Shown: in pieces, positions 1-64,000 of the stretch
How positions within the stretch are numbered: position 1 is the stretch's first letter
How the letters are laid out: the number at the start of each line of letters is the position of its first letter
Assembly (NCBI GenBank): GCA_003153475.1
Contig: PLYT01000005.1
Coordinates: 26,781 to 90,780 of the forward strand
DNA length: 64,000 nucleotides
Reading direction: 5' to 3'
DNA from: Betaproteobacteria bacterium
GTDB lineage: Bacteria; Pseudomonadota; Gammaproteobacteria; Burkholderiales; Casimicrobiaceae
Made by a program: the position numbers and the translations under genes
The notes under the pieces: model-generated
Seen by the model: the letters and a program-made list of their open reading frames with translations, nothing else
Told to the model about the DNA's origin: nothing
The model's database searches: none

Positions 1-809
1 GCAATCGGATCCCACGACCACTTGAGCGCGCCGGTTCTCACGTCGAAAGCGCGCACGATGCCTTCCGGCGCCGTCGCTCGCTGGTTGTCGGAGATCGAGG
101 AGCCGACGATGACCAGCTCGCCGACGACGGCCGGTGGCGAGGTGATCGCGTATTCGCCGCGATATTGCGGCGGGTTGGTGAGGCCGCGATCCAGATGGAC
201 CTGTCCCTTGTCGCCGAAATCGGCGCAAGGCGCGCCGGTCCGGGCATCGAGCGCGATCAGCCGCGCATCGACCGGAGCCACGAATATCCGCCTCCGGCAG
301 TGCGCGGTGCGAGGACGCAAAGGGTCCAGCCAGGTCGAAACGCCCCGGTTGGTGAAGTCCCCGTAATCGCCAGCCAAGTCGAGCCCGGAATCGAACGCCC
401 ACAGCTCGCGTCCCGACGCGCCATCCAGCGCGCGAACGCCGCCGAACGGAGTCGAAGCGTAGAGCACGCCATCGACGAAAAGCGGCGTCGTCTCGTCGCG
501 CGCGACTGCGCCGCCTAAACCGTAGTCGCCCGTGCGATAGGTCCATGCCGGAGCCAGCTTGGACACGTTGTCTCGCGTGATCTCGGCGGCGAACGAATAC
601 TTGGTGCCTCCGGCATCGTTGGCATAGGCGGTCCACTCGATCGTCTGATGCGGCCGCGCGGTGCGACGGGCCCACTTGGCCAGCGGATCGCCGGGCGACG
701 CGGCGCCCGCCGACCCCTCGGCCAGCATCGCCGATGCGACACCGGCCAAGATTAGCAACCTGCAGGCACTTGCGATCTCGATGAGGATACCTCTGGCGGC
801 CGACTGCAC
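1..809 (-). CDS. PQQ-dependent dehydrogenase, N-terminal part (truncated by window edge)
   Basis: About 269 residues are visible on the minus strand; the 3' end lies outside the window, so the ORF track omits it. The translation has a hydrophobic signal segment, then quinoprotein beta-propeller repeats of the A-x-D-x-x-T-G-x-x-x-W kind, e.g. 'RAFDVRTGALKW' and 'VRALDGASGRELWAF'. The family oxidises alcohols or sugars in the periplasm with PQQ and passes electrons to the respiratory chain. I put the start at a GTG before the signal segment; there is no strong Shine-Dalgarno and an in-frame ATG lies inside the hydrophobic stretch, so the start is uncertain. Subfamily (glucose versus alcohol type) cannot be decided without the C-terminus. 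Confidence 0.82.
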   Translation of the reverse strand, partial: MQSAARGILIEIASACRLLILAGVASAMLAEGSAGAASPGDPLAKWARRTARPHQTIEWTAYANDAGGTKYSFAAEITRDNVSKLAPAWTYRTGDYGLGGAVARDETTPLFVDGVLYASTPFGGVRALDGASGRELWAFDSGLDLAGDYGDFTNRGVSTWLDPLRPRTAHCRRRIFVAPVDARLIALDARTGAPCADFGDKGQVHLDRGLTNPPQYRGEYAITSPPAVVGELVIVGSSISDNQRATAPEGIVRAFDVRTGALKWSWDPI

Positions 810-1024
810 GTATCTTACCGATTCGGAAGTCGAAGCGCTGACACGGAGACGTGAACCGCGCGACTCGGCCGCGGGCTGCACCAATTACAAAGACGAACGG
901 GAACGAATTACAGCGTCCCTTGCGTCCGCCGTCGTGTCCTGCGGCTAACCCCTTGGCCCGCATGAGGGCGGCGATTGGCATGGCCATTGCTCGATTCGAT
1001 GTTGGCTCAAGGAGGAGATCAATC

Positions 1025-1324
1025 ATGGCGCCCCGTGCCCGCAAGGAAACTCACGTGTCAGGCTTGCCGAATCCGCCGACCGCGGATGCGCTGGATCCGT
1101 CGATCGCGCCTCCCGGCAGCGATGCCGGCGAGGACCAAGACACACCAATCGTTGAAGACGCGCAGGGCGAGATCGGTGACGAGCTGCGGCATCGGATGAT
1201 CAGCGAGGCGGCGTATCAGCTCTACGCGGAACGCGGATACGCCGACGGCCTCGAGCTCGACGACTGGTTGCAGGCCGAGAACGAGGTCGATCGCAGGCTG
1301 GCCGGTCGACGCGCGACGCATTAG
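1025..1324 (+). CDS. DUF2934 domain protein
   Basis: 99 residues, start fixed by AAGGAGGAG about 8 nt upstream; the longer ORF in the track runs through non-coding leader. The C-terminal half carries the DUF2934 pattern: 'RHRMISEAAYQLYAERG' followed by 'LDDWLQAENEVDRRL', a small helical domain ending in the W-x-x-A-E motif. The N-terminal half is acidic and low complexity. Function of the family is unknown; proteins are small and cytosolic. It lies 40 nt upstream of the dienelactone hydrolase gene on the same strand and may be cotranscribed with it. Confidence 0.8.
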   Translation: MAPRARKETHVSGLPNPPTADALDPSIAPPGSDAGEDQDTPIVEDAQGEIGDELRHRMISEAAYQLYAERGYADGLELDDWLQAENEVDRRLAGRRATH

Positions 1325-1363
1325 ACTGCCAATCAGCGGGCACCTCTGCCGACGGAGACTCCA

Positions 1364-2254
1364 ATGGATCGCAAAAAGGCGAGCAATTTCCCTCCTGCCG
1401 TCCTGCAGCTCTTCAACGGATACATCCACGGCATGATCAGCCGCCGCGAATTCCTGGACCGGGCGACCAAGTATGCGATCGGCGGCTTCACCGCCACGGC
1501 GATGCTGGAAAGCCTGATGCCCAATTACGCCCTGGCGCAGCAGGTGCCCAAGGACGATGCCCGGATCAAGGCCGAGTACTTAAGCTACCCTTCTCCGGAA
1601 GGGTCGGGCACGATGCGCGGCTATTTCGTGCGGCCGTCCGGCCCCGCCGGCAAGTGGCCGGGCGTGGTCGTCTACCATGAAAATCGCGGCCTCAACCCCT
1701 ACATCGAGGACGTCGCGCGTCGGCTTGCGGTCGAGAACTTCGTGGCGTTCGCGCCCGATGCGCTGACACCCGTCGGCGGTTATCCCGGCGACGATGAAAA
1801 GGCGGCGCAGCTCTTCAGGAAGCTGGACCCCAGGAAGCGGACCGAGGATCTGATTGCCGCGGCCGGGTTTCTGAAGTCGCGGCCGGAATGCACGGGCAAG
1901 ATCGGCGCGGTCGGCTTTTGCTACGGGGGTGATGTCGTCAATACGCTGGCGACCCGTATGCCGGATCTGGCCGCCGCGGTGCCGTTTTACGGAGCTCAGC
2001 CGAGCGCCGCCGACGCCGCCAGGATCAAGGCGCCGATGCTGCTCCACTACGCGGCGCTCGACGAGCGCGTCGATGCCGGCTGGCCGGCGTTCGAGGCGGT
2101 ACTGAAGGCCCACGGCGTCAAATATCAGATGTTCATGTATGCGGGCGCGAATCACGGCTTCCATAACGATACGACACCGCGTTACGACGAGGCCGCCGCC
2201 AAGCTGGCGTGGTCGCGCACGATTGCATTCTTCAAGGAAAACCTGAAAGCGTGA
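1364..2254 (+). CDS. Dienelactone hydrolase family protein with Tat signal
   Basis: 296 residues. The N-terminus has a twin-arginine export motif, 'SRREFLDRA' (about residues 27-35), then a hydrophobic stretch, so the protein should be folded before export to the periplasm. The mature part is an alpha/beta hydrolase of the dienelactone hydrolase type: nucleophile elbow 'GFCYGG' with Cys as nucleophile, and the catalytic His in 'NHGFHND' near the end. The usual reaction is ester or lactone hydrolysis; cytosolic relatives hydrolyse dienelactone in chlorocatechol breakdown. The substrate here is unknown. A start about 60 nt downstream is unlikely because it would remove the twin arginines. Confidence 0.88.
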   Translation: MDRKKASNFPPAVLQLFNGYIHGMISRREFLDRATKYAIGGFTATAMLESLMPNYALAQQVPKDDARIKAEYLSYPSPEGSGTMRGYFVRPSGPAGKWPGVVVYHENRGLNPYIEDVARRLAVENFVAFAPDALTPVGGYPGDDEKAAQLFRKLDPRKRTEDLIAAAGFLKSRPECTGKIGAVGFCYGGDVVNTLATRMPDLAAAVPFYGAQPSAADAARIKAPMLLHYAALDERVDAGWPAFEAVLKAHGVKYQMFMYAGANHGFHNDTTPRYDEAAAKLAWSRTIAFFKENLKA

Positions 2255-2285
2255 CGGGCGACCAGGCGCGCCCGCGCCGGGCTCA

Positions 2286-3647
2286 TCAAGTCCTGATATC
2301 GGCGGCGGCAGGCGACTCGAGCGAATCCCGGACCAGGCAAACGTAGGGAGGGAACTTGCCGCTTGGATGTGGCGGAAATCGGTCGACGAGCGTCAGCTCG
2401 AATTGAACATCGGCGCCGAGGATCGAAGCGCCGAGCTTGCTCACCCGCTCGATCTCCTGCGCAGTCGGCGTGCGTGCGGGCTGGATGTTGAGCCGGACAT
2501 GCGAAAGATCGGGCTGAACGACCTGGTGCTGCGAAACCCAGGCTGCTTCCCTCTCGGCAAGGTAGACGGTGATGGCATACGGATGGACTCGTCGACCGCC
2601 CGGAAGGCGCAGATAGTCGACCGCGCGTCCCTGGATGGCGCGCAAGGTGGAAAACGGCTGGCCGCAGCCGCAGGATTCCGTCCCGCGGATCGCGAGGTCG
2701 CCGGTGCGATAGCGAACGAACGGCATCGTGTACGAATGCAGCGCTGTCGCCACGACCTCGCCGACCTCGCCCGATCAAACGGCGCGCCCGTCTTCCCCGA
2801 CGATCTCGAGCAGCACGTTGTCGTCGCAGACGTGATAGCAGTCTTCCCGCGGGCACTGCGACGCAAGCAGGTTGAATTCGTGCGCACCGTAAAAATCGAC
2901 GAGCGCCGCCGAAAACGCCTCCTCGATCGTGCACCGCGCGGCCGCATCCAGGACTTCACCGCCGCAAACGATGAGCCGCGGTCGGATCCGATGCTGCTGT
3001 CCCTGGATCCGGGCCGCGACGTGGCGCAGCGTCGACGGATAGCCGCGTATGACATCGGCGCGGTGTCGTATCAGGTTCTCGACGAGCTCGTGTGCGGGGG
3101 CAAGACCGTCGAACTGTTGTTCCCGATGGATGCCCATCGCGTTGCGAAGCCGCCCCGGCCAGCCGCGCCGGATCGGGTCGAGCGGAAGCTGGCTGAAGCG
3201 CGCGATACGGTCGAAGATTCGCTGCCCCGCTTGTGCGGATGCCCGCAAGCGAAAGAGGTTCAGCAGATGCTCTTCGCGCGGCGCGCGGTAGATGGTGAAT
3301 GGCCTGCCCGACGATCCGCTGGTCGTGTGCTGCACCAGTACTCGCACATCGGCGCCATCGACGAGCGTCTCGGCCACCGGGCGGCTGCGCAGATCGTTCT
3401 TGCTGATCGTCGGCAACGCTTCGATATGCTGCGTCGTAACGACGTCGGCCGGCTGCAGCCCCGACCAGCGCCAGTGCTCGCGGTAGACGCGAACATGCGT
3501 ACGGCAGTGCGCCAGCAGCACGCGGAGCTTGCGCAGCTGGAATTCCCGCAAGACCTCCGGATCGGCGTGCGCATGGCGCCACATGCGGCGCAGCGTGTGG
3601 GCGTGCTCGAAGGCGAGAAGGCTCCGGGTCCGGAAGTTGGACGTCAA
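2286..3647 (-). pseudogene. Phenylacetate-CoA ligase (PaaK) family protein interrupted by in-frame TGA
   Basis: Two minus-strand ORFs in the same frame (290 and 155 codons) make one adenylate-forming enzyme. The first half has the ATP/AMP-binding loop 'HTTSGSSGRPFTIY' and 'YGAHEFNLLASQCP'; the second has 'PFVRYRTGDLAIRG' and a C-terminal lid domain ending 'HPSGKFPPYVCLV'. They are split by a single TGA at about codon 291 in 'GRAV*SGEVGEVV', where relatives read straight through; a CGA to TGA change would explain it. The start is a weak TTG, as no better codon is seen between it and the candidate promoter. PaaK relatives activate aromatic acids as CoA thioesters. Possibilities: nonsense pseudogene, sequencing error, or two polypeptides (a GTG lies 24 nt beyond the stop). 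Confidence 0.8.
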
Positions 3648-3721
3648 GGACAGTTGCCCCGTGTCATCGAGATCTCCGGCTTGCCTTTCCCGCTGGACGA
3701 CGGCGGCTATTATTGTTCGGT

Positions 3722-3762
3722 ACCATACAAACTTGACAGTCAGCAGACAACGCTCATAACGT
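3722..3762. promoter_or_regulatory. Candidate divergent sigma70 promoters
   Basis: On the minus strand TTGTCT, a 17-nt spacer and TATGGT face the ligase gene. On the plus strand TTGACA, an 18-nt spacer and TAACGT face the small ORF at 3803. The two overlap, so transcription in the two directions could interfere. Consensus matching by eye only. Confidence 0.4.
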
Positions 3763-3802
3763 AAGTAGTCATTGATCCACGCAACCTGACTGAATCGAAG
3801 TC

Positions 3803-4003
3803 ATGTCGACCGTAAGCGAAAACTTCGCCCCGTACGCCCACGCCGAAAAAGAGCTTTGCGACATTGTCGGCCCGTTGCTCGCCGACGTCATCAAGGAAGT
3901 GGAACAGCGTAACGGCATCAAGATCAGGGAACTGCGGGTGACGGTTGAGCCGTCCATGCCAGACGCCCTGTGGACCGGCGCCAACTGCGTGATCGTGCGC
4001 TAG
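3803..4003 (+). CDS. Small hypothetical protein, 66 aa
   Basis: Not recognised. It encodes a compact soluble polypeptide with an amphipathic helix ('HAEKELCDIVGPLLADVIKE') followed by a strand-rich tail ending 'ANCVIVR'. Codon usage resembles neighbouring genes and a TTGACA-type promoter lies 40-70 nt upstream, but there is no strong Shine-Dalgarno. There is no signal peptide or membrane segment. It stands alone between the ligase and the exported small protein. Confidence 0.5.
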   Translation: MSTVSENFAPYAHAEKELCDIVGPLLADVIKEVEQRNGIKIRELRVTVEPSMPDALWTGANCVIVR

Positions 4004-4204
4004 CCCAGCATCCTGTCGTACACGTTCTTGTTGATCTGATAGCGGGTGCACGCCGCACCCCGCGCGGGTCGAGCACTGGGCGGATCTTACGCCGTCAGCG
4101 CATGCCTTCCGCTGTGCGAGCCAATTCTTTTTCCGTTCCGCAAGCGGCGAAGGGGCCAAGCCGCCGTGCGGCGGTCAGGACTTCGGGCGAAGCGCTGCGT
4201 TGTT

Positions 4205-4579
4205 TCAGTCGGCGGCGTAAGCACTCTTGATGCAGGTCGGAAATTCGGCCGCCGAAGTGGCCCGGCATAGCTTGTCCATTTCCGCGTATTTGGCGGCGAC
4301 CTGGGCGCGGCACGCCTCCTGTCCGGTGCCCTGTCGGCGATCACAAGGCGCCACGTCGTCGCGATAAGCTTGCACTTGCACCTGGGTCGACGGCAGCGCC
4401 TGCGGCTCATCGGCGACCTTGTTGGCCGCGGTGGCGCTGCTGATCGGCGGCACCGCGACGATGAATCCCTGCTTGGGCTCGTCCGCGCCTGCGGGCGGGC
4501 TCGCTGGGCCAGCGTGGACGGCGACCGCGAGCATGGGCGCCACCATCAATATCAGGCTTCGAGTCAATACGCGATGCAT
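4205..4579 (-). CDS. Small exported Cys-containing hypothetical protein
   Basis: 124 residues, preceded by AAAGGAGG 7-8 nt from the ATG. A cleavable signal peptide ends near 'AVAVHAGPAS'. The mature part has a Pro/Ala-rich N-terminus and a C-terminal helical region with Cys in 'APCDRRQGTGQEACRAQVA', 'DKLCRAT' and 'FPTCIKS'. The C-x(9-10)-E/D-A-C-x pattern resembles the C-terminus of the divergently transcribed protein at 4865, suggesting related periplasmic proteins held by disulphides. Function unknown. Confidence 0.75.
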   Translation of the reverse strand: MHRVLTRSLILMVAPMLAVAVHAGPASPPAGADEPKQGFIVAVPPISSATAANKVADEPQALPSTQVQVQAYRDDVAPCDRRQGTGQEACRAQVAAKYAEMDKLCRATSAAEFPTCIKSAYAAD

Positions 4580-4767
4580 ATCGCCTCCTTTATCCGGGCT
4601 GTCCCGGCTTTTACGAGATTTATCGTCGGCTCAAAGCACAGCCGCCGCCATAGTCCCCCGTCTGTTTCGGTCCGTAGATTTTCGAAGCGGCTCGCCTAGG
4701 CGCGGGTCCTACGAAGGTGCATATTGCCGTGCCTCCTACGTTCGAATCAGAAGCCGTCCGATACTTT

Positions 4768-4834
4768 CCGCTCTGATATCAGCGGATAGTTAACCGAGCA
4801 GTTCCCTGGGAGGAACCGCGCCCGACGGGCGCGG
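4768..4834 (+). promoter_or_regulatory. Structured leader upstream of exported small protein
   Basis: Two inverted repeats lie between the divergent small genes: CTGATATCAG inside a longer imperfect CCGC...GCGG dyad (4768-4785), and CCGCGCCCG-A-CGGGCGCGG (4816-4834, 9-bp arms). The second ends about 16 nt before the AGAAGGAGG ribosome site of the gene at 4865. No U-tract follows, so it is not a classical terminator; it may be an operator or an mRNA leader hairpin. Confidence 0.4.
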
Positions 4835-4864
4835 ACCCGCAAAACTTAGAAGGAGGCACTTTCG

Positions 4865-5242
4865 ATGACCAGTCACATTAATCGAATCGTCCTGGGCGCA
4901 AGCCTGGCATTGTTCGTCGGCGCAGCCGGCGCGCAAAACACTCCCGACAGCACGTCGCGCACGCCGGCGGAAAAGGGCACGACGACCAACATGCCGGCAC
5001 AGCCGTCGGAACAACCGACCGACAAGATGTCGGCCGACCCGAACGCTGGAGCACAGAGTGCGGCAGCGCCGAAAAATACGACCCACCATATGCGCAAGTC
5101 GGCGAGGCAGCAAAACGAGGCGGTATCGCCCGACGAGCGAAGCTACCGTCAGGCGCTGCGGCAATGCGTGAAGGAGCGCGACGAGTCGCAGCGTGACGCG
5201 TGCATCGACAACGCCATCGAACAGCACGAGCCGAACGGCTGA
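4865..5242 (+). CDS. Small exported hypothetical protein
   Basis: 125 residues with a strong AGAAGGAGG site. A signal peptide ends at 'VGAAGAQN'; then comes a long low-complexity Pro/Thr/Ser/Ala region of about 60 residues, probably disordered. A short C-terminal helix carries two Cys in 'LRQCVKERDESQRDACIDN'. The Cys spacing resembles that of the divergently transcribed protein at 4205-4579. It is monocistronic, closed by an intrinsic terminator 20 nt downstream. Periplasmic; function unknown. Confidence 0.78.
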   Translation: MTSHINRIVLGASLALFVGAAGAQNTPDSTSRTPAEKGTTTNMPAQPSEQPTDKMSADPNAGAQSAAAPKNTTHHMRKSARQQNEAVSPDERSYRQALRQCVKERDESQRDACIDNAIEQHEPNG

Positions 5243-5260
5243 CACTTGAGAATTCGCGAA

Positions 5261-5288
5261 AAACCCCGCCCAGACGGGGTTTTTTTCG
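5261..5288 (+). terminator. Intrinsic terminator after exported small protein
   Basis: Stem AAACCCCG / CGGGGTTT with a 6-nt loop, followed by a run of T. It sits 18 nt past the stop codon of the gene at 4865 and separates it from the TRAP genes. Confidence 0.9.
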
Positions 5289-5325
5289 TGCGCTATGATC
5301 GCGGGCGACGCTGGAGCTATCGACG

Positions 5326-5838
5326 ATGCCCGCCGACGATACCGGTAATTCTCGCGCCACCGAGTTGCGCCCGCTCGACCGCCTGCTCGAGTTGACGACG
5401 GCCGGCGCTTCGATACTCGTGCTGCCGGTTTCGCTGTTGCTCTTCCTGCAGTGGCCGCTGCGCGATCTGGGCATAGGGTACTCGCGCGAGGCGAACGATC
5501 TCGCACAAACGCTCTGCACTCTACGTCGCCGTCGCGATCACCCACGCGACGCGCCGGCACAGCCACCTAGCGCCGACGCCTTTGCCCTTCGCTACCCGCC
5601 GCGGGTGCGCCGCCTGCTGACGCGCATTGCCTCGCTCGTCGTACTCGCGCTGTGGGCGCTATTCATTCTCTACGCGTCCTGGCCGATGGTCATCCAATCG
5701 GTCCGCCCGCTGGAGTCCTTTCCCGAAACCTACGACCCGGGCTATTTCGTCGTCAAGCTCGCCATCATGCTTCTCGCGCTGCTGGTGCTGCTGCAAGCCA
5801 TTCTCGATGTGATACGCGCCGAAACGGCGCCGCCATGA
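5326..5838 (+). pseudogene. TRAP transporter small permease (DctQ-like), with two compensating frame shifts
   Basis: The ORF is open over 170 codons and starts and ends like a DctQ subunit: membrane helices at about 25-45, 95-118 and 135-155, with 'FLQWPLRDLG' and 'PGYFVVKLAIMLL'. In the middle, after 'NDLAQTLCTL', the frame gives an Arg/Pro-rich, non-membrane stretch. Reading the next frame from about 5518 to 5590 instead gives 'LYVAVAITHATRRHSHLAP', which fits the missing second helix. One extra base and one missing base would explain it. DctQ normally pairs with DctM for solute/Na+ import. No DctP binding protein is adjacent. The ORF overlaps the dctM start by 4 nt. Confidence 0.7.
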
Positions 5839-7237
5839 CCGGGAGCGAAGGTCTGTGGATGCTCGTCACAGTCGCCGCTGTCCTGGTGGCCACGGGATTG
5901 CCCGCATGGATTGTTCTGGTCGGCGTGGCGCTCGGTTTTGCCGCCGGAGGCGTCGCAACAGGGGCTTTGAGCATGCCGCTGCTGACCGCCATGCCGGCGC
6001 GAATTCTCGGCTTGCTCGAGCACGACCTGCTGCAGGCGCTGCCGCTGTACGTGCTGATGGGAGCGCTGCTCAATCAGCTGCCATTGGCCCAGACGCTGTT
6101 TCGCGCCGCCAGCCGCGCGCTGGCGCCGGTCGGTGCGAATGCGTCCCTGGCCGGGCTGGGCTTGGGGGTGCTGCTGGCGCCGATGAACGGCTCGGTCGGC
6201 GCCAGCGCGGCGATGCTTTCTCGCACCGTGCAGCCGCGGCTCGACCAGAGTGGCATGACGCCGGCGACAAGCGCGGCGCTGGTCTGCGTGCCTAGCACGA
6301 TGGGCGTCGTCGTTCCGCCGTCGCTGGTATTGATCCTGCTGGGCGACGCGATGATGCGAGCGCACACGGAGGCGGTGAACATCACCGGCGCGGCAATCCG
6401 CATCATCAATACGCAGGACGTGTTCATCGGAGCGCTCGTGCCAGCGGGGATCCTGCTGGCGTTCTGCATCGGGATCACGTGGTGGAATCGACGGAACAAG
6501 GCGCCGACGTCTGCGGTCAAGCCGCGCGATTGGCTGGTAGCGAGCATCACCGCGCTGTTCATCGCGAGCCTGCTGGCTGCGGTGACATTAGGCTATCTCT
6601 ATGCGGTGGAAGCGGCGGCGGCCGGCGGCGTCGCACTGTTCGTCTACGGGCTGGCGATACGTTCGTTGACTTTCGATGCTCTGCGCGCAGTCTTGCTGCG
6701 ACACGATGGCGGTCACCGGCGCCCTGTTCGCATTGCTGGTCGCGGCGACGATGTTCACGTTGATCGTGCGCGGTTTCGGAACCGATCGCTGGGTCGCGGC
6801 GCTGTTGCAGCAGTTGCCGGGCGGCAGCGTCGAGGCGATATGCGTCGTGTTGCCGATTCTCGCGCTGTGCGCGCTGGTGCTCGACGCGTTCGAATTGATC
6901 TTCGTCGTCGTGCCGGTCGTGGCACCACCGCTGCTCACCGTCGTGCCCAATGCGACCTGGGTCGCGGTGCTTATGCTGCTGATCCTGCAGGCGAGCTTCC
7001 TGTTGCCATCCTTCGGCTACGCGGTTCTTATGGTGCGAAGCCGATCGCCTCGACCCGTACCGATGGATGCGCTGACGCGCGCGCTATTTGCCCTACCTGG
7101 TCGCGCAATTGGCCGTGCTGGCGTTGATCCTGGCAGCGCCGGCGCTGGTGTGGCAGCGAAATTCGACGACGCTATCGCCGCCCGCGGCAATGGAGCCTGC
7201 AGGTGGCGACGTGACCGATCCAGTGCCCGACCCCTAA
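5835..7237 (+). pseudogene. TRAP transporter large permease (DctM-like), frameshifted
   Basis: Starts at an ATG overlapping the dctQ stop (ATGA). Frame 1 gives the first half of DctM ('VLLAPMNGSVGASAAMLSR', 'PSTMGVVVPPSLVLILLGD') up to about 6699. Frame 2 continues 'DTMAVTGALFALLVAATMF' through 'QASFLLPSFGYAVLMVR'. From the TTT at about 7087 frame 3 continues 'PYLVAQLAVLALILAAPAL' to a TAA. Removing one base at each junction rebuilds a 466-residue protein of normal DctM length. Past the TAA the same frame stays open for 16 more codons. With the dctQ lesions, at least four indels fall in 1.9 kb. The transporter is probably dead in this sequence, or the consensus is locally wrong. Confidence 0.82.
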
Positions 7238-7289
7238 CTCGACCTGCCGCAGGACGACACGGCGGGAAAGCCCGCGGGCAAGGACTGAC

Positions 7290-7320
7290 CGGCCGGAGCC
7301 GGCGCTTCAGGCTCCGGCCG
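7290..7320. terminator. Hairpin between convergent dctM and pirin genes
   Basis: Perfect 11-bp stem CGGCCGGAGCC / GGCTCCGGCCG with a 9-nt loop. There is no U-tract on either side. It overlaps the last codons of the pirin gene and could limit read-through from both directions. Confidence 0.45.
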
Positions 7321-8185
7321 TCTCCGTGGTGGTCAGCGTGCCGCTCTGGTAATCGCGCACCGTCTGCTCGATTTCCTCGCGCGTATTCATCACGAACGGT
7401 CCGTATTGGACGATCGGCTCGAGCAGCGGCCGGCCGGCGAGCAGGATGACCCTGCCGCCGTCGGGTCCGCCGGAGAATTCGACCTCGTCGCCATCCGACA
7501 GGATCCCCGCGTGGTGCGTCGCGAGGATTTTCTGCGCGCCGCCCGCGCCGACGGCAACCGAGCCCTCGAACGGGTAGACGAAGGCGTGATAGCCGGCGGG
7601 CAGCGCATGGCGGAACGTCACCCCGGCCGGAAGCTCGACATCGAAATAAAGCGGGTCGGTCGTCAGCCCATGGATCGGGCCGGGCGTGCGCTTGCCGTCG
7701 CTGTCCAGCGTTCCGGCGATGACTTTTACCCGTCCACCGCCGGCCAGCTCGACCACGGGGATCTCGGTCGCCTGGATATCGCGATAGGCGGCAGCCTTCA
7801 TCTTTTCCTTGGCCGGGAGATTGATCCAGAGCTGAAAGCCGCGCATGCGGCCGGCTTCCTGCTGCGGCATTTCGGAATGGATGATGCCGCGCCCCGCGCT
7901 CATCCACTGCACGCCGCCGGCTTTGAGATCGCCCGTGTTGCCCAGATGATCCTGGTGGCGCATGTGCCCGTCGAGCATGTAGGTCACTGTCTCAAAGCCG
8001 CGATGCGGATGCGCGGGGAAACCCGCGATGTAGTCGTCGGGGTTGTCGGTCGAAAAATGATCGAGCATCAGGAACGGGTCGAGGCGGGCCCAGTTCGATT
8101 GGCCGAGGCTGCGCTGAAGCTTGACGCCGGCGCCGTCCGAGGTAGGAATGGCTGCGATGACGCGCTGCAGGGTACGTGTAGGCAT
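7307..8185 (-). CDS. Pirin family protein
   Basis: 292 residues, normal for bacterial pirins. The N-terminal cupin carries the metal site: 'AHPHRGFETVTYMLDG' (His, His, Glu region) and 'GRGIIHSEMP' (His, Glu), expected to bind Fe(II). The C-terminal cupin follows ('PFVMNTREEIEQTVRDY'). Pirins are cytosolic; some have quercetinase activity and others act as redox-responsive regulators. The gene is monocistronic and convergent with the TRAP genes. The start ATG is preceded by AGGAGACC. Confidence 0.92.
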   Translation of the reverse strand: MPTRTLQRVIAAIPTSDGAGVKLQRSLGQSNWARLDPFLMLDHFSTDNPDDYIAGFPAHPHRGFETVTYMLDGHMRHQDHLGNTGDLKAGGVQWMSAGRGIIHSEMPQQEAGRMRGFQLWINLPAKEKMKAAAYRDIQATEIPVVELAGGGRVKVIAGTLDSDGKRTPGPIHGLTTDPLYFDVELPAGVTFRHALPAGYHAFVYPFEGSVAVGAGGAQKILATHHAGILSDGDEVEFSGGPDGGRVILLAGRPLLEPIVQYGPFVMNTREEIEQTVRDYQSGTLTTTETAGA

Positions 8186-8298
8186 GTCGTGGTCTCCTGA
8201 AAAGCCGATATGGGGGCAGCAGCGAAGACGTCAAGGGCGCCTAGGCGCGGTCATTTGCGTTACGGCGCCCGAACCGGTCTTCACGGTACCATTGGGCG

Positions 8299-9489
8299 AT
8301 GACTCGGTCGACCGCGTGGCGGCTCGTACCCGCGCTCGGCGTGACGCAGATCGTCTCGTGGGGCACGCTCTACTACTCGATCGCCGTTCTCGGCGCCAGC
8401 ATGCGAGCCGAACTGGGCATCTCGGCCGCAATCCTGTTCGGCGCCTACTCGCTGGCGCTGCTGATCTCGGCATTGACAGCGCCTTTCGTGGGCCGCGCGA
8501 TCGATCGCTACGGCGGCCGGACGGTCCTGAGCGCCGGGTCGGTCTCGGCCGCCATCGCGCTGTTCCTGATCGGGCACGTGCATTCGACGGTCTCGCTTTA
8601 TCTCGCCTGGTCGGTTGCGGGCGTCGCGATGGCGATGACGATGTACGACGCCGCGTTCGCGACCCTGTCGCAGCACTCGGGCAAGAGCTATCGCAAGGCG
8701 CTGACCGCGCTGACGCTGATGGGGGGCCTTGCAAGCACCGCGTTCTGGCCGGCGTCGCTCAAGGGGCTCGAGTGGTTCGGGTGGCGCGATACGCTGGTGA
8801 TTTTCGCGGCGCTGGAGCTTGTCCTTTGCCTGCCGCTGCATCTGACCTTCATTCCGCCGGGCGCCGGCGCGACCGACCACGGCAGCGCCGGCGCGGCAGA
8901 AGGACGCGGCAGCCTGCCGGCGTCCAAGCGCCGTTCGGCGTTCGTGTGGCTGGCGATCGCGTTTGCGTTCAACGGCTTTATCGTCTCGGTCCTGACCGTG
9001 CATCTGATCAGCGTTCTGCAGGGCAAGGGATTGAGCCTCGCGACGGCGGTGTGGGTCGGCATGTTCTTCGGCCCGATGCAGGTCACCGGACGTCTGATCG
9101 AATTCGCGATCGGCCGGCGCTTCGCATCGCGCTCGGTCGGCATCGCGGCGCTGTCGTTGCTGGTCATCGCCCTTCTGGTGCTGCTTGCGCTCAATGGCCA
9201 GGTTGCGCTGGCGCTGCTGTTCGCCGTCATCTTCGGCGGCAGCAACGGCGTAGTCACGATCGTACGCGGCACGGTGCCGGCCGAATTGTTCGGCCGCGCC
9301 GGGTATGGGGGCACGCTCGGCAATCTCGCCGCGCCGGCGCTGTTCGCGCGTGCCATCGCCCCGTTCGCTTTCGCTCCGCTGGCGGTCGCGGAATCGGCGA
9401 TGGTTGCCGGCTTGCTGGCGCTGCTGGCGATGGCGGTGCTATCGGTCGTGAGCTTCGGCTTCGCCATCAAGCGCAGCCAGGAACGCTAG
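8299..9489 (+). CDS. MFS transporter
   Basis: 396 residues with about twelve hydrophobic segments. The major-facilitator cytoplasmic motif is seen as 'PFVGRAIDRYGGRTVLSAG' after TM2. The two halves are joined by a hydrophilic linker near 'GAGATDHGSAGAAEG'. A proton-coupled inner-membrane carrier of unknown substrate; the family also includes small organic-acid and drug exporters. It is divergent from pirin and about 95 nt upstream of the amidase, which might act on the same compound. Confidence 0.88.
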   Translation: MTRSTAWRLVPALGVTQIVSWGTLYYSIAVLGASMRAELGISAAILFGAYSLALLISALTAPFVGRAIDRYGGRTVLSAGSVSAAIALFLIGHVHSTVSLYLAWSVAGVAMAMTMYDAAFATLSQHSGKSYRKALTALTLMGGLASTAFWPASLKGLEWFGWRDTLVIFAALELVLCLPLHLTFIPPGAGATDHGSAGAAEGRGSLPASKRRSAFVWLAIAFAFNGFIVSVLTVHLISVLQGKGLSLATAVWVGMFFGPMQVTGRLIEFAIGRRFASRSVGIAALSLLVIALLVLLALNGQVALALLFAVIFGGSNGVVTIVRGTVPAELFGRAGYGGTLGNLAAPALFARAIAPFAFAPLAVAESAMVAGLLALLAMAVLSVVSFGFAIKRSQER

Positions 9490-9584
9490 TCGCCGCCCGG
9501 GCTCCAATGGCTTGACGGTGGCCGCGCGATGCTCGGGCTATGATGCCGGCTGTCGAAGAAATCTCCACCGAAAGGCGCGACCGC

Positions 9585-11018
9585 ATGACCGCGAGAGACC
9601 TGACCTACCTTCCACTGACCGAGCTCTCGCGCCGTCTGGGCGCCGGCGAGACTTCGTCGCATGACATCGTAAGCGCCTGTCTCGATCGCATCGCCGCCTA
9701 CGATGGCCGCGCGCATGCTTTCATCGACGTCTATCGCGACGCCGCGCTCGATTGCGCAGCCGCAGCCGATCTCGAGCGCAAGGCGGGACTGGTTCGCGGA
9801 CCGCTGCACGGTCTGCCGATCGCGCTCAAGGATCTGCTGCACATCAAGGGCCGGGTGACGACGGCAGGGTCGAAGAGCTGGCATGGCCGAGTAGCCACCG
9901 AAACCGCGACGGCCGTCGAGAGGCTGCTCGCGGCCGGCATGATTCCGCTCGGCAAAACGCACATGGTGGAATTCGCTTTCGGCGGCTGGGGCCGCAACGA
10001 GCCGATGGGGGCTCCCTGGAACCCGTGGGACACGCGCAGGCACCGCGTCGCCGGCGGATCGAGCAGCGGATCCGCGGTGGCGGTCGCCGCGGGCTTGGCA
10101 CCTGCGGCAATCGGCTCCGACACCGGCGGATCGATTCGCATCCCGGCGGCGCTGTGTGGATTGACCGGGTTAAAGCCGACCTACGGCACGATCAGCCTCG
10201 CCGGCGTCGTACCACTGGCGACGACGCTCGATTCGCTCGGCCCGCTGGCGCGCACCGTCGAGGACGCGGCGCTGCTGACCGCCGCGATGGCCGGCCCGGA
10301 CCCACGCGACGCCGCCACGCTGACCGTGCCCCGACTCGATTTCGATCCGGTGCTCGCCGGCGCTCCCGACGTGCGGCGGCTGCGCATCACCGCGATCCCG
10401 GCCGACCAGCTGCCCCCCGATACGCTGCCCGACGTGGCGCGCGCGTTGCAGCAGGCGATCGCCGTGCTGCGCGAGCAGGGCGCGCTGGTCGATGAAGTCC
10501 GCGTGCCGATCGATTTCGAGGACCTGATGTTGCGTAATGGCAGGATCATCGCCGCCGAGGCGTGGGCGCTGCACCGCGCGTATATCGAGGACCCGAAGCT
10601 GCCGATCGATGCCTGGGTGCGCAAGCGAACGATCGGCGGCAAGGCGTTCAGCGCCGCTGACTATATCGACGAGTTGACCCGGCGCAAGCGCGCCGCCGCG
10701 GACTTCGCCGCGTGGATGCGCGGCCGCGACGCGCTGCTGACGCCGACCTTGCCGATCACCGCGACGGCGATCGAGGAAGTCGACGAAGTAGCCACGCCGC
10801 TGGCGACGTTCACCCGTGTGGCCAATTACCTGGGCATCTGCGCGCTGTCGCTGCCGGCAGGCATGTCGGCGGATGGGCTGCCGGTCGCCGTGCAGCTCCT
10901 GGGCGCGCCGTTCGCCGAAGCGACGCTGGTCCGCGCGGGCCGCGCGTTTCAGCAGGCAACCGACTGGCACTTGCAGCGACCCGATCTGGCCGCGTGGGAG
11001 AGCGCCCCGCACGCGTGA
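9585..11018 (+). CDS. Amidase (amidase-signature family)
   Basis: 477 residues from the ATG with GAAAGG about 10 nt upstream; the track's 45-nt longer start looks less likely. The amidase signature is complete: catalytic Lys in 'IALKDLLHIKG', the Gly/Ser-rich stretch 'VAGGSSSGSAVAVAAGLA', and the nucleophile Ser in 'GSDTGGSIRIPAALCG'. The family hydrolyses amides with release of ammonia; it includes GatA, but no gatB or gatC is nearby, so a catabolic amidase is more likely. Cytosolic. Confidence 0.92.
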   Translation: MTARDLTYLPLTELSRRLGAGETSSHDIVSACLDRIAAYDGRAHAFIDVYRDAALDCAAAADLERKAGLVRGPLHGLPIALKDLLHIKGRVTTAGSKSWHGRVATETATAVERLLAAGMIPLGKTHMVEFAFGGWGRNEPMGAPWNPWDTRRHRVAGGSSSGSAVAVAAGLAPAAIGSDTGGSIRIPAALCGLTGLKPTYGTISLAGVVPLATTLDSLGPLARTVEDAALLTAAMAGPDPRDAATLTVPRLDFDPVLAGAPDVRRLRITAIPADQLPPDTLPDVARALQQAIAVLREQGALVDEVRVPIDFEDLMLRNGRIIAAEAWALHRAYIEDPKLPIDAWVRKRTIGGKAFSAADYIDELTRRKRAAADFAAWMRGRDALLTPTLPITATAIEEVDEVATPLATFTRVANYLGICALSLPAGMSADGLPVAVQLLGAPFAEATLVRAGRAFQQATDWHLQRPDLAAWESAPHA

Positions 11019-11343
11019 GCGTCGCTGATGCGGCGTCGCGCCCAGGGATTCGGTCCTTGCTCGTATGACACGCTGACCCGCAGCAACGGCGCGCGCATTC
11101 TGGGCTTGTGCCCGTCGGGCCTGGCCACATCCAGCGTCTTCCGCACGCCAAGGTCGCCTCCGTGGTGCAGTCCCGGTTGATCGAAAGGCTCGGGGTCGCA
11201 CAAGAGTGGTGCTTGGAAAACGGCAGCTGCAAGGCAATAGTGCATCTTCGGCCCGCATCCGGGGGCCGCGATCGTAGCAAGTTTCTGTTATCCGGCATAT
11301 TCCTGGAATATCTGGCCGCTGGCATGCCGCTTGCGACTGGAAA
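11019..11343. other. Gap without a convincing gene
   Basis: Short ORFs exist on both strands (plus 11108-11380, minus 10949-11245) but none has a recognisable fold, a good ribosome site or neighbour-like codon use. Composition is slightly less GC-rich than the flanks. I see no RNA gene. Confidence 0.5.
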
Positions 11344-11691
11344 ATGCATGACGATGCGCTGGCGGCCGGAAGCGCGATGATCGCCGATGGGATTGAGCGT
11401 TCCGTCCGGCTCGCTGCCGCGGCCGCGCTGCTGGCGTTCTTCGCGCGCTGCCGCGGCAAGGCGCCGCCGGTTTCGCCGCTCGATCGTCAGCGCCCGGCGC
11501 GACCCCACCCACGGTGCGACGAGGCGTCGCGCCAGGCATTCGAGCGCGATCGCCGGCGATCGCCTTGGGCCGACGTGGCCTGGTCGCTCGTTATTCTGGT
11601 TTTGCTGACGCTCGTCGTCTATGCCGAGCTGCACGGAGCGAACATCCTGTCCGAACTGGACGATCTCGGCTTGGCACCGGGCGGTTACTAG
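11344..11691 (+). CDS. Possible small membrane protein
   Basis: Up to 115 residues; an internal ATG 33 nt downstream is an alternative start. A hydrophobic N-terminal stretch ('RLAAAAALLAFFARC') is followed by a basic linker and a clear membrane helix near the C-terminus ('DVAWSLVILVLLTLVVYAE'). Not recognised. Minus-strand ORFs overlap it, so it could be spurious. It is convergent with the FadH-like gene, 18 nt apart. Confidence 0.4.
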   Translation: MHDDALAAGSAMIADGIERSVRLAAAAALLAFFARCRGKAPPVSPLDRQRPARPHPRCDEASRQAFERDRRRSPWADVAWSLVILVLLTLVVYAELHGANILSELDDLGLAPGGY

Positions 11692-11709
11692 GCCCGACCC
11701 GAAGCGACT

Positions 11710-13806
<2,097 letters not shown>

Positions 13807-13859
13807 TTAGCCGGGACTTGCGACAAGGATCGCGGCGGGCCGTCCGCCGGACCTCGACT

Positions 13860-16274
13860 TCAGACGACGCGGCGCAGCAGGCCTGGATCGCGCGCGGCTC
13901 GTGTCCAGACCGAGGCGCGCATCCACGCGACCAGGTCTGCCGCTACCACCGGGCGGCTGAGCAGGTAGCCTTGGACCATGTCGCAGCTCAAGCCCCGCAG
14001 GCGCTCGACCGTCGCTTCGTCCTCGACGCCTTCCGCGACGACCACCAGGCCCATGTTGTGCGCGAGGTCGATCGTCGAGCGCACGATCACCGCATCGCTG
14101 GTGTCGCGTGCCATCCCGAGGATGAACGTCTTGTCGATCTTGAGCTCGTGCACCGGCAGCCGGCGCAGGTAGGCAAGCGACGAGTAGCCGGTGCCATAGT
14201 CGTCGATCGCCAGCCGGCAGCCCAGCGCATGCAGCCGCCGCAGATTGTCGATCGCGTGATCCGGATCGTCGAGAATCGCGCTCTCGGTGATTTCCAGCGT
14301 AATCCACTGCGCGGCGCAGCCGTGTTCGTGAAGCAGTGCCTCCACCCGGTCGGGCAACTCGAGGTCGACCAGGTCGCGCGCCGAGATGTTGATCGACACG
14401 TTCATCGGCAGGTCGTCGCTGTGCCAGGCGGCGCATTGCGCGATCGCGCGGCTCATCACCCACTGCGTGATCGCGCGGATGTATCCGGTCTGCTCGGCGA
14501 AAGCGATGAATTCGACCGGGGAGACCAGACCGCGCGTCGGATGCCGCCAGCGCACCAGCGCCTCAGCGTGCATCTCGCTGCCTCCGCGCAGTGCAACCTT
14601 GGGCTGATAGAAGAGCACCAGCTCGTCTTCGTCGACCGCCTTGCGCAAGCCGCTCATCAGCGACAGGCGTTCCTTGCTGTGCTGGTCGTAGCGCTCGTCC
14701 CAGAGCGCGATGCCGAGATTCTTGCGCTTGGCCGCGTACATTGCGGCGTCGGCGTGGCGGAGCAAGGTCGAGCGTTCGCTGCCATGCTCGGGATAGATCG
14801 CGATGCCGATGCTGGCGCGCACGTCGACGACGTGGCCTTCGGGCGTCATCGGCATGTCCAGCGCGTGCAGCAGCGACTTGGCGACCCGCTCTGCCTGAGC
14901 CGCGTCGTCGCCCGGCAGCAGTATTGCGAACTCGTCGCCGCCGAGGCGCGCGACGGTATCGGTCGGCCGCTTGAGCACGAGCTCGAGCCGGGACGAGACG
15001 GCCCGCAGGATCAGATCGCCGATCGAATGGCCGAGCGAGTCGTTGACGTCCTTGAAGTGATCGAGGTCCATCAGCAGCACCGCGACCGGCATCCCCAGGG
15101 CGGCGGCACTGAGCAGCGCCTCGTCGAGGCGGTCGTTGTACAGCGCCCGGTTCGGCAACTGCGTCAACCCGTCCCGGTAGGCCAGATCCATGATCCGCGA
15201 TTCGCGGCTCGCGATGTCGTCCTGCATGATGCGAAAAGCGCTGGCGAGATCGCCGATTTCGTCGGTGCGCGACACCGGTGGAGCGGTCGAGTAGTCGCCG
15301 GCGGCGATGCGCAGCGCGATGCCGGCCAGGTCGTGCACCGGGCGCGCAATCCCCCGGGCGATGACAATACTCGCGAACACCGAAATGATCGCCCACAGCA
15401 GCGAGATCAGCGCCATCTGGTGTTGCAGGCGACGGAACGGCTCGAGGGCCGGGTACAAGGGCTGCTGCAGCACGGCGACGACCGCCGCGTCCGCCAGCGT
15501 CGGCAGTTGCAGGACACGGGTGATCGCCGTGTCGCCGTAGGCCGCATTGCCGTCGGCATCGGCTTCGGCAAAGCGATCGGACGCCATGTCGGCGCGCAAG
15601 TCGGTGCGATCGGCCAGCGCCAGCGTGCTGGCCTGAAGCTTCCAACCATCGTTGGCGCGCCGGCTGAAAAAAGTCACGTCGAGCCCCGTCAGCCGCCGTA
15701 ATTCATTCGTCAGCGGGTCGTTGACCCGCTGGCCGACGACTGCCCACGCGATGGGCACCGGAGCCAGCACCGGAACGACGACCAGCTGGTAGAGTTCGCC
15801 GCGCAGGACGACCATCGCGGTCGCCTGTTCCAGAACTTCGGCCTGATCGAGGAGACGTGGCAGCGCAAAGGGCTTGCCCGTGCCGATGTCGAGCGTGTCG
15901 CCCACGACTTTCTGGTCGAGACCGACGATCATCACCAGTGGCGCCTCGATCCGCTTGCCGTAGTTGACGAGCACGGAGCCGATGGTGTCGTGATCTCCGG
16001 TGGCGATCACCTCGCGGAACGCATAGTCGGCCGCCATCAGGCGCGCGCCCTGGACCAGGCGCTGCGCGTCCTGCTCGAGCAGGCGGTCGAACACGCGTGC
16101 GCCGGCGACGACTGCGGCGCCAACGGTGCTGCGTGCAGCGTTACCGCCCACCGTGTTGATCAGTACGAAGCCGCCGACCTGGACGACAAAGATCAGCAGC
16201 AGGAAAAGCGCCAGGATGCGCCTTTGCAGGTTGCGCATCGGCAGCGCCCACAGCCGTTTGAGTGTTGTCGTCAT
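13860..16274 (-). CDS. Membrane GGDEF-EAL protein with periplasmic sensor and HAMP
   Basis: 804 residues. TM1 at about 18-40, a periplasmic sensor of about 245 residues (cache/CHASE-like by layout), TM2 at about 288-310 followed by HAMP ('ARGIARPVHDLAGIALRIA'). The GGDEF domain keeps the intact catalytic 'RLGGDEFAILLPG' near residue 445. The EAL domain has 'AEALVRWRHP', 'NISARDL', 'EITESAI' and 'IDDYGTGYSSL', so both synthesis and hydrolysis of c-di-GMP look possible. No RxxD inhibitory site is obvious. It is divergent from the beta-barrel/cupredoxin genes across an AT-rich island, suggesting it senses an envelope signal linked to them. Confidence 0.93.
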   Translation of the reverse strand: MTTTLKRLWALPMRNLQRRILALFLLLIFVVQVGGFVLINTVGGNAARSTVGAAVVAGARVFDRLLEQDAQRLVQGARLMAADYAFREVIATGDHDTIGSVLVNYGKRIEAPLVMIVGLDQKVVGDTLDIGTGKPFALPRLLDQAEVLEQATAMVVLRGELYQLVVVPVLAPVPIAWAVVGQRVNDPLTNELRRLTGLDVTFFSRRANDGWKLQASTLALADRTDLRADMASDRFAEADADGNAAYGDTAITRVLQLPTLADAAVVAVLQQPLYPALEPFRRLQHQMALISLLWAIISVFASIVIARGIARPVHDLAGIALRIAAGDYSTAPPVSRTDEIGDLASAFRIMQDDIASRESRIMDLAYRDGLTQLPNRALYNDRLDEALLSAAALGMPVAVLLMDLDHFKDVNDSLGHSIGDLILRAVSSRLELVLKRPTDTVARLGGDEFAILLPGDDAAQAERVAKSLLHALDMPMTPEGHVVDVRASIGIAIYPEHGSERSTLLRHADAAMYAAKRKNLGIALWDERYDQHSKERLSLMSGLRKAVDEDELVLFYQPKVALRGGSEMHAEALVRWRHPTRGLVSPVEFIAFAEQTGYIRAITQWVMSRAIAQCAAWHSDDLPMNVSINISARDLVDLELPDRVEALLHEHGCAAQWITLEITESAILDDPDHAIDNLRRLHALGCRLAIDDYGTGYSSLAYLRRLPVHELKIDKTFILGMARDTSDAVIVRSTIDLAHNMGLVVVAEGVEDEATVERLRGLSCDMVQGYLLSRPVVAADLVAWMRASVWTRAARDPGLLRRVV

Positions 16275-16580
16275 CGTGCGCCCGGCCCGTGGCCGGCCCT
16301 CGACCCACCGGCCACCATCGCTGCGATGCCGCCGCGATCACTGCCGCGCACCGGCACTTCGGCGACCAACGCCGCCGCTCCTGGTCGGCAAAAAATGACC
16401 CGCACCCGGTCCTTCGACCCGGCCTGCCTCCGAATATGACTATTTAATATCATATTATTCAATAAGTTACAGACAACAACTGCTTCGTTCAGCCCCCCGG
16501 CTTTCCGCCTCGCATCAAAAGTGCTTGTGCACCACGTGTTGCGAGCCCATGACTAAGCAAGTTCCCTGCCGCCGATAGCG
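16275..16580. promoter_or_regulatory. Divergent intergenic region with AT-rich island
   Basis: 306 bp between the GGDEF-EAL gene and the beta-barrel gene. Bases 16436-16482 are strikingly AT-rich for this genome and contain TAATAT-C-ATATTA (16445-16457), a perfect 6-bp inverted repeat around one base. Likely holds the promoters for both directions and perhaps an operator. No gene is apparent. Confidence 0.5.
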
Positions 16581-17513
16581 ATGAATGCCATGCCAAATTT
16601 AGATCCCGCTCGCCGCGTGCGACGCACCGCGCGTCGTCGCCGCGTCGCGGCGCCTTGGTGGCTGTCCGGGATAATGCTGCTCTGCGCCGCCGGACCGGCC
16701 TGCGCCGAGTGGTTCTACGACGTGCGGGCGGGCGGCATGTACGACGACAACCTGACCCGGGCTCAGCAGGCGGCCGATGTCCGCGGTGACGCCGCGGCAA
16801 CGCTGGCCGCAGCCGCAGGATGGTTCGTCGCGCCGACGGGCGCCGATGGCGTCACGCTGTCACTCGACGCGAACAGCGAGGCCTATGGACGCTTTCATGG
16901 ACTGAATCTGATCTCGATCGGCGCCGGCGCGGGCTATCGCCACAAGTTCGGGCTGGGCTCGGCGGCCCCCTGGGTATCGGTCACAGTCAAGGCGGCGCAC
17001 GACGATTATCGCGGCGACATTCGCGACAGCGATCGCTTCGAAGCCGGCGTCGAGGTCGGACGGCGCCTGAGCACGGATTTCGACGCCTCGTTCGGCGTCG
17101 CGGGCGACCGGCGGCGGCCCCGCAACGATAGCCCCGTCGTGCCCGGCATTTCCGGCAAGATATTCGATTTGCGCGGACAAAGCGTGTTTGCGCGCGCTGC
17201 GTATGACGTCAGCGACCGGCTGCAGGTCGGCGGACGCCTGTCGGTGCGCCGCGGCGACATCGAGTCGACGACCCGGCAGAATATCGACATTTTCCTGGCC
17301 TCCGACGCCATCGCGGCGGACCCCACGTTTGGCAGCGATTTCTACGCGTACCGGCTGCGGGGCACGACCAAGACAGTCAACCTGAATGCGAGCTGGGCCC
17401 TGTCGGATCGCTCCTCGATCAACTTCGGCTACGCGCTGGCCAGCACCGCCGCCTACGACGACCTCAACTACTTGAGCCGGGTCGGCTCGATCCTGCTGGC
17501 CTTCCACTTCTGA
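16581..17513 (+). CDS. Outer-membrane beta-barrel protein
   Basis: 310 residues. A very basic N-terminus precedes a signal peptide ending near 'GPACAEWFYD'. The mature sequence alternates polar and hydrophobic residues in short strands with Gly/Asp turns ('VRAGGMYDDNLTRA', 'NFGYALASTAAYDDL') and ends in Phe ('SILLAFHF'), the C-terminal signal of BAM-inserted barrels. Length suits a barrel of about 12-16 strands. No porin family is recognised. The cupredoxin-like gene follows 29 nt downstream, so the two are probably one transcript. Confidence 0.8.
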   Translation: MNAMPNLDPARRVRRTARRRRVAAPWWLSGIMLLCAAGPACAEWFYDVRAGGMYDDNLTRAQQAADVRGDAAATLAAAAGWFVAPTGADGVTLSLDANSEAYGRFHGLNLISIGAGAGYRHKFGLGSAAPWVSVTVKAAHDDYRGDIRDSDRFEAGVEVGRRLSTDFDASFGVAGDRRRPRNDSPVVPGISGKIFDLRGQSVFARAAYDVSDRLQVGGRLSVRRGDIESTTRQNIDIFLASDAIAADPTFGSDFYAYRLRGTTKTVNLNASWALSDRSSINFGYALASTAAYDDLNYLSRVGSILLAFHF

Positions 17514-17542
17514 TCCGACTATCGACGATGGAGACTTCCCGC

Positions 17543-18193
17543 ATGCGCATCCTCTTTGGCCTCGCCCTGTTCGCGCTGACCGCGCAGACGGCGCTGGCGC
17601 AGAACGAGATCGTCGCCACCGTTCTCGACGACAATGGCAAGCCGGTGGCCGATGCGGTCGTCGTCGCCGTCCCGGCCGACGGCGGCATACGCCTGCCGAC
17701 CCGACGCGACGCGGTCGTCGACCAGGTCGACAAGGAATTCACACCGAAGGTCAACGCGATCCTGGTCGGCACGCCGGTGATCTTCCCGAACCACGACAAC
17801 GTCCGGCACCACGTCTATTCGTTCTCGCCGGCCAAGCGCTTCGAGCTGCCGCTCTATGCCGGCGTGCCTGCGCAGCCGGTCGTATTCGACACCCCGGGCG
17901 TCGTCATCCTCGGCTGCAACATTCACGACTGGATGGTCGGTTACGTCTACGTGTCCGAATCGCCGTATTTCGCCAAGACGCGCGCCGACGGCAAGGCGGT
18001 GATCGCCGACGTGCCGGGGAAAACCTACATCGTGCGCGTATGGCATCCGCAGCTCGAAGGCTCCGAAGCCATGACCAAAAGAACGGTCGACCTTTCCGCA
18101 AAGCGGCGGGTCGACGTCGAATGGGCGTTGAAGCTCAAGCCGGAATTGCGCATGCGCCGGTCGCCCGTCGGCGACCACAGTGGGCACTATTGA
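17543..18193 (+). CDS. Periplasmic cupredoxin-like protein ('methylamine utilization' type)
   Basis: 216 residues from an ATG with GGAG 8 nt upstream; a longer ATG start 15 nt earlier lacks this. A signal peptide ends at 'AQTALAQNE'. Then comes an Ig-like or carboxypeptidase-regulatory strand region ('ATVLDDNGKPVADAVV') and a plastocyanin-like fold with copper-type ligands in 'NHDNVRHHVYSF' and 'ILGCNIHDWMVGYV' (His, Cys, His, Met arrangement). Such proteins are often annotated as methylamine utilization proteins, but no mau genes are here. It probably binds copper in the periplasm and works with the adjacent barrel. Confidence 0.82.
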   Translation: MRILFGLALFALTAQTALAQNEIVATVLDDNGKPVADAVVVAVPADGGIRLPTRRDAVVDQVDKEFTPKVNAILVGTPVIFPNHDNVRHHVYSFSPAKRFELPLYAGVPAQPVVFDTPGVVILGCNIHDWMVGYVYVSESPYFAKTRADGKAVIADVPGKTYIVRVWHPQLEGSEAMTKRTVDLSAKRRVDVEWALKLKPELRMRRSPVGDHSGHY

Positions 18194-18256
18194 CATGTGT
18201 GCGCCAAGCCACCAAACTCGCGCCCCGATGAAATGCCGTAACGGGAAAGGCTGACG

Positions 18257-18583
18257 ATGGACCGCCGCCTGGATTGGATCGCCTCGAACGGGCTGCTCGC
18301 TGCAGGCTTGTATTTTGCCATCGTTGCGCAGGTCGGTTGGGCGCAGTACGCGATCACGGCGTTCACCTGGTGGATGCTGGCCAACTGCGCGACCGCGCTG
18401 ATCGGCGGCCCGGGCTCGCGGCCGGTCAGCCTGCCGACCGCTCCACCGCTGCAGGCGATGGTGTTCGATCTCGGCGTCCTGGCCGTCATGTTCGTCGCGC
18501 ATTGGTACTGGACCGCGTTCGCCTACGCCATGATGAGCGGCTGCGCGGTGCTCATCAGGGAACGCACCCCGAGCAAGCGCTGA
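18257..18583 (+). CDS. Small inner-membrane protein, unrecognised
   Basis: 108 residues with GGGAAAGG about 8 nt before the ATG. Three hydrophobic segments are visible: about 10-30 ('GLLAAGLYFAIVAQVGW'), about 33-50 and about 70-95 ('MVFDLGVLAVMFVAHWYW'). No family recognised. It follows the cupredoxin-like gene by 63 nt on the same strand and may be the last gene of that transcript. Confidence 0.7.
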   Translation: MDRRLDWIASNGLLAAGLYFAIVAQVGWAQYAITAFTWWMLANCATALIGGPGSRPVSLPTAPPLQAMVFDLGVLAVMFVAHWYWTAFAYAMMSGCAVLIRERTPSKR

Positions 18584-18695
18584 CCGTTCGCCACCGCGCG
18601 GCCGAAAGCGCCGGCGTTGACGCTGCACGCGTCAAGCGAAACAATCGGGGTTCCGGCCTCGTACTGCCGGTTTCCCACTCCGAGGAACTTTCCCG

Positions 18696-20078
18696 ATGTC
18701 GCCGGACTCAGCGGCCGCCCGCCGCGATCAGTCATTCCATCTGCACCCTTCGACCAACCTGCGCACGGTCCTGAACGAGGGACCGCTGGTCATTGCGCGC
18801 GGCGAAGGCGTCTATGTCTACGACGATCAGGGGAAGCGTTATCTCGAGGGCATGGCCGGCCTCTGGTGCGCATCGCTCGGATTCTCCGAGCGACGGCTGG
18901 CCGACGCCGCCTATCGGCAGATGTGCGAGCTGCCGTTCTACCACAGCTTCGGCGGCAAGGTTCCGGCCATCAGTACGGAGCTCGCCGAGCGGCTGATAGG
19001 CATCGCTCCGACCGGCATGGGCAAGGTCCTGTTCGCCAATTCGGGATCCGAGGCGAACGACACGGCGATAAAGCTCGCGTGGTACGTCAACAATGCGCTC
19101 GGCCGGCCACGAAAGAAGAAGATCATCTCGCGGCAGCGCGCCTACCACGGCGTGACGATCGCCACCGGAAGTCTGACCGGCCTTGCCTTCGCCCACGACG
19201 ACTTCGATCTGCCGATCGCGCGTATCCTGCACACCGACGCGCCGCATTATTACCGCGGCGCGCACGCAGGTGAAAGCGAGGAAGCGTTCGCCGCTCGCCT
19301 TGCCGCCAATCTCGAAGCATTGATCCTGCGCGAGGGTCCCGACACGGTCGCGGCGTTTTTTGCCGAGCCTGTCATGGGCGCGGGCGGCGTCATCGTGCCT
19401 CCGGCGACCTACTTCGATCGCATCCAGCCGATCCTGAAGAAATACGACATCCTGTTCGTCGTCGACGAGGTCATCTGCGGCTTCGGCCGCACCGGCAAGA
19501 TGTTCGGCTCGCAGACCTTCAACCTCGAGCCCGACATGATTACCGTCGCCAAGGCGCTTTCGGCGGGCTACCTGCCGATTTCGGCCACGCTGGTTTCGAA
19601 TGCGATCTATGAGATCCTGCTCGCGCAAAGCGACAAGCTCGGCATCTTCGGCCACGGTTACACTTATTCGTCGCATCCGGTCCCGGCCGCCGTCGCGCTC
19701 GAGACGCTGAAGATCTACGAAGAGCGCGACATCGTCGCCGCCGTCGGGCGCGTCGGTCCGCGCCTGCAGGCGGCGATCCGGAACCACGCCGCGCATCCGC
19801 TGGTCGGCGAGGCGCGCGGCATCGGCCTGATCGGCGCCGTCGAGCTGGTTCGCGACAAGGCGACGAAGGAGAGCTTCGCGCCTAAGGCCGGCGTAGCCGC
19901 GTACCTGGTCCGTCGCGCCCAGCACCACGGCGCGATCTTTCGCAACATGCCCGGCGACATCGTCGCATTCAGCCCGCCGCTCGTCATCAGCGATGCGGAG
20001 ATCGACGACATGATGGAATGCTTCGGCAAGGCGCTCGACGAAACCTGGGCGATGGTGAAGGAAAAGGGACTCGCGTAA
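18696..20078 (+). CDS. Class III omega-aminotransferase
   Basis: 460 residues, start with GAGGAAC upstream. Fold-type I PLP enzyme: 'FANSGSEANDTAIKLAWY' (phosphate and substrate contacts), 'RAYHGVTIATGSLTG', 'VVDEVICGFGRTG' (Asp that pairs with the PLP ring) and the Schiff-base Lys in 'ITVAKALSAGYLPISA'. Closest in feel to putrescine- or beta-alanine-pyruvate aminotransferases (SpuC type). It sits just upstream of a Pot-type polyamine importer, so transamination of an imported diamine or omega-amino acid is the natural guess. Confidence 0.9.
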   Translation: MSPDSAAARRDQSFHLHPSTNLRTVLNEGPLVIARGEGVYVYDDQGKRYLEGMAGLWCASLGFSERRLADAAYRQMCELPFYHSFGGKVPAISTELAERLIGIAPTGMGKVLFANSGSEANDTAIKLAWYVNNALGRPRKKKIISRQRAYHGVTIATGSLTGLAFAHDDFDLPIARILHTDAPHYYRGAHAGESEEAFAARLAANLEALILREGPDTVAAFFAEPVMGAGGVIVPPATYFDRIQPILKKYDILFVVDEVICGFGRTGKMFGSQTFNLEPDMITVAKALSAGYLPISATLVSNAIYEILLAQSDKLGIFGHGYTYSSHPVPAAVALETLKIYEERDIVAAVGRVGPRLQAAIRNHAAHPLVGEARGIGLIGAVELVRDKATKESFAPKAGVAAYLVRRAQHHGAIFRNMPGDIVAFSPPLVISDAEIDDMMECFGKALDETWAMVKEKGLA

Positions 20079-20176
20079 AGCCCGGTGGCCAGCCTTGAGG
20101 CACCGGTGCGGCGCGCGCGTTGACCGTATGCCCGGCGACGAACGATGATTGGCTCCATCCGCGAAGGCCCGGCAGC

Positions 20177-21286
20177 ATGAAAACATCCGAACCCATCGTC
20201 CGCTTCGTTGGCGTCGAAAAAAGCTACGATGGCATCACCCGCGTCGTTGATGATCTCGACCTCGATATCGAGCGCGGCGAGTTCCTGACCTTGCTGGGGC
20301 CGTCGGGCTCGGGCAAGACGACGACGCTGATGATGCTCGCGGGCTTCGAGGCACCGACCGGCGGGCAGATCCTGCTCGAAGGCAAGTCGCTGTCCCACAT
20401 GCCGCCACACCAGCGCAATATCGGCATGGTGTTCCAGAACTACGCGCTGTTCCCGCATATGAGCGTCGCCGAAAACATCGGTTTCCCGCTGTCGGTGCGC
20501 GCAGTGGCTGCGGCAGACCTCGCCGCACGGGTCGAGCGCGCGCTCGACATGGTGCAGCTGGCCGGTTTCGGGGACAGGCGTCCGGCGCAGCTTTCCGGCG
20601 GCCAGCAACAGCGCGTCGCGGTCGCCCGCGCGCTGGTCTTCGAGCCGAAGCTGATCCTGATGGACGAGCCGCTGGGCGCGCTCGACAAGCAGTTGCGCGA
20701 GCAGATGCAGCTCGAGCTCCGGCGCCTGCACCAGCGCCTGGCCGTCACGATGGTCTACGTCACCCACGACCAATCCGAGGCGCTGACGATGTCGGATCGC
20801 ATCGCGGTGTTTCACCGCGGCCGGATCCAGCAGCTCGACACGCCCAAGCAAATGTACGAATACCCGAGGAGCGCCTTTGTCGCCCGCTTCATCGGCGAGA
20901 ACAACCGGCTCGAAGGCAGCACCGAGTCGACCGCCGACGGCCGCTGCACGATCCGGATAAGGAACAGCGAGACCCGGATCGAGGGCACGCTGGTCGAGCC
21001 GGTGCAGGACGGCGGCGCCGTCACCGTTTCGCTGCGCCCGGAGCGGGTGCAAATACACGTGGCCGGGCATACAATCGGCGCACGGCGCGGCTGCAGTCTT
21101 GCCGGCACGCTGCGCGAAATCGTCTACCTCGGCGACCACGTCCGGGCGCGCGTGGCGCTCGACGGCAGCGAGGACTTTACGGTGAAGCGCCCGATCAGCG
21201 AGGCGCATGCAATACCCGATGTCGGCGCGGCGGTGGAAATGCAGTGGCAGCCCGAACACTGCCGCGTCTTTGCGCAGGAAAACTAA
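20177..21286 (+). CDS. Polyamine-type ABC transporter ATP-binding protein
   Basis: 369 residues from the ATG giving 'MKTSEPIVRFVGVEKSYDG'; the track start lies in leader sequence. Walker A 'GPSGSGKTTTLMML', signature 'LSGGQQQRVAVARAL', Walker B 'LILMDEPLGALDKQ' and the switch His in 'VYVTHDQSEA' are all present. A C-terminal TOBE domain of about 110 residues ('VSLRPERVQIHV') is typical of PotA-like subunits. It energises the two permeases encoded downstream (22373 and 23647). First gene of the importer operon. Confidence 0.93.
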   Translation: MKTSEPIVRFVGVEKSYDGITRVVDDLDLDIERGEFLTLLGPSGSGKTTTLMMLAGFEAPTGGQILLEGKSLSHMPPHQRNIGMVFQNYALFPHMSVAENIGFPLSVRAVAAADLAARVERALDMVQLAGFGDRRPAQLSGGQQQRVAVARALVFEPKLILMDEPLGALDKQLREQMQLELRRLHQRLAVTMVYVTHDQSEALTMSDRIAVFHRGRIQQLDTPKQMYEYPRSAFVARFIGENNRLEGSTESTADGRCTIRIRNSETRIEGTLVEPVQDGGAVTVSLRPERVQIHVAGHTIGARRGCSLAGTLREIVYLGDHVRARVALDGSEDFTVKRPISEAHAIPDVGAAVEMQWQPEHCRVFAQEN

Positions 21287-21301
21287 GTCCAGGAGATCAC
21301 C

Positions 21302-22348
21302 ATGTTGAACAACAGATTTGCCGCGGTCGCGTTGGCCGCCGTGGCGTCGATGCTGTCGGCAACGGCGCTTGCGCGCGACTTGGCCGTCGTGTCGTGGGGC
21401 GGCGCCTATCAGGATGCGCAGCGCGAGGTCTATTTCAAGCCGTTCATGGAAAAGACCAAGATCACGATGACCGAGGAGAACTGGGATGGCGGTGTCGGCA
21501 CGCTGCGCGCCAAGATCCAGGGCGGCAACAACAACTGGGATGTCGTGCAAGTCGAGTCCGAGGAACTGCTGCTCGGCTGCGAGGAGGGCCTGTACGAAAA
21601 GATCGACTGGGCGAAGCTGGGCGGCAAGGACAAGTTCCTGCCCGATGCGGTCAACGACTGCGGCGTCGGCGCGATCGTGTACAGCTTCATCCTGGCCTAC
21701 GACGGCGACAAGATCAAAGGGGACACCCCGAAATCGTGGGCCGACTTCTGGAACGTGAAAAAGTGGCCGGGCAAGCGCGCGTTGCGCAAGGGCGCGAAGA
21801 CGACGCTGGAAATCGCGCTGATGGCCGACGGCGTCGCGCCGAAGGATGTGTACAAGGTCCTCGGGACCCCGGCCGGCGTCGACCGCGCGTTCAAGAAGCT
21901 CGATCAACTCAAGCCCGATCTGGTCTGGTGGGAAAAGGGCTCGCAGCCGCCGCAACTGCTCGCCTCGGGCGAAGTGGCGATGACCGACGCGTACAACGGC
22001 CGGATCGCCGCGGCCAACGACAAGGACAAGAAGAACTTCAAGATCGTCTGGCACAACAACCTGTACACGATCGATTCGTGGGTGATCATGAAAGGCTCGC
22101 CGAACAAGGCGCAGGCGGAAACCTTCCTGCAGTTCGTCAGCGATCCGCAGTACCAGAAGAACCTGCCGGAAAAGATCACCTACGGTCCGACGACCAAGGC
22201 CTCGACCGCGATGATCGACAAGAAGGTACTGCCGGAGCTGGCGACCGCGCCGCAGAACATCGCATCCGCACTGCCGATCAACGACAAGTTCTGGCTGGAG
22301 AATCTGGACAAGCTTTCGCAGCGATTCAACGCCTGGGTCGCCAAGTAA
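21302..22348 (+). CDS. Periplasmic polyamine-type binding protein (PotD/PotF-like)
   Basis: 348 residues with CCAGGAG upstream. The signal peptide ends at 'LSATALARD'. Family-1-like solute-binding fold: 'AVVSWGGAYQDAQREVYFKPF' at the start is typical for PotD/PotF-like receptors, and 'WEKGSQPPQLLASGEVAM' and 'NNLYTIDSWVIMKGS' line the expected ligand cleft. It delivers the substrate (putrescine, spermidine or a related amine) to the following permeases. The gene starts 15 nt after the ATPase gene. Confidence 0.92.
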   Translation: MLNNRFAAVALAAVASMLSATALARDLAVVSWGGAYQDAQREVYFKPFMEKTKITMTEENWDGGVGTLRAKIQGGNNNWDVVQVESEELLLGCEEGLYEKIDWAKLGGKDKFLPDAVNDCGVGAIVYSFILAYDGDKIKGDTPKSWADFWNVKKWPGKRALRKGAKTTLEIALMADGVAPKDVYKVLGTPAGVDRAFKKLDQLKPDLVWWEKGSQPPQLLASGEVAMTDAYNGRIAAANDKDKKNFKIVWHNNLYTIDSWVIMKGSPNKAQAETFLQFVSDPQYQKNLPEKITYGPTTKASTAMIDKKVLPELATAPQNIASALPINDKFWLENLDKLSQRFNAWVAK

Positions 22349-22372
22349 CCGGCAAAGGCGGGCGATAGCGCG

Positions 22373-23641
22373 ATGCTGACCGGCGCGGCGGCGGCAGGAC
22401 ACGCTGCGCTGGCGAGCGTCGACGACGACGCGATAACGCTGCGCCGGGCGCTGCGCAAGAGCCGCCGTCGCGAGCAATGGCGCGCGGCGGCGCTGGTGCT
22501 GCCGCTGTTCGTCTTTCTCGCGGCATGCTTCGTCGTACCGATCGGCGCGATGCTCGCGCGAGGCGTCATCGACACCGACGTGGCGCGGATCCTGCCCACG
22601 GTCACGGCGGCGCTCAAAAGCTGGAACGGCAGCGGTCTGCCCGCCGAGTCCGCCTACCAGGCGCTGATCGCGGACATTCGCGCCGCGCGCGGCGCGGGCA
22701 CGCTGGCGAGTGCGGCCACGCGCCTCAACTACGACGAGCCGGGCTTTCGCACCTTGCTGTTCGCCACCGGACGGCAATTGCCCGATGAGTTGACGGCGCC
22801 GGCGCGCGAGACGCTGATCGGCATCGACCCGAAGTGGGGGGAGCGAGACACCTGGGCGGCGATGCGCCGCGCCGGAGGTCCGGTCACCGACTTCTACCTG
22901 CTCGCGGCGCTCGATCTGCAGCGCGACGCCGACAACTCGATCACGGGCGCGCCGCCGGAACAGCGCGTGTTTCGCGACGTCCTGGGGCGCACGCTGTGGA
23001 TCTCGGCGATGGTGACTCTGATCTGCCTGTTGCTCGGTTACCCGGTCGCCTACGTCATCGCCGCGCAGCCGCCGGGGCGGGCGGGCGTGCTGCTGTTCCT
23101 GGTCCTGCTTCCGTTCTGGACTTCGCTGCTGGTACGCACCGTCGCCTGGGTCGTCCTGCTGCAAAAAGAGGGCGTGCTCAACAGCCTGTTCATGTCGCTC
23201 GGGCTGGTGCACGAGCCGCTGAAGATGATCTACAACCGCTTCGCCGTCTATGTGGCGATGGTGCATGTGCTGTTGCCGTTCATGGTATTGCCGCTGTACA
23301 GCGTGATGCGCGGCATTCCGCCGTCGTACGTGCGCGCCGCGTCGTCGCTCGGCGCCAAGCCGTTCACCGCGTTCCGTCGTGTGTTCGTGCCGCAGACACT
23401 CGCCGGCATCGGCGCCGGCTGCCTGATGGTCTTCATCCAGGCGCTGGGCTATTACATCACGCCGGCGCTGGTCGGCGGCGCCGAAGACCAGATGATCAGC
23501 TATTTCATCGCCTTTTACGCCAGCAGGACGGTGAACTGGGGCATGGCCGCGGCGCTGTCGATCATGCTGCTGACCGCCACGCTGCTGCTCTACGCGGTGT
23601 ACAACCGCATGGTCGGTGTCGACCGCATGCGTCTGGGCTGA
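22373..23641 (+). CDS. Polyamine-type ABC permease 1 (PotB-like)
   Basis: 422 residues, longer than PotB because of an extra periplasmic region of about 150 residues between TM1 ('LVLPLFVFLAACFVVPIGA') and the core. The core has five further helices and the EAA coupling loop 'RAASSLGAKPFTAFRRVFVPQ' that docks on the ATPase. Such a long first loop is common in this permease branch. It is followed after 5 nt by the second permease. Confidence 0.9.
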   Translation: MLTGAAAAGHAALASVDDDAITLRRALRKSRRREQWRAAALVLPLFVFLAACFVVPIGAMLARGVIDTDVARILPTVTAALKSWNGSGLPAESAYQALIADIRAARGAGTLASAATRLNYDEPGFRTLLFATGRQLPDELTAPARETLIGIDPKWGERDTWAAMRRAGGPVTDFYLLAALDLQRDADNSITGAPPEQRVFRDVLGRTLWISAMVTLICLLLGYPVAYVIAAQPPGRAGVLLFLVLLPFWTSLLVRTVAWVVLLQKEGVLNSLFMSLGLVHEPLKMIYNRFAVYVAMVHVLLPFMVLPLYSVMRGIPPSYVRAASSLGAKPFTAFRRVFVPQTLAGIGAGCLMVFIQALGYYITPALVGGAEDQMISYFIAFYASRTVNWGMAAALSIMLLTATLLLYAVYNRMVGVDRMRLG

Positions 23642-23646
23642 ACAGC

Positions 23647-24471
23647 GTGCGCAATCCCACCGCCACGTTGGGCGAACGCCTCACGCGCATCGGCCTGATC
23701 GGGCTGACCGGCGCGGTGCTGCTATTCCTGGTCGCGCCGATACTCACGATCGTGCCGCTGTCGTTTTCGTCGGGATCGTTCTTCTACTATCCGCTGCCGG
23801 GATTGAGTCTGCGCTGGTACCAGGACTTCTTCACCTCGTCGTTCTGGCTGTCGTCGCTGAAGAACAGCCTGATCATCGGCATATCGGCGACGGTGCTGGC
23901 GACGGTTCTGGGCACGATGGCGGCGATCGGCATCTGGCGCGCGCGCTTCCCGGCGCAGGCGCTGGTGCTGGCGATGCTGATCTCGCCGATGGTCGTGCCT
24001 GTCGTCATCGTCGCGGTCGGTGTCTATTTCGCCTTCGCGCCGCTGGGACTCACCGACGGCTATGCGGGCCTCATCCTGGCGCATGCGACCTTGGGCGTGC
24101 CGTTCGTCGTCATCACCGTGCTGGCCACACTTTCCGCGTTCGACCGCACGCTGCTGCGCGCGGCGGAAAGCCTCGGCGCCTCGCAGATCACGACGTTTCG
24201 CCGCGTGATGCTGCCATTGATCCTGCCCGGGGTAGCATCGGGTGCGGTGTTCGCCTTCGCGGCGTCGTTCGACGAGGTCGTCGTCGTTCTCTTGATGGCC
24301 GGACCCGCGCAGCGCACGCTGCCGCGCCAGATGTTCGCCGGCATCAACGACAACATCAGTCTGACGATCGCCGCCGCGGCGACGATGCTGATCGCGATCT
24401 CGCTGGCGTTGATGATCGCCGTCGGCGCTCTGCAACGGCGCAGCGTGCGGATGCGGCAGGCGGTGCGGTGA
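23647..24471 (+). CDS. Polyamine-type ABC permease 2 (PotC-like)
   Basis: 274 residues from a GTG 5 nt past the previous stop; the longer track ORF is an upstream out-of-frame extension. Six predicted helices, with the EAA loop 'RAAESLGASQITTFRRVMLPL' about two-thirds along. It forms the heterodimeric channel with the PotB-like subunit. Its TGA overlaps the ATG of the betaine-type fusion gene (TGATG), so the two are translated together. Confidence 0.9.
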   Translation: MRNPTATLGERLTRIGLIGLTGAVLLFLVAPILTIVPLSFSSGSFFYYPLPGLSLRWYQDFFTSSFWLSSLKNSLIIGISATVLATVLGTMAAIGIWRARFPAQALVLAMLISPMVVPVVIVAVGVYFAFAPLGLTDGYAGLILAHATLGVPFVVITVLATLSAFDRTLLRAAESLGASQITTFRRVMLPLILPGVASGAVFAFAASFDEVVVVLLMAGPAQRTLPRQMFAGINDNISLTIAAAATMLIAISLALMIAVGALQRRSVRMRQAVR

Positions 24472-26075
24472 TGCGCGCCCTCGCCGTCCACCGCTACGCG
24501 CTTTGCGCGGTGGCCGGCACGCTCGTCTGCGGCGCAGCCGCCGGCGCCGACCTCAACATCGGCTCCAAGCGCTTTACCGAGTCGTACATCCTGGGCGAGA
24601 TCCTCACGGAGGCCGCGCAGTCGGCCGGCGAAGCGACGGTCGTGCACCGTCAGGGGCTGGGCAACACCGCGATCGTGCTCGGCGCTCTGACCCAGGGCAG
24701 CATCGATATCTATCCCGAATACACCGGCACGATAGCCAAGGAAATACTGAAGCTCGACGCGGTGCCGCCATTGGCCGAGCTCAACGCCAAGCTCGCGGCG
24801 ATGGGCCTGGCCGTCGCGGTGCCGCTCGGATTCAACAACACTTATGCGCTGGCGATGCGCGCCGAAGACGCCCGCGCCAGCGGAATCGCCCGGCTCTCCG
24901 ATCTCAAGTCGCACCCGGAGCTCAAGCTCGGACTGTCGCAGGAATTCATCGGGCGCGCCGACGGCTGGCCCGGATTGAAGCGGGCTTACGACCTTCCGTA
25001 CCAGACGCCGCGCGGGCTCGACCACGGCCTCGCGTACGAGGCAATCGCCGGGCATCAGGTCGACGCGATCGACATTTATTCGACCGACGCCAAGATCGAC
25101 AAGTACGGTCTGACGGTGCTTTCCGATGACCGCAACTATTTCCCGCGCTACGACGCGGTGCTGCTTTACCGCGCCGACCTGCCGCAGCGCCTGCCCCGCA
25201 CCTGGGCTGCGCTGCGGCGCCTCGAAGGGCAGATCGACGATGCCTCGATGCGGCGGATGAATGCCGAGGCCGAGCTCGGAGGCAAAAGCTTCGTCGCCGT
25301 GGCGCGCGAGTTCCTCGCGCAAAAAGCTGCCGGTGGCAGCGCCGGGCAGCCGACTTCGATCGCGCCGTCGGCGAAGGCGCCGGCCGGCGGTACACAGACG
25401 GCCGCGGACAGCGGATTCTGGCAGAAGCTGTTCGGGCCAGACTTCGCGCGGCTGACGCTCGAGCATCTGTTGCTGGTGTTCGTCTCGCTCGCGGCGAGCA
25501 TCGCATTGGGCATTCCGCTCGGAATCCTCGCCGCCCGCCGGCCCGCCAGCGAAGGCCTGATCCTGGGTGCGACCGGTGTCGTGCAAACCGTCCCGGCGCT
25601 GGCGCTGCTCGCTTTCCTCATCCCGCTCACCGGGCACATCGGCGCGATTCCGGCGTTCATCGCACTCGCGCTGTACGCGCTGCTTCCGATCGTCCGCAAC
25701 ACGCACGCGGCGCTGACGCAGATCGCGCGCGGGATGAAACAGGCGGCACAATCGCTGGGACTGCAAAGCGGAACGATCCTGCGCTACATCGAGCTGCCGC
25801 TCGGCGCGCCGACGATACTGGCCGGGATCAAGACTTCCGCGGTGATCAACGTCGGCACGGCCACGATCGCCGCGTTCATCGGCGCCGGCGGCTATGGCGA
25901 GCGCATCGTCACCGGGCTCGCGCTGAACGACCACGCAATGCTGCTCGCCGGCGCGATCCCGGCGGCGGCGCTCGCGCTGCTGATCGAAGCGGCCTTTCGC
26001 CTCGGCGAGCGCTGGCTCGTGCCGGCCGGGCTGCGGCTCAGCCAGAAGGGGGCGCAGGAACCCCGCGGCGGCTAG
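24471..26075 (+). CDS. Betaine/choline-type ABC binding protein fused to permease
   Basis: 534 residues. A signal peptide ends at 'AAAGADLNIGS', then an OpuC/ProX-like receptor (about 25-290; 'KRFTESYILGEILTEAAQ', 'QGSIDIYPEYTGTIAKE' typical of osmoprotectant receptors), a low-complexity Ala/Pro linker, and a six-helix permease of the OpuCB type (about 330-520; EAA-like loop 'GMKQAAQSLGLQSGTILRYIE'). This order implies the receptor is tethered to the membrane domain. No OpuCA-type ATPase is adjacent. It is coupled to the Pot-type operon and could borrow that ATPase or one elsewhere. The order receptor-then-permease is unusual, since many fusions have the permease first. Confidence 0.9.
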   Translation: MRALAVHRYALCAVAGTLVCGAAAGADLNIGSKRFTESYILGEILTEAAQSAGEATVVHRQGLGNTAIVLGALTQGSIDIYPEYTGTIAKEILKLDAVPPLAELNAKLAAMGLAVAVPLGFNNTYALAMRAEDARASGIARLSDLKSHPELKLGLSQEFIGRADGWPGLKRAYDLPYQTPRGLDHGLAYEAIAGHQVDAIDIYSTDAKIDKYGLTVLSDDRNYFPRYDAVLLYRADLPQRLPRTWAALRRLEGQIDDASMRRMNAEAELGGKSFVAVAREFLAQKAAGGSAGQPTSIAPSAKAPAGGTQTAADSGFWQKLFGPDFARLTLEHLLLVFVSLAASIALGIPLGILAARRPASEGLILGATGVVQTVPALALLAFLIPLTGHIGAIPAFIALALYALLPIVRNTHAALTQIARGMKQAAQSLGLQSGTILRYIELPLGAPTILAGIKTSAVINVGTATIAAFIGAGGYGERIVTGLALNDHAMLLAGAIPAAALALLIEAAFRLGERWLVPAGLRLSQKGAQEPRGG

Positions 26076-26090
26076 CGCCGTCGGGCCGGC

Positions 26091-26450
26091 CTACTCGACC
26101 CGCAACATGCCTTTCATGTTCGGGTGCAGCGTGCAGATGTAGCTGTACTCGCCGGCGGTGCGGGCGACGTACTTCCAAGAACCGCCAGCCGCGATGTCAT
26201 GCGAATCGAACTTGCCCTGCGCCGTGACCGTATGCGGAAACGGATCCTTGTTCGTCCAGATCACCGTCTCGCCGCGCTTGACCGTCAGCGTCTCGGGATC
26301 GTATTTCAGCCCGTCGATCACGACGCTATGCGTCGCCGGCTTGCCGGCGCTCGCGCCGCCAGCCGTCCCCGGCGCATAGGTCGCGGCGCCCGGGAACAGC
26401 GCGCCCGCGCAGATAAGCGCGAGCGCGAGCCGCTGAGTGCGGGTTCTCAC
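26091..26450 (-). CDS. Plastocyanin/azurin-like cupredoxin
   Basis: 119 residues from a GTG overlapping the stop of the upstream DUF4142 gene (GTGA). A signal peptide ends near 'GAATYAPG'. The mature protein is a single type-1 copper domain: first His in 'KDPFPHTVTAQG', then 'YSYICTLHPNMKGML' supplying Cys, His and Met. It should be a periplasmic blue-copper electron carrier or copper binder. Third gene of the sigma factor/DUF4142/cupredoxin operon. Confidence 0.92.
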   Translation of the reverse strand: MRTRTQRLALALICAGALFPGAATYAPGTAGGASAGKPATHSVVIDGLKYDPETLTVKRGETVIWTNKDPFPHTVTAQGKFDSHDIAAGGSWKYVARTAGEYSYICTLHPNMKGMLRVE

Positions 26451-26959
26451 ATCTTGGACTGCAGCATCTTGGCGTGCTCGAGGTGTGCGACGAACGCCGG
26501 GCGGACCTTGGTGATCAGCGCCTTCAGCTCCTCGTTCTTGGCGCTCGGCAGCAGCGTCTTGTCGACCGCGTCCAGAACCTGCTCGTGGTAGGCGACTTCG
26601 TGGTCGATGTAGGCCTTGTCGAACGCGTTGCCCTTGAGCGTCTTCAGGTTCTTCAGGTTCGCCTCGCCGCCGGACTTCAGGCTCTGGCTGGTCGGATTGT
26701 CTTCCGGCTTGACCTTGAGCTTGGTCACCAGCGCGACCGCCTGTTTATTGACGCCGCTGTGGTCGGTGACCATCTGCTTGCCGAAGTCCCTGACGTCCTT
26801 GGTGCTGCCCATCTTTTCCGCCAGCTTGCCGGCGTCGATGTCGACCTGGTTGGCGGTGACGACGATGTGCGCGATCTGCGCGTCGTTCGGGGCCTGCGCG
26901 GCGACGCCGCCGGCGGCCAGCAATAGAGCGGTTGCGACTACGATACCGATGTTCTTCAT
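26447..26959 (-). CDS. DUF4142 exported protein
   Basis: 170 residues from the ATG with AAGGAGATCGTC upstream; the longer ORF in the track is out-of-frame leader. A signal peptide ends at 'GGVAAQAPND'. The mature part is all-helical with the DUF4142 pattern: 'AQIAHIVVTANQVDIDAGKLA', 'DFGKQMVTDHSGVNKQAVAL' and 'AYIDHEVAYHEQVLDAVD', resembling ferritin-like four-helix bundles with conserved His. Role unknown; members are periplasmic and often stress-associated. Located between the ECF sigma gene (83 nt upstream) and the cupredoxin. Confidence 0.9.
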   Translation of the reverse strand: MKNIGIVVATALLLAAGGVAAQAPNDAQIAHIVVTANQVDIDAGKLAEKMGSTKDVRDFGKQMVTDHSGVNKQAVALVTKLKVKPEDNPTSQSLKSGGEANLKNLKTLKGNAFDKAYIDHEVAYHEQVLDAVDKTLLPSAKNEELKALITKVRPAFVAHLEHAKMLQSKM

Positions 26960-27042
26960 GACGATCTCCTTAGAGTGAAACATTGCCCTGCTTTGGCCTA
27001 TACGTACGGCGGGCCCGGCCGGATGCGCCGGGGGAAAATCGA

Positions 27043-27753
27043 TCAGTCCTGCGCGCGCCAGCGCGCGAGCACGCCGGCGACGATACGGTCGCACCGCTCG
27101 CCGGCAAATCCGAAGGCTTGCACGGTGGCGATGTCGACTTCGCGCGCCATCGCTTCGCGCAGCAGCGCCCGCGCACGGAACGTCCTGCTGCGCACGGTCG
27201 CCGTGGGCACGCCGAGGCATGCAGCCGCCTCGTCGACCGACATCTCCTCGACTTCGCGCAAAATGAACGCCGTCCGGAACTGGTCCGGCAGCGCATCGAT
27301 GTTGCGCTCCAGCAGCCGGCGGACTTCGCCGCGACTCGCGGCGGCATCGGGCTGCTCGGAACTGGCTTCGGTCATGGCGCCCTCCTCGGCGTCGCGCTCG
27401 CCGGCGCTCCACGGGTCGGACTGCGGACTGAACGGCAGAACGACACCGGCACGCTTGCGCTTGCGCAATAGCCCATACGATTCGTTGATGACGATGCGGG
27501 CGAGCCAGGTCGACAGGCGCGCGCCGCCCCGGAAGCCCGCGATGTTGCGAAACGCGGCGAGATAAGCGTTCTGGACCGCGTCTTCGGCCTCCGCGTCGTC
27601 GCGCAGGATCGAGCGGGCGATGCGGTAGAGCATCTGATTGTGGCGCCGCATCATCAGCTCGAACGCGCGCTCGTCGCGCTGACCGATGCGGCGGGCGAGC
27701 TCGACGTCGTTCAGCGCATCGGCGGCGGCTGGCGCAAGGGTGGTCGTCTTCAC
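27043..27753 (-). CDS. ECF-family RNA polymerase sigma factor
   Basis: 236 residues from a GTG with AAGGA about 12 nt upstream; the track's 310-codon version would run into the divergent NnrU gene. Region 2: 'MMRRHNQMLYRIARSILRDDAEAEDAVQNAYL'-type helices and 'FRGGARLSTWLARIVINESY'. Region 4: 'LPDQFRTAFILREVEEMSVDEAA' with the recognition helix 'VPTATVRSRTFRARALL'. No anti-sigma factor lies next to it. The gene is first in an operon with DUF4142 and the cupredoxin, which are its likely targets. Confidence 0.92.
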   Translation of the reverse strand: MKTTTLAPAAADALNDVELARRIGQRDERAFELMMRRHNQMLYRIARSILRDDAEAEDAVQNAYLAAFRNIAGFRGGARLSTWLARIVINESYGLLRKRKRAGVVLPFSPQSDPWSAGERDAEEGAMTEASSEQPDAAASRGEVRRLLERNIDALPDQFRTAFILREVEEMSVDEAAACLGVPTATVRSRTFRARALLREAMAREVDIATVQAFGFAGERCDRIVAGVLARWRAQD

Positions 27754-27930
27754 GGTTGCAGTCAGTCCTTGCACATTGGATGACGATCCCGGAGCCGGCG
27801 TTCCGGCACGATACCCCGCCCTAGCGGGCGGCGGTCCCGCCGGTTGCCAGCGGCCCTCCGGCGGGACCGCGACAAGTGATCGGTCAAGGATGGATAATCC
27901 CCGCTTGCTTCCTACCATCGGGGCTTCCTC

Positions 27931-28509
27931 ATGAGCTTGTTGATCCTCGGCCTGATCGTTTTTCTTGGCGGACATTCAGTGCGCATCTTCGCCGATTCCT
28001 GGCGCAACGGGCTGGTTGCCCGCATCGGCGAAGGTCCGTGGAAGGGACTGTACTCGCTGGTGTCGATCGCGGGATTCGTCTTGCTCATCTGGGGCTATGG
28101 ACGGGCGCGGGCGGACACGATCGTGCTCTGGCAGCCGCCGCCGTGGACCCATTATCTGGCGGCGATATTCACGCTGATCGCCTTCGTTCTGGTGGTCGCG
28201 GCGTACGTGCACGGCACGCGTATCAAGAGCGCGCTTCATCATCCGATGATCCTCGGCGTCAAATCCTGGGCGTTCGGGCACCTGCTCGCCAACGGAACAC
28301 TGGCCGATGTCGTGCTGTTCGGCGCCTTTCTCGCCTGGGCGATCGTAGACTTCGCCGCCTCGCGACGCCGGGACCGCGCCGCCGGCACCGTCTATCCCCC
28401 GGGCACGGCGGCCCGCGATGCGATTGCCGTCGCGATCGGCATTGCCGTCTGGGCGATCTTCGCTTTCTACTTGCACGGGCGCTGGATCGGAGTGCGGCCG
28501 TTCGGCTGA
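27931..28509 (+). CDS. NnrU family membrane protein
   Basis: 192 residues. Begins 'LLILGLIVFLGGHSVRIFA', the usual NnrU opening with a conserved His in TM1; further helices at about 42-60, 75-97, 118-136 and 168-186. Conserved 'HHPMILGVKSWAFGHLLANG' follows TM3. NnrU was named from nitric-oxide-reductase regions but is widespread and its activity is not settled. It is divergent from the ECF sigma gene, 178 nt away. Confidence 0.88.
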   Translation: MSLLILGLIVFLGGHSVRIFADSWRNGLVARIGEGPWKGLYSLVSIAGFVLLIWGYGRARADTIVLWQPPPWTHYLAAIFTLIAFVLVVAAYVHGTRIKSALHHPMILGVKSWAFGHLLANGTLADVVLFGAFLAWAIVDFAASRRRDRAAGTVYPPGTAARDAIAVAIGIAVWAIFAFYLHGRWIGVRPFG

Positions 28510-28515
28510 TCCGCG

Positions 28516-28904
28516 ATGTCTTCACCGGGCGTCCATCGTGTCCTGGCCGCGGCGCTCTGCATGCTGCTGCTCGACGCCGGATGCACTGGGCTGAAGGAGA
28601 GGGCTTCCCCGTCGGTGCCGGCCGCCGCTCCGCTTGCGCCCGCTGCGGCAAGCGGGAGTCCTGCTGCCGGCGCACCGGCGGCGCCCGGCGCCACTGCACC
28701 GCCATCGGCGGCGTAGCCTTCGCCGACGACGCGTCGGTCAAAGAGGATCTGACGACGGTGATCGCATTGCATGGTCTACCCTGCGGGCAGGTGACCGATG
28801 TGCGGACCCTGGGCGATAACGGTCACATCGCTTCATGCCAGGATGGCAACCGCTATCACATATTCATCAACGCCCAGGGCCGCGTCGTCGCGGAAAAACA
28901 GTGA
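28516..28904 (+). pseudogene. Small lipoprotein, frameshifted
   Basis: Frame 1 gives a lipoprotein signal ending 'LLDAGCTG' (lipobox Cys) and a Pro/Ala linker, then stops at TAG (28714). The next frame continues smoothly from the same point: 'VAFADDASVKEDLTTVIALH' then 'LPCGQVTDVRTLGDNGHIA', 'QDGNRYHIFINAQGRVVAE'. Adding one G before the TAG rebuilds a 129-residue lipoprotein with two Cys in the C-terminal domain. Either a one-base loss or a consensus error in the GGCGGCG run. It follows NnrU by 6 nt. Function unknown. Confidence 0.65.
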
Positions 28905-28958
28905 CTCCGTAACTGGAAGAAACGCCGGCCGCGCACTGTTAGCCGGCGGTGGCTCGTT

Positions 28959-28976
28959 CGCTTTAGAGCTAAAGCG
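28959..28976. promoter_or_regulatory. Perfect palindrome, possible operator
   Basis: CGCTTTAG-AG-CTAAAGCG: 8-bp arms around a 2-nt centre, 36 nt before the ATG of the gene at 29013. The tight spacing suits a dimeric repressor site. No regulator is adjacent. Confidence 0.4.
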
Positions 28977-29012
28977 CAGCAGGAACGAATGCGTCAACCA
29001 GGAGAAGCGAGC

Positions 29013-29606
29013 ATGAGTCTTCGGCAGTTGCTGGCCTTGCTGGCGAGCGTGTTGCTCGCCGTGACCGCGGTGCAGGCGCAGACCAGCGTACGCGTGCGCG
29101 GAACGATCACCGCCATCGACGGCAACGTCGTGTCGGTCAAATCGCGCGACGGGCGCGACCTGAAGATCACGCTGGCGGACAACATGGCCGTCTCCGTGGC
29201 CAAGGCGATCAAGTTCGAAGACATCAAGCCGGGGGACAGCCTCGGCGTCACGTCGATGCCCGGCGCGGATGGCATGCCGGTGGCGATCGAGGTGCACTAC
29301 CGGCCGCCCGACGTTCCCGAGGGACAAGGCCCGTGGGATCTTCAGCCCGGAGCGACGATGACCAATGCCAGTGTGGCGGCGGTCGTCGCCGGTACCGGCA
29401 ATCGCGAGCTGACCTTGCAATTCAAGGGAACGACGCAGAAGGTCGCCGTCCCTGAAGGCGCGGCGCTGGTGCGCACCGTTCCCGGCAGCCGCAGCGACCT
29501 CACTCCTGGCGAATACCTATTTACCGTCGCGCACGGCACAGGCGATCAGAGCTTGAGCGCCGCCCGCATTCAGGTAAGCAAGGACGGCGTCAGGCCCCCC
29601 TTGTAA
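29013..29606 (+). CDS. Exported OB-fold-like protein (DUF5666-type)
   Basis: 197 residues from the ATG with AGGAGAAG upstream; the track start 24 nt earlier lacks a site. A signal peptide ends at 'TAVQAQTSVRV'. The N-terminal part, 'VRGTITAIDGNVVSVKSRDG' and 'DLKITLADNMAVSV', is a small beta-barrel repeat as in DUF5666-type proteins, followed by a second strand-rich part ('ELTLQFKGTTQKVAVPEG'). Periplasmic. Function unknown. A palindrome upstream suggests repression. Confidence 0.75.
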   Translation: MSLRQLLALLASVLLAVTAVQAQTSVRVRGTITAIDGNVVSVKSRDGRDLKITLADNMAVSVAKAIKFEDIKPGDSLGVTSMPGADGMPVAIEVHYRPPDVPEGQGPWDLQPGATMTNASVAAVVAGTGNRELTLQFKGTTQKVAVPEGAALVRTVPGSRSDLTPGEYLFTVAHGTGDQSLSAARIQVSKDGVRPPL

Positions 29607-29636
29607 GCGAACCCGCGGCCGCGCGCCGGCGACGAG

Positions 29637-29948
29637 CTAGCCGAACGTTCCGCCCATCAGATCGACAAGGAATTCCGCGACCCAGACCCGGCCCGGCCCG
29701 CCCAGGTAGGTGGCGCCACGTCCGGTCGGAAGGTGCCAGACGGTAACCGACAGCGTCGCGGTCGGTGCGTGCGCCGGTCGCTTGCCGGGCAGGCGCTTGA
29801 CGTCGAGCAGGAACTCGTCGGGCCAATAGCCCTGGCGCGCGACGGCCGTCGTGAAGGCGCGCTGATCTTCGAGGCCCAGGTAGTGGTTTCCGCCCGGGTA
29901 TATCATCGGCCGCAGCTGCCCCCTCGCCCCAAGGGCGACCGGATCCAT
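29637..29948 (-). CDS. Hypothetical protein, 103 aa
   Basis: Not recognised. The start ATG (giving 'MDPVALGARGQLRPMIYPG') is uncertain: GAGGAG lies 17 nt upstream, and an upstream in-frame extension exists. The sequence is globular ('NHYLGLEDQRAFTTAVARQG', 'GYWPDEFLLDV', 'RVWVAEFLVDLMGG') without signal or membrane helix. It stands alone on the minus strand. Confidence 0.5.
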   Translation of the reverse strand: MDPVALGARGQLRPMIYPGGNHYLGLEDQRAFTTAVARQGYWPDEFLLDVKRLPGKRPAHAPTATLSVTVWHLPTGRGATYLGGPGRVWVAEFLVDLMGGTFG

Positions 29949-30287
29949 TAGTGCTTTGATTTCGTTCTCCTCAGCACGACTTTTCGTGCTCCGTCGGGGC
30001 TGGCGCATGCCTGCCCCGCGCAGATGCTGCAAGTTAGCAACCTCCGAGCCACCGGTTGCGAATCATGGGCTTGGTGCTCCACGGTCGATTCGGCTCGCTC
30101 CGATTGTAAGAAAGCGCGCCAGTGTGCAGCTTGTACCGCACGGCCTTTCCGTAAGCCTGGTGCGCAAGGGCGACTTGCGAAGAGCCGGCGCGTTGCCGGC
30201 GGTCCCCATAGAATGACCGCCGGGACTCGCGCCAGAACTCGATCACCCGCCACACGATCAGACACATATTAGAAGGAGGAGACACCG
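29949..30287. other. Gap with hairpin, no convincing gene
   Basis: 339 bp. Contains AGCACGA-CTTT-TCGTGCT (29973-29990), a perfect 7-bp stem, about 25 nt upstream of the minus-strand ORF at 29948. GC content dips locally. ORFs cross it on both strands but none looks coding. No tRNA clover-leaf signature was found. The 3' end carries the AGAAGGAGGAG site of the next gene. Confidence 0.45.
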
Positions 30288-30764
30288 ATGAGCCTGACGA
30301 TCAGTTCGACCGCATTCGCGCACAACGCCTCGATACCGTCGCTGTACACCTGCGAAGGCAAGGACGTGTCGCCGCCGCTGGCCTGGAGCGGCGTGCCGGC
30401 GGGGACGAAGAGCCTCGCGCTGATCGTCGACGACCCGGACGCCCCCGATCCGGCCGCCCCCAAGATGACCTGGGTGCACTGGATCCTCTATGGTATCCCG
30501 CCTTCGGCCGCCGCCCTGCCGGAAGCGGTCAAATCGTCGGCGCTGCCGGCTGGCACGCGTGAAGGCGTCAACGACTGGAAGCGCACCGGCTACGGCGGGC
30601 CGTGTCCGCCAATCGGCCGGCACCGCTACTTCCACAAGCTCTATGCGCTCGATACCGTCCTGCCCGATTTGAAGCGCCCGGACAAGTCGGCGCTGGAAAA
30701 AGCGATGCAGGGACACATCCTCGCGCAGGCGGTTTTGCTCGGCACCTATCAGAAGCGTGCATAG
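30288..30764 (+). CDS. YbhB/YbcL family (PEBP) protein
   Basis: 158 residues with AGAAGGAGGAG upstream. Phosphatidylethanolamine-binding-protein fold: 'CEGKDVSPPLAWSGVPAGTKSL' (cis-Pro region), 'LIVDDPDAPDP' and 'GPCPPIGRHRYFHKLYALD' line the anion-binding pocket. Bacterial members are cytosolic or periplasmic and related to Raf kinase inhibitor protein; the physiological ligand is not known. No signal peptide here. Monocistronic. Confidence 0.93.
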   Translation: MSLTISSTAFAHNASIPSLYTCEGKDVSPPLAWSGVPAGTKSLALIVDDPDAPDPAAPKMTWVHWILYGIPPSAAALPEAVKSSALPAGTREGVNDWKRTGYGGPCPPIGRHRYFHKLYALDTVLPDLKRPDKSALEKAMQGHILAQAVLLGTYQKRA

Positions 30765-31021
30765 ACGTCGCCGGCTGCAGCGGCGGCGGGCATCGACCTC
30801 GCTCCGCCGTCGCATGCCCCGTCGCGGGGCCGCCTGCATCATTGGCGTGCGCTTCGCCGATCGCCGCGAGGTCGCCATCGAGTGCGGCTCGCGTCCGAAC
30901 CGCGATGTCCAAAGTCGCATCTAACGGTTGATCCCGGCCGTCGCTTCAGAGTAGAGTCCGCTCAGTTCCATCGGAATCATTCGAGTGTTGATTTAGGAGT
31001 CGAGCTGACGCGTTTGTCCGG

Positions 31022-31037
31022 TGGCACGGTTAGTGCA
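31022..31037 (+). promoter_or_regulatory. Candidate sigma54 (-24/-12) promoter
   Basis: TGGCACG-GTTA-GTGCA matches the consensus TGGCACG-N4-TTGCA at all but one position, with correct spacing of the GG and GC pairs. A start of transcription near 31048 would leave a 20-nt leader including GGAGGT before the ATG at 31068. No enhancer-binding protein is adjacent. Confidence 0.55.
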
Positions 31038-31067
31038 TGTGACTGTTCACGGAGGTAGATAACCAGC

Positions 31068-32027
31068 ATGGATTCCGTCATCGCGCTTGCGGATCTGCAA
31101 TCGATCTACTCGGTCGCCGAAGTCGACCGGGCGCTCGAGGACGGCGCAGCCCGGCGCAATGAAGGACTGAAGAGCTGGTACGACCGCATGCGCGAGCTCG
31201 GCGGCTCGCGCTACATCATCAAGCCGTCGACGGCGGCAGCGGTTGACGAGCTGCACGAGACATCGCCGAATTTCGGCAACGTCGTCGACGATCTGCGCAA
31301 ATACCTGGCGCTGGCCATCGCCGGCAACGAAGCGGTGCAATTCACGCCGCTCCTGCTGCTAGGCGAGCCCGGCCTCGGCAAGACCTATTTCGCGAAAAAG
31401 CTTGCCCAAGCGCTGGGCACCGGGTTCGAGTTCGTCTCGATGAGCTCGCTCACGGCCGGCTGGATCCTCACCGGCGCGGCGGCGCAATGGAATAACGCGC
31501 GACCGGGCAAGGTGGCGCAGACGCTGATCGACGGCGAATTCGCCAATCCGGTCGTCGTGCTCGACGAGATCGACAAGGCCGGCGGCGATGCGCGCTACGA
31601 CCCGATGGGCGCGCTGTACACGCTGCTCGAGCGCGACACCGCGGCACATTTCAAGGACGAATTCATCGACGTCGACATCGACGCCTCGCACATCCTCTGG
31701 ATCGCCACCGCGAACGATGAAAATGCGATCCCGGAGCCGATCCTCAACCGCATGAACGTCTACGTGATCGACCGGCCGGACGCGGCAGGCGCACGCACGA
31801 TCGCGCTGGCCGTCTATCACGAGATCCTCGATGCGCATCGCTGGCCGTTCCCGTCCGAGCCGGCCGAATCGGTGCTCGAGCGGCTGGCGGCGGTGCCGGC
31901 GCGGGACATGCGGAAGCTCCTGCTCGACGCGTTCGGGACCGCCCGGCTCGCCAATCGCGACTACCTGGTGCCCGAAGATATCGACGCGAAAAAGCTCTGC
32001 GGCCGGAAGGCGCGGGTAGGATTCTAA
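31068..32027 (+). CDS. AAA+ ATPase resembling the Lon ATPase module, no protease domain
   Basis: 319 residues. An N-terminal helical segment (about 1-80) leads into an AAA+ core with Walker A 'LLLGEPGLGKTYFAKKL' (about 97-112), Walker B 'NPVVVLDEIDKAGG' (about 160-172), sensor-1 'ILWIATANDENAIPEPILNR' with Arg finger, and a C-terminal lid. The core resembles Lon, but there is neither the Lon N-domain nor the Ser-Lys protease domain. It is probably a cytosolic remodelling ATPase. It has a sigma54-like promoter and GGAGGT site; a small membrane protein gene follows 56 nt downstream. Confidence 0.85.
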   Translation: MDSVIALADLQSIYSVAEVDRALEDGAARRNEGLKSWYDRMRELGGSRYIIKPSTAAAVDELHETSPNFGNVVDDLRKYLALAIAGNEAVQFTPLLLLGEPGLGKTYFAKKLAQALGTGFEFVSMSSLTAGWILTGAAAQWNNARPGKVAQTLIDGEFANPVVVLDEIDKAGGDARYDPMGALYTLLERDTAAHFKDEFIDVDIDASHILWIATANDENAIPEPILNRMNVYVIDRPDAAGARTIALAVYHEILDAHRWPFPSEPAESVLERLAAVPARDMRKLLLDAFGTARLANRDYLVPEDIDAKKLCGRKARVGF

Positions 32028-32083
32028 GCCGCCGCCGTTGCCCCACAGCGTTCACCCGCCTGCAGGCAGACGCTGAAAGATCG

Positions 32084-32416
32084 ATGAGCGCACGACAACG
32101 CATCGGCGCGGTCATGGCGTCCACGGGCTGGTCCGCCCTGACGCTGGTATGGGTCAGCGGGACCATTCTTCATTTTTTCACGGCGATCGTAGCCTTCGAC
32201 CTTGCCGGAGGAGGCCTGAAGCGATACGTCGCCGCCATCGCCGCATTCGTCTTTCCTCTGGCCGGCGAGGTCGCGGTCGTGGTCGCCGCCTGGAAAGCGT
32301 CGGGCTCGATGATCAACAGCTATTCGATCTGGGTCCTCCTCTGGGTTGCCTTCGGGTTTGCGATCTACTGCCTGATCGCCTTCGGCAACTGGCTGGGCCA
32401 GCGCGACCAGATCTAG
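32084..32416 (+). CDS. Small membrane protein, unrecognised
   Basis: 110 residues with three membrane helices: about 12-34 ('GWSALTLVWVSGTILHFFTAIV'-like), about 45-68 and about 78-102. The sequence is neutral and hydrophobic with a short cytosolic tail. Not recognised. It follows the AAA+ ATPase on the same strand and may be cotranscribed. Confidence 0.68.
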   Translation: MSARQRIGAVMASTGWSALTLVWVSGTILHFFTAIVAFDLAGGGLKRYVAAIAAFVFPLAGEVAVVVAAWKASGSMINSYSIWVLLWVAFGFAIYCLIAFGNWLGQRDQI

Positions 32417-32480
32417 CGCGCGCAAGACGATCCGCCAGAAAACTCAAGACGCCGGCCGCCTCCGTGTTTGACATCATCCG

Positions 32481-32573
32481 ATGTCGATCCGGAAAAAAGC
32501 GGCGCAAGGAATTGCCGAGATCTTCGTCGAAGATGCTGCGATGAAGATCAAGAAGGAAAGCTCGAACTCCTAG
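32481..32573 (+). CDS. Possible 30-aa microprotein
   Basis: Below the ORF-track length cut. ATG to TAG encodes a helical, basic peptide starting 'MSIRKKAAQGIAEIFVED' with a KIKK stretch. No clear Shine-Dalgarno precedes it. It sits in the 257-bp gap before the ThDP enzyme. Could be chance. Confidence 0.22.
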   Translation: MSIRKKAAQGIAEIFVEDAAMKIKKESSNS

Positions 32574-32673
32574 CACGGCGTTGCCGTACCTTCCGTCATG
32601 CGCTACAGTCTGCCGGCTATGAACGCGGCAGGCGAAAGCGCATGAACGGAAACGGGCACCCGTCGGGGCGCGC

Positions 32674-34470
32674 ATGAACGACACGACGCGTGTTGCAAAG
32701 GCGCAAACCGCCGCCGGCTGGGGCAGCGACGTCATCGCGGACCTGTTGCGCGCGCTCGACATCCCGTACATCGCGCTGACCCCGGGCGCGAGCTTTCGCG
32801 GCCTGCACGACAGTCTGGTCAACCACCTCGGCAACACGCGTCCGGAAATGCTGCTGTGTCTGCACGAGGAGCACGCGGTCGCGCTCGCGCACGGCTATGC
32901 GCGCGTCACCGGCCGGCCGCTCGCCGTCGCGCTCCACGCGAACGTCGGGCTGATGCATGCGACGATGGCGATCTTCAACGCGTGGTGCGACCGGATTCCG
33001 ATCCTTCTCTTAGGCGGCGTCGGCCCGCTCGATGCCGTCAAGCGCCGGCCGTGGGTCGACTGGATCCACACGATGCGAGACCTGGGCGCGCTGGTGCGCG
33101 GCTATGTCAAATGGGACGATCAGCCGGGATCGGTGGCCGCCGCGCTCGAAGCGATCCTGCGCGCCCACCGCATCGCGCTGACCTTGCCGCACGGACCCGT
33201 TTACGTCTCGCTCGATGCCGCGCTGCAGGAGGAGCCGCTGGCCGCGCGTGTACCGCTGCCGGCGCTCGACCGCTATCCCGAGCCGCTGTCTGGCGCGCCG
33301 CCACAGGAAGCGGTGCGCGAGGCCGTGAGCCTGCTTGAAAGCGGCAAGCGCCCGCTGCTGATGCTCGGGCGCATGTCGAACGATCCGACAGCGTTCGCGC
33401 TGCGGGTCGCGCTGGCCGAGCGTCTTTCCGCCGTCGTGCTCACCGACATCAAGACCGGGGCCTCTTTTCCGACGCAGCATCCGTTGCATCCGTTTCCTCC
33501 CAGCTTGTACGTCGGCCCCGAGGCGTCGCGTGCGATCCGGGAGTCCGACGTGATTCTTTCGCTCGACTGGATCGACCTGGGCGGCACGCTGTCGCAGGCC
33601 TGCGCCGGCGAGCTGCCGTGCGGCCAGGTGATCCACTGCTCGCTCGATCAATACGTGCACAACGGGTCGAACATGGATTACCAGGCGCTGCCGCCGTCCG
33701 ACTTGTCGATCCTCGCGCCGCCGGATGCGCTGGCCGCGGCGCTGGTCGCCGCACTCGGGGCGCGTGCGGCGGCCCCGATCAAATCCTGGTTCGCCAAGAC
33801 CGCCGCCGCAACGAGTGCGGGAGCCGAATCGCGCAGTGCCTCGGCCGACTACATGCCTCTGGAAGAACTGGCGCGGGTGACGACGGAAACGCTCACGTCG
33901 CATCGGCCTTCCTACATCCGGTTGCCGCTGGGCTGGCCCGGCGAATACTGCCGCTTCACCCATCCGCAGGATTACATCGGCTTCGACGGCGGCGGCGGCA
34001 TCGGCTCGGGACCGGGCATGGCCGTCGGCGCCGCACTGGCGTTGCGCGGCGGAGAGCGCTTTCCGGTCGCGGTGCTCGGCGACGGCGACTATCTGATGGG
34101 TCTGACCGCGCTGTGGACCGGCGTGCACTATCGCGTGCCGCTGCTCATCATCGTCGCCAACAACGAATCGTTCTTCAACGACGAGCTGCATCAGGAGCGC
34201 ATGGCGCGCCTGCGCGGCCGGCCGGTCGAAAATCGCTGGATCGGGATGCGCATGAGCGATCCGGCGATCGACCTGGCCACCCTCGCCCGCGGTCAGGGCG
34301 CGAAGGCCTACGGTCCGGTACGCAGTGCCGATGCGCTTGCCGCGGCGATCGCCGAAGGCGTCGAGGCCGTGCGCGCCGGTGCCCTGGTGGTGATCGATGC
34401 GCGCGTCGCGCCCGAATATTCGCGCGCGGTGTCGTCGTCGCTGCTCAAACACCTGCCGGCGCAGAATTGA
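32674..34470 (+). CDS. Thiamine-diphosphate-dependent enzyme (acetolactate synthase / benzoylformate decarboxylase superfamily)
   Basis: 598 residues, three-domain ThDP layout. PYR domain with the catalytic Glu in 'LHEEHAVALAHGYARVTG' (about 63-80); a central domain; PP domain with the ThDP motif from 'VLGDGDYLMGLTALWT' to 'IIVANNESFFND' (about 466-500). 'ALTPGASFRGLHDSL' near the start is not typical of IlvB, so a decarboxylase or C-C lyase is likelier than acetolactate synthase. The aldehyde dehydrogenase gene starts 11 nt downstream, suggesting the product is an aldehyde that is oxidised next. Substrate unknown. Confidence 0.88.
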   Translation: MNDTTRVAKAQTAAGWGSDVIADLLRALDIPYIALTPGASFRGLHDSLVNHLGNTRPEMLLCLHEEHAVALAHGYARVTGRPLAVALHANVGLMHATMAIFNAWCDRIPILLLGGVGPLDAVKRRPWVDWIHTMRDLGALVRGYVKWDDQPGSVAAALEAILRAHRIALTLPHGPVYVSLDAALQEEPLAARVPLPALDRYPEPLSGAPPQEAVREAVSLLESGKRPLLMLGRMSNDPTAFALRVALAERLSAVVLTDIKTGASFPTQHPLHPFPPSLYVGPEASRAIRESDVILSLDWIDLGGTLSQACAGELPCGQVIHCSLDQYVHNGSNMDYQALPPSDLSILAPPDALAAALVAALGARAAAPIKSWFAKTAAATSAGAESRSASADYMPLEELARVTTETLTSHRPSYIRLPLGWPGEYCRFTHPQDYIGFDGGGGIGSGPGMAVGAALALRGGERFPVAVLGDGDYLMGLTALWTGVHYRVPLLIIVANNESFFNDELHQERMARLRGRPVENRWIGMRMSDPAIDLATLARGQGAKAYGPVRSADALAAAIAEGVEAVRAGALVVIDARVAPEYSRAVSSSLLKHLPAQN

Positions 34471-34481
34471 AGGTGAATACG

Positions 34482-35975
34482 ATGCTCGCGCATGCCGATG
34501 CCTCTATCGACCCGCGGATGCCTCGTCATCGCGGACTCTATTACGGTGGTGCGTGGCATACGTCGGCCGGAGGACGCAATACGGCGATTTCGAGCCCGGG
34601 AACCGGCGAGGCGCTCGGCACGGCGGTTGACGCCTCGGCCGAAGATGTCGACCGCGCCGTCATCGCCGCAAGGCGCGCGTTCCTGTCCTGGCGCGACGTG
34701 CCGGCGCAACAGCGCGCCAAGGCGATACGCGCGGCCGCCGCGGTGCTGCGCGAGCACGCCGAGGAGCTCGCGTGGCTCGACGCCATCGACGGCGGCAATC
34801 CGCTGACGGCGATGCTGTTCGATGTCGGCATCAGCGCCGATTACATGGATTACTTCGCCGGCCTGGTCACCGAGATCAAGGGCAGCACGATACCGATCGG
34901 CGCCGGCACGCTCAATTACACGGTGCGCGAGCCGCTCGGGGTCGTCGCGCGCATCGGCGCATTCAATCATCCGCTGCTCTTCGTCGCCGGCAAATGCGGC
35001 GCCCCGCTCGCCGCGGGCAACGTGCTGATCGTCAAGCCGGCCGAGCAGACGCCGCTTACGGCACTGCGCATCGCCGAGCTCTGGGCCGACGTGTTTCCGC
35101 CGGGCGTGTTCAGCGTCGTCACCGGCGGGCGCGACGCCGGCGCTGCGTTGGTCGCGCATCCCAAGGTGGCCAAGATCGGATTCATCGGCAGCGTCGGCGG
35201 CGGCCGCGCGGTGATGCAGGGCGCCAGCGCGACGCTCAAGGCGCTGACGCTGGAGCTGGGCGGCAAGAACGCCCTGATCGCCTGCGCCGACGCCAAGCCG
35301 GCCGACGTCGCCGAAGGCGTGGTGCGCGGCATGAATTTTCGCTACGTCACCGGGCAGTCGTGCAATTCGACCAGCCGCGTCTACCTGCACGACGACATCC
35401 ACGATGCAACCTTGCCCGAGATCGTCAAACGCGTTGCGGCGATCAGGATAGGACTGCCGACCGAGCCCGACACCGAGATGTCGTGCCTGGCGAGCCAGGC
35501 GCAGTTCGACAAAACGATGAGCTACATCAAGCTGGGGCTGGACGGCGGCGCGCGTCTCGCCTATGGCGGCAAGCGGCCGGCGGACCCCAAGCTCGCGCGC
35601 GGATTCTTCGTCGAACCTACGGTGTTCGCCGATGTGACCGACGACATGCGCATCGCCCGCGAGGAGATCTTCGGACCAGTGGTCAGCATCCTGCGCTGGT
35701 CCGACGAGAGCGACCTCTTGTCGCGGGTCAATGCGCTCGACGTAGGCCTGACCGCCTCGATCTGGACGCACGACCTTGACCGCGCGCATCGGCTTGCCTC
35801 GAGAGTCGAAGCCGGGTACATCTGGATCAACGGTGCCAGCACGCATCACGTCGGCGTTCCGTTCGGCGGGGTCAAGCAGTCCGGCCTGGGACGCGAGGAA
35901 TCGATCGAAGAGCTTCTCGCCTGCACCCAGCTCAAGAACGTGAACGTGACCTTGCGCATGCCATCGGTACCGTGA
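34482..35975 (+). CDS. NAD(P)+-dependent aldehyde dehydrogenase
   Basis: 497 residues from an ATG with GAAGGTG upstream; a GTG 9 nt earlier is possible. Hallmarks: oxyanion Asn in 'RIGAFNHPLLF', nucleotide-fold region 'IGFIGSVGGGRAVM', general-base Glu in 'LTLELGGKNALI' (about 257) and nucleophile Cys in 'VTGQSCNSTSRVY' (about 293); C-terminal 'PFGGVKQSGLGRE'. It oxidises an aldehyde to the acid. Directly after the ThDP enzyme, it is the probable second step of the same pathway; the ABC importer genes follow 84 nt later. Confidence 0.93.
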   Translation: MLAHADASIDPRMPRHRGLYYGGAWHTSAGGRNTAISSPGTGEALGTAVDASAEDVDRAVIAARRAFLSWRDVPAQQRAKAIRAAAAVLREHAEELAWLDAIDGGNPLTAMLFDVGISADYMDYFAGLVTEIKGSTIPIGAGTLNYTVREPLGVVARIGAFNHPLLFVAGKCGAPLAAGNVLIVKPAEQTPLTALRIAELWADVFPPGVFSVVTGGRDAGAALVAHPKVAKIGFIGSVGGGRAVMQGASATLKALTLELGGKNALIACADAKPADVAEGVVRGMNFRYVTGQSCNSTSRVYLHDDIHDATLPEIVKRVAAIRIGLPTEPDTEMSCLASQAQFDKTMSYIKLGLDGGARLAYGGKRPADPKLARGFFVEPTVFADVTDDMRIAREEIFGPVVSILRWSDESDLLSRVNALDVGLTASIWTHDLDRAHRLASRVEAGYIWINGASTHHVGVPFGGVKQSGLGREESIEELLACTQLKNVNVTLRMPSVP

Positions 35976-36059
35976 CTCGCGAGCGCCGGTTGCCGTTTTG
36001 GCCGGCCTCGTCTGACAATGCAAGTCGCGGATCGATTTTCGAATCCACAGGAGGAAGCA

Positions 36060-37058
36060 ATGCTCGATCGTCAAATCAAGTGGCTCATTTCGGCGCTCAT
36101 CCCCTTGCTCGGGATGCTGGTGGTGGCCGGTCCGGTCAGCGCCGAAAACATCGCCGTCGGTAATTACGGCAGCTCGGCCAACGGCATGCCGTTCGCCGTC
36201 GCGCTGGAAAAGGGCTACTTCCAGCAGGAGGGCGCGAACGTCACCGGCATCATCGCCTCGGAGGGCGGCGGGACCTCGGTGCGCAACGCTATGGCCGGGG
36301 TGGCCTACGGCGAAGCCAATCCCGGCGCGATCGCGGTGGCGATCCAGCAGGGCGCCGATATCAAAATCGTCAGCGACAACGTGCTCACGATCGCCGAATT
36401 CGCGTGGCTCGTGAAGAAGGACTCGCCGATCAAGACGATCCAGGATCTGAAGGGCAAGAAGATCGGCTACACCAATCCGCGGTCGACCAGCCAGGCGCTC
36501 GACATCCTGATGCTGCAGAAGGCGGGGCTCAAGCCGGAGGATGCCGAGCTCGTCAAGACCGGCGGCTTCGGGCCGATGGTGGCGGCGCTCGAGCTCGGCC
36601 AGATCGACTGCGCACCGGTGACGGAGCCCCTATGGTCCAAGTCGAAGGACAAGTTCCGCGTGCTGATCACCGGGGCCGAAGCGCTGCCGCCGCTCGACAA
36701 CGTCGTCGGCATGGCGACGTCCGACGCGATGAAAAACCGCGGAGATTTCATTCGCGCGATCATCCGCGCCCGTCGGCGCGCTGTCGAGTTCATGATCGCG
36801 CACCCCGACGAGGCCGGCGACATCGTTGCCAAGCCATTCAACATCACGCCGGAAGTGGCGCGCAGTGCCGTGCGCAATCTGACGACGAGTCTGACCCAGG
36901 GTGTGCCGTACTGGGGCGACGGCCGCTTCCACCTGTCGGGCATGAAGCGGATCATCGAGGTGCAGAAGAGCGTCGGTGCGATCGCCGGCGACATGGACGT
37001 GACGAAGATGATCACCACCGAGTTCCTGCCCGACGACCTGAAGAAGTCCGTCGAATAG
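36060..37058 (+). CDS. NMT1/THI5-like ABC transporter binding protein
   Basis: 332 residues from the ATG with AGGAGGAAGC upstream; the 14-codon longer track start runs through that site. A signal peptide ends at 'AGPVSAENIAVG'. NMT1/SsuA/TauA-type receptor: 'FAVALEKGYFQQEGANVTG', 'DLKGKKIGYTNPRSTSQALD', 'GFGPMVAALELGQIDCAPV'. The family binds sulfonates, thiamine precursors, aromatic acids or nitrate-like ligands. It feeds the ATPase and two permeases that follow. Confidence 0.9.
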   Translation: MLDRQIKWLISALIPLLGMLVVAGPVSAENIAVGNYGSSANGMPFAVALEKGYFQQEGANVTGIIASEGGGTSVRNAMAGVAYGEANPGAIAVAIQQGADIKIVSDNVLTIAEFAWLVKKDSPIKTIQDLKGKKIGYTNPRSTSQALDILMLQKAGLKPEDAELVKTGGFGPMVAALELGQIDCAPVTEPLWSKSKDKFRVLITGAEALPPLDNVVGMATSDAMKNRGDFIRAIIRARRRAVEFMIAHPDEAGDIVAKPFNITPEVARSAVRNLTTSLTQGVPYWGDGRFHLSGMKRIIEVQKSVGAIAGDMDVTKMITTEFLPDDLKKSVE

Positions 37059-37075
37059 CGGGCGGCGCGCGCGGG

Positions 37076-37882
37076 ATGACCTCGGCCCATGTTGCGCTGA
37101 AAGGCGTCACCAAACGCTTCCCCGCCAGCGCGGGAGGACAGGCGGTCCATGCGCTCGGACCGATCGATCTTTCTATCCGGCAGGGCGAGTTCTTTGCGGT
37201 CGTCGGGCCGTCCGGCTGCGGCAAGTCGACTTTGCTCGAGCTCATCGCCGGACTCACCCCGGCGAGCGAGGGGCAGATCGAATTCGAAGGGCGGGCGATC
37301 GAGAACGAAATCCCCGACGGGATCGGCGTCGTGTTTCAGGAGGATGCCTGCTTTCCCTGGCTCTCCGTTCGCGAGAACGTCGAGTTCGGCCTGCGCAAGG
37401 CCGGGGTCGCGCCTGATGAAAAAGCCCGCCGCGTCCGCGATGCCATTGCGATGATGGGCCTAGGCGAGTTCGCGCCGAGCTACCCGGCGCAGCTTTCGGG
37501 CGGAATGCGCCAGCGCGTCTGCATCGCCCGCACGCTGGTGGCGAAGCCGCGTCTTCTGCTGCTGGACGAGCCGTTCGGTGCACTCGACCAGCAGACGCGC
37601 CTCCTGATGGGCGACGAAGTGTTGCGCCTGTGGCGGGAGATCGGCGCCACGGTGTTCCTGATTACGCATGCGCTCGACGAGGCCGCGATGCTCGCCGACC
37701 GGATCGCGGTAATGTCGGCGCGGCCCGGCACGGTGATCGACATGGTCGAGACTCACTGGCCGCGCGAGCGCGACAGCCGGATCGTCGAGCAGGAGAGCTT
37801 CGGTGCGACAACCAGCCGGTTGTGGAAGACCTTGCGCGAGGAATCGATGAAGACGATGGGTCGATCGGCCGCCGCGACATGA
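37076..37882 (+). CDS. ABC transporter ATP-binding protein (SsuB/TauB-like)
   Basis: 268 residues from the ATG 17 nt after the receptor gene. Walker A 'VGPSGCGKSTLLELIAG', Q-loop 'VFQEDACFPWL', signature 'LSGGMRQRVCIARTL', Walker B 'LLLLDEPFGALDQQ' and switch His 'LITHALDEA' are complete. It powers uptake through the permeases at 37879 and 38631, with which it is coupled (ATGA overlap). Confidence 0.93.
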   Translation: MTSAHVALKGVTKRFPASAGGQAVHALGPIDLSIRQGEFFAVVGPSGCGKSTLLELIAGLTPASEGQIEFEGRAIENEIPDGIGVVFQEDACFPWLSVRENVEFGLRKAGVAPDEKARRVRDAIAMMGLGEFAPSYPAQLSGGMRQRVCIARTLVAKPRLLLLDEPFGALDQQTRLLMGDEVLRLWREIGATVFLITHALDEAAMLADRIAVMSARPGTVIDMVETHWPRERDSRIVEQESFGATTSRLWKTLREESMKTMGRSAAAT

Positions 37883-38631
37883 GACGGGTGAGGCTCTACC
37901 AGGTTGGCGTCATCGCCGGCCTTCTGTTGCTGCTCGAAGCGCTCTGTCTCGCCGGCGTCATCGACAAGATCACGATGCCGCCGCCGCACCGGATCGCGGT
38001 CGATCTGGTCAAGCTGCTTCTCGCCGGCAAGCTCTACCCGGAAATCGGCAAGAGCCTGGCCAACGTCCTGCTGGCTTTCGGGCTGGCGTACTCGACCGGG
38101 ATCGTCACCGGCACCGTGTTGCACGGGTACAGGACGGCCAGGGAGACGCTCGATCCGCTGTTCGCGACCTATTACGCGATTCCGGTTTTCGCTTTCTATC
38201 CGCTGTTCATCGTGATCTTCGGTCTGGGCGACGGGCCGCAGGTGCTGATCGGATTCCTGCTCGGCGTCGTCGCCGTCATCGTCACCATGCTGAACGGGCT
38301 CGACCGGGTGCCGCGCGTTCTGAGGAAGACGGCATCGATCTGCCGCATGGGGCCGTTCGAAACGGCGGTGCACGTGACGCTCCCGTTCTGCGCGCCCTAC
38401 CTATTGACCGCGGCGAAGCTCGCGCTGGCCTACGCCTTCATCGGCGTGATCGGCTCGGAATTTATCATGGCCCGCAGCGGCATGGGCTACGAGATCGGCT
38501 ACGCCTATACCAATTTCGACAATGCGACGATGTATCCGCTGATCGTCCTGATCCTGCTTTTGTCGATTGTCATGAACGGCGTTCTCACCCACTGGGAGAA
38601 ACTGCTTCTCGCCAGGAGAGGCCAACGTTGA
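37879..38631 (+). CDS. ABC transporter permease 1 (SsuC/TauC-like)
   Basis: 250 residues, ATG overlapping the ATPase stop. Six predicted helices, starting 'GVIAGLLLLLEALCLAGVI'. The coupling loop reads 'RKTASICRMGPFETAVHVTLPF', an EAA-like motif. It ends in a TGATG overlap with a second, different permease gene, implying a heterodimeric channel. Confidence 0.9.
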   Translation: MRRVRLYQVGVIAGLLLLLEALCLAGVIDKITMPPPHRIAVDLVKLLLAGKLYPEIGKSLANVLLAFGLAYSTGIVTGTVLHGYRTARETLDPLFATYYAIPVFAFYPLFIVIFGLGDGPQVLIGFLLGVVAVIVTMLNGLDRVPRVLRKTASICRMGPFETAVHVTLPFCAPYLLTAAKLALAYAFIGVIGSEFIMARSGMGYEIGYAYTNFDNATMYPLIVLILLLSIVMNGVLTHWEKLLLARRGQR

Positions 38632-39377
38632 TGGGCGACAGAGCGAAATCGCTGCGCAACACGATCGTCCTCATCGCCGGATTGCTCGTTTTCTGGCAGC
38701 TGATGTACGCGGTCATCGGTGAGGTGGCGATGCGATCGCCGTGGCAGACGATGCGCTACACGGTGACGCTTGTTGAGACCGATTTTTTCTGGGTCCATCT
38801 GACGAACACGCTGCAGGCCTTTGCCGTCGCGCTCGTGCTCTCGGTAGTCCTCGGGCTCCTGATCGGCTTTGCGCTGGGCCTCCATCGGCTGTCAGCGGAA
38901 GCGATGGAGCCTATGCTGGTCGCGCTCTATTCGATCCCGAAGATCACGCTCTATCCGATCATCCTGCTCGCCTTCGGGCTGGGCATGTCGGCCAAGATCG
39001 CGTTCGGCGCGATCCACGGCATCATTCCGGTCGCTCTGTTCACGCTCAACGCGGTGCGCAGCACCAAGCCGATCCTGGTCAAGACCGGGCGCGTGCTCAA
39101 GCTGAGCCCGCCGGCCATGGTGCGCTCGATCCTGTTTCCGGCGGCGGTGCCCGAGATTTTCACCGGATTGCGCGTCGGCTTTTCATTGACCCTGATCGGG
39201 ACGGTGCTGGGCGAGATGTTCGCGGCGCAACACGGCCTCGGCTATCTGCTGATGAACGCGATCGGCCTCTACAACGTTGACGTGATCATGTCGGTGACGT
39301 TTCTGCTGGTCGTTTTTGCGGCGGGCGTCAACGGGATTCTGCTCGCGGTCGATCGCCGGCTGCATTTCCGGGTCTAG
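38631..39377 (+). CDS. ABC transporter permease 2 (SsuC/TauC-like)
   Basis: 248 residues from the ATG that overlaps the previous TGA; the track's TTG one codon earlier is less likely. Six helices, with the coupling loop 'KTGRVLKLSPPAMVRSILFP'. It diverges from permease 1, so the importer has two different membrane subunits rather than the single one usual for SsuBC. Last gene of the ThDP enzyme/ALDH/importer run. Confidence 0.9.
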   Translation: MGDRAKSLRNTIVLIAGLLVFWQLMYAVIGEVAMRSPWQTMRYTVTLVETDFFWVHLTNTLQAFAVALVLSVVLGLLIGFALGLHRLSAEAMEPMLVALYSIPKITLYPIILLAFGLGMSAKIAFGAIHGIIPVALFTLNAVRSTKPILVKTGRVLKLSPPAMVRSILFPAAVPEIFTGLRVGFSLTLIGTVLGEMFAAQHGLGYLLMNAIGLYNVDVIMSVTFLLVVFAAGVNGILLAVDRRLHFRV

Positions 39378-39407
39378 CGGTCGGGATCGGGCCGGGACGC
39401 CGGTTCG

Positions 39408-40151
39408 CTAGGCCGCGGCCAGGGGCGCCATCGACGCGCCTTCGATCCGATGCCGCGCGAACGCCCGGGCGATGAATCCCGAGCGCTTCATCTCCTCGAC
39501 GAAGTCGTGCAGGTATTTCGCGCCGGCGTCGCGCCCGCGCGGCGTGCCCATCGCCTGATTGATCGCCATGAATCGACCCGGCAGCAGGCGAAAGCCCGGT
39601 ATCCGGCGCGCGGCTTCTTCGAGTTGCGGCTTGACCCCGGCGATGCAGTCGAGCTCGCCTTTCGTCCACAGCTCGAGCACGGCTTCGAACGAGCTCGCAC
39701 GAACGAGCGTCGCCTCTTTGAGCTCGCGCGTCAGGAACAGGTCATAAGCGCTGCCGACGATGACGCCGACGCGCGTGCCGGGCCGGTCGATCCCGGCGTT
39801 GTCGCCGATCGGAGAACGATCCGCCACGAGATAAACGCCTTCGATGACGACGTAGGCGGCTGTGAAGCGGATGTCGGCCGCGCGCAGCGGATCGATCGCC
39901 AGAAAGCAGATGTCCCAGGCTCCGGATGCAAGGGCGGCTACGACCTTGCCGGCGGCGTCGTAGGGCACGAAGTCGACCGGCACGCCGAGGCACCGCGCCA
40001 GCTCGCGCGCGAGATCGGCCGAAATACCGCTTGCTTCGCCGGTCGCCGGGTTCCACGCCGCAAGCACCGGGTTGCCGTAGTTGAACGCGGCGCGAAGCCT
40101 GCCCGAAGGCGCGAGCTCGGCGACGACGGCGGGCGGCGCGAGAGGCGTCAT
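39408..40151 (-). CDS. Amino-acid-type solute-binding protein without signal peptide
   Basis: 247 residues. Type-II periplasmic-binding fold of the family-3 kind: 'LRAAFNYGNPVLAAWNPATG', 'DLARELARCLGVPVDFVPYD', 'GVYLVADRSPI' and 'NQAMGTPRGRDAGAKYLHDF'. The N-terminus ('MTPLAPPAVVAELAPSG') has no hydrophobic core, so the protein should stay in the cytosol unless the start is wrong; no in-frame upstream extension with a signal is visible because the gshA stop overlaps the start (ATGA). It may be a cytosolic ligand sensor or enzyme-like relative rather than a transport receptor. Confidence 0.82.
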   Translation of the reverse strand: MTPLAPPAVVAELAPSGRLRAAFNYGNPVLAAWNPATGEASGISADLARELARCLGVPVDFVPYDAAGKVVAALASGAWDICFLAIDPLRAADIRFTAAYVVIEGVYLVADRSPIGDNAGIDRPGTRVGVIVGSAYDLFLTRELKEATLVRASSFEAVLELWTKGELDCIAGVKPQLEEAARRIPGFRLLPGRFMAINQAMGTPRGRDAGAKYLHDFVEEMKRSGFIARAFARHRIEGASMAPLAAA

Positions 40152-41674
40152 TCGTTAAGGCGCAATGGCGCCAGGTAGAGCTGCCGGTAGGCTTCGAACG
40201 GGATCGTTTCCGAGGCTTCGATCTGCCGCTGTTCGGCGAGCGACTCCTCGGCAAGCCGCGCGTAGCGGACAGCGACTTCGTCGGCGAGCGGCAGCTTGAG
40301 GATCGCTTCGCGATGCGCGCGCGACTGCTCGAGCACGAAATGGACGTACGAATTGCCGTGGTCGCGCGCCATCGCCTCCAGGACGCGCGCCGACGGCGTC
40401 GCCGCAGGGTCGTTCAGCGCCGCGACAGCCGAGGCCAGCGCATCGCGATGGGCGTTGCCTCCGTTCGCCTGATCGAGCGCCGCAGCGAACGGTGCGCACT
40501 CGGCCAGGATCTCGGCGCCCCAGTCGGACAGCCGCACTTCGCCCGCGCCGCGGACGAGTCGCAATCCGGGCTCCCGGCCGCGCGATGCGACGCGCTGCTT
40601 GTTGCCGACGATGGCCGAGAGCTCCTGTGCCGTATCGGGCGGACTCGGCGTCAGCGCGCAATGCAGCAGGAATACGTCGAGCATGCGCACGGTGGCCGCG
40701 GTGATGCCGATCGCATGAAAGGGATCGAGATCCATCAGCCGGACTTCGACGTACTCGACCCCGCGGTCGCGCAGCGCATGCAGCGGCCGCTCGCCGGGAT
40801 TGATCACCCGTTTCGGGCGGATGGTCCCGTAGAATTCGTTTTCGATCTGCAGCAGCGTCGTCCCGAGCTGCCGGTATTCGTCGCCGTCGCGTACGCCTAT
40901 CGCCTCGTAGGGCGGGTAGGGCTTGGTCAGCGCTTCCTGCAGCGACGCTACATAGCTCTTCAGGTTGTTGTAACTGACGGCGAGCGAGCCTTGCGCGTCG
41001 CTCTGGTAGCCCAGTCGCCCCATGCGCAGCGACGTCGCGTGCGGCAGGTAGAGCGTATCGCCGGAGAGGCGCTGCAGCTCGTGCGCGCGGCCCGCGACGA
41101 AGCTCGAGCACACGGCAGGCGAAGCGCCGAACAGATAGAGCAGGAGCCACGCGTTGCGGCGGAAGTTGCGGATCAGCGCGAAATAGTCGTCATTGCTGCG
41201 CTTGTCGGGCAGCGAAAAATTGTAGTGGATGCCGGAGATCGTCTGCATGCGCCGGCCGTAGCGATGCGACAGGCCCATGCGGTAGACGGTCTTGGCACGG
41301 CCGACGTTCGACGTGCCGTAGCGGCCGAGCGGAATCGCGTCGTCCGCGGGCAGGCGGCACGGCATGCTCGCGGCCCAGAGCAGCTCGTCGCCGATGGCCC
41401 GGTAGACGATCTGGTGAATCTCGGTCAGCTCGTCGAGGCACGATTGCGCGCTGGTGTGCACACCGGTGATCAGCTCCGCTTGCGACTCGCTGAAATCGGT
41501 AGTGACGAACGGATGCGTCAGCGCGGAGCCCAGCCTCGCCGGGTGCGGCGTCGTTGCCAGCATGCCGTCGGGTCGTACGCGCAGGCTCTCCTTTTCGATA
41601 CCGCGGCGCAGGTGGGAAAGCACCTCGCGCGGAGGCATCGGCATGGCGACGCGCTCCATCGCTTCAGCGGACAT
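40148..41674 (-). CDS. gshA: Glutamate-cysteine ligase
   Basis: 508 residues, the usual length of gammaproteobacterial-type GshA. Motifs: 'RGIEKESLRV' near the start, 'HPFVTTDFSESQAELITG', 'GIHYNFSLPD', 'LQIENEFYGTIRPKR' and 'VEYVEVRLMDLDPF', which bind glutamate, Mg-ATP and cysteine. It catalyses the first step of glutathione synthesis in the cytosol. I chose the ATG giving 'MSAEAMERVAMPM'; the longer track ORF crosses the intergenic region. The stop overlaps the start of the solute-binding-like gene downstream, so both are translated as a unit. gshB is not in the window. Confidence 0.95.
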   Translation of the reverse strand: MSAEAMERVAMPMPPREVLSHLRRGIEKESLRVRPDGMLATTPHPARLGSALTHPFVTTDFSESQAELITGVHTSAQSCLDELTEIHQIVYRAIGDELLWAASMPCRLPADDAIPLGRYGTSNVGRAKTVYRMGLSHRYGRRMQTISGIHYNFSLPDKRSNDDYFALIRNFRRNAWLLLYLFGASPAVCSSFVAGRAHELQRLSGDTLYLPHATSLRMGRLGYQSDAQGSLAVSYNNLKSYVASLQEALTKPYPPYEAIGVRDGDEYRQLGTTLLQIENEFYGTIRPKRVINPGERPLHALRDRGVEYVEVRLMDLDPFHAIGITAATVRMLDVFLLHCALTPSPPDTAQELSAIVGNKQRVASRGREPGLRLVRGAGEVRLSDWGAEILAECAPFAAALDQANGGNAHRDALASAVAALNDPAATPSARVLEAMARDHGNSYVHFVLEQSRAHREAILKLPLADEVAVRYARLAEESLAEQRQIEASETIPFEAYRQLYLAPLRLNE

Positions 41675-41910
41675 ACGGAAGCCTCGCCGCGCGTGCGGGC
41701 GCCGGCGCGCGATCGGCGCGGGCAATGGCAGCCATATTCCGCAGGCGAATCGCGGTGAACGTCGGGGACATGGGGTTCGGAAGGCTTTCGAGTCGCGCAA
41801 TTGTAGCGGCTTTCCGCGCCGGCATCTCGATCCGCCAATAGTCCGCAGGCAACGACGGTGCGGCGCGACCGCAGTACAATCGACAGGCATCGTCCACGCC
41901 GGGAGCACGG

Positions 41911-42912
41911 ATGCTCGACTTCGGAAAGCACGGCCTGATTCGACCATTCGCAATGATCGCGCTCGCGGCCGCGGTGGTGGCCCCGCCAGCGCTTGGCCAG
42001 ACGCTCCCACCCGGGTATCCGGACCACACGATCAAGATCATCGCACCGGTGCAGCCCGGCGGCGGCGTCGATCTGGTCGCGCGCACCGTCGCCGATCGAC
42101 TCGGCCGGGCGTTGGGCGTGCCCATCGTCGTCGACAACCAGAGCGGCGGCGGAGGGGTCGTTGGATCGCTTGCCACCGCGCGCGCCGCGCCCGATGGCTA
42201 CACGCTTATGGTCGGCTATGTCGGCACGCATGGGACCAATCCGGCCGTGCGGAAGCTCCCTTACGACGCGATCAACGATTTCACGCCGATCGCGATGATC
42301 GCGGGCACGCCAAACGTATTGATCGTGCCCCCATCGGTACCGGTGAACACGCTGCAGGAATTCGTCGCGTATGTTAAGGCGCACCCCGGCAAGCTCTCCT
42401 ACGGCTCGTCGGGTCCCGGGACGCTGACGCATCTGGCGATGGAGCAGCTCAAGGTCGCCGCCAATCTCGACATCGAGCACGTTGCCTATCGCGGCATCGG
42501 CCCGGCCATCACCGACATTCTCGGCGGACAGACGCAGGCGCTGTTCCCGGGCCTTGCCGCAGCCCTGCCGCACATCAAGGCGGGCAAGATGAAGCCGCTC
42601 GCCGTCACCGGTACCAGGCGTCATCCGCTGCTACCCGACGTGCCGACGTTCGACGAGTTGGGCTACAAGGGGTTCGACGGCGTGCAATGGTATGGCATCG
42701 TCGGTCCGGCGAACCTGCCGGCCCCGATCGTCAAACGGCTTAACGAAGAGATCGGGAAGCTGCTGCAAAGCCCCGATCTGGCCGAGCGGCTTTCCGGTGA
42801 AGCGCTGCAGCCGATGCCGATGACGCCGGAGCAATTCGGGCAGTACATGCGCGACGACATCGCCAAATGGTCGAAACTCGCGAAGGACCGCGGCATCCAG
42901 ATTGGTGAATGA
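41911..42912 (+). CDS. Tripartite tricarboxylate transporter receptor (Bug family)
   Basis: 333 residues. A signal peptide ends at 'PALGQTLPPG'. Bug motifs: 'IKIIAPVQPGGGVDLVARTV', 'VDNQSGGGGVVGSLATARA', 'DGYTLMVGYVGTHGTNPAV', 'LSYGSSGPGTLTHLAMEQ' and 'VAYRGIGPAITDILGG'. Bug proteins are extracytoplasmic receptors, large in number in Betaproteobacteria, usually without adjacent TctAB membrane genes, as here. The stop overlaps the MmgE/PrpD start (ATGA), so the bound ligand may be the substrate or precursor for that enzyme. Confidence 0.93.
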   Translation: MLDFGKHGLIRPFAMIALAAAVVAPPALGQTLPPGYPDHTIKIIAPVQPGGGVDLVARTVADRLGRALGVPIVVDNQSGGGGVVGSLATARAAPDGYTLMVGYVGTHGTNPAVRKLPYDAINDFTPIAMIAGTPNVLIVPPSVPVNTLQEFVAYVKAHPGKLSYGSSGPGTLTHLAMEQLKVAANLDIEHVAYRGIGPAITDILGGQTQALFPGLAAALPHIKAGKMKPLAVTGTRRHPLLPDVPTFDELGYKGFDGVQWYGIVGPANLPAPIVKRLNEEIGKLLQSPDLAERLSGEALQPMPMTPEQFGQYMRDDIAKWSKLAKDRGIQIGE

Positions 42913-44285
42913 TGGCCAACGACGCGCCCATCGCGACTGACGTCGACGCGCCGCCGATCACCCGCATCCTCGCCGACTTCGTTGCGGCGCATCCGTCGCG
43001 CGGATGGGATGCGAGCGTAGACCGTCAGGCGCATCGAAGCGTGCTCAACTGGGTCGGCTGCGCAATCGGCGCATCGCGCCATCCGGCCGTCGAAGCCGCG
43101 CTTGCCGCGGCCACCGAGCTCGCGCCCGGCGCGCAGGCGATGATCCTTGGACGAAGCGAGCGTCTCGACATCGCAAGCGCCGCCCTCGTCAACGGCATCA
43201 GCTCGCACACGTTCGATTTTGACGACACCCATCTGAAGACGATCATTCACCCGGCCGGTCCGGTCGCTTCCGCCGCCCTGGCGCTGGCCGAACATCGTCG
43301 AGCGAGCGGCCGCGAACTGATCGATGCGATCGTCCTGGGCATCGACGTCGAGTGCCGCATCGGCAACGCGATCTACCCGGACCACTACGATCGGGGCTGG
43401 CACATCACCGGCTCGACCGGCATGCTCGGCGCGGCGGCCGCCTGCGCCCGGATCCTCGAGCTCGACGCCGGCAGGACGGCGATGGCGCTGGGCATCGCCG
43501 CATCGCAACCGATCGGCGTGCGTGAACAATTCGGCTCGATGACCAAGGCGTTTCATATCGGCGGAGCCGCACGTGCCGGACTCATGTCGGCATTGATGGC
43601 GCGGCACGGCTACACCGCGTCGAGGCGTGCCCTCGAAGCGCCGCGCGGCCTGATGCAGACTTACTCGACCAAATGCGACTGGCGAGAGGTCACCGACGAG
43701 CTCGGCCTGCGTTTCGAGATCTCGTTCAACACCTACAAGCCGTTCGCCTGTGGCATCGTCATTCATCCCTGCATTGAGGGCTGCCGTCAGCTGCGCGATG
43801 CACATGGTTTGCGCGCCGACGACATCGAGCGCATCGATTTGCTCGTGCATCCGCTGGTGCTCGAGTTGACCGGCAAGCGCGCGCCCAAGAGCGGACTTGA
43901 AGCCAAGTTCAGCGTCTACCACGCCTGTGCCGCGGCCATTTTGTTCGGCCAGGCCGGCGAAGCCGAATTTTCGGACGCGATCGCCGCGCGCGCCGACGTA
44001 ATCGCGCTGCGCGATCGCGTTCACGCCAGCGTGGACGCGTCGATCGGCGAATCGGCTGCCGACGTGACGATTCATTGCAGGGACGGCCGCGATCTGCACC
44101 TCGAGGTCGCGCATGCGATCGGCAGCCTGCAGCGGCCGATGAGCGACGCCGACCTCTCGCGCAAGTTCCACGGGCTGGTCGATCCTGTCCTCGGCGCCGC
44201 GCGCGCCCGGCGTCTGGTCGAGCTCTGCGGCACGCTCGCCGACGCCGACAACGTCGACGCGCTCAAGGCGGCGGCGACGGACTAG
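42909..44285 (+). CDS. MmgE/PrpD family protein
   Basis: 458 residues. Family marks: 'HRSVLNWVGCAIGASRHPAV', 'NGISSHTFDFDDTHLKTIIH', 'GSTGMLGAAAACARILELD' and 'MTKAFHIGGAARAGLMSAL'. Relatives include 2-methylcitrate dehydratase and cis-aconitate decarboxylase, both Fe-S independent. Absence of prpBC makes propionate metabolism unlikely; paired with a Bug receptor it more likely acts on an imported carboxylic acid. Cytosolic. Translationally coupled to the receptor gene. Confidence 0.92.
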   Translation: MMANDAPIATDVDAPPITRILADFVAAHPSRGWDASVDRQAHRSVLNWVGCAIGASRHPAVEAALAAATELAPGAQAMILGRSERLDIASAALVNGISSHTFDFDDTHLKTIIHPAGPVASAALALAEHRRASGRELIDAIVLGIDVECRIGNAIYPDHYDRGWHITGSTGMLGAAAACARILELDAGRTAMALGIAASQPIGVREQFGSMTKAFHIGGAARAGLMSALMARHGYTASRRALEAPRGLMQTYSTKCDWREVTDELGLRFEISFNTYKPFACGIVIHPCIEGCRQLRDAHGLRADDIERIDLLVHPLVLELTGKRAPKSGLEAKFSVYHACAAAILFGQAGEAEFSDAIAARADVIALRDRVHASVDASIGESAADVTIHCRDGRDLHLEVAHAIGSLQRPMSDADLSRKFHGLVDPVLGAARARRLVELCGTLADADNVDALKAAATD

Positions 44286-44346
44286 CGGCAACAAGGCGCG
44301 ATGGGCGATCGACTCGCCCTCGCCGTGCTGGAGGGCGGTCAGCGTT

Positions 44347-46683
44347 CTAGCTGCCGAGTGCACGCCAGACGCGCTCCGGCGTAAGCGGCATCTGCATCGC
44401 CTCGGCCCGCGCGCCTTTTCCAGCACGCGCCAGCGCATCGATCACCGCGTTGACGACCGCCGGCGTCGCGCCTATCGTGCCGAGCTCGCCGACACCCTTG
44501 ACGCCCATCGCGTTGTTGCGACACGGCGTCGATTCGTCCATCGTCATCGTGAAGTGCTCGATCATCGCCGCGCGCGGCAGCGCGTAGTCGAGCAGAGTCG
44601 CCGAAAGCGCCTGCCCGGACTTGCGGTCGTAGACGAATTCCTCGCACAGCGCCTGGCCGATGCCCTGCACCGCGCCGCCCTCGAGCTGACCGACGACGAT
44701 CATCGGATTGACGACGCGGCCGACGTCGTTGACCGACCAGTAGCCGACGACGGCGACGGCGCCCGTTTCCGGATCGACCTCGACCTCGCAGATGTGGCAG
44801 CCGTTGGGCCAGGTCGCGTCGGCCACCGAGCTCACGCTGTCAAGAACGATCTTGTGCTGCGGCTGGCGGCGCGCGAGCTCGAACAGGCCGATGCGCCGGT
44901 CGGTGCCGGCAATGCTGAACACGCCGTCGCGGTATTCGATATCGCCGGTCGCCGCTTCGAGCGCGTTGGCAGCCAGCACCTGAGCGGCGATGACCGTCCG
45001 CTCGGCGCCGACTTTCACTGCCGAACCGCCGACGAACAGCGAGCGCGAGCCCGCGCTGCCGAAACCGGTGCCGCGGTCGGTATCACCCTGTACGATGCGG
45101 ATCGCATCAATCGGGACGCCGAACACGTCGACCGCGAGCTGCGCGTAGGTCGTTGCGAGTCCCTGACCCATCGCCTGCGTCGCCGAAAAGATCTCGATCG
45201 TGCCTCGGTCCCCGGTCGAGCCTTCGACGGTGACCGTCACCCGTTCCTCGAACACGTCGGCGCCGGTCCATTCCAGAAACGCCGCCATGCCGCGCCCGCG
45301 CAGCCGGCCGCGGCGGCGCGAGTCGGCGGCACGGGTGTCGAAGTCCTGCCAGCGCGCAAGCGCCGTCGCCTTGTCGAGCACCAGCTCGAATTGCCCGCTG
45401 TCGTAAGTCTTGTCCATCGCGTTGCGGTACGGCATCTGTCCCGGACGGATCATGTTGCGCCGGCGAAGCTCGACCGGATCGATGCCCGTCCGACGCGCCG
45501 CGGCTTCCATCAGCCGCTCGATAATGTAGATCGCCTCGGGGCGCCCCGCACCGCGATAGGCGCCGGTCGGCGCGGTGTTGGTCAGCACCGCCCGGATGCG
45601 GATGTCGATCGTGCCGATGTCGTAGATGCTGGTCGAGACCCACGGGCCGATCAAAAGCTGGATGACCACGCCGGCCGGCGTGCCGCAGGCGCCGACATTG
45701 GCCAGCGAATCGACGCGCAACGCGAGCACGCGCCCTTCGCCGTCGAGTGCGAGCTCGGCCCTGCTGGTCACATCGCGGCCGTGCGTCGCCGCCAGGAATT
45801 CCTCGAGGCGCTCGGCCCGCCATTTGAGCGGCATCCCGTATTTGCGCGCAGCCCAGGCGAGCACCACGTCTTCGGGATAGAGGCCGGTCTTCATCCCGAA
45901 GCCGCCGCCGACGTCGCCGACCAGTACCCGCACCTTGTCGGTCGGGATGCCGAGAACGGCTTCGCAAAGATCGTCGCGCAATCCGGTCGGGGTCTGGCAA
46001 CTGACGCGCAGCGTAATCCGCCCGGTCGTCGCATCGTAGCTCGCGAGCACCGCACGCGGCTCGATCGGGCACGGGGCGACGCGCTGATTGACCAGATCCA
46101 GCGACACCCGGTGCGCGGCCCGTGCGAATGCGGCGGTGGTCGCTGCCGCGTCGCCGTGCCTTGCCTCGCAGGCGATGTTGCCCGGCGCAGGCGGCCAGAC
46201 CAGCGGCGAGCCCGGGATCACCGCGGCCGTGGGGTCGACCACCGCCGGCAGCGGTTCGTAATGGACGTCGATCGCCTCCGCGGCATCGCGCGCCTGCTGC
46301 GGAGTTTGCGCGATCACGGCGGCAACGGCTTCGCCGACGAAGCGCACCACTCCGACCGCCAGCGCATGACGCGGCGGCGACGCCGTCGGCGATCCATCGA
46401 CGCGCTTGAAGTCTGCCGACAGCGGCAACGAGCGGACGGCATCGCGGACCAGGTCCTCGCCGGTGACAATCGCGACGACGCCGGGCAAGCCTTCGGCGGC
46501 GCGGCCGTCGATCGTCTCGATTCGCGCGTGCGCGTGCGGCGAACGCAGGAAGCAGACCCAGGCCTGTCCGGGGACAGAGAAATCGTCGACGAAGCGGCCG
46601 GCACCGGTCAACAGCGCTTCGTCCTCGACGCGGGGCACCGATTTGCCGCTGCCGAAGCGGACGTATGGCGATTCTGCGGTCAC
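44347..46683 (-). CDS. Xanthine dehydrogenase family molybdopterin-binding subunit (CoxL-like), orphan
   Basis: About 778 residues from a GTG 36 nt inside the track's TTG start; the shorter form matches the normal N-terminus ('SVPRVEDEALLTGAGRFVDD'). Motifs: 'GDVGGGFGMKTGLYPED', the active-site loop 'PTGAYRGAGRPEAIYIIER' (about 370-388) and the catalytic Glu in 'GVKGVGELGTIGATP' (about 727). The loop is AYRGAGR, not the AYRCSFR of true CO dehydrogenase, so it is a form-II/hydroxylase type. The usual FAD (CoxM) and 2Fe-2S (CoxS) subunit genes are absent on both sides. It must find partners elsewhere, or be inactive. Confidence 0.92.
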   Translation of the reverse strand: MTAESPYVRFGSGKSVPRVEDEALLTGAGRFVDDFSVPGQAWVCFLRSPHAHARIETIDGRAAEGLPGVVAIVTGEDLVRDAVRSLPLSADFKRVDGSPTASPPRHALAVGVVRFVGEAVAAVIAQTPQQARDAAEAIDVHYEPLPAVVDPTAAVIPGSPLVWPPAPGNIACEARHGDAAATTAAFARAAHRVSLDLVNQRVAPCPIEPRAVLASYDATTGRITLRVSCQTPTGLRDDLCEAVLGIPTDKVRVLVGDVGGGFGMKTGLYPEDVVLAWAARKYGMPLKWRAERLEEFLAATHGRDVTSRAELALDGEGRVLALRVDSLANVGACGTPAGVVIQLLIGPWVSTSIYDIGTIDIRIRAVLTNTAPTGAYRGAGRPEAIYIIERLMEAAARRTGIDPVELRRRNMIRPGQMPYRNAMDKTYDSGQFELVLDKATALARWQDFDTRAADSRRRGRLRGRGMAAFLEWTGADVFEERVTVTVEGSTGDRGTIEIFSATQAMGQGLATTYAQLAVDVFGVPIDAIRIVQGDTDRGTGFGSAGSRSLFVGGSAVKVGAERTVIAAQVLAANALEAATGDIEYRDGVFSIAGTDRRIGLFELARRQPQHKIVLDSVSSVADATWPNGCHICEVEVDPETGAVAVVGYWSVNDVGRVVNPMIVVGQLEGGAVQGIGQALCEEFVYDRKSGQALSATLLDYALPRAAMIEHFTMTMDESTPCRNNAMGVKGVGELGTIGATPAVVNAVIDALARAGKGARAEAMQMPLTPERVWRALGS

Positions 46684-47023
46684 GGTCAAATCTCGAATGG
46701 CTTTGGCGGCGCGCGCCAAAGTCGCGATGGTAACGCACCGGAGCCGTTAGCGTGCCGCCGGCATCGTCATCGGCCGCGTGACGATACAGACCGTGGATCA
46801 CCTTTGCCGAATTCGTCATCGTGTTCGCGCAAAGTTAGCTGATCGCGGCGCTCCTGCGAACGACGATCGCGTGTATCGTCGGTACGGGCACGCCGACGGC
46901 GCCCTTGAACCCGGGCGGAGGCGCAAAACGAACTTCGTTCGGTTCGTGCGGACCAAGGCATTGGCGCCAACACATCGGCATGGGTATCGGCGTCGCGCGT
47001 CTTATAGCCACGGGAGAGCGATC
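46684..47023. other. Divergent intergenic region
   Basis: 340 bp between the molybdopterin subunit and the DUF3014 gene. It should carry both promoters; no clear -35/-10 pair or operator stood out. Plus and minus ORFs that cross it look non-coding. GGGAGAG just before 47024 serves the DUF3014 gene. Confidence 0.5.
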
Positions 47024-47971
47024 ATGGCATATCCATCGACGGCCGAAGAGGCACATCGGATCGATCCATCCGACGGTCCTGCCGCCGGCGAACCGATGCT
47101 GGCCGCCGACACCGATGCGCGGCCGATCCGCGCGCCGCGGCGAAATAGCTGGACGCGACCCGTCGGGGTCCTGCTGGTACTCGTTGCGCTGGGCGCGCTC
47201 GGTTATTTCCTCTGGCAGAAAAACCAGTCCGTAGAGACGACTGCGCCGATCCCCAACGCACCGGCGCAAGCGGCGCCGCCGATCGCCGAAGCTCCGCCGG
47301 CGGTCGATCATCCGATCGAGCAGGCGAAAGGGACCGTTCCGCCGGCAGTCGAGCAGAAGCCGCTGCCCGCGCTGATGGTCAGCGACACCACGATGCAGAA
47401 TACGCTGGCCGATCTGTTCGGCTCGGCGAGCTTGGGCAGGATATTCTACGAGGATGCGATCGTTCACCGCTTTGTCACGACGGTCGACAACCTGCCGCGC
47501 AAGACGCTTCCGATGCGCTATTTGCCGGTCAAGCCGCTCGGCGGCGCGTTCGTCACCACAGGCAGCGACGAAGCGCTTGCGATCGGCGCCGACAACGCCG
47601 CGCGCTATGCGCCTTATGTGCGCATTGCCGACGCGGTGGACGCCAAGACGCTGGTCGGCATCTACGTGCACTTCTACCCGTTGCTGCAGCAGGACTACCG
47701 CGCGCTCGGTTATCCCAACGGATACTTCAACGATCGTCTGGTACAGACGATCGACGACCTGCTCGCGGCACCCGACATGACGACGCCGCCGACGCTGATC
47801 CAGCCGAAAGTCTTGTATCAGTACGCCGATCCGGAGCTCGAATCGCGTTCCGCAGGACAGAAAGTCATGATGCGCATGGGCAGCGAGAATGCGGCCAGGA
47901 TCAAGGCCAAGCTGCGCGAAATACGCGCGGAGCTGACCGGGATTCCCGCGGCAGAGCTCAAGAAGAAATAG
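47024..47971 (+). CDS. DUF3014 domain protein
   Basis: 315 residues from the ATG with GGGAGAG upstream; the longer track ORF is leader. A cytosolic N-terminus of about 45 residues, one membrane helix ('PVGVLLVLVALGALGYFLW'), a Pro/Ala-rich linker, then the DUF3014 domain facing the periplasm: 'FYEDAIVHRFVTTVDNLPR', 'GIYVHFYPLLQQDYRALGYP', 'PTLIQPKVLYQYADPELES'. Function unknown. It is a single-pass inner-membrane protein. The gene at 48011 follows 39 nt later on the same strand. Confidence 0.9.
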   Translation: MAYPSTAEEAHRIDPSDGPAAGEPMLAADTDARPIRAPRRNSWTRPVGVLLVLVALGALGYFLWQKNQSVETTAPIPNAPAQAAPPIAEAPPAVDHPIEQAKGTVPPAVEQKPLPALMVSDTTMQNTLADLFGSASLGRIFYEDAIVHRFVTTVDNLPRKTLPMRYLPVKPLGGAFVTTGSDEALAIGADNAARYAPYVRIADAVDAKTLVGIYVHFYPLLQQDYRALGYPNGYFNDRLVQTIDDLLAAPDMTTPPTLIQPKVLYQYADPELESRSAGQKVMMRMGSENAARIKAKLREIRAELTGIPAAELKKK

Positions 47972-48010
47972 CGACCGGCTCCACGGATCGAATAGCCGCC
48001 GACGATTGAC

Positions 48011-48712
48011 ATGACGATCAGCCGACCGCTTACGCGCCGGCAGGCGCTTGCGCTGCTCGGCGCGTCCGGCGCCGCGCTGCTGTCTGCCCGACGCGCCCGC
48101 GCGGCGAACGACAGCCTCCCGGCGTGCGTCGTCCGTCCGCGCCAGACCGAAGGCCCGTTCTTCGTCGACGGCGACCTCGAGCGAACCGATCTGCGCATCG
48201 ACCCCCGCACCGGTGCAGTCAAGGTGGGGACGCCGTTACGGCTGGCTTTCCGGGTCTCGCAGGTCGGCGGGTCGGCTTGCGCGCCGCTCGCCCGCGCCGA
48301 GGTGCACGTCTGGCATTGCGATGCGGACGGCCACTATTCATCGGTGCGCGATCCGCGGACGCCCAACGCCGGCCAGGCGTTTCTGCGTGGCTTCCAGCAG
48401 ACCGACGCCGATGGCACGGCGCGTTTTATGACCATCTACCCGGGCTGGTACCCGGGACGCGCGGTCCATCTGCATTTCAAGATCCGCACCGCCACTGCGG
48501 CGCGCGCCGCCGAGTTCACTTCGCAGCTCTATTTCGACGACGCGCTGAGCGAGCACGTCTACGCCACGCCACCGTATGCGACCCGCGGGCGGCAGAAGCT
48601 CGCCAACGCCGACGACTTCCTGTTTCGCGACGGGGGCAGACAGCTTCTGCTGGACGTCACACCGCAAGGCAAAGGCTACGCCGCCGTGTTCGACATCGGC
48701 CTGCAAGCCTAG
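48011..48712 (+). CDS. Intradiol ring-cleavage dioxygenase-like protein with Tat signal
   Basis: 233 residues. Tat motif 'LTRRQALALLGASGAALL' at the start, so a folded exported protein. The mature part is the intradiol dioxygenase beta-sandwich: 'RQTEGPFFVDGDLERTDLR', 'AEVHVWHCDADGHYSSV' and 'TIYPGWYPGRAVHLHFKIR', where the two Tyr and two His that bind Fe(III) are expected. Cytosolic relatives cleave catechols or protocatechuate. Exported members are common but their substrates are mostly not known. It may be cotranscribed with DUF3014. Confidence 0.88.
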   Translation: MTISRPLTRRQALALLGASGAALLSARRARAANDSLPACVVRPRQTEGPFFVDGDLERTDLRIDPRTGAVKVGTPLRLAFRVSQVGGSACAPLARAEVHVWHCDADGHYSSVRDPRTPNAGQAFLRGFQQTDADGTARFMTIYPGWYPGRAVHLHFKIRTATAARAAEFTSQLYFDDALSEHVYATPPYATRGRQKLANADDFLFRDGGRQLLLDVTPQGKGYAAVFDIGLQA

Positions 48713-48727
48713 GGAGCCGCAGCGCCG

Positions 48728-49036
48728 CTAGGCGATGCGGTAGGGATCGAGCTCGAGCGACTCGAGCCGGGCGCCGAGCAGAATGACATGGCCGCCGCGC
48801 CGAGTGATGCCATCCTCGGAAAACTCGAAGGAAAAAGTTCGCCGCAGGCGCAGCAAGCCTTCCGCATCGCGCGCAAAGCGCGTACGCGCACCCTGTACCG
48901 TGTCATCGAGGAATTGCAGGCCCTGAGCGCGGCAGGCTTCGCGCGCTGCGACTGTGGCGGCTTCGCGCGCCCGCAGGGCATCAAACGCAATCCAGCCGCC
49001 GAGCGCAACGACGATGAGTACGACGATCTCCGACAT
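48728..49036 (-). CDS. DUF3301 domain protein
   Basis: 102 residues from the ATG giving 'MSEIVVLIVVALGGWIAFD'; the track start is 28 codons too early. An N-terminal membrane anchor is followed by 'EAACRAQGLQFLDDTVQ'-like DUF3301 sequence ('ACRAQGLQFLDDTV', 'LRRTFSFEFSEDGITRRGG', 'VILLGARLESLEL'). Small inner-membrane protein of unknown role, typical of beta- and gammaproteobacteria. Convergent with the dioxygenase-like gene. Confidence 0.88.
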   Translation of the reverse strand: MSEIVVLIVVALGGWIAFDALRAREAATVAAREACRAQGLQFLDDTVQGARTRFARDAEGLLRLRRTFSFEFSEDGITRRGGHVILLGARLESLELDPYRIA

Positions 49037-49160
49037 GCGAACCCGCTTTCGCGCAAAGCGCTCAGGCTGGCCTCCCTGGCGCCGACATGGGGGCGGGCAG
49101 CCGCATTGCAAGCGCAACACTGGTCCAACGGACTGCCTCGCCCATTCGCGAAGCTCGCGT

Positions 49161-49673
49161 TCAGCGCGGGTCGAGGGTCGGCGGACGCCAGCTTTGCGGC
49201 TTGAGACCCGCGGGCCGCAACATGCGCATCATGAAAATCGCCGCTTCGCGGCCGCGGTAGTAGCCGGGCGCGCGCAGCATTTCGACAAAACCCAGCCCGC
49301 GATACAGCGCATAAGCGGCAGCGTTGTCGGTGCGCAATTCGACCTTGATCGATGCGATGCCGGCAATCGCCGCCGATTCCAGCAGCCATTCGGTCATGCG
49401 GCGCGCGATGCCGCGGCGCTGGTGGGTCGCTCGCACGGCGAGCAGGACCAGATGTGCATGCTCATCGCCGAAGCTCATGATCGCGAAGCCGGCCACGCGT
49501 TGACCGTCGCAGGCCGCGAGCGCCACGCTGTTGACGTCGTCGATCAGCTGGCGAATCCGTTCGGCGCGGTAGTGCCAGCCCAGTCCAGCCTCCACCAGAT
49601 CGCGCGACATCAGCGCAAGCGCCGGCGCTTCGCTCCGGCGTGCGAATCGCAATGTGATGGCCGTGGCGTTCAT
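49161..49673 (-). CDS. GNAT-family N-acetyltransferase
   Basis: 170 residues from the ATG giving 'MNATAITLRFARRSEAPAL'. Acetyl-CoA-binding motif A is 'LVLLAVRATHQRRGIARRMTEWLL' (R/Q-x-x-G-x-A/G), with 'AYALYRGLGFVEMLRAPGYY' as motif B. The layout resembles RimI (ribosomal-protein-alanine acetyltransferase), but specificity cannot be told from sequence. Cytosolic. Located 124 nt downstream of nothing recognised and upstream of the DUF3301 gene on the same strand. Confidence 0.87.
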   Translation of the reverse strand: MNATAITLRFARRSEAPALALMSRDLVEAGLGWHYRAERIRQLIDDVNSVALAACDGQRVAGFAIMSFGDEHAHLVLLAVRATHQRRGIARRMTEWLLESAAIAGIASIKVELRTDNAAAYALYRGLGFVEMLRAPGYYRGREAAIFMMRMLRPAGLKPQSWRPPTLDPR

Positions 49674-50041
49674 TGCCCGTGATTCTGCCACGACTAAAGG
49701 CTTTCGGGCTCGGTGGACGGCGTCGGTCGATCCGGGCGAAAAAAAACCAGGGGCCGCGCCCCGGGGCCGCACGCGCCCGCTGGCGCGCGCGCTCTGCTAC
49801 GACTTGTCGGAATCGCGCCGCGCCAGGTTGACGTGGCCTGTGCGCGCGCGACTGTTGGTGTTGGCATGACTCCTCGAAGTGGGCGTGCGAGCCACCCGCG
49901 ATCCGCGAGGCATCGTCCGGTCGCGAGGGAATGTCAGCGACTCGTGACGCCAGGAGCCCCAGCCCCAGTGACGGTCGCGATCGCCGCCGTCGAAGCGGAA
50001 CCGCCCGGTGATCGTCGGTACTGCACCCGACGCGGCGACGA
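49674..50041. other. Unassigned stretch ending in minus-strand terminator
   Basis: 368 bp. A minus-strand frame gives a Arg/Trp-rich sequence ('DGGDRDRHWGWGSWRHES') that could be a small protein but has no start or ribosome site I trust. An intrinsic terminator at 49739-49762 shows that a minus-strand transcript ends here, about 280 nt beyond the small membrane-protein gene. Could hold an RNA. Confidence 0.35.
49739..49762 (-). terminator. Intrinsic terminator, minus strand
   Basis: Read on the minus strand: GGGGC-GCG-GCCCC stem, TGG, then eight T. Placed to end a transcript coming from the gene at 50042-50311 or from an unseen RNA. Confidence 0.65.
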
Positions 50042-50311
50042 TCAGCCCGGGTGTCCGCGCCGTCGCTTGGGTGGCCGCCCGAAGCAGAACAGCATGCTCG
50101 CCAGCGCGAGCGCGATGACCAGCGGCGACACCAGCAGCGTCGCCAGCCAGTTCCAGGTTACAGTGGGGTCGAAGACATGCAGGCACAGATACATCACCGA
50201 CGGCGCCGCCAACGTCGCGGCGAGCGTCGACCGCGTCGTGTCGCGAAACAGGCGCTCGGATGCGATTCCGATCAGCACCGGCAACACGAACAGCACGACG
50301 AATGCTCGCAT
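50042..50311 (-). CDS. Small membrane protein, unrecognised
   Basis: 89 residues from the ATG giving 'MRAFVVLFVLPVLIGIASE'. Two or three membrane helices (about 3-18, 30-50 and 55-75), with a basic tail 'FGRPPKRRRGHPG' that should face the cytosol. Not recognised. Divergent from the toxin-antitoxin genes. The track's longer start runs towards the operator region of that pair. Confidence 0.6.
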   Translation of the reverse strand: MRAFVVLFVLPVLIGIASERLFRDTTRSTLAATLAAPSVMYLCLHVFDPTVTWNWLATLLVSPLVIALALASMLFCFGRPPKRRRGHPG

Positions 50312-50421
50312 GATTCCAGCTCCGTGCACGGCGCGGCCGCCTGCGGTCGCCAGCACCGTAGTCCGATATTCTGCGACCGGGACAGCGCCGGCGCAATCGA
50401 CCAGCCGGCCCCGCGACGTGC

Positions 50422-50473
50422 TTGACATTAGTCTTAAAATGGACTAATTGTTAGTTATAGTCCATCGTTGGAC
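50422..50473 (+). promoter_or_regulatory. Toxin-antitoxin promoter with overlapping inverted repeats
   Basis: TTGACA (50422) with a weak TAATTG 17 nt later. Overlapping it: TTAGTC-N8-GACTAA (50428-50447), GGACTA-N11-TAGTCC (50441-50463) and GTCCA-TCGT-TGGAC (50460-50473). The shared half-site is GGACTA/TAGTCC. AT-rich against its surroundings. This is the arrangement expected for autorepression by the antitoxin. Confidence 0.65.
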
Positions 50474-50505
50474 ATAGGTTACCGATTCCAAAGCCGCCCC
50501 GACGA

Positions 50506-50919
50506 ATGTCTCGCCCTGTTCCGCGCACTTCCGACGCGCCTGGCGCCGTGCTCGCCTCCGACCGGCTATCGGGTCCGGCGCTGCGCACTTTCTTTCGGAT
50601 GGCCGATGCCTGGAAACTCTCCAACGAGGAGGCGCGTACGTTGCTGGGCACCCCGCCGCGGTCGACTTTTTACGCCTGGAAAAAATCCGGCCAGGCTTCG
50701 CTCGGGCGCGATACGCTCGAACGCATTTCCTACCTGCTGGGCATTTACAAGGCGCTGCAAATCCTGTTCCCGGATCCGGCGACGGCCGACAGCTGGCTGC
50801 GCAAGCCTAATTCGGCACCGCTGTTCGCGGGCAAGCCCGCGCTCTCGCGAATGCTTTCGGGCAACGTCTCCGACCTTTACGTCGTGCGGCAGTATCTCGA
50901 TGCCAATCGAGGAGGATAA
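50506..50919 (+). CDS. Xre/MbcA/ParS-type antitoxin
   Basis: 137 residues. The N-terminal part is a helix-turn-helix ('DAWKLSNEEARTLLGTPPRSTFYAWKK') of the Xre-like kind found in RES-linked antitoxins. The C-terminal MbcA/ParS toxin-binding domain follows ('RISYLLGIYKALQILFPDP', 'LFAGKPALSRMLSGNVSDLY', ending 'VVRQYLDANRGG'). It should bind the RES toxin and the inverted repeats upstream. The toxin gene starts inside its last 20 nt. The start lacks a strong ribosome site, so an alternative start is possible. Confidence 0.9.
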   Translation: MSRPVPRTSDAPGAVLASDRLSGPALRTFFRMADAWKLSNEEARTLLGTPPRSTFYAWKKSGQASLGRDTLERISYLLGIYKALQILFPDPATADSWLRKPNSAPLFAGKPALSRMLSGNVSDLYVVRQYLDANRGG

Positions 50920-51607
50920 GCCGCCGCGACTGGCCGCCCGCCACGTCGTCTGGCAACCGAGCCACCGACTGGTGCCCAGCCGCTTTCCCCCGATCGGCCT
51001 GTTCGACCGCGTCGCCGCCGCTGCCGACCTGGATGCTGTCTTCGAGCTCGAGGCGCTGACCAACGACCGCCTGCGCGAGGAAGCAGGCGAGCTGTCGCTG
51101 GTGCCGGTTGCGGATCGCATCGCCGGTCCCGGAACAACCCCGATCATGGCGGCGTTCACCCACCTCAACCCCGAGGGTAGCCGGTTTTCGGACGGTTCCT
51201 TCGGCGTCTACTACTGCGCGCGCGAGCTCGCGACTGCGCTGGCTGAAGTGCGCTACCACCAGGAGCGCTTCCTGCGCCGCACCCGCGAAGGCCCGTTGCG
51301 GCTCGAAATCCGGCTCTATCTCGCCGATCTGGACGCACGCCTGGTCGACGTGCGCAAGCTCCCTGACTGCCATCGCGACCAGGACTACGCGCCCAGCCGC
51401 AGGTTGGCCGTGGCGCTGCGCGCCGAAGGGCGCGACGGCGTGGTCTATCGCAGCGTGAGACACGAAGGCGGCTTGTGCGCGGCGGTCTTTCGCCCCCGGC
51501 TCTTGTCGCGATGCCGGCAGTCGAAGCACTATGCATTCCATTTCGACGGCACGAGCGTTACCGCGATCGACGAAATGCAGACGGTGTGGAGCGCCACGCC
51601 GCCATGA
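50900..51607 (+). CDS. RES-domain toxin
   Basis: 235 residues from an ATG inside the antitoxin's end; an AGGAGG lies just downstream of it, so a later start is not excluded. The RES domain keeps its conserved Arg, Glu and Ser: 'NPEGSRFSDGSFGVYYCARE', 'ALAEVRYHQERFL' and 'DGVVYRSVRHEGG'. RES toxins (MbcT-like) degrade NAD+ and arrest growth unless held by the Xre/MbcA partner. The pair looks complete and chromosomal; nothing mobile is adjacent. Confidence 0.9.
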   Translation: MPIEEDKPPRLAARHVVWQPSHRLVPSRFPPIGLFDRVAAAADLDAVFELEALTNDRLREEAGELSLVPVADRIAGPGTTPIMAAFTHLNPEGSRFSDGSFGVYYCARELATALAEVRYHQERFLRRTREGPLRLEIRLYLADLDARLVDVRKLPDCHRDQDYAPSRRLAVALRAEGRDGVVYRSVRHEGGLCAAVFRPRLLSRCRQSKHYAFHFDGTSVTAIDEMQTVWSATPP

Positions 51608-51629
51608 CCTTAGCCCTGGTCCTCGATCG

Positions 51630-52322
51630 TTATCCGGCGAGCGCCGGCTGGTCGTTCGCGCGGGTGCGAAACGTAATCGAATAGCGCAGCTCCCTGGCGG
51701 GCAGCATGCTGTGCTGCCATAGCCAGCGGATCGGCCCCTGCATCACGTAAAGGGAGCGAGGCTCGAGCTCGAGCATGACCGTCTGCCTGGGCTCGACACG
51801 CGCATCGAGCGGACGAAAACGCATCGTGCCGCGCCCTTTCAACGACAGGCCGAAGACCACGCCGTAGGTCGGCTTGTCGCGATGCCACCCGATTGGTGCG
51901 CCGGGGCTGTATTCGGTCACCAGCGTGTGCACGAACGCGGAGCGCTCGATGCCGAAGGCGAAGGCGACGCGCCGCTGCAATGCGACCAGGAAAGGCGGCG
52001 CCGGCCCCAACGAAAAGGACTCGCCGTCGTCGTAGGCATCCTTGGTGTCGACGTCGGCGTCGGCATGGAAATGCGCGACGCGCCGCCGCGCCACATATTG
52101 CTGAAAGCGCGCCTGGCGAAACGGCAACGGCGCGATGGCGGTCAGCAGCGCCACCTCTTCGGCGCGTGTGATGAACTGCGGGCGGTAGACGAGGCCATGG
52201 GGCAGGCGCGGCGGCAGCTCGAAGAGCTCGGTTTGGCCGCCTTCGGCGGCAGAGAAAGCGTTCGGCGTGCGAATAGCGCGCGGCGCGGCGGCGAGCGGCG
52301 GCGTGCGCTGCAACCGGCCCAT
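51630..52322 (-). CDS. AlkB-like 2-oxoglutarate/Fe(II) dioxygenase
   Basis: 230 residues. Iron ligands: His and Asp in 'PIGWHRDKPTYG', second His in 'RWLWQHSMLPARE'; 2-oxoglutarate Arg pair in 'RYSITFRTRAND'. The N-terminal half has the substrate lid 'GLVYRPQFITRAEEVALLTA'. AlkB proteins remove alkyl groups from DNA or RNA bases oxidatively; some bacterial relatives act on other substrates. No ada gene nearby. Convergent with the RES toxin gene. Confidence 0.88.
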   Translation of the reverse strand: MGRLQRTPPLAAAPRAIRTPNAFSAAEGGQTELFELPPRLPHGLVYRPQFITRAEEVALLTAIAPLPFRQARFQQYVARRRVAHFHADADVDTKDAYDDGESFSLGPAPPFLVALQRRVAFAFGIERSAFVHTLVTEYSPGAPIGWHRDKPTYGVVFGLSLKGRGTMRFRPLDARVEPRQTVMLELEPRSLYVMQGPIRWLWQHSMLPARELRYSITFRTRANDQPALAG

Positions 52323-52331
52323 CAGGCCGCG

Positions 52332-52793
52332 TTACCACATGAATACGACATGCCTGCGCGCACCTTCGGGGAGGTCGACGCCGTGCTCTTTGCGCACACC
52401 GTTCCAGTCGGCGACGACCGTGTAGTCGCCCGGGGGCAAGCGCACCAGCAGCAGTGGCCCTTCCGCGGTCGTGTTGAGCATCTGCCTCCCCTGCGCGTCG
52501 CGGATGTCGACCTTGACATCGGCCAGGTACGCTCCGGGGCTCGCATCGCCTTCCGCGCTGCGCGCCGAGGCGAATTCCAGCGTCAACGCATAGTCGGCCG
52601 ACTGCTGTTTCAGCGCGTCCGCCTCATCCTTGCCGATGCCGCCCGACAGGTACTCGACCGCGCCGTTGCTCTGCACTCTCGGCTCGTCGCCCGCGCTCGC
52701 GACTGGCGCCGACAGCATCGCCATCGCCAGCAGCAACAAAGTCAGCACGATGATCGTTATGAGCTCGTGCCGCACTCTCGCCCAGGTGTTCAT
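52332..52793 (-). CDS. Exported protein with carboxypeptidase-regulatory-like domain
   Basis: 153 residues. A signal or anchor segment ('IIVLTLLLLAMAMLSAPVASA') is followed by a helical stretch and a C-terminal Ig-like beta-sandwich: 'YLADVKVDIRDAQGRQML' and 'PLLLVRLPPGDYTVVADWNG', the pattern of carboxypeptidase regulatory-like domains. Probably periplasmic. Function unknown. The gene lies 10 nt upstream of alkB on the same strand, possibly cotranscribed. Confidence 0.72.
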   Translation of the reverse strand: MNTWARVRHELITIIVLTLLLLAMAMLSAPVASAGDEPRVQSNGAVEYLSGGIGKDEADALKQQSADYALTLEFASARSAEGDASPGAYLADVKVDIRDAQGRQMLNTTAEGPLLLVRLPPGDYTVVADWNGVRKEHGVDLPEGARRHVVFMW

Positions 52794-53051
52794 GATTCGA
52801 TCGTCCGTGCTGCGAGGGGATCAAGCGAAAGGACCGCTTTGCGCGTCATCGATTGCTCCTTCGGCATTCGCGCCGGCCGCGAGCGGAATCCCGTTGCCCA
52901 GCGCCACGCTGACCATTTTTGGCTTTTCGGGGTACCGGCAGGAATCAGCCGGAGTCTGAATCGTTTGTAGGACGGATCGGCAGCCGCCGTTCGCGCCGGC
53001 TTGCCCGGGCTGGCGTAATATCTATCCACCTCGACTGTCGAAGATGACGAA

Positions 53052-54716
53052 ATGACCGCAAAAACGACCGCACCGATCAGCGCCAGACAATTCGCCGCCA
53101 TCGCGACGGCGTTCGCCATGCTCGGCGCGTGCTCGAAGACGCCCGAGCCGATCGCGGCGCCCAAGCCCAAGACCGACGCGGTGGTCGTGGCGCCCAACAG
53201 CCCCGCCGCGCCAGCAAACGCCGCGGGGCTGCACCCCGTCGATGGGATCGCCTGGCAAAAGGGCGATGTCGACGCCGCGTTCGTGTCAGCGCTGGCGCAG
53301 AACAAGCCGGTGTTCCTCTATTGGGGAGCTGTCTGGTGCCCGCCCTGCAATCAGGTCAAGGCAACGATATTCAACCGCCAGGATTTCATCGAACGCTCGC
53401 GCTTTTTCGTGCCGGTGTACATCGACGGCGACAGCGCCAGCGCGCAAAGGCTCGGGGACCGTTTCAAGGTCAGCGGCTACCCGACGATGATCCTGTTCAA
53501 GCCCGACGGCAGCGAGATCACCCGCCTGCCGGGGGAGGTCGAGGTCGACCAGTACATGCGCGTGCTGGCGATGGGAATGAACGGCGCCCGGCCGGTCAAG
53601 GATACGCTCGCCGCCGCGCTGACCCTGGACGCAAGCGCGCCGGCCTTGTCCGCCGACGACTGGCGCATGCTCGCCTACTATTCCTGGGACACCGATGAGA
53701 ATCGGCTGGTCGCGGCCAAGGCGCTCGCGCCGACGCTGCAGCGGCTCGCGACGGCCTGCCCGGGCAGCCAGCCGGACACCGCGACGCGCCTGCGACTGCG
53801 GGCCTGGGTCGCGGCGGCGACCGCCAAGGATGCCAAGCCTCGCGACGACAAGGCCGCCGCAGCCGAAATCAAACGCGTGCTGGCCGACGAAAGACTCGCG
53901 CGCGAGAACTTCGACCTCCTGACCTACTACGGCGACAAGGTCGTCGCTTATGTCACGCTGCCCAGGAGCGCGGCGCGTACCGAGCTCGCGGCACGGTGGG
54001 ACAAGGCGCTCGAGCGATTCATCGCCGATCCCGGCGTATCGACTGCCGACCGGCTTTCGGCGCTCGACGGGCGCGTCGCGCTCGCCAAGCTCGACGCGCC
54101 GAAAGGTGCGGTGCCCGAGGCGCTGCTGCAAAGCGTGCGCGACCAGGTCGCCCGCGCCGATCGGGAGACCAGCGATCCGTATGCGCGGCAATCGGTCATC
54201 AGCGCGGCGGCCGATACGCTGAGCGATGCCGACCTGATGAGCGCCTCGGATGCGTTGCTCGAGGCGGAGCTCAAGCGATCGCATTCACCGTACTATTTCA
54301 TGCTCGGTCTGGCCGCCAATGCGAAAAAGCGCGGCGACAAGGCGGCGGCGCTCGACTGGGAGCAAAAGGCTTACACCGCCGCCGACGGGCCGGCGACCCG
54401 CCTGCAATGGGGCGTGCATTACGTCAATGCGCTGATCGAGCTCGCGCCGCAGGACGACGCGCGCATCGAGCATGCGGCCAAGAGCGTCATCGGCGAGCTC
54501 GATCCGACGCCGGACACGTTCTACGAGCGCAATCGCCGCGCGCTCGAGCGCATGGGAGGCAAGCTCGAGGCATGGAACGCCCGACACCGGCACGATGCGG
54601 CGCTCGCGCGCATACAGGCGCAAATGGACGCCGTCTGCGCCAAGCTGCCGTCGACTGATCCGGCACGGTCGACCTGCGATGGCGTGATGCGGCCTGCGAA
54701 AGGCACGAGCGCGTAG
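53052..54716 (+). CDS. Thioredoxin-family lipoprotein with long helical C-terminal domain
   Basis: 554 residues. A lipoprotein signal ends at 'AMLGACSKTPE' (lipobox Cys). A Pro/Ala linker leads to a thioredoxin fold (about 70-175) with redox motif 'WGAVWCPPCNQVKATIF' and cis-Pro loop 'KVSGYPTMILFKPDG'. The remaining about 370 residues are helical, TPR-like by feel but without a clear consensus, ending in two Cys ('DAVCAKL', 'STCDGVM'). It is a periplasmic, membrane-anchored thiol oxidoreductase. The stop overlaps the next gene's GTG. Confidence 0.88.
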   Translation: MTAKTTAPISARQFAAIATAFAMLGACSKTPEPIAAPKPKTDAVVVAPNSPAAPANAAGLHPVDGIAWQKGDVDAAFVSALAQNKPVFLYWGAVWCPPCNQVKATIFNRQDFIERSRFFVPVYIDGDSASAQRLGDRFKVSGYPTMILFKPDGSEITRLPGEVEVDQYMRVLAMGMNGARPVKDTLAAALTLDASAPALSADDWRMLAYYSWDTDENRLVAAKALAPTLQRLATACPGSQPDTATRLRLRAWVAAATAKDAKPRDDKAAAAEIKRVLADERLARENFDLLTYYGDKVVAYVTLPRSAARTELAARWDKALERFIADPGVSTADRLSALDGRVALAKLDAPKGAVPEALLQSVRDQVARADRETSDPYARQSVISAAADTLSDADLMSASDALLEAELKRSHSPYYFMLGLAANAKKRGDKAAALDWEQKAYTAADGPATRLQWGVHYVNALIELAPQDDARIEHAAKSVIGELDPTPDTFYERNRRALERMGGKLEAWNARHRHDAALARIQAQMDAVCAKLPSTDPARSTCDGVMRPAKGTSA

Positions 54717-55237
54717 TGCGGCGCACGCGCTCCGGCGGGGTCCGGCTCGCCGTCGTCGTCTTCGCCCTGGCCGGATTGCCGGCGCCGGCGGCTAACGCCG
54801 ACCCGGGCGCGGCCACCGGCTCGATCAGCTACCGGAGCAAGGCCGGCGCCATAGTCGTCCGGCCGAAGTACGCGTATCTGGTCAAGGGTCCCGACACCGT
54901 CACCGGCAATGTCGTCCGGCGGATCGTGCTGTCCGCCACCGACCTCGCGCCGACGCTGAAGAGCTGCACCACGATGATGTGCGGCGATGGCGACATGGGC
55001 GAGGGCCTGACGATCGACCTTGACGCCGGCGCGCGCATCAACTACTGGTTCGTCGCTGATGGACAGCGCGTCCAGTATTCGGGAACTGCCGAGCCTTCGT
55101 CATTGCAGCTGTCGACCGACACCGGGCAGCGCGTTGCCGGCGCCTGGCACCTCGATGCGCGCCGGGCGGGCGGTCCGGAAGTGCAAGTCGAATTCGACGC
55201 GGCGCTGCTCAAGGTTTTTACCAAGGCGCACTACTAG
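54716..55237 (+). CDS. Exported hypothetical protein
   Basis: 173 residues from a GTG overlapping the upstream TAG by one base. A signal peptide ends at 'APAANADPG'. The mature part is beta-rich ('GSISYRSKAGAIVVRPKYAYLV', 'RRIVLSATDLAPTLKSC') with two Cys in 'KSCTTMMCGDG' that could pair. Not recognised. Coupled to the thioredoxin lipoprotein, it may be a substrate or partner of it. Confidence 0.72.
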   Translation: MRRTRSGGVRLAVVVFALAGLPAPAANADPGAATGSISYRSKAGAIVVRPKYAYLVKGPDTVTGNVVRRIVLSATDLAPTLKSCTTMMCGDGDMGEGLTIDLDAGARINYWFVADGQRVQYSGTAEPSSLQLSTDTGQRVAGAWHLDARRAGGPEVQVEFDAALLKVFTKAHY

Positions 55238-55268
55238 CAAAAGCCGCCGGCCGTCGCCGCCACTGCCG

Positions 55269-56222
55269 TTATTGCGTGAAGCCGAGACGCCGGGGCGCGT
55301 TCGCCCGCATGCGCGCGGCGGCTCCCAGTCCGAACAGCGCGGCCATCGCCTCCCGGTATTCGACGGCGCCAGTGCGCATGCTGTTGTTGTGGGTCGCCCC
55401 ATCGATCAGCAGCAGCTTTTTCGGGCCACGCGCGGCCCGGTAGAGCGCTTCGCTGAAGCGCGACGGGACCAGATGATCGGCCGCACCATGGACGATCAGC
55501 ACCGGCATTTTCACCTTCGCCATCTTGCTTATCGAGTCGAACTTCTGCGACAGCAGGAGCCCGACCGGCAGCCAGGGATAAGTCAGCGCCTTCGCCATAT
55601 CCTCGAGCGTCGTAAACGAGGATTCGACGATCAGGCCGGCTGCCGCCGCCATCGGCCTCCCCGCGCCGTCGGCCGGGCTCAGCGACGCGGCCAGATCGAT
55701 GGCGACCGCGCCACCCAGTGAATGGCCGTAGATGAAGCGGCGCGCGGGATCGGGCTCGCGCATCGCCAGCCAGCGCCACGCGGCGTGCGCATCCTCGTAG
55801 ACCGACTTTTCGGTCGGTACGTCGCCATCGCTCTTGCCGAAGCCGCGATAGTCGATCGCCAGCACCGAAAACCCGAAATCGCGCAGCTCCTCGATGCGGA
55901 ACAGCTGGCCGGTCAAGGCCCAGCGGGCGCCGTGCAGATACAGGATCGCCGGCGCATCGGACCTGCCGCTCGCCGCTGGCCACCACCACGCATGGATGTG
56001 CTGGACGCCTTCGCCGCTCGCCACCGGCAGATCGAATTCCTGGACGCCGTCCGGCATGCCGGTGTACCAGGCTGGCGTGTCGCGCACGACGCGAAAGGTG
56101 AGTCGGGACTCCTCATGCTGGAAGGCTGCGGTCCCGCAGGCGGTCAATACGCCGGCGAAGGCCGCGCCGATCGCCAGGCGTCGGAGCAACGGTTTGCACG
56201 AGGAAGAGTCCATCGTTGGCAT
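55269..56222 (-). CDS. Alpha/beta hydrolase lipoprotein
   Basis: 317 residues from the ATG giving 'MPTMDSSSCKPLLRRL'; the longer track ORF is leader. A lipoprotein signal ends at 'GVLTACGTAAFQ'. Alpha/beta hydrolase: oxyanion 'LYLHGARWALTGQ', nucleophile elbow 'FIYGHSLGGAVAIDLA', acid in 'VHGAADHLVPSRFSE' and catalytic His in 'LIDGATHNNSMR'. Esterase or lipase-like activity in the periplasm is expected. Convergent with the exported protein at 54716; divergent from the small protein at 56372. Confidence 0.88.
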   Translation of the reverse strand: MPTMDSSSCKPLLRRLAIGAAFAGVLTACGTAAFQHEESRLTFRVVRDTPAWYTGMPDGVQEFDLPVASGEGVQHIHAWWWPAASGRSDAPAILYLHGARWALTGQLFRIEELRDFGFSVLAIDYRGFGKSDGDVPTEKSVYEDAHAAWRWLAMREPDPARRFIYGHSLGGAVAIDLAASLSPADGAGRPMAAAAGLIVESSFTTLEDMAKALTYPWLPVGLLLSQKFDSISKMAKVKMPVLIVHGAADHLVPSRFSEALYRAARGPKKLLLIDGATHNNSMRTGAVEYREAMAALFGLGAAARMRANAPRRLGFTQ

Positions 56223-56371
56223 GAGGCGCCCTTTAGGATCGGTCCGGTAAACAGTCAATAAAAACGCGGCTTGCGCACAGCGCGTTGACGGCGCGGGCAT
56301 AGCCGCGTCTACTAGTCGACAAGCCGGACGATGAAGGCCGGCGCAAACACACTTCGATACTTCGCCAAGCC

Positions 56372-56602
56372 ATGAGCACCGAAAACGAGCGACTCCATCC
56401 CGCGTCAACCGAGATCGAGCGGCTGATCACCGAGCTCGGGCAGGCGGAAGCCTACGAGCAGAAGCTGCGCCAGCTGATCGTCGAAGTCAGGGACGCACTG
56501 GCGGCGGGACAGGTCGAGCAGGCGCTCTCGATGTTGAATACGGCGTTGAACGATATCGACAGCGCCACCGACGTGGTCGTTCCGCCGCAGCGCATGAAAT
56601 AA
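56372..56602 (+). CDS. Small helical hypothetical protein, 76 aa
   Basis: Soluble and strongly helical: 'STEIERLITELGQAEAYEQK' and 'LRQLIVEVRDALAAGQVEQA' show heptad-like spacing, so a short coiled coil is likely. No signal peptide. Not recognised. The FMN reductase gene starts 49 nt downstream on the same strand. Confidence 0.65.
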   Translation: MSTENERLHPASTEIERLITELGQAEAYEQKLRQLIVEVRDALAAGQVEQALSMLNTALNDIDSATDVVVPPQRMK

Positions 56603-56651
56603 TCAGACGAGCCGGCACCCCGTCGCCGTCAAATCCACGAAAGGAAACGCC

Positions 56652-57215
56652 ATGACCTCTCCCCGCGACGTCGCCGTGTTCGTCGGCAGCCTGCGCAAGG
56701 AATCGTTCAATCGGAAGATGGCCAAGGCGATCGCGGCGATCGCGCCTGCCACGCTGAAGCTCGAAATCGTCGAGATCGGACAGCTGCCGCTGTTCAACCA
56801 GGATTTCGAGGCGAGCCCCGCGCCCGAGGTGATCGCGTTCAAGGAGCGCGTTGCGCGCGCGGACGCCGTCCTGTTCGTGACCCCCGAATACAACCGCGGG
56901 GTACCCGGCGTGCTCAAGAACGCGATCGACGTCGCCTCGCGTCCCTACGGCAAGAGCGCGTGGAACGGCAAGCCCGGCGCGGTAATCAGCGTCTCGCCGG
57001 GCGCGATCGGCGCGTTCGGCGCCAACCACCAGCTGCGCCAGTCGCTGGTGTTCCTCAATGTGCCTGCGCTGCCGCACGAGGCCTATATCGGCAATGCCGC
57101 CAAGCTTTTTGACGACAAGGGTGCGCTGATCAATGACGACACCCGCGAATTCCTGAACAAATTCCTTCAGCTCTTCGACAAATGGATCGAGCGTAACGCC
57201 GCGCCGCGCGGCTGA
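56652..57215 (+). CDS. NADPH-dependent FMN reductase (ChrR/YieF-like)
   Basis: 187 residues with GAAAGGAAACGCC before the ATG. Flavodoxin-like fold: phosphate-binding 'VFVGSLRKESFNRKMAKAI' and the family motif 'FVTPEYNRGVPGVLKNAIDV', with 'SVSPGAIGAFGANHQLRQSL' after it. The enzymes are cytosolic FMN-containing quinone, chromate or azo reductases. Two-electron quinone reduction protecting against redox stress is the usual role. Confidence 0.93.
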   Translation: MTSPRDVAVFVGSLRKESFNRKMAKAIAAIAPATLKLEIVEIGQLPLFNQDFEASPAPEVIAFKERVARADAVLFVTPEYNRGVPGVLKNAIDVASRPYGKSAWNGKPGAVISVSPGAIGAFGANHQLRQSLVFLNVPALPHEAYIGNAAKLFDDKGALINDDTREFLNKFLQLFDKWIERNAAPRG

Positions 57216-57218
57216 CGG

Positions 57219-58433
57219 TTATTCGAAAAGGCTGCGCGTCGGCTCTTCGGCGCTGATCGCCACCGAGCGCGCCGCCTCGTCGGCATGGCAGAGCGCGCCG
57301 ACTCTGACGCCGAGCAGGCGAATGCGGCGGTCGAGCGGCACGCGCTTCAGGCATTCGCCGGCGGCGCGCCGGATCGTGCGCGCGTCCTGGGTCGGCGCGG
57401 CTATCGTCCGGTCGCGGGTGAGCGTCTTGAAATTGTCGTAGCGCAACTTCAGGCCTATCGTCTTGCCGGCGTAACCTTTGCGCTTGAGATCCTCGCTGAC
57501 GCCGGCGCAAAGCTCGCTGAATATGGCGGAAAGCTCGTCGCGGTCGCGCGTCGGATGCAGGTCGCGATCGAATGTCGTCTCACGACTGATCGATTGCGGC
57601 TCGCTGAAGGTTACAACGGGACGCTCGTCGCGGCCGTGCGCAGCCTCGTGCATCCAGGCGCCGTAGTGCGCGCCGAAATGCTCGAGCAGGAGGCCGGGGT
57701 CCGCCGCCGCGAGCTCGCCTATCGTGCGTATGCCAAGCGCTTCGAGCCGGGCGCTGGATTTCGGGCCGATGCCATTGATCTTGCGCGCCGGCAGCGGCCA
57801 GACACGCAGTGGGATCTCGGTGGCCGGCAGCAAGGTCATGCCATCGGGCTTGTCGAGCTCGGAGGCGATCTTGGCCAGTAGCTTGTTCGGCGCGATGCCG
57901 ATCGAGCACGAGAGGCCGGTGGCGCTGCGCACTGCCTTCTTGAGCGCAAGGCCGGCTTCACGTGCTCGCAACCAGGCGTCATCGGCGCTCGTGGTCCCGG
58001 TAACGGCGATGCCGGTCAAGTCGATGAAAATCTCGTCGATGCCGCGGTCCTCGACTTCGGGCGCGATATCGATTACCGCCGACTTGAACATTCGCGAATA
58101 CCGCCGATAAGCGTCGAAGTCGATCGGCAACAGGATCGTATCCGGAGCGAGCTGCGCCGCTTTCATCAACCCCAGCGCAGAGTGCAGGCCGAACGCGCGC
58201 GCCTCATAGGTCGCGGTCGTGATCACGCCACGACCGACATAGCCGCGCAATGTCGCGAAGCGCCGCTCTATTCGCCCCGTGTCGGGATCGAGAATCTCTT
58301 CCGGCTGATGGCGCCGCCCGCCACCGATGACGACCGGCCGGCCGCGGAGCTCCGGGTAGCGCAGCAATTCGACCGACGCGTAGAACGCGTCCATGTCGAG
58401 ATGGGCAATCAGGCGAGGCGCTGCGGCGGGCAT
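57219..58433 (-). CDS. dinB: DNA polymerase IV (Y family)
   Basis: 404 residues from the ATG giving 'MPAAAPRLIAHLDMDAFYA'; the track start is 48 codons too far. Catalytic residues: Asp pair in 'LDMDAFYASVELLRYP' and Asp-Glu in 'RGIDEIFIDLTG'. A longer palm insert ('GGGRRHQPEEILDPDTGR') is common in beta-proteobacterial DinB. Helix-hairpin-helix 'KINGIGPKSSARLEALGI' and the little-finger domain complete it. No clear LexA box was recognised upstream, so SOS control is not shown. Convergent with the FMN reductase. Confidence 0.93.
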   Translation of the reverse strand: MPAAAPRLIAHLDMDAFYASVELLRYPELRGRPVVIGGGRRHQPEEILDPDTGRIERRFATLRGYVGRGVITTATYEARAFGLHSALGLMKAAQLAPDTILLPIDFDAYRRYSRMFKSAVIDIAPEVEDRGIDEIFIDLTGIAVTGTTSADDAWLRAREAGLALKKAVRSATGLSCSIGIAPNKLLAKIASELDKPDGMTLLPATEIPLRVWPLPARKINGIGPKSSARLEALGIRTIGELAAADPGLLLEHFGAHYGAWMHEAAHGRDERPVVTFSEPQSISRETTFDRDLHPTRDRDELSAIFSELCAGVSEDLKRKGYAGKTIGLKLRYDNFKTLTRDRTIAAPTQDARTIRRAAGECLKRVPLDRRIRLLGVRVGALCHADEAARSVAISAEEPTRSLFE

Positions 58434-58512
58434 CGATGTGACGCGGTGACGCAAAGCGACGACAGTGTAAGCGATGCGCGGGTTGCTCTCGCGCCGCGTC
58501 TCGCGCCTCGCT

Positions 58513-59211
58513 TCAGGTTTCGAAGCCGCAGCGCCGCCGGAGCTCGCCCGAACCCGGCGCCGCGAGCAGGGCGGCAAAGCGCGCCGCCAACTCCGGCTGC
58601 TGCGCGCGCGTTGCGACAGCGACGCCGTAGGGCGTGACGAGTTCGCACGACCCCGGCAGCGGGCCGACCAGCGCTACCCCGGGCGTGAACGCGATCTCGG
58701 TGACTTGCGTCCATCCGATCGGATGCGCGGCGTCGCTTTGCGCGAGCTCGCGCATTGCACCGACGCCGTTCGCGCAAGGTTTGAACTTCGGCGCCGTCTC
58801 GCGCTCGATGCCCATCCGGCGCAGCGTGGCCACACAGTGCGCACCGGCAGTCGAGCGCTCGACATCGGGCAGATAGATCGCGTCCGACGCGAGCAAGAGG
58901 CGGCGCAGCGCCGCCTCGGTCGATACGTCAGGCAAGGCATCACCGTCGCGCACGGCGATCGCCGTGTGCACGCGCCCGAGCGGCGAGATCGATTCCGGCC
59001 GGACATCGCCGCCTCGCGCCAGATCGTCCAGCAGCGTCATGCTCAACACGACGACGTCGCAGGGCTCGCCGACCAGAAGCTTTTCCATCGTCGCGCCGAC
59101 TGGATGGAAGCTCGCCCGAATCGAGATGCCATCCCCCGCGGCGAATTCATGCTGCAGCGCTTCAATGAGACTTTGCGCGGCCCCCGCGCTCAGGACGTGC
59201 AGATTCGACAT
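58513..59211 (-). CDS. ModA-like substrate-binding protein without signal peptide
   Basis: 232 residues. Type-II binding fold of the molybdate-binding kind: 'LHVLSAGAAQSLIEALQHEF' at the start, 'EPCDVVVLSMTLLDDLARGG', 'PIGWTQVTEIAFTPGVALVG' and 'TRAQQPELAARFAALLA'. No hydrophobic signal precedes the first strand, unlike true ModA. It is likely cytosolic, perhaps an isomerase-like or regulatory relative. No modBC nearby. Fifty nt downstream of the Bug receptor gene, same strand, probably one transcript. Confidence 0.8.
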   Translation of the reverse strand: MSNLHVLSAGAAQSLIEALQHEFAAGDGISIRASFHPVGATMEKLLVGEPCDVVVLSMTLLDDLARGGDVRPESISPLGRVHTAIAVRDGDALPDVSTEAALRRLLLASDAIYLPDVERSTAGAHCVATLRRMGIERETAPKFKPCANGVGAMRELAQSDAAHPIGWTQVTEIAFTPGVALVGPLPGSCELVTPYGVAVATRAQQPELAARFAALLAAPGSGELRRRCGFET

Positions 59212-59260
59212 CGGTTTGCTTTCTTCCCCGGCAAGACAGGCCTCGACCGAATCCGGAACG

Positions 59261-60229
59261 CTACTTGTCGGGCTTCGCGCCGGAAATGCGGACGATCCGC
59301 TCCCATTTGGCGATGTCGTCGGTCAGATAGCGGCCGAACTCGTCCGCGGTCATCGTCATCGCGACTGCGCCCTGCTTGGCCCATTCTTCGCGAACGCCAG
59401 GGTTGGATGCGATTTTGGTGATTTCCACATTGAGCCGCCGCACGACGTCGGGCGGCGTGTTTTTCGGCGCGATGATGCCAAGCCAGAGCACGGCTTCGTA
59501 GCCGGGGACGCCCGCTTCGGAAAGCGTCGGCACGTCGGGCAGCACCGACGAGCGCACTTTGCCGCTGGTCGCCAGCGCCCGCACCTTGCCCGCGCGCGCG
59601 AACTCGCTCATCGTGGTGACCGCGTCGAACATCATGTCGACCTGCCCGCCGAGCGTGTCGGTGCGGGCCTGCGAGCTCTCCTTGTACGGGATGTGCACGA
59701 TGTCGACGCCGGCCATCGCCTTGAACAGTTCGCCGGCCATGTGGTACGGCGTGCCCGGGCCCGACGACGCATAGTTGAGCTTTCCCGGCCTGGATTTGGC
59801 CAGCGCGATCAGCTCGGCGAGACTCTTTGCCGGCACCGACGGATGCACGACCAGCACCAGATCGGAATAGTTGATCGGCGCAATCGGCACGAAATCGCGC
59901 ATCAGCGCATAAGGCTTGTTCGGCAACAGCGACTCGTTGACGGTCTGCGTGTTGGACATCACCAGCAGCGTGTAGCCGTCGGCTGCGCTCTTGGCTGCGG
60001 CGTCGGTGCCGATCACCGAGCCGGCGCCGGGGCGATCGTCGATGATGAACGGCTGACGCAGCGCCACTTCCAGCCGCTGGCCGAGGAAGCGCGCGTAGAG
60101 GTCTGCCGGCCCTCCAGCCGCGAATGGCACGATGATCCTGACCGGCTTGGTCGGATAGTCCTCTGCCGTCGCCATCGCGGCAATGCAAAGCAGCAACGTG
60201 CCGGCGAGCAGCCTGGCTAAAGTTCGCAT
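59261..60229 (-). CDS. Tripartite tricarboxylate transporter receptor (Bug family)
   Basis: 322 residues from the ATG giving 'MRTLARLLAGTLLLCIAAM'; the track start is out of the real gene. Signal peptide ends at 'MATAEDYPT'. Bug motifs: 'VRIIVPFAAGGPADLYARFL', 'IDDRPGAGSVIGTDAAAKSA', 'LNYASSGPGTPYHMAGEL' and 'HIPYKESSQARTDTLGG'. Periplasmic receptor for a carboxylate; no TctA/TctB genes here. It lies between the ModA-like gene and the LigI-like amidohydrolase on one strand. Confidence 0.93.
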   Translation of the reverse strand: MRTLARLLAGTLLLCIAAMATAEDYPTKPVRIIVPFAAGGPADLYARFLGQRLEVALRQPFIIDDRPGAGSVIGTDAAAKSAADGYTLLVMSNTQTVNESLLPNKPYALMRDFVPIAPINYSDLVLVVHPSVPAKSLAELIALAKSRPGKLNYASSGPGTPYHMAGELFKAMAGVDIVHIPYKESSQARTDTLGGQVDMMFDAVTTMSEFARAGKVRALATSGKVRSSVLPDVPTLSEAGVPGYEAVLWLGIIAPKNTPPDVVRRLNVEITKIASNPGVREEWAKQGAVAMTMTADEFGRYLTDDIAKWERIVRISGAKPDK

Positions 60230-60314
60230 CGCTTGTGCTCCTCGGTTACCCGGATCGACGCCCGCGCAATCTACCGGAACTCGTCTTCCGCCGCCAGCCG
60301 TCACGCGAGGGGCT

Positions 60315-61139
60315 CTAGAATCCATACAGGCGCGCCGGATTGTCGACGAGGATCCGGCGGCGCGTGGCCTCGTCGGGCACCCAATCGAGCAGCAGATCGA
60401 GCATCGCGGCATTCGACGGCGGCGGATTGATGTTTGGATGCGGCCAGTTGGTCGCCCAGACGCAGCGCTCGGGATGCGCCGCGGACAGCGCGCGGGCGAG
60501 CGCACTGACATCGTCATAGCCGGGCGGACCGGATTTCGACGTTTCGTATGGGGCCGAGAGCTTGGCCCAGCAACGCCCACTGTCGAGCAAGGCGAGCAGC
60601 GCGCGAAACGCCGGATGCGAAGGCACGACCGGCTCGAGGAACTTGCCGTTGTGGTCGATCACCACCTCGGCTGGCAGGCGTGCGATCCTCGCCGCGTGGA
60701 GCGGAGTGTCGCGGCCGTCGAACTGAAGCTGCAGATGCCAGCCGAACCGCGCGACCCGCGACGCGATTCCATCGACGTCGTCCCAGGACAAAAGGCCGCC
60801 CTTGAGCATGAAGCAACGCGCGCCGCGAAAGCCGGCGCGTGTCAGGCGCTCGATCTCGGCGTCGGCAATATCGGGCCGGATCGTCGCCACGCCGCGCGCG
60901 TTCGAGCCGAACTGGACGATCGCGTCCTCGGTGCAGGCATTGTCGAATGCATAGCCGCTTGGCTGTACGACGACCAGGCGCGAAAGCCCCAATCGCCGCT
61001 GCACGGCACGATAAGCATCCGCCGGCGCATCAGGCGGCGGAAAAAGCGCCGTCGGTGCGGGCTTGTAGCGGCGATCGTACACGTGCATGTGACAGTCGCA
61101 CGCGCCGGCGGGCGCAGCGAGGCGCGGTGCGTCTTCCAT
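60315..61139 (-). CDS. Amidohydrolase, 2-pyrone-4,6-dicarboxylate lactonase (LigI)-like
   Basis: 274 residues. TIM-barrel metal-site motifs: 'ACDCHMHVYDRRYKP' (H-x-H after strand 1), 'LVVVQPSGYAFDN', 'EVVIDHNGKFLEP' (His) and the strand-8 region 'CVWATNWPHPNINP', where relatives have Asp and this protein has Asn. LigI-type enzymes hydrolyse lactones in lignin-aromatic breakdown without needing metal. The Asn replacement is common in one sub-branch. Upstream of the Bug receptor, same strand; together they suggest uptake and breakdown of an aromatic-derived acid or lactone. Confidence 0.85.
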   Translation of the reverse strand: MEDAPRLAAPAGACDCHMHVYDRRYKPAPTALFPPPDAPADAYRAVQRRLGLSRLVVVQPSGYAFDNACTEDAIVQFGSNARGVATIRPDIADAEIERLTRAGFRGARCFMLKGGLLSWDDVDGIASRVARFGWHLQLQFDGRDTPLHAARIARLPAEVVIDHNGKFLEPVVPSHPAFRALLALLDSGRCWAKLSAPYETSKSGPPGYDDVSALARALSAAHPERCVWATNWPHPNINPPPSNAAMLDLLLDWVPDEATRRRILVDNPARLYGF

Positions 61140-61199
61140 GTCGGTCCCTTCGGCGCCCAGGGCGCAATAAGATCGATGTTTCGCCTGCCGCCTTGCGCG

Positions 61200-62975
61200 C
61201 TAACCCGCGCGCTTGCGCCGCTCGAGGTCGATGTCCATGAATTGCCAATAGGTGCTGAACACCTGGGGCCTGAAGCCCAGCAGCCACGGCTGGACGAAAT
61301 CGTTCTCGCGGCGAAATATCATCGGAAGCAGCGGCATGTATGCGCGCGCCATCTCGGTCATGCGGCGCGCGGCCACGATCTGTTCCGGCGTCGTCGGGCT
61401 ACGCAGGAAGCGATCGAGCCACTGATCGTATTCTGCGAACTTGAAGCGCGACTGGTTGGCGAACGGGGGCTGCCTGCTGTCGAGCAATTCCAGGATGCCA
61501 TCGCCGGTCGGTATGCCGCCGAAGCCGGCCGCCGCGAGCTGGAACTTGCCGCCGATAACTTCCTTGATGAAATCCTGGAAAGGCGTCAGGTGGAAATCGA
61601 TCCGGATGCCGATGGCGTCCATGTCTCGTCGCCACAATGTCTGCATTTCGCGCGAGATCGCCGCCGCGCGCAGCGACAGGACGACCGTCAGGGGCTTGCC
61701 GTCCGGGCCTTTGCGGTATCCGTCGGCGTCGCGATTGCCGTAGCCGAAGCGGTCGAGCAACGCGCGCGCCGCCGCGGGGTCGTACAGCGCGCGCGGCGAC
61801 GCCCCGGGGTCGTGGCCTGTGACGCCGGGAGGGACCAGTTGGGAGGCAGGCTGCCCTTGTCCTGCGTAGACGACGTCGACCAGGTTCTGCGTGTCGAGCC
61901 CCAGCGCGATCGCGCGCCGCAACGCGATCCGGTCCTTGCGCGTGCCGCCGACCACCGCATCGTCCATGTTGAAGTCGACGAAAAACAGGAACGGCTCGAT
62001 GTAGGCATGGCGCACGATGCCGCGTGCCGCGTATTCGGGCTTGAGCTTGTCGTTGGCCAAGAGCCGGTTGCCCACTTCGGCCCGGAGCTCGACATAATCG
62101 AGCGCGCCACGCTCGAATTCGAGCAGCAGCGTTGTGTCCTCCTCGATGATGCTGATGTCGATGACGCCGATCTGGGGGAACGTCCTGCCCCGCATGCTGC
62201 GCTCCATCTCCCTATCGGCAGGATTGCCGCTGGCCGGAAATCGCAATGTCCGATAATTCGGATTGGCCTCCAGTACGATTTTCGATCCGCGCTTCCATTC
62301 GCGCAGGCGATAGGGGCCGGTGCCGACAGGGTGCGTGCGAATGTCACCGCCCGCTGCCTCGACCACCTCGCGCGCAACGGCGGTCGCCACAAGGAATTGC
62401 TGCACCGACGGATAGTTGATCGCGTTGAGCTTGATCTGCAGCGTGTAGCGGCCCAGCGCGCGCAGCCCCTCGATCGGACGGTCGTAGTCGAATTTCGCGC
62501 CCGGACGCTTGGCCGAATCGACCACCGCGCGGGCGCCGATGATCAGATCGGTCATGACGGTGTCGCCGCCGCGGCTCAAATTGGGATCCAGCCGCCGCTT
62601 CATCGAGTAAACGTAGTCGTCGGCGACGAGCTCGCGCGGCTTGCCGTGGAACGCCGGATCATCGGTAAAGCGGATTCCCGGCGTGAGTTTCACCAGCCAC
62701 GTCTTGCCGTCGTCGGACACCTCCAGCGGCGCGCTCGCCGTCACCGGCATCAGTCCGGCAGGGGTGTGCAGGTAATCCCAGTTGTAGAGCCCCTCGAAGA
62801 TCGCGAGGATCACGCGCTGCGCCGGAATATTGGTCGCCTGCTGCGGATCGAGCGTGTCGACATCCGGCAACGCGACGCGAAGCACCTTGTTCGGGTCCGC
62901 GGCGCCGGCGGCGCAGCCGAACGCCATCGCGATCAGCGCGAGCGTCCACCGCAGTCGCTTTGTAGCGCAAGCCAC
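61200..62975 (-). CDS. Family-5 ABC transporter substrate-binding protein
   Basis: 591 residues from a GTG with GGAGG 8 nt upstream; the track's TTG one codon earlier is worse placed. Signal peptide ends at 'CAAGAADPNKV'. Family-5 (peptide/nickel/oligosaccharide) pattern: 'DVDTLDPQQATNIPAQRVIL', 'VGTGPYRLREWKRGSKIVL', 'NPNYRTL' and 'RRAIALGLDTQNLVDVVYAG'. The ligand may be a peptide or another oligomer. No permease or ATPase of this type is near, so its membrane partners are elsewhere. Confidence 0.9.
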   Translation of the reverse strand: MACATKRLRWTLALIAMAFGCAAGAADPNKVLRVALPDVDTLDPQQATNIPAQRVILAIFEGLYNWDYLHTPAGLMPVTASAPLEVSDDGKTWLVKLTPGIRFTDDPAFHGKPRELVADDYVYSMKRRLDPNLSRGGDTVMTDLIIGARAVVDSAKRPGAKFDYDRPIEGLRALGRYTLQIKLNAINYPSVQQFLVATAVAREVVEAAGGDIRTHPVGTGPYRLREWKRGSKIVLEANPNYRTLRFPASGNPADREMERSMRGRTFPQIGVIDISIIEEDTTLLLEFERGALDYVELRAEVGNRLLANDKLKPEYAARGIVRHAYIEPFLFFVDFNMDDAVVGGTRKDRIALRRAIALGLDTQNLVDVVYAGQGQPASQLVPPGVTGHDPGASPRALYDPAAARALLDRFGYGNRDADGYRKGPDGKPLTVVLSLRAAAISREMQTLWRRDMDAIGIRIDFHLTPFQDFIKEVIGGKFQLAAAGFGGIPTGDGILELLDSRQPPFANQSRFKFAEYDQWLDRFLRSPTTPEQIVAARRMTEMARAYMPLLPMIFRRENDFVQPWLLGFRPQVFSTYWQFMDIDLERRKRAG

Positions 62976-63089
62976 CAACGCATCCTCCCTACGCGTCCGG
63001 CCGCCATCGCCGGCACAGGATTATGCATCAGTCGTCAGCTGCGCCGAGTGGATTCGAGCGGGCTGGGCGCTGTGAGCGTCGCGCCGTAG

Positions 63090-63120
63090 AAAAAAAAACG
63101 GGCCCGACGCATCGGGCCCG
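63090..63120 (-). terminator. Intrinsic terminator of glycine-zipper operon
   Basis: Read on the minus strand: CGGGCCCGA-TGCG-TCGGGCCCG, a perfect 9-bp stem, followed by nine T. It lies 30 nt past the stop of the gene at 63151. Confidence 0.92.
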
Positions 63121-63150
63121 CGGATACGAACGAACGACTGCCTGGCGCGT

Positions 63151-63639
63151 TCAACCCGCCGGCGGCCCGTAATACGGATACGGCGGCGCGCGATAGCGCT
63201 CCGGTCCGCGGACCGGGATCTGGTTGCCCTTCGCATACATGCATTGCATATAGGCGCCGTCGTATCGGCGCTGGGTCTGGTAGTAGCCCGCACCGTAGGC
63301 GTTGCTGCCGGCCGCGCTGCCGAACAAGAGTCCGGTTCCGGCGCCGATCGCCGCGCCCGGGCCGGCGTTGCCGGACGCCGATCCTATGATCGCGCCCGCG
63401 GCGGCGCCGATCGCCGTGCCGGCGATCGCGCTGCCCGCAGCGTTGTTGTTCGCCTGCTCGACGGAGCCGCCAACCGACTGCCGCGCAAATTCTTGGCAGG
63501 CGAAGGTATCGGCCTGGAACTGGTCGAAAGTCTTGTTCCTGCCCGGCAGTGCGACGACGCTGGGCGCAGTCGGCACCGTAACGCAGGCTCCCAGCAGCAG
63601 GGCCCCAGCCAACGGAAGATAACGCTTGATGGCATTCAT
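63151..63639 (-). CDS. Glycine-zipper lipoprotein
   Basis: 162 residues from the ATG with GTGAGGAA upstream; the track start is 23 codons too early. Lipoprotein signal ends at 'ALLLGACVTVPT'. Then 'KTFDQFQADTFACQEFARQS', followed by a Gly/Ala zipper of about 50 residues ('SAIAGTAIGAAAGAIIGSAS', 'GPGAAIGAGTGLLFGSAAGS') and a C-terminus 'RRYDGAYMQCMYAKGNQIP'. Glycine-zipper lipoproteins of this kind sit in the outer membrane or periplasm; function is not settled. Follows the truncated gene at the window edge by 15 nt. Confidence 0.88.
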   Translation of the reverse strand: MNAIKRYLPLAGALLLGACVTVPTAPSVVALPGRNKTFDQFQADTFACQEFARQSVGGSVEQANNNAAGSAIAGTAIGAAAGAIIGSASGNAGPGAAIGAGTGLLFGSAAGSNAYGAGYYQTQRRYDGAYMQCMYAKGNQIPVRGPERYRAPPYPYYGPPAG

Positions 63640-63653
63640 TGATTCCTCACCTG

Positions 63654-64000
63654 TCAACGCGGCGCCGGCGCAGCGCCCGGCGAGCCGTTTGGAACGACCG
63701 TCAGCCACCCGCTCGGGCAGTTGGCGATCTGCGGATAGTAGCCGGCCGGGTCAGTGCAATAGTACGAATACCGGCTGCGCTGCGGCGGCGCGGCCGGCGC
63801 AATCGCGTCGCCCAAATCGCGCTGAATATAGGTTTGCGGCGCGCCGTCGTCGTACGAGCCCCCGTCGTAGTACGTGTACGGGTACGGATAGGCGTAAGCG
63901 TATGGATAGTAGCCGGGCCCCCAGTAATAGAACGCCGGAAAGCCGAACGACAGGCCGAAGCGCGGACCGCCGTGCCAGCCGCCGCCGCCGTGCCAGCCGC
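63654..64000 (-). CDS. Tyr/Pro/Gly-rich exported-type protein, C-terminal part (truncated by window edge)
   Basis: Only the last about 115 codons are in the window; the ORF track omits it. The sequence has a Gly/Trp/His-rich start ('GWHGGGGWHGGPRFGLSF'), a Tyr/Pro run ('YYPYAYAYPYPYTYYDGG') and a C-terminal module 'YYCTDPAGYYPQIANCPSGW' with two Cys and aromatic residues. This tail is a recognisable ending of beta-proteobacterial envelope proteins of unknown function. It is the first visible gene of an operon with the glycine-zipper lipoprotein. Confidence 0.72.
   Translation of the reverse strand, partial: GWHGGGGWHGGPRFGLSFGFPAFYYWGPGYYPYAYAYPYPYTYYDGGSYDDGAPQTYIQRDLGDAIAPAAPPQRSRYSYYCTDPAGYYPQIANCPSGWLTVVPNGSPGAAPAPR

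Follow-up and report, generated by a model that had tools for sequence, protein, structure and literature searches.

The stretch of DNA analyzed here, hereafter the window, is 64 kb long with a GC content of 66%. Four open reading frames were confirmed at the locus (Table 1). The receptor gene is transcribed away from the genes for an outer-membrane barrel protein (BAR) and a cupredoxin (CUP), and the divergent layout described in the initial annotation was thus borne out by coordinates and strands.

Table 1. Genes and features at the receptor-BAR-CUP locus of the window
Feature	Position	Strand	Length	Assignment	Basis
Flavin oxidoreductase	11710-13788	-		FMN/FAD NADH:flavin oxidoreductase (Oxidored_FMN + Pyr_redox_2), ~70 bp downstream of receptor	
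Receptor	13860-16274	-	804 aa	dCache_3-HAMP-GGDEF-EAL	Pfam, catalytic residues, sensor subfamily alignment
Divergent intergenic region	16275-16580		306 bp	Presumed promoters for both the receptor and BAR-CUP sides	
BAR	16581-17513	+	310 aa	Outer-membrane beta-barrel	AlphaFold, Foldseek, profile match
CUP	17528-18193	+	221 aa	Cupredoxin	Ligand conservation, AlphaFold, Foldseek, Pfam
Small hydrophobic protein	18257-18583	+	108 aa	Adjoins the module, not a member	

The gap between the divergent genes had been noted for its very AT-rich stretch, and no 40-mer in the window is richer in A+T than the one located here (33 of 40 bases, at 16434). The AT-rich core spans approximately 16434-16473 and is accompanied by a sigma-70-like match on the minus strand at 16476-16449. 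A motif rule for a conserved operator in this region recovered one relative only, the alignment of which was unconvincing, and an Rfam search for a conserved element in the divergent region returned no match.

The small hydrophobic protein had been counted as a member of the set. There was no detectable homologue of it in the other loci searched, and the genes that follow CUP in relatives were unrelated to it. We therefore dropped this protein from the module. Some of the outside neighbours vary (aminotransferase, small membrane protein, flavin oxidoreductase). A gene resembling the flavin oxidoreductase also follows the receptor in two other loci, L221 (genome G006) and L226 (genome G038).

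Domains and catalytic residues of the receptor

The receptor consists of a transmembrane segment, a periplasmic dCache_3 sensor (approximately residues 30-285), a second transmembrane segment and then HAMP, GGDEF and EAL domains; the four domains were assigned by Pfam. The sensor scored 49.8 bits against dCache_3 (PF14827; gathering score 25.7) and is thus a member of this family. All EAL catalytic positions checked were present (E571, N629, E661, D691, D692, K712, E748 and Q768), the GGDEF motif was intact and the I-site reads RPTD (R436xxD439). Thus, the proposal that both c-di-GMP domains are intact holds for the window protein. The equal weight placed on the two activities did not extend to the family, however. 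Among 98 GGDEF-EAL partners, the EAL catalytic residues were intact in 94 (seven positions scored), whereas the GGDEF motif, which is often degenerate, was intact in just 51. This difference indicates that hydrolysis is the conserved c-di-GMP output. Judged from its sequence, the window receptor is predicted to be a c-di-GMP phosphodiesterase with an intact GGDEF domain and I-site.

The alignment of the sensor subfamily contained invariant columns, none of them Cys or His; metal sensing, if any, would therefore rest with CUP. The polar residues D83, T97, N104 and R108, invariant across the sensor subfamily, could mark a pocket for a small ligand. The sensor profile had no match among PDB structures.

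CUP is a predicted type 1 copper protein

A signal peptide precedes the cupredoxin domain of CUP, which is inserted within a CarboxypepD_reg-like beta-sandwich. An AlphaFold model based on 79 relatives adopted a cupredoxin fold with a mean pLDDT of 90. Foldseek matched this model to the purple cupredoxin Nmar1307 (5fc9), amicyanin and pseudoazurin, and the probability of 1.00 for amicyanin, pseudoazurin and plastocyanin places CUP among the cupredoxin beta-sandwiches. The predicted type 1 copper ligands, His94, Cys130, His133 and Met136, were present in 110 of 110 homologues, and Gln66, Asn88, Asp90, Ser100, Phe105 and Gly124 were equally invariant. Lack of a plausible metal site would have counted against the initial annotation; the full His/Cys/His/Met set was found, with no variation.

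The ligand loop, C-x2-H-x2-M, has the spacing of amicyanin, which is probably the source of the product name 'methylamine utilization protein' given to CUP homologues in NCBI plasmid records. None of the NCBIfam models reached CUP itself, and the amicyanin model was matched weakly by 8 of the 79 homologues.

Other copper proteins were observed in the same genome and in relatives. On contig C9 of the window's genome, another cupredoxin-like gene, divergent from CUP, lies next to a gene for a two-domain multicopper oxidase/nitrite-reductase-like protein (L198:5458-7147). In relatives (L199:5143-9538, L200, L201, L202 and L203), a second cupredoxin/CarboxypepD_reg protein lies near a desulfoferrodoxin-domain protein and a HAMP-histidine kinase. 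A response regulator with a fused class III cyclase is encoded divergently in these clusters, which represent another signaling cluster linked to a copper protein.

Three exchangeable outer-membrane partners of CUP

BAR was recognized as an outer-membrane barrel by its signal peptide and C-terminal Phe, both noted by inspection, and by an AlphaFold model with 12 strands (pLDDT 89.4). Foldseek matched the model to EstA, FapF, OmpG and a COG4313 channel, and the EstA barrel was also matched in the profile comparison. A Pfam search placed BAR in no family of its own.

In the loci scored, CUP was accompanied by one of three mutually exclusive outer-membrane partners, namely BAR, DUF3034 (PF11231) and a family of approximately 415 residues (B415) with weak BBP2/porin matches. 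DUF3034, which is unrelated in sequence to BAR, is the outer-membrane partner found with CUP and this receptor in most gammaproteobacterial loci; it is presumably a barrel as well. The profiles of B415 and DUF3034 had no match in the PDB. A probable lipoprotein with a globin domain (PF01152) almost always lies beside DUF3034 (for example, L144:3332-3751, L169:3145-3579 and L174:8532-8963) and was absent from the BAR-type and B415-type loci. This globin suggests that O2 or NO serves as a periplasmic input.

CUP and the receptor co-occur across genera and phyla

GTDB species genomes were scanned with CUP, which gave 80 loci, and more were added from relatives. The flanks of 98 CUP genes were analyzed in this best-hit survey. 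A receptor with an N-terminal sensor homologous to that of the window receptor was located within 4 kb of 84 of these genes. Outside Pseudomonadota, loci were found in Nitrospirota, Nitrospinota, Rokuibacteriota, Methylomirabilota, Verrucomicrobiota, Myxococcota and Thermodesulfobacteriota.

As a counterweight to best-hit bias, 398 Pseudomonadota genomes were drawn evenly and 60 CUP loci were retrieved from them. The receptor directly adjoined CUP in 52 of the 60 loci (50 GGDEF-EAL proteins, one cyclase and one histidine kinase). In most pairs CUP came first, and the two genes were arranged head-to-tail, overlapping or at most approximately 100 bp apart. The receptor did not adjoin CUP in the other eight loci, most of which retain a barrel, and CUP and the barrel may therefore have a job of their own.

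When the 398 genomes were scored with CUP and a sensor profile, both were found in 58, CUP only in 3, the sensor only in 1 and neither in 335 (Fisher p = 7e-65, with kinship among genomes ignored); these counts favour linked receptors because the profile was seeded from CUP-linked loci. Inspection of the three genomes with CUP only revealed a sensor-histidine kinase protein close by in two of them (G120 and G151). Further, CUP and the sensor occurred at separate loci in six genomes of three genera (G114, G413 and G446; G222; G234 and G245), and physical linkage cannot account for these cases. The recurrence of a GGDEF-EAL protein and a barrel beside cupredoxin homologues across genera, on which the initial annotation had staked its reading, was thus far beyond chance. 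We concluded that the receptor, BAR and CUP form a real module.

Arrangement of the module in close relatives

The receptor, BAR and CUP were divergently arranged, as in the window, at L008, L009, L010, L058, L118, L119 and L124, with varying outer genes; the receptor reading frame of L008 appears interrupted. G038 has the receptor at the end of one contig and BAR-CUP at the end of another, possibly the two halves of a single broken locus.

Orphan receptors without CUP were found in the family to which the window belongs (G006, contig C350 of G001, two in G057 and contig C39 of G038) and in another family of the same order (contig C228 of G085). The G002 receptor may or may not be an orphan, because the contig ends there. 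Further, one genus (g2) has divergent CUPs (approximately 32-42% identity), mostly without a receptor of this kind. Free variation of the neighbours among close relatives would have spoken against the module; a few receptors do lack the barrel and cupredoxin, but the set otherwise stays together.

Several loci showed rearranged copies. In G082, a truncated CUP remnant directly precedes an intact receptor (L228:6048-6266), and a full CUP-BAR pair is located on another contig. A tandem CUP pair is followed by a single cyclase-type receptor at L072:7929-9288. At L148 and L149, a single CUP is flanked by two sensor-GGDEF-EAL receptors, which represents a tandem duplication of the receptor.

The sensor is retained while the output is exchanged

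The outputs in the best-hit survey comprised approximately 51 GGDEF-EAL proteins, approximately 27 class III adenylate/guanylate cyclases and a few histidine kinases. The PF14827 sensor was also present in the cyclase and histidine kinase partners. The idea that receptors without GGDEF or EAL were histidine kinases proved mostly wrong, since Pfam assigned eight of nine such partners to class III cyclases and one to the histidine kinases. In a quick tree of 158 CUP proteins, in which many forks were weak, the output type changed at least seven times and the barrel type at least eight times.

Pairwise distances of CUP followed the sensor (r = 0.75, partial 0.53) more closely than the GGDEF domain (0.66, partial 0.25) or the EAL domain (0.54, partial 0.15), and all these correlations are affected by unequal rates and saturation; the GGDEF and EAL domains were taken from the sensor's own polypeptide.

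Two directions had been envisaged for the window, in which either the state of the periplasm is reported to messenger turnover or c-di-GMP controls the barrel and cupredoxin. The periplasmic sensor is the part that stays fixed, and elsewhere a cyclase or histidine kinase replaces the c-di-GMP enzyme as cytoplasmic output; the first direction is therefore favoured over the second.

Proposed function and alternatives

We consider it fairly probable that the receptor takes its periplasmic input from CUP together with the barrel and that the locus encodes an envelope signaling module. In such a module, CUP, a secreted protein with a predicted type 1 copper site, would associate with the outer-membrane barrel and, positioned by it, would provide a removable input to the dCache_3 sensor on the periplasmic side of the inner-membrane receptor. 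CUP would engage the sensor differently depending on its copper site (loaded or empty, or Cu(I) or Cu(II)), and the resulting change would be relayed through HAMP to set the c-di-GMP phosphodiesterase activity of the EAL domain. The GGDEF domain may be regulatory or may provide a second, opposing activity. In relatives, the same periplasmic front end would have a class III nucleotide cyclase or a histidine kinase as its output. We infer the CUP-sensor contact, the binding of copper, the direction of the signal, its nature (copper, redox or another ligand) and the role of the barrel from genomic and structure-prediction evidence.

The broader proposition is more tentative and somewhat more likely to fail than to hold. 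It states that a type 1 copper CUP is the detachable input of a widespread, so far undescribed copper/redox sensing module of the Gram-negative envelope. CUP would dock to interchangeable barrels, one class of which is accompanied by a globin lipoprotein that may contribute O2/NO input, and would act on one conserved sensor with c-di-GMP hydrolysis, cyclic-nucleotide synthesis or phosphorelay as outputs.

The main rival is that CUP and the barrel form a metal- or electron-handling unit (uptake, storage or redox), and that the receptor responds separately to a small molecule bound in its dCache_3 pocket, for example a transported or processed compound. The genes would then be grouped by a shared condition, without direct contact between their products. 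This arrangement would accommodate the CUP-barrel pairs without a linked receptor (L020, L046, L126, L147, L152, L159, L161 and L164), the orphan receptors and the invariant polar residues of the sensor, which could build a ligand site. However, CUP and the sensor co-occur gene for gene, even when unlinked, and the correlation between their distances exceeds that of any other pair tested. Further, barrels of three unrelated families occur with the same CUP, and a single fixed transport substrate is hard to reconcile with this. We therefore regard a separate metal-handling unit as unlikely, but as a serious competitor of the input role of CUP.

It is less probable still that the receptor, by making or degrading c-di-GMP, controls the expression or activity of the barrel and cupredoxin, which would then be the output rather than the input. 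The divergent promoter region shared in the window would suit such control, but most genomes have an operon-like array with CUP first and no divergent promoter. In addition, the messenger varies among c-di-GMP, cyclic nucleotide and phosphorelay while the sensor and CUP remain constant, and both the barrel and the cupredoxin are exported.

A role for CUP as an amicyanin-like electron carrier in methylamine oxidation, with the other genes incidental, is a very remote possibility and was rejected, despite the name in plasmid records and the amicyanin-type loop and fold. The methylamine dehydrogenase light chain (PF02975) had no match in the genome of the window, a negative that is weak by itself because the completeness of this genome is 74% and no match was obtained in the control genomes either. 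Across the 398 genomes, however, PF02975 and CUP occurred together only in G329 and G487, whereas 61 genomes have CUP, and, as described above, CUP is beyond the reach of the NCBIfam models. A chance neighbourhood of unrelated genes would fit the variable outer neighbours, but its probability is negligible given recurrence in at least seven phyla and in most CUP loci sampled, and it is refuted by adjacency in the even census and by co-occurrence in the 398 genomes.

Many c-di-GMP enzymes have no known input, and the input role of CUP would provide a concrete candidate input protein for a whole receptor subfamily. CUP occurs in approximately 15% of the sampled Pseudomonadota genomes (61/398) and in several other phyla, and one periplasmic front end appears to be wired to three intracellular signaling currencies. 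A possible function is thereby offered for DUF3034, for families annotated as 'hypothetical barrel' and for those that carry the misleading name 'methylamine utilization protein'.

Comparison with known systems

A secreted partner of a transmembrane c-di-GMP enzyme is known in principle. The role of a copper protein with swapped outputs and barrels looks undescribed; our literature search, the coverage of which mostly excluded subscription journals, found no copper protein in such a role with exchangeable outputs or outer-membrane partners.

Compared with amicyanin, pseudoazurin and 5fc9, CUP shares the cupredoxin fold and, with amicyanin, the C-x2-H-x2-M loop, but differs in its extra CarboxypepD_reg-like sandwich, its linkage to a signaling receptor and the lack of a link to methylamine dehydrogenase.

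The YfiB-YfiR-YfiN system comprises an OmpA-like lipoprotein (YfiB), a small protein under disulphide control (YfiR) and a cyclase (YfiN, or TpbB). The module in the window resembles this system as a tripartite set of outer-membrane, periplasmic and inner-membrane proteins in which a c-di-GMP enzyme receives an envelope signal. Unlike the module, YfiBNR lacks a copper site, an EAL domain and a barrel of the type described here.

In Vibrio cholerae, NspS, a periplasmic binding-protein homologue that binds polyamines and has a solute-binding-protein fold, controls the GGDEF-EAL receptor MbaA. As in the window, the gene for a secreted accessory protein adjoins that for an inner-membrane receptor composed of a periplasmic domain, HAMP, GGDEF and EAL. 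Adjacency, co-occurrence and correlated divergence suggest indirectly that CUP may likewise bind the periplasmic domain of its receptor and alter the enzyme activity. In contrast to NspS, the partner in the window is a predicted type 1 copper protein, which does not have the solute-binding-protein fold and is joined by an outer-membrane barrel, and the output is exchanged among relatives. Finally, the window sensor falls within the dCache_3 (PF14827) receptors, yet it belongs to a distinct subfamily that tracks CUP.

Follow-up and report, generated by a model that had tools for sequence, protein, structure and literature searches.

We found that an ECF sigma factor, a secreted DUF4142 protein and a secreted blue copper protein are encoded by what appears to be a self-contained operon, which is probably autoregulated by its own sigma factor without an anti-sigma factor and whose likely output is a pair of metal/redox proteins in the periplasm. 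Judged by sequence comparison, this reading has a probability of about 0.6. The operon is located in a window (the whole stretch of DNA analysed, 64,000 nucleotides) of contig PLYT01000005.1 from a Betaproteobacteria bacterium of the Casimicrobiaceae (GenBank assembly GCA_003153475.1), a 3.26 Mb draft genome that is about 74% complete. The initial annotation had described three genes with tight or overlapping junctions, and all three open reading frames were confirmed on the minus strand with these positions and junctions. The features of the operon are as follows:

27775-27804, minus strand: predicted ECF promoter, with the -35 element GGAACG (27804-27799), a 16-nt spacer and the -10 element CATCCAAT (27782-27775); conserved before the first operon gene in relatives.
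27043-27753, minus strand: ECF sigma factor of the PRK11922 family, 236 aa, GTG start; Pfam and NCBIfam matches, alignments, AlphaFold model with pLDDT 86.
27046-27114, minus strand: C-terminal extension of the sigma factor, residues 214-236, a helix with F-x-F-x-G-x-R-C-D-R-I-V; alignments and AlphaFold model.
26447-26959, minus strand: secreted DUF4142 protein, 170 aa; PF13628 match, alignment, AlphaFold model, Foldseek.
26091-26450, minus strand: secreted amicyanin-like type-1 copper protein, GTG start; PF00127 and PF13473 above cut-off, conserved position after DUF4142.

The sigma factor matched Sigma70_r2 and Sigma70_r4_2 of Pfam above cut-off and had regions 2 and 4 only, the composition that defines an ECF sigma factor. 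It scored 282.3 bits against the NCBIfam model PRK11922 (NF008888; curated cut-off 204), with nearly the whole model covered, including its C-terminal part, and its AlphaFold model consisted of the helices of regions 2 and 4 and one C-terminal helix. The DUF4142 protein scored 139.7 bits against PF13628 (gathering cut-off 27). The cupredoxin matched the general Copper-bind model PF00127 (35.9 bits, cut-off 21.2) and was likewise above cut-off for PF13473, while its score against the amicyanin model TIGR02657 (41.9 bits) was below the cut-off of 110.2; the type-1 copper ligands read from its sequence were complete (His73, Cys106, His109 and Met112, in CTLHPNM). The sigma stop and the DUF4142 start are separated by 83 nt, and the GTG start of the cupredoxin gene overlaps the DUF4142 stop. 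The longest sigma open reading frame begins at 27975 (310 aa). This start was rejected, since the promoter at 27804-27775 falls inside the extension and homologues begin near 27753, so that the GTG at 27753, as initially annotated, is the likely start.

Conservation of the triad was checked by a search for DUF4142 homologues in the source genome and 60 related genomes. This identified ten close homologues (67-77% identity, plus the window's own). A cupredoxin gene followed DUF4142 in all ten, and the sigma gene was upstream in seven, one of these being interrupted by a contig end. Distant DUF4142 paralogues of the same genomes (L012-L018) had neither a cupredoxin nor the sigma factor as neighbour. 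A set of 80 named loci was found with two peptide patterns, one containing the RCDR motif, and the cupredoxin followed in 27 of the 27 with DUF4142. On this comparative evidence, the triad is a conserved operon and not a chance arrangement.

A search for a shared sigma-specific promoter motif had been proposed as a check on the operon, and such a motif was found before its first gene. The consensus GGGAACG-N16-CATCYAAT was read upstream of the sigma gene, and in some relatives was repeated upstream of DUF4142; the window copy is CGGAACG-N16-CATCCAAT, at 27804-27775. Searched as GGAACGN14-17CATCYAAT, this copy was the single match in the assembly of 3.26 Mb. In 64 genomes of the family, the strict pattern was matched 19 times, against none for a reversed-pattern control, and most of the 19 were directly upstream of a PRK11922 sigma gene or a DUF4142 pair. 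There was one match across 232 class-wide genomes. Of 220 genomes sampled from the order, five contained the motif, six times in all; the two genomes of the sample with the sigma factor above cut-off (G057 and G058) were both among these five. Of 79 readable named loci, 62 had the motif no more than 300 nt from the first operon gene, with a spacer of 16 nt in every case, and most of the remainder had a near match, for example CATCGAAT or CGTCTAAT. The promoter is specific enough for regulon mapping in many betaproteobacteria.

The position of the motif followed the order of the genes. Paraburkholderia and a few other lineages have the genes in the order DUF4142-cupredoxin-sigma, with the motif upstream of DUF4142. 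In two genomes (G016 and G005; loci L050 and L054) the motif preceded the DUF4142-cupredoxin pair although the sigma gene was on a separate contig. This distribution is the pattern expected for an autoregulated sigma factor with the DUF4142-cupredoxin pair among its targets. We infer that the sigma factor recognises the GGGAACG-N16-CATCYAAT promoter; if it does, DUF4142 and the cupredoxin would be direct targets and the sigma factor would feed back positively on itself. Because the motif moves with the gene order and precedes the pair in trans, the two genes are most probably controlled directly by an autoregulated sigma factor, rather than providing its sensor. Further promoter copies in the source genome were sought at two mismatches, which gave four matches against six control matches in an assembly that is 74% complete. 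With no copies above the control count, a wider regulon in this genome was rejected, and this operon may be the whole of the local regulon.

In other genomes the motif was also found upstream of a secreted cytochrome related to the RoxA-like protein of L092 (L064, L070, L075, L097), an NAD-binding oxidoreductase (L089, L125, L138), small secreted helical proteins (L078, L089) and GTP cyclohydrolase I (L058, L146, L147). What these genes have in common is redox chemistry, a good part of which takes place in the envelope. Counting both types of GTP cyclohydrolase (FolE or FolE2), such genes were observed beside a PRK11922 sigma gene or behind the motif in L146, L147, L058, L076, L145 and L139, with FolE in L058, L146 and L147. 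Locus L078 carries a tandem pair of PRK11922 sigma genes with one promoter copy each, followed by ferritin-like and cytochrome c genes.

The genes accompanying the sigma factor differed between lineages. The DUF4142-cupredoxin cassette was present in 27 of the 80 named loci, and a Tat-secreted Ferritin_2 protein with a small cytochrome c in 28; a further seven had a ferritin-like protein with no cytochrome found (35 of 80 with a ferritin-like protein in total), and 18 had neither cassette. No mixed cassettes were found among the 80. On a tree of the sigma factors, the label for the two cassettes changed about seven times by parsimony, with at least 3-4 gains or losses forced by the starred branches. 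The cassettes have been swapped several times, as whole pairs of helical bundle and electron carrier. Since whole pairs are exchanged, the sigma factor is only loosely tied to any single cassette, and DUF4142 more probably serves as an output than as a sensor. The repeated exchange ties two little-understood families of secreted proteins, DUF4142 and the Tat-secreted Ferritin_2 proteins, to small electron carriers; it predicts that both share a metal/redox function in the periplasm, and thereby provides a likely role for DUF4142. In two loci without either cassette, a gene for a SirB-family membrane protein was directly downstream of the sigma gene (L073:5678-6067 and L079:3475-3864).

The AlphaFold model of the DUF4142 protein (pLDDT 87) was a helical bundle. 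Its best solved neighbours in Foldseek were structures of CopM with bound Cu or Ag and of DUF305 proteins, followed by Dps-like ferritins. The E-values were weak (best 0.003), with substantial TM-scores by query of 0.64-0.74 for CopM and DUF305 proteins together; for CopM these were 0.64-0.69 by query and 0.78-0.83 by target, at 14-15% identity. Sequence search against the PDB gave chance-level matches only. CopM of Synechocystis is a periplasmic DUF305 protein with tight Cu(I) binding and a protective effect against copper (PMC4335983). Unlike CopM, the window protein scored below the cut-off of the DUF305 Pfam model (25.1 bits, cut-off 27), had no HH motif in the alignment and contains few methionines. 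The residues D66, H67, E121, H125, H159 and H162 were invariant in the DUF4142 alignment and could form a metal site. The protein is predicted to fold like CopM, and may bind copper.

Taken together, these data suggest a mechanism in which the sigma factor would recognise the promoter at 27804-27775, in positive feedback on its own operon, and would drive two secreted products: a blue copper protein as electron carrier, and a CopM-like bundle with copper or another metal as its probable ligand. During metal or redox stress, the task of these two proteins in the periplasm might be to sequester metal, to oxidise it or to transfer electrons. Elsewhere, this type of sigma factor would drive an equivalent pair made of different components, a ferritin-like bundle with a small cytochrome c. 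The sigma factor itself might be switched by its C-terminal helix, if modification of Cys221 or binding of metal to it changed the availability of the sigma factor to RNA polymerase. We infer this self-switching step, which is separate from the promoter and anti-sigma results obtained by sequence comparison.

Cys221 (codon 27093-27091, minus strand) is the sole invariant cysteine of the C-terminal extension, in which the AlphaFold model predicted a separate helix at residues 218-235 with high confidence. It was present in 11 of 11 full-length members found by HMM, a set independent of the RCDR peptide pattern, and in 0 of 18 paralogous ECF sigma factors. It was also present in 97 of 97 homologues of a wider set, a count that is partly built in as this set was partly selected by the RCDR motif. 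We therefore tentatively consider Cys221, in its additional helix, as a candidate built-in switch, and as a better sensor candidate than DUF4142. It is conceivable, though we regard it as doubtful, that the whole family are one-component regulators that sense redox state or metal via Cys221, need no anti-sigma factor and drive interchangeable pairs of bundle and electron carrier. Sigma factors of the kinase-activated ECF43 type have lost the acidic DAED-type motif of region 2.2 and have a Ser/Thr kinase gene as neighbour. The window sigma factor does not fit this type: E57 is invariant and D58 nearly invariant in region 2.2, and retention of these acidic residues is evidence against kinase-type activation; no kinase was noticed among the neighbours when the listed loci were read by eye.

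The absence of an adjacent membrane anti-sigma factor had been remarked on previously, and this observation held in a topology test for a membrane anti-sigma-like gene directly downstream, with RpoE-type paralogues of related genomes as positive control. Such a gene was present in 17 of 17 RpoE-type paralogues, and no genuine one was detected in 87 loci with the PRK11922 sigma factor in beta- and gammaproteobacteria. Five of the 87 loci were flagged and rejected, as the flagged segments were signal peptides of over-extended starts or belonged to unrelated secreted proteins. The window sigma factor thus lacks the adjacent anti-sigma factor of the RpoE-RseA type. A scan for HxxxCxxC in neighbours within 3 kb of 80 loci produced one real candidate, in L115, and this zinc-anti-sigma-like protein was rejected as a partner because it follows a separate ECF sigma factor of its own. 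Unlinked regulators of ECF sigma factors exist, and this one could be controlled by an anti-sigma factor whose gene is located at another site in the genome. We consider this unlikely, given the contrast between the 87 loci and the RpoE-type paralogues and the assignment of the L115 protein to another sigma factor.

The proposal of the initial annotation that DUF4142 is a periplasmic sensor or a copper/redox partner fared differently in its two parts. Its gene adjoins the sigma gene and a secreted metal-type bundle is predicted for its product, but no conserved membrane partner could carry a signal inward, 35 of the 80 loci with this type of sigma factor have a ferritin-like gene in its place, and in L050 and L054 it is apart from the sigma gene yet behind the sigma factor's promoter. 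Replacement and the promoter in trans both argue that DUF4142 is an output, and control of the sigma factor by DUF4142 is highly improbable; a role as partner of the cupredoxin is plausible, with a predicted fold nearest to CopM and DUF305 proteins. It is also possible, if not the reading we favour, that there is no post-translational switch at all, and that the sigma factor is made on demand, in response to growth phase or another regulator acting on the promoter, with autoregulation merely amplifying the response. Autoregulation and the missing anti-sigma factor fit this account, and transcriptionally controlled ECF sigma factors without anti-sigma factors are known, such as HrpL and SigE (PMC8999054). 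In stationary Burkholderia thailandensis, one of the most strongly raised genes encodes a DUF4142 protein (BTH_I0617; PMC12322963), although this is possibly another DUF4142 gene than the orthologue of that in the window. However, synthesis on demand leaves unexplained the helix with an invariant cysteine in every full-length member and its absence from paralogues, and a second promoter or operator was not identified.

ECF sigma factors without anti-sigma factors are already known. For the question of how such sigma factors are switched, the PRK11922 family provides a concrete and testable candidate, with one residue, one promoter and a positive control in its paralogues. No mention of PRK11922 was found in the literature searched. 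NF008888 has so far been a model name, for which a promoter, regulon and choice of cassette are described here. A search of the literature for DUF4142 together with ECF sigma factors likewise found none. The closest parallels differ in part from the window operon. RpoE4 of Sinorhizobium meliloti (ECF26), in an operon with SorT, a cytochrome c and the pseudoazurin Azu2, is also an autoregulated ECF sigma factor driving secreted redox proteins including a blue copper protein, but that system has an adjacent anti-sigma factor (SMc04050), control of sulfite oxidase and no DUF4142 (PMC3511301). Membership of the sulfite-related ECF26 group was rejected as an explanation, as RpoE1 and RpoE4 have anti-sigma factors. 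CorE of Myxococcus xanthus (ECF238) resembles the window sigma factor in having no anti-sigma factor and a cysteine-bearing C-terminal extension, which in CorE is a metal-redox switch (PMC8999054). CorE extensions contain several cysteines, whereas the window sigma factor has one short helix with a single invariant cysteine and lacks the cysteine-rich C-terminal domain of the CorE-like group. By analogy, a Cys221 switch would resemble CorE in principle and not in detail. MllJ, a ferritin-like DUF4142 protein of the methylolanthanin cluster, is another case of DUF4142 in a metal-related cluster with an ECF sigma factor; unlike the window operon, this cluster has a TonB receptor, an anti-sigma factor and siderophore genes, with no cupredoxin listed (PMC11317620).

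Several other genes of the window were examined. An NnrU gene (27931-28509, plus strand) is divergent from the sigma gene, and was rejected as a functional partner because it was not found near the sigma factor in relatives; among the named loci read, an NnrS gene is divergent from a PRK11922-type sigma gene in two (L073 and L079). A secreted protein of 205 aa (28989-29606, plus strand) gave a weak match, below cut-off, to ExtJ of selenite/tellurite reduction operons. A second cupredoxin locus had been noted 8 kb away, and probably corresponds to the gene at 17528-18193 (plus strand). This stood in part: the gene encodes a secreted, cupredoxin-like protein with HHVYSF and GCNIHDWM motifs, but it had no match to Pfam cupredoxin models and no copy of the operon promoter motif was found upstream. 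A profile search of the window for another cupredoxin or DUF4142 found none. Next to the gene at 17528-18193 are genes for a GGDEF/EAL-type protein and for a secreted protein of 310 aa that belongs to no known family.
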